Part shown: in pieces, positions 1 to 27,303 of the stretch
Layout of the letters: each line of letters opens with the position of its first letter
Position numbering within the stretch: the stretch's first letter is position 1
Assembly: GCA_039804165.1 (NCBI GenBank)
Contig: JBDRZZ010000021.1
Coordinates: 1 to 27,303 of the forward strand
Reading direction: 5' to 3'
DNA length: 27,303 bases
DNA from: a candidate division WOR-3 bacterium
Lineage (GTDB): Bacteria; Hydrothermota; UBA3072
The notes under the pieces: model-generated
Seen by the model: the letters and a program-made list of their open reading frames with translations, nothing else
What the model was told of the DNA's origin: nothing
Databases searched by the model: none
Position numbers and translations under genes: made by a program

Positions 1-1741
1 TAATCTCCGCTTCTCCACATTTTACCTCTTCAATCTCAGGTTCAAGCAGACCAAGCATAGCTTTTCTAATATCTTGAGCAATATCAAAAATTACATCATA
101 AGTCTTTATCTCAACAAATTTTTTTCTTGCCTCTTCATCCACATTCGGATATGGCTTTACTTTAAAACCAATTATTATAGCTTCAGATACACTTGCAAGA
201 TCTACATCACTCTCAGTAATAGGACCAATACCTGAATGTATTATTTTAATTTGAATTTTATCTTTTGGTAGACTCTCAAGAAGCTTTACAAGAGCATCTA
301 CAGAACCAGCATCTTCTCCCTTTACAACTAATTTCAGAACTTGTTTTTTATCCTCCTTCATTTTTTGATATAAGTCTGAAAGACTCACTTTTACTTTTTC
401 TTTTCGCACCTCTTCAGAAAACTTTCTATTCTCGATGAGCTCTCTTGCAGTTTTTTGATCTTTTACAACTTCAAAAATATCCCCAGTCTTTGGCAAAGAA
501 TCAAACTGCGAAATTAGAACTGCAGAAGAAACATCTGCGACCTTCAATTTTCTATTATTCTCATCTAAGATTAACCGAACTCTCCCTGAAGTTTCTCCTG
601 CCACGAAATAGTCTCCAATTTTTATTTGACCTTCCTTAACAATCACTGTAGCTACGTTCCCAATCCCTCTCATAATCTGTGTTTCTAAAATTACACCTCT
701 TCCAGGACAATCAACAGGGGCTTTAAGATTTAAATCCTCAGCCTGAAGAATAATCGCTTCTAATAATTCATCTATTCCTTCTCCTTTTAGAGCCGAGATT
801 TTTACTGCAAGGACTTCTCCTCCATATTCATGAGCTACTACTTTATGCTCCGCAAGCTCAGCTAAGACTTTATTCGGATTTGCTGTGGGAAGATCTATCT
901 TGTTTAAAGCAACAATGATCGGAACATTAGCAGCTTTTGCATGATTTATTGCCTCTATGGTTTGAGCTTTCACTCCTTCATTTGCCGCAACAACCAGAAC
1001 AACTATATCTGTAACATTAGCCCCTCTAGCTCTCATTGAAGTAAAAGCCTCATGACCAGGAGTGTCAATAAATGTTATTCTATGATTATTATAAGTTACA
1101 TTATATGCACCTATTTTCTGAGTTATACCACCAATTTCAAGCTTGGCTACCTGAGTCTTTCTAATATAGTCAAGTAATGTAGTCTTCCCATGGTCCACAT
1201 GGCCCATAACAGTCACAACAGGAGGGCGCCTTTGAATATTGTAAACTTTCTCTTCTTTCTTCGCAATATCAACCTTTTGAAGCTGGGATAGCTCCGCTTT
1301 ATATCCAAATTCCTCTGCTATAAGAGAAGTTGTATCAAAATCCAAATTTTGGTTTATGTTCACTTGAAGTCCAAGTTTTAAACAGGCAGTTATTATATCA
1401 GATGGAGAGAGATTCATCATTTTAGATAATTCTCTAATGGGATTTACCTCTTTAACCTTTATTATTTTCTCTTCTTTTGTTATCGCTTTTTCTTTCTTCT
1501 CTAAAGGTTCTTCTTCTATTTTCTCTTTCTCTTTATCCTTCTTCCCTTTCTCCGTTTTCTCCTTTTTTTTCTTTTTAAGTTTGTCTTTTATTTTCTTAGC
1601 CTCTCCCTCTGTAATTGAAGAAAGCGCAGACTTTACCTTAATACCCTCTTTTTCCAATAAATCGAGAAGTTCTTTATTAGAGAGCCCTAAGTCTTTTGCT
1701 AGACTGTGAACCCTCATCTTCTGTTCTTTCTTTTTTATCAT
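1..1741 (-). CDS. infB: Translation initiation factor IF-2 (3' end cut by window edge)
   Basis: GTPase that brings initiator tRNA to the 30S subunit and promotes subunit joining. About 580 residues are visible by my own translation; the reading frame runs off the left edge, and by family comparison roughly 80 C-terminal residues are missing. Order seen: an IF2_N domain (about 1-50), a Lys/Glu-rich linker (about 50-95), a second IF2_N domain (about 95-150), then the G domain. The G domain has GHVDHGKTT near residue 178, DTPGHE near 227 and NKID near 280, followed by the beta-barrel domains. The ATG at 1741 has AAGGA about 8 nt upstream and lies 4 bp after the nusA stop. ATGs at 1746 and 1749 read into a stop at once, which fixes the start. 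It is the third gene of the rimP-nusA-infB operon. Confidence 0.96.
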   Translation of the reverse strand, partial: MIKKKEQKMRVHSLAKDLGLSNKELLDLLEKEGIKVKSALSSITEGEAKKIKDKLKKKKKEKTEKGKKDKEKEKIEEEPLEKKEKAITKEEKIIKVKEVNPIRELSKMMNLSPSDIITACLKLGLQVNINQNLDFDTTSLIAEEFGYKAELSQLQKVDIAKKEEKVYNIQRRPPVVTVMGHVDHGKTTLLDYIRKTQVAKLEIGGITQKIGAYNVTYNNHRITFIDTPGHEAFTSMRARGANVTDIVVLVVAANEGVKAQTIEAINHAKAANVPIIVALNKIDLPTANPNKVLAELAEHKVVAHEYGGEVLAVKISALKGEGIDELLEAIILQAEDLNLKAPVDCPGRGVILETQIMRGIGNVATVIVKEGQIKIGDYFVAGETSGRVRLILDENNRKLKVADVSSAVLISQFDSLPKTGDIFEVVKDQKTARELIENRKFSEEVRKEKVKVSLSDLYQKMKEDKKQVLKLVVKGEDAGSVDALVKLLESLPKDKIQIKIIHSGIGPITESDVDLASVSEAIIIGFKVKPYPNVDEEARKKFVEIKTYDVIFDIAQDIRKAMLGLLEPEIEEVKCGEAEI

Positions 1742-1745
1742 TCCA

Positions 1746-3020
1746 TCATTCCTTATTGAGAATACTGTGTAAGGCTTTATGAATAGTTTCTAATTTTTTC
1801 TTTCCAATCCCTTTAATGTTTGATAGTTCCTCATCACTCTTTGATAAAATATCATAAGCTGTGTTAAGTCCCTCTTTTTTAAGAATATCCTTTAGATGGT
1901 CACTTATATCTAATTCATCAACCGTTATTTTACCCTTTTCCTCTTTCTCCTTTTCTCTTCTATATTCGCTTACTCCTTTTATATCAATCTTGGCATGAAT
2001 AAGTTCCGAGGCTAAAGCCACATTCTCTCCCAACTTCCCAATAGCTCCTGTCAATTCTTCATCTGGAACCACGCATAGAACTTTGTTTTTACCTATTTTC
2101 TTTGCTTCAATAACTTTCACTGGAGAGAGAGCTTTCTCGGCATATTTTGCCTTATCCTTCTTCCAATGAACGACATCTACCTTTTCTCCGGCAAGCTCCT
2201 TTACTATTGACCTTATCCTACTTCCTTTGTGTCCTACACAAGAACCAACAGCATCAACTTTTTCATTTTCCGAGTAAACAGAGACTTTAGCTCTCACTCC
2301 TGGCTTTCTCGCTATATCTTTGATTTCCACTTTTGAATGTAGAATTTCAGGAATTTCAAATTCAAGCAATCTAGCTATAAACTCTGGCTGTATTCTGGAT
2401 AAATATATTATAGGACCTTTTATTCTAATTCTCTCTTCGTCTCCTTCATCTGGAGTCTGAGTGATCTTTTTAATAAGAGCTTTTATTTGAGCTCCTCTTT
2501 TCAATCTCTCATTGGGAATTTGCTCTTCTTTTGGCAAAAAAGCTTCAATATCACCAATCTTAATATAAGCTCCAGTTGGATAAACCCTGGAAACAGTTCC
2601 GGAGACTAGTTCTCCTGCCCTATTCTTATATTTCTCGTAAAGCATTTCCTTTTCATTCGTTTTAATCTTTTGAATTAAAGTATTTTTTACAATGTTTATT
2701 GCGTTTCTTCCAAATTCATCAACGGGAATTTCTTGTTTAAAAATTGCTCCCACTTCTATTGTGGGCTTAACCTTTCGAGCTTCAGCGAGAGAAATCTCTG
2801 TTAAAGGATCTGTAACATTTTCTTTTACCACCTTCTTAAGATAAAGTCTTATGCTTCCAGAAGCTTCTGAGATTTCACATTCAAGATTTTCGGCTCTTCC
2901 ATATTTTTTTCTTGCAGCAGTAATTAGACTTTCCTTCAAAGTTTCAAGGACAAAGTCTTTTTCTAAATCTCTTTCTGCTGCTAACTCTGATAGCATTGCA
3001 ACAATACCTTTATTTATCAT
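1746..3020 (-). CDS. nusA: Transcription termination/antitermination factor NusA
   Basis: RNA polymerase-binding elongation factor for pausing, termination and antitermination. Its 424 residues read as: N-terminal polymerase-binding domain (1-128), S1 domain (about 136-208), KH1 (about 232-285, with the GHKG loop at 263-266), KH2 (about 300-350, with the IGKLGEN region), and a C-terminal helix-hairpin-helix segment (about 366-421, containing IKGIGKKKL). The E. coli protein ends in two acidic repeats; a single HhH-type tail is common elsewhere. The start overlaps the rimP stop as ATGA (3017-3020). Its Shine-Dalgarno sequence is the GGAGG run that encodes the Glu-rich end of RimP, so translation is probably coupled. 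infB follows after 4 bp. Confidence 0.96.
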
Positions 3021-3289
3021 TTTCCCTCCTCCTCCTCAATCCCAGGAGAAGAAACTTCAAGCCTATAATCCTCATTTTCAAGCTCAGGAGAAAGTCTAAA
3101 ATGAATAGAAATCCTCTCCGATATCTTAGCACAGTCCTGAATTGTGACTCCTCCTGGCTTATCAACAAAAATTCTAATTATTTTTGGCTTATTCTCCTCA
3201 ATCTCTAAACCCCTCAACATATAGTTTTCCTTCATACTTTTTAAAACTACCTCTACCTTCTCTCTTAACTTTTCTTCAAGTCTTCTCAT
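3017..3289 (-). CDS. rimP: Ribosome maturation factor RimP, N-terminal domain only
   Basis: RimP assists 30S subunit assembly. The 90 residues match the N-terminal alpha/beta domain: the [21 protein letters not shown] region at 38-57 and the family signature LEVSSPG at 77-83. Family members are usually about 150 residues because an SH3-like C-terminal domain follows SSPG. Here the protein stops after IEEEEGK, and the stop overlaps the nusA ATG, so no room is left for a C-terminal domain in any frame. No Shine-Dalgarno sequence is evident before the ATG at 3289. The gene order rimP-nusA-infB supports the identity. Whether the one-domain form works, or the lineage has lost the second domain, cannot be settled from the sequence. 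Confidence 0.87.
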
Positions 3290-3310
3290 ATCGCTATTAA
3301 AATTCTTAAA

Positions 3311-3362
3311 AAATGGCTGTTAAAGCCCCCTGTTGCCAAACCAATTGTTGAACCAGCCATTT
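3311..3362 (-). promoter_or_regulatory. Stem-loop in the rimP-nusA-infB leader
   Basis: Perfect 9-bp inverted repeat AAATGGCTG (3311-3319) / CAGCCATTT (3354-3362) with a 34-nt interior. The stem can be lengthened by about 4 pairs with two bulged bases. It lies between the proposed rimP promoter and the rimP ATG, about 20 nt before the start. It is not followed by a T-run, so it does not look like an intrinsic terminator. A leader regulatory role is inference. Confidence 0.5.
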
Positions 3363-3388
3363 CTATAAACAAACTTACCACTCTTTAG

Positions 3389-3421
3389 ATTATAATTTAA
3401 ACAAAACTTTCTATAATGCAA
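3389..3421 (-). promoter_or_regulatory. Probable promoter of rimP-nusA-infB
   Basis: On the minus strand TTGCAT (3421-3416) is followed after 16 bp by TAAATT (3399-3394). A TATAAT (3394-3389) overlaps one base further but would leave a 21-bp spacer. Either choice gives a leader of about 95 nt. It is weaker than the other promoters in this window. Confidence 0.45.
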
Positions 3422-3459
3422 GCCCCCTTAAGTTATTTTAAGAAGTAAAACCATACCAG

Positions 3460-3487
3460 TTGACAATAATTAGATTAAGCTTATTAT
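3460..3487 (+). promoter_or_regulatory. Promoter of lysA, probably leaderless
   Basis: TTGACA (3460-3465), 16-bp spacer, TATTAT (3482-3487). Only 9 bp separate the -10 box from the lysA ATG at 3497, so transcription would start at or within about two bases of the start codon. No Shine-Dalgarno sequence is present. Confidence 0.65.
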
Positions 3488-3496
3488 TAAGAAGTT

Positions 3497-4696
3497 ATGT
3501 TTGAGGAAATTTCAAACGCGTTGAAGAGAATTAACACACCTTTTTATATTTATGATACCAGAGTAATTTATGAAAAAATTAAAACTTTAAGAGAAAGTTT
3601 CTCTGGAAGTGTTGAACTTTTCTTTGCGGTGAAAGCAAACTCTTCCATTGCAATTTTAAGATTTCTCAATAAACATAATATAGGAGCAGAAGTTGTTTCT
3701 CCAGGAGAAATTTTTATAGCTTTAAAAGCAGGAATCCCTTCATATAAGATCCTCTATGACAGCCTTGCAAGAAAAGAAGAAGAAATACTTTTCGCTATTA
3801 GGAAAGGTATCAGATTTTTCAACTTTGAGTCTATTGGGCAAGCTAAACTTCTTGAAAAATGTGCCAAAAAGACAAAACAAAAACTCTTTGTTTTTGCAAG
3901 AATCAATCCTGGAATATTTCCAAAAACTCACTCCCATCTTTCCACTGGATCCTCTTGGAGTAAATTTGGGATTCCAATAAAAGATATTAACAAAATTGTT
4001 GAAGTTGTAAAAGATTTTGAACATATTGAGCTTCTTGGGTTACATTGTCACATAGGCTCTCAGATTCTTACCCCTGAACCTTACCTAAAGAGTCTTAAAA
4101 AGATTGAAAACTCTATAAAAATTCTAAATAAAGAAGGATTAGCAATAAAATATGTAAATCTTGGTGGTGGTTTTGGAGTTCCATATAAAGAAGGAGAAAA
4201 AACTTTTTCTCCTATTTCATTAACAGAGAAATATAAAGAATTCTCGAAAAAGTATGGAATCAAAATATTTCTTGAGTTAGGAAGATTTTTTGTTGCAGAG
4301 GCTGGATTTATTATTACAAGTATAATAGACGTAAAAGAAAGAGAAGGCAAACCCCTTTACGTGGTAGATTCTGGAATGAATGATAATCCAAGACCTGCCA
4401 TCTATGATGCCTATCATCACATAGAACCTCTTTTCAAAAAAGAGGGGAAGAGATACCTCTCCAGAGTTGTGGGACCTATTTGTGAAAATTCTGATGAATT
4501 TGGAACTTATTCTCTACCTAAACTTAAAGAGGGAGATCTACTTATAATTTACAATTGTGGAGCTTATACAAGAACAATGGCTTCAAATTATAATGGTAGG
4601 CCTTTTCCCCCCGAGTATTTGTATAATGGTAAAAAATTAAAAAAGATTAGAAAAGGACAAAGATTAAGAGAACTAATTAAAAACGAAAGATTTTAA
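3497..4696 (+). CDS. lysA: Diaminopimelate decarboxylase
   Basis: PLP-dependent fold-III decarboxylase converting meso-diaminopimelate to L-lysine, the last step of lysine synthesis. Its 399 residues are close to the family length. Motifs seen: the PLP lysine K46 in FFAVKAN (42-48), HIGSQ (185-189), the glycine-rich phosphate loop GGGFG (223-227), ELGR (260-263), the catalytic-cysteine region GPICENSDEFG (326-336) and GAYTRTMASNYN (355-366). The CENSD form differs slightly from the commoner CESxD, so a related ornithine- or carboxynorspermidine-type decarboxylase is a less likely alternative. The start is the only suitable ATG, directly after a promoter. pyk follows after 24 bp, so lysA heads lysA-pyk-ogt. 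Confidence 0.92.
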   Translation: MFEEISNALKRINTPFYIYDTRVIYEKIKTLRESFSGSVELFFAVKANSSIAILRFLNKHNIGAEVVSPGEIFIALKAGIPSYKILYDSLARKEEEILFAIRKGIRFFNFESIGQAKLLEKCAKKTKQKLFVFARINPGIFPKTHSHLSTGSSWSKFGIPIKDINKIVEVVKDFEHIELLGLHCHIGSQILTPEPYLKSLKKIENSIKILNKEGLAIKYVNLGGGFGVPYKEGEKTFSPISLTEKYKEFSKKYGIKIFLELGRFFVAEAGFIITSIIDVKEREGKPLYVVDSGMNDNPRPAIYDAYHHIEPLFKKEGKRYLSRVVGPICENSDEFGTYSLPKLKEGDLLIIYNCGAYTRTMASNYNGRPFPPEYLYNGKKLKKIRKGQRLRELIKNERF

Positions 4697-4720
4697 ATTT
4701 TTATCTTTAAGGAGAAAAAA

Positions 4721-6151
4721 ATGAGAAAAACCAAGATAATTGCCACAATTGGGCCTGCTTCAGAAGATAAAGAGATAATAAAAGAAATGGTAAAGAGCGG
4801 TCTTAATATAGCAAGACTAAATTTCTCCCATAAGACCCAAGAAGAGGCAGAAATAACCTTCCGAAATTTAAGAAAAGTTGCCCCTTCTATAGGAATAATG
4901 ATGGACACTCAAGGACCGGAAGTTAGACTCGGAAAAGTAAAGGAAAACACAGAGTTACAGAGTGGTAAAATAGTAGAAATTGTTAAAGAAGAAATCTTAG
5001 GAGATGAAAATAGACTTTCTGTAGATTACCCATCCCTTTTAAACCAATTAGAAAAAGGTGATACGATTCTAATAGCTGATGGGAAAATAGAACTTAAAGT
5101 AGAGGAAGTTAAAGAGTCTGTAAAATGCAGAGTCATTTATGGGGGAAGAATCTCCTCAAAAAAATCTGTTAATGTTCCCGGTAAAGACATAGGGCTTTCT
5201 GCTCCAACACCAAAAGACCTTGAAAACATTGAATTTGGCGCAGAGATAGGATTTGATTTCGTAGCAGTCTCTTTTGTTAAAAGTGCAGACGATATAAGGA
5301 AAATAAAAAAGATTTTGGAAAATAAAAACTCCATTATGCAAGTTATTGCAAAAATAGAACACATAAAGGCAATAGAAAATTTCGATGAGATCTTAAAAGT
5401 CTCAGATGCAATTATGATAGCAAGAGGAGACCTTGGAGTAGAAGTTCCTCCATCAGATGTTCCTCTCCTTCAGAAAACAATAATAAGAAAATGTTTAGAA
5501 GAGGAAAAACCTGTAATTGTGGCAACACAGATGTTAGCTTCTATGACAGAAAGTCCAAGAGCAACAAGGGCAGAAGTTTCAGACGTAGCAAATGCTGTTG
5601 AAGATGGAGCTGATGCAGTAATGCTTTCGGAAGAAACTGCTATTGGAAAATATCCAATAAAAGCTGTCCAATTTATGGCAGAAACTGTAGAAAAAATGGA
5701 AAATTACTTACGAGGAAGAATCCCAGAGGCTTTAAAGTCTAAAAAATGTGAAATAGCTGATATCATTGCAAAAAGTGTATGGCAAGCATCCAAAGACCTT
5801 AAAGCCAAATATATTATTGCTCATACTTCTTCAGGATATACTGCAAGGAAAATTGCGAAATTTAGACCAGATACTGATATTCTTGCATTTACAGATAAAG
5901 AAGAGATTATGAGACAATTGAATCTAATTTGGGGCGTTACACCTTTCTTAGGAGAATTCCATAACCACGTGGATGAAATGATCTGTTCCTCTGCTGATTT
6001 TCTTTACAAAAAAAAGTTAGTTGATAAAGATGACATTGTCATTTTAACAGCGGGAGAACCTGTTGCAATTCCAGGAACAACAAATATGCTTGAAATCAGA
6101 AGCATAGGCTCTCTTTTGGAACAGAGAAAAACTCTTTTTGGTGGAAAATAA
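4721..6151 (+). CDS. pyk: Pyruvate kinase
   Basis: Last step of glycolysis: phosphoenolpyruvate plus ADP to pyruvate plus ATP. Its 476 residues are typical. Layout: barrel domain A (1-70 and about 160-335), lid domain B (about 71-160) and C-terminal domain (about 340-476). Seen: N-terminal KIIATIGPAS, R32/N34 in IARLNFSH, catalytic K211 in AKIEH, metal ligands E213 and D237 (ARGDLGVE), and T269 in ATQML. The segment MDTQGPEVRL (61-70) carries Glu at the position that usually marks K+-dependent enzymes, but with Gln and Leu at neighbouring positions more typical of Lys-type, K+-independent enzymes. A clear AAGGAG precedes the ATG. ogt overlaps its 3' end. Confidence 0.96.
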   Translation: MRKTKIIATIGPASEDKEIIKEMVKSGLNIARLNFSHKTQEEAEITFRNLRKVAPSIGIMMDTQGPEVRLGKVKENTELQSGKIVEIVKEEILGDENRLSVDYPSLLNQLEKGDTILIADGKIELKVEEVKESVKCRVIYGGRISSKKSVNVPGKDIGLSAPTPKDLENIEFGAEIGFDFVAVSFVKSADDIRKIKKILENKNSIMQVIAKIEHIKAIENFDEILKVSDAIMIARGDLGVEVPPSDVPLLQKTIIRKCLEEEKPVIVATQMLASMTESPRATRAEVSDVANAVEDGADAVMLSEETAIGKYPIKAVQFMAETVEKMENYLRGRIPEALKSKKCEIADIIAKSVWQASKDLKAKYIIAHTSSGYTARKIAKFRPDTDILAFTDKEEIMRQLNLIWGVTPFLGEFHNHVDEMICSSADFLYKKKLVDKDDIVILTAGEPVAIPGTTNMLEIRSIGSLLEQRKTLFGGK

Positions 6152-6647
6152 ACCTATAAATGATTTTTTTTGTAGTTTATTTCAATCCCCAATAGGGGAA
6201 ATTTTAATCTTTTGGGAAAAGGAAGGAATTTTTGAAGTTAGTTTTATAAAAAAAGACTCTGAAAAGAGAATTTCGTGTTTAACAAATAGTGGATATAAGA
6301 TCAAGTTTAAGACTTCTCCTATTGATTCTCAATTAAAAGAATATTTTGAGGGAAGGAGAAAATTTTTTTTAGCTCCTTTAATCTTAAATGGCACACCTTA
6401 TCAAAAAAGAGTTTGGGAAGAAACCCTAAAAATTCCTTATGGAGAGACTTGCTCTTACATAGAATTAGCAAGAAGAATTGGAAATCCTATGGGTTCTCGT
6501 AGTGTGGGGACTGCTCTCAAACTTAACCATTTAAGTATAATTATCCCCTGTCATCGTGTAATTAGAAACTCGGGAGAATTAGGAAGTTATACTGGAGGAA
6601 GCTTTAGAAAAAGATGGTTACTTATGCATGAGTATAAGCATAAATAA
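6138..6647 (+). CDS. ogt: Methylated-DNA--protein-cysteine methyltransferase
   Basis: Suicide repair protein that moves the methyl group from O6-methylguanine in DNA to its own cysteine. The C-terminal domain (about 83-165) has IPYGETCSY with the DNA-contacting Tyr, GSRSVG with the arginine finger R121, and the active-site IPCHRV with acceptor C138. The N-terminal ribonuclease-like domain (about 10-80) is diverged. Total 169 residues is normal for Ogt. The only in-frame starts are TTG at 6138 and GTG at 6141, both overlapping the end of pyk, so translational coupling is likely and the exact start is uncertain. The stop is 2 bp from the end of the convergent lipoprotein gene. Confidence 0.93.
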   Translation: MVENKPINDFFCSLFQSPIGEILIFWEKEGIFEVSFIKKDSEKRISCLTNSGYKIKFKTSPIDSQLKEYFEGRRKFFLAPLILNGTPYQKRVWEETLKIPYGETCSYIELARRIGNPMGSRSVGTALKLNHLSIIIPCHRVIRNSGELGSYTGGSFRKRWLLMHEYKHK

Positions 6648-6649
6648 CA

Positions 6650-7411
6650 TCAATACTCTTTCCTTAGAACAAAGTTATATCCCTTAAGAGTAGAGTCTCC
6701 AATTTCCACACTATAAGAAGTATCAGAGGTATAACCTTCAAGATAGCTCGTAATATTATATGTTCCTTTTTTAGCGATAAGATAATATTTACCTGAATCT
6801 GGAGTAGATAAAGTAGTAAAAGTGTCTGTAGAATTTACCGCTTTACAAACAGCAAATTTTATAGGCGCTCCCGTAGAATCTGTAACTTTTCCCCTAATAG
6901 CTCCTAAAGTAGAGCCTTCAAAAGCCCTAAAAATTGGTGTTAATGTATATGGTTGAGTTTCCCAATTTATTGATTTTGAGGCATCAAAATCAATAAAAAT
7001 TTGGGTAATTTTATCCTTGTATATGGTGAAATCCTGAGGTATCTCATATTTCAATGGACTTCCTTCTGAGAGAATTAAAGTATCCAATTCCCCATTTCTC
7101 CTTACAAGATGAATCTCCGTAAGAGCAATAAGAATGGAAGTATAGTTCCCCGGTTTAATCTTATCCACAGCAATTACTATACCCATCCCTCCAAGAGTTC
7201 CCATTACAATGTCATATTCGTTAATATTAGCATCAACCGTTATTGCATCACCTCCCAAATTTCTAACACCAACTCCAAAAATTCTTAAATATATTGCTTC
7301 TACATCTTGAGGAGGTGGAGAATCTATTAACCATATTCTAACCCATCCTTCATTCTCTCCGCATCCAATAACTAATAAAATCCCAATCAAGCTTAAAACA
7401 ACCTTTTTCAT
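6650..7411 (-). CDS. Lipoprotein with DUF4382-like and carboxypeptidase-regulatory-like domains
   Basis: Exported 253-residue protein of unknown function. A short signal peptide ends in the lipobox VIGC, with C17 the expected lipidated cysteine. Residues about 22-160 resemble DUF4382: an opening WLIDSPP followed by alternating strands and KIKPGNYTSI. Residues about 169-253 look like a carboxypeptidase regulatory-like beta-sandwich (GAIRGKVTDSTGAPI, then a TYNITSYLEGY strand pair). Such proteins are typically envelope-anchored. It has its own promoter (7436-7463) and a strong AAGGAGG before the ATG. It is convergent with ogt and divergent from alaS. Family assignment is by pattern recall, not a profile search. 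Confidence 0.75.
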   Translation of the reverse strand: MKKVVLSLIGILLVIGCGENEGWVRIWLIDSPPPQDVEAIYLRIFGVGVRNLGGDAITVDANINEYDIVMGTLGGMGIVIAVDKIKPGNYTSILIALTEIHLVRRNGELDTLILSEGSPLKYEIPQDFTIYKDKITQIFIDFDASKSINWETQPYTLTPIFRAFEGSTLGAIRGKVTDSTGAPIKFAVCKAVNSTDTFTTLSTPDSGKYYLIAKKGTYNITSYLEGYTSDTSYSVEIGDSTLKGYNFVLRKEY

Positions 7412-7435
7412 AAAAGCCTCCTTTTGATTATTCTT

Positions 7436-7463
7436 ATTATAACATTTTTCTTCAAATAGTCAA
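7436..7463 (-). promoter_or_regulatory. Promoter of the lipoprotein gene
   Basis: TTGACT (7463-7458), 16-bp spacer, perfect TATAAT (7441-7436). Expected start near 7430 gives a leader of about 18 nt carrying AAGGAGG. It is back to back with the alaS promoter. Confidence 0.75.
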
Positions 7464-7478
7464 ATTTTTTCTTTAAGC

Positions 7479-7506
7479 TTGACAATAAAAGAGAGAATAT
7501 TATTTT
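7479..7506 (+). promoter_or_regulatory. Promoter of alaS, probably leaderless
   Basis: TTGACA (7479-7484), 16-bp spacer, TATTTT (7501-7506), then 6 bp to the alaS ATG. The -35 box and next four bases, TTGACAATAA, are identical to those before lysA. There is no Shine-Dalgarno sequence, and the conserved AlaRS N-terminus rules out a start further downstream. Confidence 0.65.
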
Positions 7507-7512
7507 GAGAAT

Positions 7513-10065
7513 ATGTGGGATTCTAATAAATTAGTTAAAGAATTTCTTAAGTTTTTTGAAGAAAGGGGGCATAGAATAGTTGAATCATCTCCTCTTGTGC
7601 CTAATGACAAAACCCTTCTCTTCACCTCAGCGGGAATGGTTCAATTTAAACCTTTATGGTCAGGAGAAGTTCCTCTTGAGTTTAAAAGAGCCGCCTCTGT
7701 CCAAAAATGTCTTCGCTTATCAGACTTAACCGAAGTTGGTAAAACATTCTTCCATGATACTTTTTTTGAGATGTTAGGAAATTTCTCCTTTGGAGATTAC
7801 TTTAAAGAAGAGACCATCTCTTGGGGATGGGAATTTCTAACAAAAGTCTTAAAAATTCCAGAGGAAAGACTCTATGTCTCTGTTCATACTGAAGATAGTG
7901 AGGCTTATGAAATATGGAAAGAGAAAATTAAAGTTCCAGAAAATAAAATAATAAAAAGGGATGACAACTTCTGGGGCCCTGCGGGAGGAAAAGGTCCCTG
8001 TGGACCAGACACAGAAATTTTCTACGATATGGGAGAAGAATTTGGAGATTGCAAATTTGATGGAGAATGTCATAGATATATTGAACTCTGGAATCATGTT
8101 TTTCCTCAATACGATGAGAGAGAAGATGGAAGGCACCCACTAAAAAATAGAGGTGTAGATACAGGGATGGGTTTAGAAAGGCTTGCTATGGTAATGCAAG
8201 GCAAACCCTCTATATTTGAAACAGATTTGTTTTTTCCAATAATAGAAAAAATAGAAGAACTCACAAATGTAAAATATAAAGAAGCGAAAGAAGTCTTCCA
8301 TATAGTTGCTGATCATTCAAGAGCTCTTGTCTTTGCAATAAGTGAAGGAGTATATCCTGGGAATACAGGCAGAGGATATGTTTTAAGAAGGTTAGTTCGT
8401 AGAGCATTAACAGGATTAAGAAAAATAAATGTAGAAGAGCCTATTCTGAATAAACTTGTCCCAACCGTTACCTATATAATGAAAAATAGATATCCTTATC
8501 TTAAAGAAAAGATAGACCAAGTAACCCTAATTATAAAACGGGAAGAAGAGAATTTCATAAACACACTTTCTTCTGGAATTTCAATATTAACTCAGCTTAT
8601 TAATGATGCAAAAGAAAAGAGGCTTGGAAAAATCGATGGGAAAGATGTCTTTAGATTATACGACACCTATGGTTTTCCTCCAGATTTAACCAAAGAAATT
8701 GCAGAAGAGGAAAATCTCACAATAGATGAAGAAGGCTTCCATAAAGAAATGGAGAAACAAAGGGAGAGAGCTCGTGAGAAACACATCTTTTTAGCAGAAG
8801 AAAAAGCAGAATGGGAAATAGTAAATGAAGGAAGTTCTATCTTCGTAGGATACGAAAAAGAAGAAATTTCAACCGAAATTTTAGCTTTTAGAAAAGGAGA
8901 AAAAAACTTTGAATTAATTTTAAAAGAGACTCCTTTTTATGGGGAATCAGGAGGACAGGTTGGAGATACAGGAATAATAGAAGGATTAGGATGGAAACTA
9001 ACCGTTGAAAATACTATTCCTTCAAACTTAGGTAATATTCATTTGGGAAAACTTGAAGGCTCTTTCAATATTTCACAAGTAAAAGCAATAATTGATGTAG
9101 AAAGACGAAATGCAATAAGAAGGAACCATACTACGACTCATATTCTTCACAAAGTTCTAAAGAAGGTCCTTGGTGATTGGGTGCATCAGGAAGGTTCATA
9201 CGTAGGCCCAGATCGATTCCGTTTTGACTTCACTCATCCTGAACCCTTAAGAAAAGAAGAAATAAAATTAATAGAAGAAGAAGTTAATAAAATAATATTC
9301 AAAGAAATGGAAGTAAAAACAGAAATTTTACCCTTAAAGGAAGCGATTAATAGAGGAGCTATTGCTCTATTTACTGAAGAATATGGAGAGACTGTAAGAA
9401 TGGTCTCTATCGGTGACTTCTCAAAAGAACTATGTGGTGGGACCCATCTCCACAACACAATAGAAGCAGGTTTATTTAAGATTATTTCCGAAGGAAGCGT
9501 AGCTTCAGGAATAAGAAGAATAGAAGGAATAACTGGTTTATCCACCTATAAATGGATAAAAGAAACCGAAGAAATAGTTGAAGAGATAGAATTTCTTCTT
9601 GATGTGGAAAGAAAAAATCTCCCCAAAAGAATTGAAAAAATAATGGCTACAATTAAGGAGCAGAGAAAAGAAATAGAAAGAAGGGACGAAGAAGCTATTG
9701 AATTAAAGTTCAAAGAGCTATTAAAAATTATCAGTGATCTTGGAAATTATAAGTTAATAGCCACTCAAGTTGAAGGGAATAGAGAATTTTTAAGAAAACT
9801 AGGGGAAAAATTAAGAAAAAGTATGCCTAATGGAATAGGGTTACTCACAAGCAAAATTGATTCTTCATTTTTCGCCATATTATTTGTTGGAGAAGATTTA
9901 AAAGACAAACTTAATGCTGCTGAACTCTTAAAAGAGGTCTGCAAAATTGCGGAAGGAAGTGGTGGCGGAAATAGAGAACGCGCAGAAGGAGGAGGAAAAA
10001 ACGCTCAAAAAATCCCTGAAATGTTAAATAAATTTAAAGAAATTCTTAAAAAGGAAATTAAATGA
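7513..10065 (+). CDS. alaS: Alanine--tRNA ligase
   Basis: Charges tRNA-Ala with alanine and clears mischarged Ser or Gly. The 850 residues are slightly shorter than the usual 870-880. The N-terminus matches the family (EFLKFFEERGH, then TLLFTSAGMVQFKP). The catalytic and tRNA-recognition part spans about 1-460. The editing domain has the zinc-type HxxxH at H539/H543 and CGGTH at C641-H645. A coiled segment (about 680-710) leads to the C-Ala domain with the glycine-rich GSGGGNRERAEGGGK near 816-830. The ATG at 7513 is fixed by this N-terminus although it lacks a Shine-Dalgarno sequence. The stop overlaps the next start as ATGA. Confidence 0.97.
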   Translation: MWDSNKLVKEFLKFFEERGHRIVESSPLVPNDKTLLFTSAGMVQFKPLWSGEVPLEFKRAASVQKCLRLSDLTEVGKTFFHDTFFEMLGNFSFGDYFKEETISWGWEFLTKVLKIPEERLYVSVHTEDSEAYEIWKEKIKVPENKIIKRDDNFWGPAGGKGPCGPDTEIFYDMGEEFGDCKFDGECHRYIELWNHVFPQYDEREDGRHPLKNRGVDTGMGLERLAMVMQGKPSIFETDLFFPIIEKIEELTNVKYKEAKEVFHIVADHSRALVFAISEGVYPGNTGRGYVLRRLVRRALTGLRKINVEEPILNKLVPTVTYIMKNRYPYLKEKIDQVTLIIKREEENFINTLSSGISILTQLINDAKEKRLGKIDGKDVFRLYDTYGFPPDLTKEIAEEENLTIDEEGFHKEMEKQRERAREKHIFLAEEKAEWEIVNEGSSIFVGYEKEEISTEILAFRKGEKNFELILKETPFYGESGGQVGDTGIIEGLGWKLTVENTIPSNLGNIHLGKLEGSFNISQVKAIIDVERRNAIRRNHTTTHILHKVLKKVLGDWVHQEGSYVGPDRFRFDFTHPEPLRKEEIKLIEEEVNKIIFKEMEVKTEILPLKEAINRGAIALFTEEYGETVRMVSIGDFSKELCGGTHLHNTIEAGLFKIISEGSVASGIRRIEGITGLSTYKWIKETEEIVEEIEFLLDVERKNLPKRIEKIMATIKEQRKEIERRDEEAIELKFKELLKIISDLGNYKLIATQVEGNREFLRKLGEKLRKSMPNGIGLLTSKIDSSFFAILFVGEDLKDKLNAAELLKEVCKIAEGSGGGNRERAEGGGKNAQKIPEMLNKFKEILKKEIK

Positions 10066-10775
10066 AAATTTATGAAAAAATTCTCTATAAAAAGAAAAAA
10101 AAAGAAGTTATTATAGCCGCCCTTCTTGATCCTGATAGTGAGAAGCTTGAAAAACTTGAAGATAAAATAAAACTTATAGAAAAAAGCTCTATTGATTTTA
10201 TCTTGGTGGGTGGAAGCACCAGCTGGAACAGTAACTTTGAGAAATTGACCACTAAGGTTAAGTCTTTAGCTTCAATACCTGTTATTATTTTTCCCGGGTC
10301 TGCAGAACAAATCTCTTCTTCAGCTGATGCTATTTTATTTCTTTCTCTTTTAAGCGGAAGAAATCCAAGATACTTAATTGAAGAACAGGTAAAAGCTGCC
10401 TCTATTTTAAAAAGGATGAAAATAGAAGTTATACCAACAGGCTACATTTTAATCGATGGAGGGAAGAAAACAAGTGTTGAACTTATATCCGGGACAAAAC
10501 CAATTCCTCAAGAGAATATAGAAAAAATTGTAGATACCGCTTATGCAGCTGAACTTCTTGGGATGAAATTAGTTTATCTTGAATGTGGAAGTGGAGCAAG
10601 AAGAACCGCAGAAGAAAACCTAATAAGGGAAGTTAAGGCTAATATTAAGATTCCTCTTGTGGTAGGAGGTGGAATCAAAAGTAGAGAAGAAATAGAGAAA
10701 AAACATAAAGCAGGTGCAGACCTAATTGTTATAGGAAACGCTCTTGAAAAAGATCCAACAATCTTACTTAAATAA
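10062..10775 (+). CDS. Geranylgeranylglyceryl phosphate synthase family protein (PcrB/GGGPS)
   Basis: TIM-barrel prenyltransferase expected to join a polyprenyl diphosphate to sn-glycerol-1-phosphate, the first step of archaeal-type ether lipids. Seen in 237 residues: LLDPD (21-25) for the metal site, LVGGSTS (48-54), FPGSAEQIS (77-85), FLSLLSGRNPRYLI (93-106), IPTGYILIDGG (124-134), YLECGSGA (172-179), and the phosphate-binding VVGGGIKS (200-207) and IGNAL (224-228). The FLSLLSGRNPxYLI stretch resembles the group II enzymes found in archaea and Bacteroidetes more than Bacillus PcrB. The overlap with alaS (ATGA) implies coupling. Prenyl chain length and product cannot be read from the sequence. 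Confidence 0.88.
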   Translation: MKIYEKILYKKKKKEVIIAALLDPDSEKLEKLEDKIKLIEKSSIDFILVGGSTSWNSNFEKLTTKVKSLASIPVIIFPGSAEQISSSADAILFLSLLSGRNPRYLIEEQVKAASILKRMKIEVIPTGYILIDGGKKTSVELISGTKPIPQENIEKIVDTAYAAELLGMKLVYLECGSGARRTAEENLIREVKANIKIPLVVGGGIKSREEIEKKHKAGADLIVIGNALEKDPTILLK

Positions 10776-11790
10776 AAGCAAAATAAATAGCTCTTCAATC
10801 ACTAAAGGATTAAAAATATTTCTCGCCATTTCAATTTTAACCTACACTTTACTTTTACTTTTTACCGCAACAAAGAAAACCTGGTCTCTCTTTAAAGAAA
10901 TTAATGGTTTTTATATCCTTTTAGTTTTTGGGTTAATATCTTTGTATGTAATTTTTGAGTCTCTTAGAATAAAATTCATTGCACACGCGCTATCTGGCAA
11001 ATGGGTTCCATTCAACAGTTGCGTTCAAGTCATATTCTGTGGAGCCTTTCTTTCCGCAGTGACTCCTTTTCAAGCTGGAGGTTCACCCATACAGGTTTAC
11101 ATCCTAAATAAAGCTGGTCTAAAAGTAGGAACCGGCTTGCTCCTCCTTCTACTTAGAGCTCTTTTTTATCTTATGGGAATGCTAATCTTCCTGCCTTTCA
11201 TCCTTCCCTTTTTCAAAACAGAATATCAAGGAAAGTCAATGCAGATCCTATCCAACTATTCTATATTTGCTTATATCTTCCTTTTTGGGATGTTATTCTT
11301 AATCCTTTCTTTACCTAAATTTATAAAAAGAGCTTTTTATTCAATAACTTATAGAAAAGGTAAAAGAACAAAAGCCACCACAACAATTTTTTATTTTATA
11401 AGAGAGATAGAAGACATTAGAAATAAATTATTTTTTTTCATAAAAAGGAGAAAACTTTATGCTTTATTGATTCTATTTTTAACAATAATTGTTTATATTC
11501 CGAATTATTCGATAGCTTATGTCTTACTTAAAGCTCTTTATATTAAAGCCTCATACTTAGATACAATCTTCCGCCAAGTCTTTCTCCTTTTTGCAGCCTT
11601 CTTTTTCCCAACTCCTGGAGCAGAAGGGATAATCGAGGGAGGATTTACAGTTCTGTTCTATTCCTCAGTTCCTCGTTATCTAATAGGTATATTTACAATC
11701 TTCTGGAGATTCTTTACCTATCATCTCTTTGTTATAATCGGCGGATTTTTTTCGCTTAAAATTTTAAACTTAAAAAACCTACTTAAATAA
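10744..11790 (+). CDS. Flippase-like integral membrane protein (LPG synthase TM / UPF0104 family)
   Basis: Polytopic 348-residue inner-membrane protein with about 7-8 hydrophobic segments. Family marks: ESLRIKFIAHAL, GAFLSAVTPFQAGGSPIQVY and, near the C-terminus, FFFPTPGAEGIIEGGF. These are typical of the membrane domain of lysyl-phosphatidylglycerol synthase and of stand-alone proteins thought to move lipids or lipid-linked sugars across the membrane. No aminoacyl-transfer domain is attached. The start is TTG at 10744, overlapping the GGGPS gene by 32 bp; AGGA lies about 8 nt upstream and the frame has no ATG or GTG before the first membrane helix. Operon position after GGGPS hints at a lipid substrate, which is inference. 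Confidence 0.82.
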   Translation: MKKIQQSYLNKSKINSSSITKGLKIFLAISILTYTLLLLFTATKKTWSLFKEINGFYILLVFGLISLYVIFESLRIKFIAHALSGKWVPFNSCVQVIFCGAFLSAVTPFQAGGSPIQVYILNKAGLKVGTGLLLLLLRALFYLMGMLIFLPFILPFFKTEYQGKSMQILSNYSIFAYIFLFGMLFLILSLPKFIKRAFYSITYRKGKRTKATTTIFYFIREIEDIRNKLFFFIKRRKLYALLILFLTIIVYIPNYSIAYVLLKALYIKASYLDTIFRQVFLLFAAFFFPTPGAEGIIEGGFTVLFYSSVPRYLIGIFTIFWRFFTYHLFVIIGGFFSLKILNLKNLLK

Positions 11791-11795
11791 AGAAG

Positions 11796-12308
11796 TTAAA
11801 TCTTTCTATAATGTTTAAGAACCTCTTTTATAGAAAAAGGTTTTGGCTCTTTATGAGAAAGCCCAAGCTTTAAAACAACTTTATTTAGTTCCCTAAGATC
11901 AGGGACCTCCACTTCAAGAAATGGAGGAATTTCATGATATTGATCAATTTCAAATTTTATTTCATTTAACTGATAAGAAGTCCTATAACTCCTAAATTCA
12001 TAAAGTGGAACCAAACCTATACCTTCGAAGATTTTGGATATTAAAATAAAATCGCTAACCTCTAACTCAAACTCTTCCATAACCTTTGCTTTCTTAGTAT
12101 CTATAACTTTTTTATAAGTTAAGTAGGTTTTTTCTCCTTTCTTACGAAGTCTTAAAATCTTCCCCTCCTTCTCTAAGAGCCTATCTACAAAATCAAAATA
12201 TATGGAATTTAATTCTCCTTCAAAAACTTTTTTAGCCCCAATCTCAATCAGTCTTCTCTCTATTTCTTTTACATCAATTTCTAAAAACTTTACCTCAATC
12301 TCTTCCAA
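11796..12308 (-). CDS. CYTH domain protein (class IV adenylate cyclase / triphosphatase-like)
   Basis: A 170-residue single CYTH domain (triphosphate tunnel). The defining ExExK is at the extreme N-terminus (E3, E5, K7 in EEIEVKF), followed by LRLRKKGEKTYLTYK and later acidic/basic strand pairs such as EEFELEV and KFEIDQY. Known members include thiamine triphosphatase, inorganic triphosphatase and CyaB-type adenylate cyclase; the substrate cannot be chosen here. The start is TTG at 12308, preceded by AAGGGG about 10 nt upstream and 14 bp after the response-regulator stop. It is the last gene of the long minus-strand run and convergent with the flippase gene 5 bp away. Confidence 0.82.
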   Translation of the reverse strand: MEEIEVKFLEIDVKEIERRLIEIGAKKVFEGELNSIYFDFVDRLLEKEGKILRLRKKGEKTYLTYKKVIDTKKAKVMEEFELEVSDFILISKIFEGIGLVPLYEFRSYRTSYQLNEIKFEIDQYHEIPPFLEVEVPDLRELNKVVLKLGLSHKEPKPFSIKEVLKHYRKI

Positions 12309-12322
12309 GAACTTCTACCCCT

Positions 12323-13633
12323 TTATTCTTCAAGCTTATACTCATTAATTTTGTTAAATAAAGTTTTATAAGAAACATTTAGAAGCCTAGCTGCTTCTGC
12401 CTTATTTCCATCTGTTTGCCTTAAAGCTTCTTTTATAATCCGAATCTCTGCTTCTCTTTTTGCTTTTTCTCCCATCTCCTTAAGACTTAAACTCTCTATT
12501 CTTTTATCCTCTTTTCTCTTTGAATAAAAGATTATGTCCCTTTCTTCAATCACATCTCCTTCGCATAAAATCAAAGCTCTCTTTATCACATTTTCAAGCT
12601 CCCTCACATTTCCTTTCCATTCATAATTTTTAAGTTTAAGGAGTGCCTTATCACTTATTCCTTTAACTTCTTTGGATTTTTGACTATATATTTCAATAAA
12701 ATACTTGGCAAGAGGTTCAATATCTTCGAGTCTTTCCTTTAGTGAGGGAATATGTATTGGAAATACACTAATTCTATAATATAAGTCTTCTCTAAATGCT
12801 TTTCTTTCTACTAAAGCTTCTAAATCCTTATTAGTAGCACAAATTATCCTCACATCTGCCTTTATTTTTTCTCTTCCTCCTACTCTTTCAAACTCCTTAT
12901 CTTCAATAACCCTTAAAATTTTGGACTGGAGCAAAAGAGGCATATCTCCAATTTCATCTAAAAAAAGAGTTCCTCCATCGGCTTGAGAGATCTTTCCTAT
13001 CCTTTTAGAAACACCTGTAGCGGTCCCCTTTTCAATACCAAATAATTCACTCTCAAGAAGGCTTTCGGGAATAGCAGCGGAATTAAGAACCACAAAAGGC
13101 CCATTTTTCCTTGCACTCCAATCATGAATTGATCTTGCAAAAAGCTCTTTCCCAGAACCACTCGGCCCTAAAAGGAGAGCCGTAAAATCTGTTTCTGCAA
13201 CTTTCTTCGCAAGAGTTATCGCATCCTTTAGAAGAGGTGAATTTCCTATTATCTTCCTTGAGATTGGGGAAACTCTCTTTTTAATCTCCTTCTGGATCTT
13301 TTCAATTAGAACCTCAGGGTCAAATGGTTTGGAGATAAAATCAGAAGCCCCTTTTCTAATCGCTTTTACAGCAGATTCAATGTCTCCATAAGCAGTTATA
13401 ATAAAAACTGGAAATTCTGGAGCAATCTCAAGGACCTTCTCTAATAAAAGAAGCCCATCCATTCCCGGAAGTTTAAAATCAAAAACTCCTATTGTAAAAA
13501 CGTCTCGATTAAAAACAGAAAAAGCTTCCTCTCCAGAAGAACAGGAATAAAAATCTAAGCCCGCTTTCCTAAAGTGAAGCTCTAACATCTCTCTAAAGTT
13601 CCGATTGTCTTCAACAAGCAAAATTCTACTCAT
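12323..13633 (-). CDS. Sigma-54-type response regulator (NtrC/AtoC family) with altered GAFTGA loop
   Basis: Phospho-activated enhancer-binding protein, 436 residues. Receiver domain 1-120: acidic pair E8/D9, phospho-acceptor D52, T80 and K102. AAA+ domain about 128-365: Walker A GPSGSGK (156-162), Walker B TLFLDEI (222-228), arginine-containing FREDLYYR (280-287). Fis-type helix-turn-helix about 395-432 (NKAEAARLLNVSYKTLFNKI). The loop that normally reads GAFTGA and touches sigma-54 is GTATGV (203-208): the Thr is kept and the Phe is Ala. Its gene overlaps the kinase stop by one base (TAATG), making a cognate pair. Confidence 0.93.
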   Translation of the reverse strand: MSRILLVEDNRNFREMLELHFRKAGLDFYSCSSGEEAFSVFNRDVFTIGVFDFKLPGMDGLLLLEKVLEIAPEFPVFIITAYGDIESAVKAIRKGASDFISKPFDPEVLIEKIQKEIKKRVSPISRKIIGNSPLLKDAITLAKKVAETDFTALLLGPSGSGKELFARSIHDWSARKNGPFVVLNSAAIPESLLESELFGIEKGTATGVSKRIGKISQADGGTLFLDEIGDMPLLLQSKILRVIEDKEFERVGGREKIKADVRIICATNKDLEALVERKAFREDLYYRISVFPIHIPSLKERLEDIEPLAKYFIEIYSQKSKEVKGISDKALLKLKNYEWKGNVRELENVIKRALILCEGDVIEERDIIFYSKRKEDKRIESLSLKEMGEKAKREAEIRIIKEALRQTDGNKAEAARLLNVSYKTLFNKINEYKLEE

Positions 13634-14892
13634 TATTCTTCAAAAGGGAGGGTTAAGAGAAAACTACTACCTTTACCCTTTTTACTCTTCACTTTTATAT
13701 CTCCCCCGTGAGACTCTACAATCCTTTTTGTTACAGCCATTCCTACTCCAACACCACCATCTTTCTTTGTAAAAAATAAATTAAAAATAGAAGAAAGCGT
13801 TTTTCTATCCATACCAATTCCTGTATCTTTTATTAATATATTAATCCCCTTTTTCTTTTCTTCAACTGTGATATAAATTTCCCCTTTCTCCTTACAAGCA
13901 TCTAATGCATTGTCAAGTATGTTGTATATTGCTTTTTCTATTAATTCTCTATCCAATTTCAAGATCAATTTCTCTGGAATCTTGGTCTTTATCTCTACAT
14001 TCATTTTGTTATCTAACCTATGAATTACATCATTTATCAACTCCTTTATGTTGGTTTTTTCTTTCTTAAGTTTAAGAGGGCCAGCAAGAGAAAGCAAATG
14101 GGCAGAAAAATCATTTAATTTTTTTGTCTCTTCAAGAATCCCTTCTTTTATTTTTTCATCATTTACAAGTTTACCTAATCCAAGAATAGTTCCTGTAGCA
14201 TTTCTTATCTCGTGAAGAACCTGAGACACATTCTCTCCCAATCTTAAGAGAAATAGCCTTTGCCTAACTTCTTTCTCTCTCTCCTCCACACTCTTTAATT
14301 TTTCTCTATAATCTTTTATCATTTCCCTTATCATCCTCATCCCCTCTTCTATACTCTGTTTTTTCCCTCCCGTTAGCTCTCTAACTTTTTTAAAAGGATA
14401 AGAGAAAACCCAGAAGATATAAAACCCAAGAGCGAAAAAAGAAAAATAAACCATAGCTTTTAGAAAAAAAGAAAAACGAAAAATCCCTTTTAAGAGAGAT
14501 AACTCTTTATCTGAAGTCTTAATGAGTAAATAACCTGCATCAAAAGGGATTAATCCGTATCTCTCACCCCAGAAATTTGCAGTATCAGGGAAAATTTCCG
14601 GAATAAATCGAACCTTAAAATCTGAATTCAACACTAAATTTTTATTAGAATCAAATACCTCTATCCAATCAAGAGAACATTCGTTAATAGTCGAATAAAC
14701 TTTTTTCAAATCAAGAGTAATTCTTCCACTTTTATTAATCTCTTTTTTTAATTTCTCTCCAGCTAAGATTATCCTATTATCAATTTCTTCAAAGAGGACT
14801 TCTCTTATTCTAAAAGAATAAAATGTCGTAGAGACATCAAGACAGACAAATAAGAGAAAAAGTAATACAAAACTTATTGAAAGTTCACGCAT
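13633..14892 (-). CDS. Membrane sensor histidine kinase
   Basis: Partner of the adjacent response regulator. Of 419 residues, a first membrane helix (about 6-26) and a second (about 141-165) bracket an extracytoplasmic segment of about 115 residues with no domain I recognise. Then come a charged, coiled-coil-like linker (about 175-212), a HisKA-type dimerisation region with H227 in LHEIRNATG, and a HATPase domain with N box N324/N328 (NILDNALDA), G1 DTGIGM (356-361) and G2 GGVGVGMA (379-386). The HEIRN form is like NtrB/AtoS-type kinases. It lies 10 bp after ahcY with no clear Shine-Dalgarno sequence. The signal sensed is unknown. Confidence 0.92.
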   Translation of the reverse strand: MRELSISFVLLFLLFVCLDVSTTFYSFRIREVLFEEIDNRIILAGEKLKKEINKSGRITLDLKKVYSTINECSLDWIEVFDSNKNLVLNSDFKVRFIPEIFPDTANFWGERYGLIPFDAGYLLIKTSDKELSLLKGIFRFSFFLKAMVYFSFFALGFYIFWVFSYPFKKVRELTGGKKQSIEEGMRMIREMIKDYREKLKSVEEREKEVRQRLFLLRLGENVSQVLHEIRNATGTILGLGKLVNDEKIKEGILEETKKLNDFSAHLLSLAGPLKLKKEKTNIKELINDVIHRLDNKMNVEIKTKIPEKLILKLDRELIEKAIYNILDNALDACKEKGEIYITVEEKKKGINILIKDTGIGMDRKTLSSIFNLFFTKKDGGVGVGMAVTKRIVESHGGDIKVKSKKGKGSSFLLTLPFEE

Positions 14893-14902
14893 TCATCTAA
14901 AT

Positions 14903-16159
14903 TTAGGTTCCCTCCCCCCAAGAGGAAAGATATTTTTTTTGCTCTTCTGTCAAACTATCTATTTCAATACCCATTGTTTTGAGTTTAAGCTCTGCTATCT
15001 CTATATCAATCTCTGGTGGTAGAGTATATATTCTCCTCTCCATCTTATGACCCTCTCTAGTTAAGTAAACAACAGCTTTTGCCTGATTAGCAAAACTCAT
15101 ATCCATTACTACTGCAGGATGTCCTTCCGCACAGGAAAGATTTATCAACCTACCCTTCCCAAGAAGGTTTATCCTTTTTCCATTTCTCAGTCTATATTGA
15201 GTTACATTTTCTCTAACTTCCTTTTTTTCTACAGACATTTCCTCAAGATCCTCAAGCTTTATTTCAACATCAAAATGTCCCGAATTTCCAATTATTGCAT
15301 TATCTTTCATTCTTTCTATTTCTTCTTTTGTTATAACCCATTTATCTCCCGTAACAGTTACAAAAATATCCCCTATTTCTGCAGCTTTTCTTTTTGGCAT
15401 AACAAGATAACCTTCTAAAAGAGCCTCAAGAGCTTTTATTGGATCGGTCTCCACCACAACGACCTTTGCACCCATACCACTTGCTCTTTTTGCAAGACCT
15501 TTTCCGCACCAACCAAAACCAAATACAACAAAAGTGCTACCGGCAATAAGATAGTTTGTGGCTCTCAATATCCCATCAATTGTAGATTGTCCTGTTCCAT
15601 AACGATTATCAAACAAATATTTGGTTTTAGAATCGTTTACAGCTATAATTGGATAACCAAGAACTCCCTCATTTGCCATAGCCCTAAGTCTAATCACTCC
15701 TGTTGTAGTTTCTTCCGTTCCTCCAATAACATTTTTCAATTCTGATTTATACTCTCTATGAAGCGTTGAAACAAGGTCTGCACCATCATCCATTGTAATA
15801 TCATGTCCACTTTTTAAGGTTTTTTCTATATGAGAATAATAAGTCTCCTTACCAGCACCATGTTTTGCAAAGACAGAAATACCAAACTCTTTAACAAGGG
15901 CAGCTGCAACGTCATCTTGGGTAGAAAGAGGATTAGAAGCACACAATGCAATTTCTGCTCCTCCTGCTTTTAGTGTCCTCATTAGATTAGCTGTCTCTGT
16001 TGTAACATGAAGGCAAGCTGCGATTGAAATTCCCTTAAGAGGCTTTTCTTTCTCAAAATTCTCCTTAATATTCCTTAAAACAGGCATAAAATTCCAAGCC
16101 CATTCAATTCTTTCAATCCCTTCCTTAGAGAGTGATTCATTCGCTATTTCGTAATTCAT
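14903..16159 (-). CDS. ahcY: Adenosylhomocysteinase
   Basis: NAD-dependent enzyme splitting S-adenosylhomocysteine into adenosine and homocysteine, clearing the inhibitory product of methylation. Of 418 residues, substrate-site marks are H51 in [14 protein letters not shown] (123-129), GTEETTTG (147-154) and K180/D184. The NAD loop is GFGWCGKG (214-221). The C-terminus stops at SSWGEGT, the short form seen in archaea and many bacteria, without the longer tyrosine-ending tail of eukaryotic enzymes. The start overlaps the metK stop as ATGA, with GAGG just upstream. Neighbouring metK makes this a methyl-cycle pair. Confidence 0.96.
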
Positions 16160-17304
16160 CTATTTACCTCTTCTAATAAATCTTCTGCCTTGTCCGTTTC
16201 TTCCCATTTAAATCCCATATTTTCTCTTCCAAAATGTCCATAACAAGCTGTTGCAAGATATTGAGGGCGAAGTAGATTTAGTTGTTCTATTATTTTGCGA
16301 GGACGAAAATCAAAAACTTTCTTCACTGCCTCTAAAAGTTTTTCATCAGGAACCACTCCTGTTCCAAAGGAATCAATGTATATTGAGACTGGGTCCTCTA
16401 ATCCAATCGCATAAGCTATTTGTATCTCTACTTTCTCTGCAAGAGAAGCAGCAACAATATTCTTAGCAACATACCTTGCCATATAAGCTCCAGAACGATC
16501 TACCTTTGTTGGATCCTTACCGGAAAAACAACCTCCTCCGTGTCTTCCAATACCTCCATAAGTGTCTACCATAATTTTCCTACCAGTTACCCCTGTGTCA
16601 GCTTGAGGACCACCTATAACAAATCTACCTGTAGGGTTAACAAGATACTTAGTTTTATCATCCAGAAATTCTTCTGGTATAGTTGGTTTTATCACTTCTT
16701 CTATCAAATATTCCTTAAGCTGAGAAATCTCTATCTGTGGATCACACTGGGAAGAAATTAAAACTGTATCCACCCTTCTTGGAATCCCATCCTCATATTC
16801 TACAGAAACTTGAGATTTCCCATCCGGTCTTAAAAAATGATTTTCTTCGGATTTTCTCTTTTCTGCAAGCTTCATAACCAATTTGTGCGCTAACATAATT
16901 GGAAGGGGCATCAATTCTTTTGTTTCTTTTGTGGCGTATCCAAACATCATTCCCTGATCCCCAGCCCCTCCTCTATCTACTCCTAATGCAATATCAGAAG
17001 ATTGTTCCTGAATCATTGTAAGAATCCCACAAGTCTCGTAAGTAAAATGATAATCTGTCTTGGTATATCCAATCTCTTTAAGAATATTTCTAACAAGCTC
17101 AGGAACATCAACATAAATTGATGTTGTCATTTCACCTGCAACTATAACAACTCCTCTTGATGTTAATGTTTCAATCGCAGTGCGTGCTCTTTCAGGTGTG
17201 GGATCATTCTTATAAACCTCATCTAAAACAGCATCTGAGATCTGATCACAGATCTTATCAGGATGTCCTTCTGTAACAGATTCACTTGTTATTATCTTTT
17301 TCAC
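16156..17304 (-). CDS. metK: S-adenosylmethionine synthase
   Basis: Makes S-adenosylmethionine from methionine and ATP. About 382 residues, typical. Seen: [20 protein letters not shown] at the N-terminus, [13 protein letters not shown] in the middle, and the phosphate-binding [16 protein letters not shown], where the usual Ala before FSGKD is Cys. The frame is open up to a TTG at 17325, but I choose GTG at 17304. It has AAAGGAG at 7 nt spacing, it gives the family-like start [10 protein letters not shown], and it avoids an overlap, lying 4 bp after the nucleotidyltransferase stop. No SAM-riboswitch-like structure is visible, and the gene is internal to a longer operon. Confidence 0.96.
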
Positions 17305-17308
17305 TTCC

Positions 17309-18292
17309 TCACTCCTTTCCTGCAATTATAGAATTTGAACTACTTATAATTTTACCTTTTATATTTACAATAACGGTATCATCACCTATTATTGAATCAA
17401 AAATATCTGAATTTGAGATTCTAACTCTATTCCCAATAATAGAATTTTTAACTGTTGATCTTTCTATTACTGAATTTTCTCCTAAAGTCACAAAAGGACC
17501 TATAATTGAATCTTTTACCAAAGAGGAGGGACTAATATATGAAAAATTTTCTATTCTTTCTTCATTCTCAAACCAACTAGGATAATCCTTTAAAATTTCC
17601 ATATTTGTTTGAAGAAGTCCGGGAATACTTCCACAATCATACCACTTTTTAACAGGAAATTTTTTAATCTTAATTTTTCCTTTAGTTATCATAAGCTTAA
17701 GAGCGTCTGTCAATTGATATTCTCCTTTTGTTTTCATACTTTTTTCAATCACAATATTAAGATATTTATATAAAAGCTCCCATTTCTTTATATAATAAAT
17801 ACCTGCTACAGCAAGACTTGAGGAAGGAGTTTCCGGCTTCTCTTCTAAATTTACAATAAAGTCTCCTTCTACTTCTACAATCCCAAATCTCCTTGGATCC
17901 TCCACTTCTTTCACTCCCACAAAATTTTCTTCTTCCTTTTTAATTCCCTTCCAATCAAAATCAAAAATGGAATCCCCTAAGTAAATTAAAACATCCTCTT
18001 CAAATGGGATCAATTTTCCTACTTTCCAAATGGCGTGAGCCAATCCCTTTGGTTCCTCTTGAGTTACCCATTCAATTGGTAATTTTTTATAGTTATTCTT
18101 AACCCACTCTTTAATCAATTCATCTTTATAGCCTACCACAAGAATTATTCTATCTGGAGAGAGCTCAGAAATTGACTTAAATATCCAACCGAGCACAGTC
18201 CTCCCCCCACAAGGAATAAGAGCCTTAGGAGTGTTAAAAGAAATTGGTCTAAGTCTTATACCACGACCTGCAACTGGAATAATAACTGTCAT
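17309..18292 (-). CDS. Sugar-1-phosphate nucleotidyltransferase
   Basis: Transfers a nucleotide from an NTP to a sugar-1-phosphate, making an NDP-sugar for surface polysaccharide or storage. Of 327 residues, the Rossmann-like catalytic part (1-240) has the nucleotide-binding [11 protein letters not shown] then TPKAL with K23, YLGDSIF with metal-binding D107, and VAGIYY. From about 245 the repeated hexapeptide-like pattern ([19 protein letters not shown] and following) indicates a left-handed beta-helix. Glucose- or mannose-type substrate cannot be decided, but the isomerase next door, making glucose-6-P/mannose-6-P, fits either. The start overlaps the isomerase stop as ATGA. Confidence 0.85.
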
Positions 18293-19266
18293 TCGGCTAA
18301 CCTTCTTTTTAGCTCTTGTATTCTTTTAACAGGAAGAGGATCCACTCTGTAATTACCTGCAAGATAAAAAGAAAGATAGTCTCCTTTCTGAATAAGAGAG
18401 AAAATCTTCGCAAGAAGAGATTTCCCTTCTGCATACACATCCATAATCTCCCCTGCAAATTCTTCAATTAGCTCTCTTGTGATTTCTATTCTTTTCTTTA
18501 TTCTTTCTTCCTCTTCTCTATCTCTTAAGATAAAGATAAAAATTCTTTTCAAAATCTCCTTAGGATTTTCCCAACCTACAATCTCATTATGATCCAACTC
18601 TGGGAAAGGAGCAAAATGGGCGAGACACTTTGAATTCTCATTAAGCTGAGTGCACCATCTCCTCGCAACAGGAGTAAAAAGAGGATTTGTATAAACAAAA
18701 GGGAGTTTCTCTTTTACCTTTCCGCTCACTTCTTCAGCCCACACCTTTGCAGTCTCATTATTTTCCGAAAGAACTTTTACAACTTCATCGATATTTTCTT
18801 TTTTAATTTTAATTATATTAGATTTTCTTAAAACTTCTAAGATAGGAAAGAATAAATAAGCAATGGCTCCTCTTGGAGGATAACCCTTAGGTATTATTAT
18901 AAGTGGTAGTTTTTTCTCCTTTGCAAGATCTTCTAAAATTCCATTGCTTGTCACACACAAAATCTTGGCTTTATTTTCTGCTTTATGAAAAAGAGAAATG
19001 GTTTCTTCTGTATTTCCCGAATAACTTACTATAATCATTAGAGTTTTTTTATCTACAAATTGAGGTAACTCATAATCTCGAACAAGAGTAAATGGGACCT
19101 TAGAATACATTTCGGAAAGCTTTAGAAGAATTTCTCCTCCTATAGAAGAACCTCCCATTCCTCCAATACAAACATTTTTTATTCCCTTCCATTCAAAATC
19201 CAAAGAAGAACCAATCTCCACTGCCTCCTTAATCTGCTCAGGTAAATCTTCAATTATTTCAATCAT
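18289..19266 (-). CDS. Bifunctional phosphoglucose/phosphomannose isomerase
   Basis: Interconverts glucose-6-P or mannose-6-P with fructose-6-P. It resembles the single-chain archaeal/bacterial PGI/PMI family rather than classical Pgi. About 325 residues: SIS domain with IGGMGGSSIGGE (34-45) and SYSGNTEE (81-88), PPRGA near 130-134, then the PGI/PMI-specific C-terminal domain with E210 in QLNENSKC and H226 in ELDHNE, the expected catalytic pair. An upstream in-frame TTG (19272) exists, but ATG at 19266 has GGAGG at 7 nt spacing, so I choose it. It overlaps the ptsI stop region closely and the nucleotidyltransferase by 4 bp. Confidence 0.87.
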   Translation of the reverse strand: MIEIIEDLPEQIKEAVEIGSSLDFEWKGIKNVCIGGMGGSSIGGEILLKLSEMYSKVPFTLVRDYELPQFVDKKTLMIIVSYSGNTEETISLFHKAENKAKILCVTSNGILEDLAKEKKLPLIIIPKGYPPRGAIAYLFFPILEVLRKSNIIKIKKENIDEVVKVLSENNETAKVWAEEVSGKVKEKLPFVYTNPLFTPVARRWCTQLNENSKCLAHFAPFPELDHNEIVGWENPKEILKRIFIFILRDREEEERIKKRIEITRELIEEFAGEIMDVYAEGKSLLAKIFSLIQKGDYLSFYLAGNYRVDPLPVKRIQELKRRLAE

Positions 19267-21016
19267 TTTCAACCTCCACTAATATGTTCTTAAATGATGG
19301 AAATCTTCTAAGAATTTCTTCCTTCAACATTTCCCTTACTTCCCTTGCGGATTTTTTCCCTTCTATATTTTTTAACAATTCTTTACATTCTTTCAAACTT
19401 AACCCTCTTATAACTTCTTTAACCTGAGGAATAAAAGCAAGGGGTAAGGAAAGTTCATCTACCTCCATACCTAAAAGAATAGGCAAAGCCACTAAATCAC
19501 TAGCCACATCTCCACAGACTCCTACCCATTTATTATTATGATGTGCCTTTTCTACTGTCATTTTCATTAGAGTAATAACAGCAGGATCAAGCTGGTCAAA
19601 GAGATACGAAATTTTCTTATTACCTCTATCAACCGCAAGAGTATATTGAGTAAGGTCATTAGTTCCTAAAGAAAAAAAATCTACAACTTCAGAAAAGAAA
19701 TCAGCCATTAAAGGCACTGAAGGTATTTCAACCATTGCTCCAATCTCAATATTCTCATCAAACAAAATCCCCTCTTCCTTAAGCTCCTTTTTTATTTTCT
19801 CAGTAAGTTCTCTCACTCTCAAAATTTCCTCTATCTGCGAAACCATTGGAATAAGAATTCTAACATTTCCTTTAGCTGAAGCTCTAAGCATTGCTCTCAA
19901 TTGAGCTCTAAAAATTTCCTCGTTTGAGAGAGTAAAACGGATACCTCTCCATCCCAAAAAAGGATTTTCCTCTTGCATCTTCATCTTAAAAACCTTATCT
20001 CCTCCAAGATCTAAGGTTCTCATTATAACATAATCAGGAAAAACACTCTCTGCGATCTTTACATAAAAATTATATTGTTCCTCTTCAGAGGGAATCCCTT
20101 TAGAAGTAAGAAAAAGATACTCGGTCCGTAAAAGTCCAACCCCTTTCGCTCCGTATTCTTTAATTAAAGGAATCTCTACAGGTAGTTCAATATTTGCAGA
20201 AATATCAATAGAAAAACCATCTATGGTAGTCGCAGGAAGAAACTTTTTCTCCAAAAATTCTTTTTGAATTGCAATAGCTTCTTCTCTTTTCCTCTCAAAT
20301 CTTCTTTTTGTGTCCTCGTCAGGCCTAATAATTACAACCCCACTTATTCCATCAACTATTATCTCATCCCCTGTTTCAATCTCATTAGTAATTCCATTGG
20401 CTCCAACAACAGTTGAAACACCGAGTGCTTCTGCAAGAATGACAAAATGGGAAGTTCTTCCTCCTCCCTCGCTTACAATACCCTTAACACCTAACTTACT
20501 CAATTCCAAAACACTCGAGGCGGTAAAACTCTCAGCAACTCCAATCTCCCCAAACTCTTCTAAACTTGCGTCCTCTTCTTCTCTTAAATTTCTTAACAAT
20601 CTACTTATAACATCTTTAACATCCGAGTATCTTTCCGCTATGTAACTATTAGGAATATTAAGGAAATCCTTCTCCAAACCTTTGGCAAAATTAATTATTG
20701 CTTCCTCAGCCGACTCTTTCCCATTCCTCATTCTTTTCTCTACAGAATTCAAGAAAAGTGGATCTTGTAAAAAAAGGAGCTGAACATCTATCAGTCTTGG
20801 AGTTTGGACGTCCTTCATCTTTTTTAATTCAAGTTTCAATTTTCTAAGTTGCCTTAAAGATAGACATCTTGCTTTCTCAAAAAGTTTTATTTCTTCCTCA
20901 ATCTTTCCCTTTTTCCTTTTAGAAGATAAGATAATTTCCTTAGGGGTATATAAAAAAGCTTTCCCCATTGCAATAGAAGGAGAAACACCAATTCCTCTAA
21001 TTATTTTATTCTTCAT
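19259..21016 (-). CDS. ptsI: Phosphoenolpyruvate--protein phosphotransferase (PTS Enzyme I)
   Basis: First phosphotransferase of the PEP-dependent sugar system: takes phosphate from PEP to its own histidine and passes it to HPr. About 585 residues, close to the E. coli length. Phospho-histidine H190 lies in GGGRTSH; the PEP-binding barrel carries LLRTEYLFL (295-303), TLDLGGDK (334-341), GWRGIRFTL (355-363), GAMVEIPS (426-433), SLGTNDLTQY (449-458) and C501 in GVCGDVASD. ATG at 21016 with GAGGA 6 nt upstream is preferred over the TTG one codon earlier. It overlaps the end of ptsH. No Enzyme II gene is in this window. Confidence 0.95.
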   Translation of the reverse strand: MKNKIIRGIGVSPSIAMGKAFLYTPKEIILSSKRKKGKIEEEIKLFEKARCLSLRQLRKLKLELKKMKDVQTPRLIDVQLLFLQDPLFLNSVEKRMRNGKESAEEAIINFAKGLEKDFLNIPNSYIAERYSDVKDVISRLLRNLREEEDASLEEFGEIGVAESFTASSVLELSKLGVKGIVSEGGGRTSHFVILAEALGVSTVVGANGITNEIETGDEIIVDGISGVVIIRPDEDTKRRFERKREEAIAIQKEFLEKKFLPATTIDGFSIDISANIELPVEIPLIKEYGAKGVGLLRTEYLFLTSKGIPSEEEQYNFYVKIAESVFPDYVIMRTLDLGGDKVFKMKMQEENPFLGWRGIRFTLSNEEIFRAQLRAMLRASAKGNVRILIPMVSQIEEILRVRELTEKIKKELKEEGILFDENIEIGAMVEIPSVPLMADFFSEVVDFFSLGTNDLTQYTLAVDRGNKKISYLFDQLDPAVITLMKMTVEKAHHNNKWVGVCGDVASDLVALPILLGMEVDELSLPLAFIPQVKEVIRGLSLKECKELLKNIEGKKSAREVREMLKEEILRRFPSFKNILVEVEND

Positions 21017-21278
21017 CAAATTTCCTCTTTTCTATTAATTCAACCAAAGCTTTTACTGCTTCTTCTTCATCTTTACCATTTGCAATAATCTTTATTTTAT
21101 CTCCCTCCTCGGAAGCTAACATTAAAACCCCCATAATACTTTTTGCATTAACTCTAACATTATCTTTCTCCAATTCTATATGAGAGTCAAACTTTGAAGC
21201 AAGCTTAACAATCATTGAAGCAGGCCTTGCATGAATTCCTAAGGAATTGAGAATCTTAACTTCTTTTTCTAACATCAT
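21006..21278 (-). CDS. ptsH: Phosphocarrier protein HPr
   Basis: Small phosphate carrier between Enzyme I and sugar-specific Enzymes II. 90 residues: active-site GIHARPAS and regulatory-type NAKSIMGVLML. Two ATGs stand side by side (21278 and 21275); counted from the second, the histidine is 15 and the serine 46, the canonical numbering. The SIMG serine segment is the kind phosphorylated by HPr kinase in other bacteria; whether this genome has that kinase cannot be seen here. The gene lies 8 bp after accD and overlaps ptsI. Confidence 0.95.
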   Translation of the reverse strand: MMLEKEVKILNSLGIHARPASMIVKLASKFDSHIELEKDNVRVNAKSIMGVLMLASEEGDKIKIIANGKDEEEAVKALVELIEKRKFDEE

Positions 21279-21286
21279 TAAATCTT

Positions 21287-22102
21287 CTAACAGAGGTGCG
21301 ATAATATAGAAATAATAGTTTTCCTAAGATCCTTCCTTGCAACCACCATATCAATAAGTCCATGCTCTAACATAAACTCTGCTCTTTGAAACCCTTCTGG
21401 TAATTCTTTTTTTATTGTCTGCTTTATCACTCTTGGCCCTGCAAAGCCTATAAGAGCCCCAGGTTCTGCAATCACAATATCTCCTAAAGAAGCGTAAGAA
21501 GCTAAAACCCCTGCAGTTGTAGGATTAGTAAGAATAGAAATATATGGAGTTTTCAACTTGTTAAGCGCAGTTGCAGTCTTTGCCATTTGCATAAGAGAGA
21601 GAATACCTTCTTGCATTCTTGCTCCTCCAGAAGCGTTTACAGTCAAAAGAGGTAAATTAGACTTACTCGCTCTTTCAATAGCTCTTTTTACTCTCTCCCC
21701 AACAACTGAACCCATCGAACCCCCAATAAAAGAAAACTCCATAAAAACAATCTCAATATCTCTCCCATCAATTTTCGCTTCACCTGCAACAACAGCTTCA
21801 GTTAGAGAAGTTTGTTCCATTGCTTCTTTAAGTTTTTTCTTATAACCTTTAAATTTAAGAGGATCTGCGGTTCTAAGGTTTTCATCAAAAATTTTAAACG
21901 TTCCAGGGTCGAGAAGTAAGTCTCTATAAAAAAAGTTACTAACCTTAAAGTGAAAATTGCATTTAGAGCACACCATTAAATTTTTTTCCACTTCCTTTTT
22001 ATAAAGGATTTCTCCGCAAGATTCGCACTTTAACCACAAGCCGTCAGGGACTTCTCTCTTCCTTCTCCCTTTATCTTCCTCTTTATTCAATAAGTTAATC
22101 AT
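21287..22102 (-). CDS. accD: Acetyl-CoA carboxylase carboxyltransferase subunit beta
   Basis: Carboxyltransferase half that, with AccA, moves the carboxyl group from biotin to acetyl-CoA to make malonyl-CoA for fatty acids. 271 residues: N-terminal zinc ribbon with C26, C29, C45 and C48 (CESC, CSKC), then the crotonase-like domain with MEFSFIGGSMGSVVGE, SGGARMQEG, NPTTAGVLASYA and GALIGFAGPRVI. accA is not in the window. The start is 20 bp after the 3' end of tRNA-Leu with no separate promoter visible, so it may be read from the tRNA promoter. The Shine-Dalgarno sequence is weak (AGAAG). Confidence 0.96.
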   Translation of the reverse strand: MINLLNKEEDKGRRKREVPDGLWLKCESCGEILYKKEVEKNLMVCSKCNFHFKVSNFFYRDLLLDPGTFKIFDENLRTADPLKFKGYKKKLKEAMEQTSLTEAVVAGEAKIDGRDIEIVFMEFSFIGGSMGSVVGERVKRAIERASKSNLPLLTVNASGGARMQEGILSLMQMAKTATALNKLKTPYISILTNPTTAGVLASYASLGDIVIAEPGALIGFAGPRVIKQTIKKELPEGFQRAEFMLEHGLIDMVVARKDLRKTIISILSHLC

Positions 22103-22122
22103 CTTCTAAATAAAAAATTTTA

Positions 22123-22210
22123 TGCCGGAGGTCGGATTTGAACCGACACGGAGAGAAAAATCTCCACCGGATTTTAAGTCCGATGCGTCTACCAGTTCCG
22201 CCACTCCGGC
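22123..22210 (-). tRNA. tRNA-Leu (anticodon UAA)
   Basis: 88-nt class II tRNA read on the minus strand: acceptor GCCGGAG pairs with CTCCGGC, D-arm with TGGTAGACGC, anticodon stem TCGGA/TCCGG around CTTAAAA (anticodon TAA), a long variable arm with GGAGA/TCTCC, and the T-arm GTCGGTTCAAATCCGAC. The discriminator base is A and CCA is not encoded. The T6 run a few bases downstream (22114-22119) has no hairpin of its own. Confidence 0.97.
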
Positions 22211-22221
22211 TACCCAATTTA

Positions 22222-22249
22222 ATTTTACCTTATAAAGCTTATATGTCAA
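22222..22249 (-). promoter_or_regulatory. Promoter of tRNA-Leu and probably the accD-ptsHI run
   Basis: TTGACA (22249-22244), 16-bp spacer, TAAAAT (22227-22222), expected start about 5 nt before the tRNA. The TGA of the -35 box is also the stop codon of the upstream TPR gene. Confidence 0.75.
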
Positions 22250-23196
22250 GCCCTCTTCAACTCTTTTTCTAACTTACGTTTAATCTGCTTTAACTCTTTT
22301 TTTCTCTCTTTTACATTAAGCATTTCTTCCAAAACATTTATATTCAAGGCTATCTCAACATTTGTTTTAGCTTCTTCTAACTCCCCAAGTTCTAAAAGAA
22401 TTTTAATTTTATAATAATAAGCTTCAAACTTAGAAAAATTGTTATAAGAGGAAATTTCAATTAGTTTCTCTGCAACCTTTAGAGCTCTTTCATAATCCTT
22501 TTTCCCGTATAATGCTTTCAAAAATGGCCAATTAAAAGTTCGAGAAGAAGGATAAGAATCAAGTAGAGGCTTAAGCATTAAAATTGCTTGGTCATAATCT
22601 TTTTCTCTAATACAAATGTTAGCATAAGCCACTATTGAATAATGGGAGACAAACTTTCCCTTTGAAATGGCTTTTTCTATCATTGTAAGAGCTTTCTCTT
22701 TATTCTCCTTCACTAAAGGGAATTTCCCTTTTATATATTCCCAACCTCCAAGTCCCAAATAAACATCATAAAGAGTAGAATCGATTTCTTTTGCCTTCTC
22801 AAGATAATAAACTCCAGGATTAAGTAAGAAAATAGATCCGAGATAATCCTCCTTCATAACATAGTAAAAAACTTTCAAAGTATAACTTCCCCCTATAAAA
22901 AAATATCCCCACGGATCAAGAGGATTCTTCTTAACCCACTTCTTTGCTTTAGTTATTGTCGAATCCGCATAGGTAAATATCTTTGTCTCAAGAGAAGGCT
23001 CCCCCAAATCAACCCACATCATTTCATAAAGAGAAGCCAGTAAAAAATAAGGAGCAGGGTTTTCTTTTTCCTGTCTTTTCGCAAAAGTTATAAGAGATTC
23101 TGCTCTAATAAAGTCTTCTACATAAGAACATTCAACAGCTTTAATTAGTAAAGAATCAACTAAAGGAGAAAAAGAAAAAAATAAAAGTGTCAACAT
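22246..23196 (-). CDS. Exported or membrane-tethered TPR protein
   Basis: 316 residues with no enzymatic motif. A short hydrophobic N-terminus (MLTLLFFSFSPLVDS) could be a signal peptide. The rest is helical with tetratricopeptide-like repeats: clear units near 82-115 (DPWGYFFIGGSYT), 130-160, 175-215 (AYANICIREKDYDQAILMLKPLL), 220-250 (LKALYGKKDYERALKVAEKLIE) and 260-290 (YYKIKILLELGELEEAKTNVEIAL), ending in a basic coiled tail. TPR proteins usually hold partners together; no partner is evident. The ATG is 3 bp after the ubiA stop, with AGGAA about 9 nt upstream, so it is the second gene of a two-gene operon. Confidence 0.75.
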   Translation of the reverse strand: MLTLLFFSFSPLVDSLLIKAVECSYVEDFIRAESLITFAKRQEKENPAPYFLLASLYEMMWVDLGEPSLETKIFTYADSTITKAKKWVKKNPLDPWGYFFIGGSYTLKVFYYVMKEDYLGSIFLLNPGVYYLEKAKEIDSTLYDVYLGLGGWEYIKGKFPLVKENKEKALTMIEKAISKGKFVSHYSIVAYANICIREKDYDQAILMLKPLLDSYPSSRTFNWPFLKALYGKKDYERALKVAEKLIEISSYNNFSKFEAYYYKIKILLELGELEEAKTNVEIALNINVLEEMLNVKERKKELKQIKRKLEKELKRA

Positions 23197-23199
23197 AAC

Positions 23200-24105
23200 T
23201 TAGAAATTCCTATCTTCTCCACTAAAGAGTGCAGGATAATTAAGATTAAATCTCTTCTTATAATAAATCTTTTCTATTCCTAAGATAAAAACAAAAAGAG
23301 GAATTATCCAAGGAGTTAGAAAGAAAACCTCAAGAGTCAATATAAAAGGGACAACTCTAAAAGAAAAAAGAATGGATTTCTTTGTGGATCTTATATAAGC
23401 AAACAAAAATATTGGAAATGCCAAACTCGCTCCAATAAGACAAATAAAATCTTTCAAGGCTATTGAGAAAAATATGGCGATTAAATCAAAAAATATCCCT
23501 AACAAAAGAGTCCTCTTCTTCCCTAAGAAAACTCCTGTTGTAATTTTCCCCTCTCTCTTATCTCCTTCTATATCTGGAATAGTTGTATTAACAAAAACCC
23601 CAGCCACTGCAAAAAAATAAGGAATAGAAGAGATCAACATCTTTTGAGAGAAATCCCTTACTGAAAGCCAACCAACTGTAAAGGCAAGAACTCCATATCC
23701 TAAAGAATTCCATAAAATATCCAAAAATGGCTTTCCTTTCGTCTCAAAAGGAGGAAGAGAATAAGTAATTCCTAAAATAAAAGAAATTAAAAAAACCATA
23801 AAAATCTCAAAATTTAGAAATAAAGCTCCAAAAATAGAGAAAATAAATAATCCTATCATTTCTAAAACTGCAAACCGAATCGGAATTAACTCCAAAGACA
23901 ACAAAAACAATTTTTCATTTCTTTTATCCGACTCTCTATCAATGATTTGATTAAAAATATAAATTCCTCCCATTAGCATTGTATAAAGAATAAAAATTAT
24001 AATGGCTCTAAAAGAAAAATTCCCTCCTCCAAAATGAGCTCCAAGAAGAAAAAAAATCCAAACAGGAAGAAAAAGAGTGGGGCGAAGTAACATAAAGTAA
24101 TCCAT
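23200..24105 (-). CDS. UbiA-family prenyltransferase
   Basis: Integral membrane prenyltransferase, 301 residues with about 8-9 hydrophobic helices. Both Asp motifs are present: N52, D56, D60 in NQIIDRESD, and D178, D182 in DIEGD followed by KREGK. YSLPPFETKG (115-124) is also a UbiA-type loop. Possible roles are prenylation of a quinone precursor, a pigment, or geranylgeranylglyceryl phosphate (DGGGP synthase). The bacterial GGGPS elsewhere in the window makes the last attractive but unproven. The start ATG lies 7 bp after a perfect TATAAT, so the transcript is probably leaderless. Confidence 0.88.
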   Translation of the reverse strand: MDYFMLLRPTLFLPVWIFFLLGAHFGGGNFSFRAIIIFILYTMLMGGIYIFNQIIDRESDKRNEKLFLLSLELIPIRFAVLEMIGLFIFSIFGALFLNFEIFMVFLISFILGITYSLPPFETKGKPFLDILWNSLGYGVLAFTVGWLSVRDFSQKMLISSIPYFFAVAGVFVNTTIPDIEGDKREGKITTGVFLGKKRTLLLGIFFDLIAIFFSIALKDFICLIGASLAFPIFLFAYIRSTKKSILFSFRVVPFILTLEVFFLTPWIIPLFVFILGIEKIYYKKRFNLNYPALFSGEDRNF

Positions 24106-24112
24106 AGGAAGG

Positions 24113-24140
24113 ATTATAAAATAGAAAATCTCAAAGTCAA
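24113..24140 (-). promoter_or_regulatory. Promoter of ubiA, probably leaderless
   Basis: TTGACT (24140-24135), 16-bp spacer, TATAAT (24118-24113), then 7 bp to the ATG at 24105. No Shine-Dalgarno sequence fits between. Confidence 0.7.
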
Positions 24141-24212
24141 GGTTTTTAAATTATAAGCTCTTCTCTATATCCTAATATACCTAGATCTCCAAATATTTAA
24201 AATCTCCTCCTC

Positions 24213-24737
24213 TTAGTAATACCAGCACAACCTTAAAATTACCTTCTCGTTTCCAATATAAAAATCGGAGATTGAATAATCTCCTTCTGAAACTCTCAAA
24301 AAACCTGACCTTAAAGTGAGATCCAAAGAAAAGTTATCACTTATGAATTGCTCAAGACCTCCACCAAATAATAGACCAAAGGTTGTTTCCGCATCTCCTA
24401 CTGGAGGATTCACAGACCCAAAAATTATTCCTCCGCTAAAATAGAGATTGGTCTTTGGGTGGGACTTCAACACATAATCAAGAAAAGCTCCAAATGAAAT
24501 TTCCATAGTGTTAGAGCCATCTTCATTCAAAAAATCTAAACCTAAAACTGGTTCAAGAACTATTTTTGAACCAAGACCAATTTTTGTAGAAAAAACATTA
24601 GGTGGAGAATCCATAAGCCCATTTTCCATTAAAGAAAGATCCCAACCAAAACCTAATCCAATCTTTCCTGCCATATCCCGAGCATAAAGATTAATGATAC
24701 ATAAAAGAGATAAAACCACAATCCCAAACTTTTTCAT
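24213..24737 (-). CDS. Exported beta-barrel-like outer membrane protein
   Basis: 174 residues. A Sec signal peptide (1-18, cleavage probably after NLYA) is followed by alternating polar/hydrophobic strands rich in Gly and aromatic residues (KIGLGFGWDLSL, NLYFSGGIIFGS, TFGLLFGGGLEQF, LDLTLRSGFLRV). The C-terminus VILRLCWYY ends in aromatic residues, as outer-membrane barrels do. The likely form is a small 8-strand barrel; function unknown. It has its own promoter (24768-24795) and AAGGAGG before the ATG. The downstream gene ubiA has a separate promoter. Confidence 0.65.
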   Translation of the reverse strand: MKKFGIVVLSLLCIINLYARDMAGKIGLGFGWDLSLMENGLMDSPPNVFSTKIGLGSKIVLEPVLGLDFLNEDGSNTMEISFGAFLDYVLKSHPKTNLYFSGGIIFGSVNPPVGDAETTFGLLFGGGLEQFISDNFSLDLTLRSGFLRVSEGDYSISDFYIGNEKVILRLCWYY

Positions 24738-24767
24738 AAAGACCTCCTTTCTAAAAGATTTCTAAGA

Positions 24768-24795
24768 AAAATAATTGTTTTTTTAACTTTGTCAA
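24768..24795 (-). promoter_or_regulatory. Promoter of the outer-membrane-like protein gene
   Basis: TTGACA (24795-24790), 16-bp spacer, TATTTT (24773-24768). Expected start near 24761 gives a leader of about 24 nt with AAGGAGG. Confidence 0.65.
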
Positions 24796-24962
24796 TCTTT
24801 CTTATTTTTTATTTTTCCCAGCAGTTTATAAAAATTACCCAAACCTCCGACTCTAAAACACCTAATAGTTTTTCCATAATCTCCTTTAAGTTTAAGACCC
24901 CCCTCTTTTTTATACCAAGAACTTCCATAAATAAAGATTAAATGAATACCTTTTTTCATTTT

Positions 24963-24988
24963 CAAGATTTATAGGAATTTTTGGCTCT
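24963..24988 (+). repeat. Left arm of 26-bp perfect inverted repeat
   Basis: Begins CAAGATTTATAGG and ends TTTGGCTCT. All 26 bases are the exact reverse complement of 25367-25392. The two arms enclose 378 bp that hold only the small secreted-protein gene. The match does not extend outward; inward it continues as TAAAA after a one-base offset. I see no flanking target duplication. Confidence 0.9.
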
Positions 24989-25005
24989 ATAAAATCTCAA
25001 TATTT

Positions 25006-25335
25006 CTATTTGTAAGCTCTAATTACAGTGGCCGTTTTACAATCATCATTTATAAAATTCACAATAACTTTATAACCAGGCCTTAAATCAGAAAGCTTTG
25101 CAGGTTGATCATTTAGATAAATTTTTGTGTTTTTAGTAACACAATGCTTCGTGATCACCTGTAAATTATTAAAAGTCGTTGTATAAAGCGCTCCAATTAC
25201 CCCAGAGTTACTCGGATTCTGGTATATCTCAATCTTATATACTGTGGATCTATTCACTAAATCCAAAGAATTTGCAAAAAGGAAGAAACCAACCATAAAA
25301 ATAGTTAATAATGCAACGAAAAGCTTCCTTTTCAT
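25006..25335 (-). CDS. Small secreted protein of unknown function
   Basis: 109 residues from ATG 25335, chosen because AAGGAGG lies 9 nt upstream. An in-frame ATG at 25374 would add 13 basic residues, has no ribosome binding site, and falls inside the right repeat arm. A signal peptide (1-22, hydrophobic core LFVALLTIFMVGFFLFA) is followed by a short beta-rich domain. The segment TKNTKIYLNDQPAKLSDLRPGYKVIVNF (67-94) has the 'T-x-I-x-x-N-x-x-PA-x-L-x-DL-x-PG-x-x-V-x-V' look of small DUF5666/OB-like barrels. C65 and C99 could form a disulfide. The gene is enclosed by perfect 26-bp inverted repeats and follows the GH8 gene on the same strand. Confidence 0.65.
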   Translation of the reverse strand: MKRKLFVALLTIFMVGFFLFANSLDLVNRSTVYKIEIYQNPSNSGVIGALYTTTFNNLQVITKHCVTKNTKIYLNDQPAKLSDLRPGYKVIVNFINDDCKTATVIRAYK

Positions 25336-25366
25336 ATTCTCAAGCCTCCTTTCAAATTTTCTTTTA

Positions 25367-25392
25367 AGAGCCAAAAATTCCTATAAATCTTG
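25367..25392 (-). repeat. Right arm of 26-bp perfect inverted repeat
   Basis: Exact reverse complement of 24963-24988. It ends 2 bp short of the last base of the GH8 stop codon (25395-25397) and lies upstream of the small secreted-protein gene. In a minus-strand message that spans both genes the two arms could pair around the whole small gene. Confidence 0.9.
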
Positions 25393-25394
25393 GT

Positions 25395-26807
25395 TTATTT
25401 TATCAAAATCATCTGGAGAAGTTCACTTGTGAAATCACCCGCCTTAATCCTATAAAAATAAATCCCTGTGGATAAATCGCTCCCATTAAAAATAAAACTA
25501 TATCTTCCAGCAGGCTTTTCTTCATTAATCAATGTTTTTACCTCTCGCCCTACAACATCAAACACTTGTAACTGAACAAATCTTGATTCCGGAACAAAAT
25601 ACTCAATCGTTGTTGTTGTCATAAAAGGATTAGGGAAATTCTTACCTAAATAAAAATACTTTGGTAAAGATTCTTCAATTCCCATTGGTGTAGGTTTCCA
25701 AAAATTCCCTGTTAAAACAAGCATATACAAAGAGCGAAGAGAAAGATTATAATATTGATCATCATACCCGCATCCATCAAGATAGAGCAATCTTAATGCA
25801 AAAGCATCCACCATAGACTGACTGTAGCACATACCTCCAACTCCAAAACCACCCACAAAAGAACTATTATTATATTGTGCTTGAGGATGAAGAGTCCCAT
25901 CCAAAAGATATCCATCTTTTATATTTGATGCTCCAATTGAATCAGCAAATTTTGATACTTTACAACACCAATTTTTAGCGTTTTCATTACCATTCCAAAT
26001 GTAATCAAGAGCCATTCTCCAGGGTGTTCTACAGGCATCATAGTGATAATAATCATCTCTTCCGGAAGGAGGATTCCCTCCTGGAATTCCATCATAAGAT
26101 TGCCAATCAGGAACAAGACCTGTATTAGAATCAGCACTGTTTTCTAATATAATATAAGAATCCTCCGCTATTTTCTCCCAAAAAGAATCATTCATTACTT
26201 CCCCAAATATCCTAAAATAAGCTGGGGTGTAATACGAGATGTCTGTTAACCCACAACCTCCCCAATGACCTCCAGGTTTCATTACATAAACATTATTACA
26301 ATTTACAAAATAATAATTTTTTAAAATCGAAATTATATTTTTTGCTTCTTCAAGGTAATTCTCTCCCCACTGGCAATAAGCAACAATTAAAGCAAAGGCA
26401 ACATCTATATCACCATCTGTAGCACTTCCCGGGTCACTAATACTCGAACAGGTTACCTTCCATCCCATCAGATTATAAGCCAGCGATGTCCTTTTACTCT
26501 TATAAAAAGCGAAAAGACTATCAAATTTACCTTTCTCTCCAAAATATGCCGTAAGAAGCATTCCATATCCCATCCCTTCTGAAATAGTTACGCTTGTATC
26601 GTCTCCACAAACCCGAAGCATTCCATTACATCTTTTTAGATATTTACTTTTCCACTTATTATAGGCGTTCTGAACATTGGTCGCTGTAATTTTTGTGGTT
26701 TGGTAACCGTAAGGATAATCTACATATTGAGGGAAAGGCTTTGCCTCTCCAAAAAGGGAAATAGAAAAAAGTATAAAAAGTAAAACAAAAATTTTCACAC
26801 TTCTCAT
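25395..26807 (-). CDS. Secreted family 8 glycoside hydrolase with type IX-like sorting tail
   Basis: Probable endo-beta-1,4-glucanase (GH8 also contains xylanases, chitosanases and lichenases). Of 470 residues: signal peptide 1-22; (alpha/alpha)6 GH8 domain about 30-370 with proton donor E77 in SEGMGYGML, the GH8 signature ATDGDIDVAFAL (D131/D133) and YDACRTPWR with D257; then a C-terminal segment (about 388-470) NFPNPF, VQLQVFDVVGREV, LSTGIYFYRI, which matches FlgD-like type IX secretion sorting domains. Eleven cysteines between residues 60 and 346 suggest several disulfides. It has its own promoter and AAAAGGAGG at the start. It neighbours an insertion sequence. Confidence 0.92.
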   Translation of the reverse strand: MRSVKIFVLLFILFSISLFGEAKPFPQYVDYPYGYQTTKITATNVQNAYNKWKSKYLKRCNGMLRVCGDDTSVTISEGMGYGMLLTAYFGEKGKFDSLFAFYKSKRTSLAYNLMGWKVTCSSISDPGSATDGDIDVAFALIVAYCQWGENYLEEAKNIISILKNYYFVNCNNVYVMKPGGHWGGCGLTDISYYTPAYFRIFGEVMNDSFWEKIAEDSYIILENSADSNTGLVPDWQSYDGIPGGNPPSGRDDYYHYDACRTPWRMALDYIWNGNENAKNWCCKVSKFADSIGASNIKDGYLLDGTLHPQAQYNNSSFVGGFGVGGMCYSQSMVDAFALRLLYLDGCGYDDQYYNLSLRSLYMLVLTGNFWKPTPMGIEESLPKYFYLGKNFPNPFMTTTTIEYFVPESRFVQLQVFDVVGREVKTLINEEKPAGRYSFIFNGSDLSTGIYFYRIKAGDFTSELLQMILIK

Positions 26808-26838
26808 TAAAACCTCCTTTTTACCCTAATTCCTCCTA

Positions 26839-26866
26839 AATTTAACACTATTTATCTCAATGTCAA
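26839..26866 (-). promoter_or_regulatory. Promoter of the GH8 gene
   Basis: TTGACA (26866-26861), 16-bp spacer, TAAATT (26844-26839). Expected leader about 25 nt with AAAAGGAGG. The rest of 26867-26990 has no gene; it holds a C6 tract and TGACA/TGTCA half-palindrome near 26910-26938 that may mark the left end of the insertion sequence. Confidence 0.65.
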
Positions 26867-26994
26867 TATAATAAAAAATTTATTGCAAAAATCAATTTTA
26901 TGTTCTTTCTGACAACCCCCCAAAATTTTTGTGTCAAAAGTCGGAAATTTAGTATTTGTAAGGGTTTAGATTGTATTTTTTCAAAGAAAAGGTA

Positions 26995-27021
26995 TTGAAA
27001 AAAACCTCCTTTCTGTATATT
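26995..27021 (+). promoter_or_regulatory. Possible transposase promoter
   Basis: TTGAAA (26995-27000), 15-bp spacer, TATATT (27016-27021). The match is weaker and the spacing different from the host-like promoters here. A start near 27028 would exclude the left arm of the hairpin that covers the ribosome binding site. Confidence 0.4.
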
Positions 27022-27043
27022 GAGAATAAAAACAGAAAGGAGG
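27005..27043 (+). promoter_or_regulatory. Hairpin sequestering the transposase ribosome binding site
   Basis: Perfect 11-bp inverted repeat CCTCCTTTCTG (27005-27015) / CAGAAAGGAGG (27033-27043) with a 17-nt loop. The right arm is the Shine-Dalgarno sequence, 6 nt before the TTG start. A transcript entering from outside would hide it; a transcript starting inside the loop would not. Confidence 0.7.
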
Positions 27044-27049
27044 AAAAAA

Positions 27050-27303
27050 TTGTCTAATAATATAAATAATCAAATTTCTAAAAATTTCAACTATTTTTTT
27101 GCGAAAATGAGAAAACATATAACGAAACCTGAGGTAGATTTTCTTAAGGATTTGCTTGTAGGCTTAATCAGAACGGGATATCCTATTGTATCAAAGATTT
27201 CAAAATCCTTAAGAGAGGATATAAAAGAAAAGAACACGGATAAGAGACTTCGGAGGAATATAGGCAGAAAGAACTTTTGGAGAGAAATTCTCTCTTCCTA
27301 TTT
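27050..27303 (+). mobile_element. 5' part of an insertion-sequence DDE transposase gene (cut by window edge)
   Basis: Open frame of about 84 residues from TTG 27050, running off the right edge. AAAGGAGG at 6 nt spacing supports the TTG. The translation has the look of the N-terminal helical region of IS4-like (DDE_Tnp_1) transposases: FFAKMRKHITKPEVDFLKDL, then a hydrophobic GLIRTGYPIVSKISKSLRE segment and a basic stretch before the catalytic core. The catalytic Asp/Asp/Glu residues lie outside the window, so the family is inferred from this N-terminal pattern only. The left end of the element is somewhere in 26900-27000. Confidence 0.7.

Follow-up and report, generated by a model that had tools for sequence, protein, structure and literature searches.

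A perfect 26-bp inverted repeat around a small secreted-protein gene in a WOR-3 bacterium, a candidate RNA stem joining the two ends of a message

A small gene in the genome of a candidate division WOR-3 bacterium is enclosed by two 26-bp arms that are perfect reverse complements of each other, and we suggest that the arms may work as RNA, pairing the leader of the message with its 3'-untranslated region and so affecting its processing or stability. This is the reading toward which we lean, and it is the best supported because a second unit of the same kind has both arms within its predicted transcript and because the processing stems of the ribosomal RNAs are, in the 80% of the genome that was scanned, the sole further perfect repeats of comparable size at the level of transcripts. 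The case for an RNA stem is built from two examples. An original prediction had offered three readings of the repeat, namely a mobile unit, two inverted copies of an intergenic repeat, and an RNA device with arms that pair around the small gene's message; of these, only the last gains from the second unit and the ribosomal stems.

The unit and its neighbors

The window, by which we mean the whole stretch of 27,303 nucleotides that was analysed, is an entire contig. Its right end (26908-27303) is a truncated IS copy with a sequence unrelated to the arms; near-identical IS ends are present at or near the ends of C47, C17 and C29, and diverged copies in C19 and C36. Features of the unit and its surroundings are collected in Table 1.

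Table 1. Features of the window unit and of the second unit (window coordinates unless a locus is named)
Feature	Coordinates	Strand	Remarks
Short A/U hairpin just past the 3' arm	24942..24961	-	z -0.36; too weak to call a terminator
3' arm (mRNA sense)	24963..24988	-	perfect reverse complement of the 5' arm; 17 nt past the small gene's stop codon
Small gene	25006..25335	-	109 aa; ATG start; apparent signal peptide (hydrophobic N-terminus)
Ribosome-binding site	25345..25352	-	AAAGGAGG, read directly from the sequence; outside the stem
5' arm (mRNA sense)	25367..25392	-	CAAGATTTATAGGAATTTTTGGCTCT; 2 bp past the GH8 stop, 31 nt ahead of the small gene's start codon
GH8 glycoside hydrolase with type IX secretion tail	25395..26807	-	PF01270; immediately upstream of the small gene
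Sigma-70-like candidate promoter	26839..26866	-	10 of 12, TG before the second hexamer; consensus match only, total matches no more than in shuffles
Second unit, perfect 28-bp inverted repeat (28 of 28)	L113 12474-12501 / 13438-13465		one gene enclosed

The description on which the prediction was founded is accurate in its particulars: the arms agree in all 26 bases, they enclose one small gene of 109 codons and no transposase, and the right arm lies 2 bp from the GH8 stop codon (25395-25397). Between the arms are 378 bp. The match is sharply bounded and drops to background on either side; a 31-nt pairing can be drawn at 94%, in which the added bases are A-rich and random-looking. The prediction's view that the match is far beyond chance is likewise upheld: in 40 runs of a first-order Markov model of the window, no perfect inverted repeat within 1.2 kb exceeded 16 bp, the longest per run measuring 12-16 bp. 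The flanks of the small gene are complementary over 26 of 26 bp at distances of 31 and 17 nt from the coding sequence, and folding of the unit gives a z of -5.9 with the arms paired.

The GH8 assignment of the upstream gene holds (E 1.7e-46, together with the type IX secretion tail). With only 2 bp between the end of GH8 and the arm, the small gene probably forms the next cistron downstream, and because the 59 nt from the GH8 stop to the start of the small gene are too few to hold a promoter of its own outside the arm, the two are probably co-transcribed. The candidate promoter ahead of GH8, recognized by its match to the consensus, is likely to serve both genes. No convincing terminator was found after the window's 3' arm, where the A/U hairpin of Table 1 is located.

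The small protein itself stands alone. No homologue was found in relatives, GTDB genomes, phages, plasmids, viral contigs, Pfam, NCBIfam or the PDB, and none in the sister species, where GH8 and UbiA are on separate contigs and synteny is uninformative. Its single-sequence structure prediction (pLDDT 59.8) is too low in confidence to use.

A second unit and the ribosomal RNA stems

Perfect inverted repeats with arms of 18 bp or more, separated by 60 bp to 3.3 kb, were listed over 1.57 Mb (80%) of the genome, and there are nine: the window unit, a 28-bp pair at L113, two RAYT genes, a REP doublet, a parS pair, the 16S and 23S stems, and one 18-bp pair. The parS pair (L103 5618-6205) consists of two parS-like palindromes, TGTTTCACGTGAAACA, that are 544 bp apart, one on each side of a probable rsmG-like gene; their site is probably close to the replication origin.

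The L113 pair has the same layout as the window unit. It surrounds exactly one gene, whose 297-aa product has a hydrophobic stretch at the N-terminus and matches a type IX sorting tail weakly, and the arms of the pair, whose sequences are unrelated to those of the window, lie 21 nt from the gene's start and 21 nt from its stop. Upstream of the 5' arm is a promoter-like TTGACA/TATATT, and the 3' arm is followed, after 2 nt, by a strong 11-bp intrinsic-terminator-like hairpin with a T-run. Because one arm falls between the promoter and the start codon and the other between the stop codon and the terminator, both appear to be inside the predicted transcript, a placement that for the ends of a transposon would be coincidence only. 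The predicted transcript of the L113 unit is delimited by promoter-like and terminator-like sites, and that of the window unit is deduced from its position after GH8. In the sister species, no such stem surrounds the gene of the L113 protein's nearest homologue (38% over 130 residues). A 22-codon upstream ORF (L113 12458-12526) spans the 5' arm and ends in a TGA that overlaps the GTG at which the secreted-protein gene begins; it could encode a leader peptide or be due to chance.

The two units also stand apart when gene flanks are compared directly. Among 2167 ORFs (1.19 Mb), complementarity between the 5' and 3' flanks has outliers at 28 and 26, followed by 17 (parS) and then 14. Controls with re-paired flanks reach 13-14; two of five runs also gave single matches of 87-88 nt, which are presumably repeats. 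A genome-wide duplex scan of gene flanks revealed no overall tendency of 5' and 3' flanks to pair, and its top match was the gene of a 23S-intervening-sequence protein amid simple repeats. At L098 3771-4139, GGATTTAGGATTT-like repeats flanking a stand-alone gene for a 23S rRNA-intervening-sequence protein can pair across the gene.

Apart from the two units, the only perfect repeats of such size at the level of transcripts in the part of the genome that was scanned are those that bound the rRNAs, the processing stems, which measure 29 bp for 23S and 24 bp for 16S and are perfect and sharply bounded. Calculated pairing energies are -38.3 kcal/mol for the window arms, -38.1 for L113, -38.2 for 23S and -36.7 for 16S. 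The ends of the RAYT elements have similar values, so energy alone has no power to separate RNA stems from transposon ends. What the window unit shares with the RNase III processing stems of 16S and 23S is a perfect, sharply bounded long-range repeat of 24-29 bp at -37 to -38 kcal/mol in the same genome; the difference is in what is enclosed, which is rRNA there and a protein-coding message here. An RNase III signature was not found in 80% of the genome, which is a weak test and not evidence of absence.

Applied to 400 kb of E. coli K-12 as a yardstick, this type of scan yielded IS186 ends and two 16S stems and nothing else, and about 0.8 Mb of the sister genome contained no unit clearly of the window or L113 type. 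Three sister-genome candidates were set aside: L160 because its arm has 16-mers in common with other places, and L152 and L163 because of their repeat-like intergenic context, the exclusion of these two being a matter of judgement. The latter (L152 6302-7197 and L163 17519-18876) are perfect inverted repeats of 24 and 20 bp around a lipoprotein-like and a radical-SAM-like gene, respectively, with arms that resemble dispersed intergenic repeats and yet have no other 16-mer match in the sample.

Other origins for the repeats

The arms might instead be the relic of a DNA event, such as a template switch or repair, in which a short stretch was copied in inverted orientation and now serves no function. 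Arms that are unique in the genome, perfect, sharply bounded and free of wobble pairs are what such an event would leave, and the stem is not conserved at the L113 gene's homologue in the sister species. However, the rRNA stems are just as perfect and as sharply bounded, and a relic does not readily account for two independent cases in one genome, each hugging exactly one secreted-protein gene at 17-31 nt, when the surveyed part of the sister genome has no clear case. We regard this origin as unlikely, while still giving it some weight.

The arms could also bound an invertible segment, with recombination between them flipping the gene relative to an outside promoter and switching the secreted protein on and off. 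Phase variation often affects proteins that are secreted or exposed at the surface. The layout at L113, where promoter and terminator are outside the arms and the gene is inside, is that of an on/off switch. Against this possibility, the window and L113 arms are unrelated, so that no common recombinase site is visible, no dyad symmetry is seen in the arms by eye, and no dedicated invertase was found: the genome's only PF00589 or PF00239 matches are two XerC/D-like proteins (tyrosine recombinases) and one large serine recombinase on another contig. An invertible segment therefore strikes us as improbable.

A non-autonomous mobile unit, either a MITE or a passenger cassette moved in trans, was the first reading of the original prediction, and it has fared poorly. 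Perfect terminal repeats around a gene without homologues are suggestive of such a unit, and our scan also returned mobile elements of the RAYT/REP class. Two RAYT (Y1 transposase) genes with GGGTCAG-type inverted ends are located at L089 7670-8677 and L090 13953-14877, and a REP doublet with no gene and the same ends as L090 is at L117 15478-15656. Like the window unit, RAYT elements place one gene between inverted repeats and they occur in the same genome, but they are defined by the Y1 transposase and the shared GGGTCAG-type ends, and the window unit has neither. Several copies with the same ends and different flanks, as expected of a MITE, are not seen either. The whole unit is single-copy in the genome, and with up to 3 mismatches allowed the 26-mer has no third copy in the 1,955,234-base (1.96-Mb) genome, a 49-contig draft in which it occurs as the two arms only, and no match in 146 other genomes of the phylum. 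Searches of the GTDB and viral collections with a 22-mer core gave no match, and no target-site duplication is seen. Two weak partial matches (C2 and C11) were dismissed as chance. That the 26-mer occurs only here is one part of what the prediction itself had named as arguing against mobility, the other being a small gene and arms fixed at one site in all relatives, and the lack of a third copy in the whole genome equally disfavors two inverted copies of an intergenic repeat. The L113 unit, alike in layout and different in its arm sequences, also speaks against a mobile element, and an insertion there would need to have landed exactly between a promoter and its terminator. We consider a mobile unit very improbable. 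Least credible of all is chance or an assembly artefact, for although the genome is a draft of 49 contigs, simulated sequence gives 12-16 bp and not 26, and the two cases occupy matching positions relative to their genes.

A possible stem around the message

A handful of bacterial mRNAs are known in which the two untranslated ends pair over a long range, through short contacts. For the window unit, we envision that the small gene would be transcribed, probably as the second cistron behind GH8, and that the 5' arm in its leader would pair with the 3' arm in its 3'-untranslated region. The resulting 26-bp helix, of about -38 kcal/mol, would close the message into a loop and leave the ribosome-binding site outside the helix. 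One option is that a double-strand-specific RNase cuts the helix, parting the small message from that of GH8. Alternatively, the helix may shield the ends of the small message from decay. We infer both that the stem forms in the cell and that it leads to cutting or protection, and either of these two outcomes may apply.

Several known systems come close to this arrangement. In the icaR mRNA of S. aureus, the leader and the 3'-UTR of one mRNA pair and thereby present a double strand to RNase III (PMC3868564), as we propose here, but the contact is the short motif UCCCCUG over the Shine-Dalgarno region, whereas the present arms span 26-28 bp and leave the ribosome-binding site free. The hbs mRNA of B. 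subtilis likewise has an interaction of its 5'- and 3'-UTRs, which protects it against RNase Y (PMC7821165) and involves 14 nt, compared with 26-28 perfect base pairs here. An intervening sequence in the 23S rRNA of Coxiella resembles the window unit in its length of about 430 nt and its small ORF and is excised by RNase III (PMC4990558); it differs in residing within rRNA and encoding an S23 protein, whereas the window unit follows GH8 and encodes a protein without a family.

A broader proposal, which we advance tentatively and with more doubt than the stem itself, is that selected secreted-protein messages of this bacterium are held in private, perfect 26-28-bp stems similar to those of the rRNAs, to be excised or capped at both ends by one helix. 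If the pairing proposed for the window and L113 units is true, it would constitute a device for mRNA processing or stability far longer than the icaR and hbs interactions, and perfect stems of 26-28 bp around single protein genes would mean that processing in the style of rRNA extends to messages as well. Such stems would also leave a simple signature in the sequence by which other genomes could be searched.
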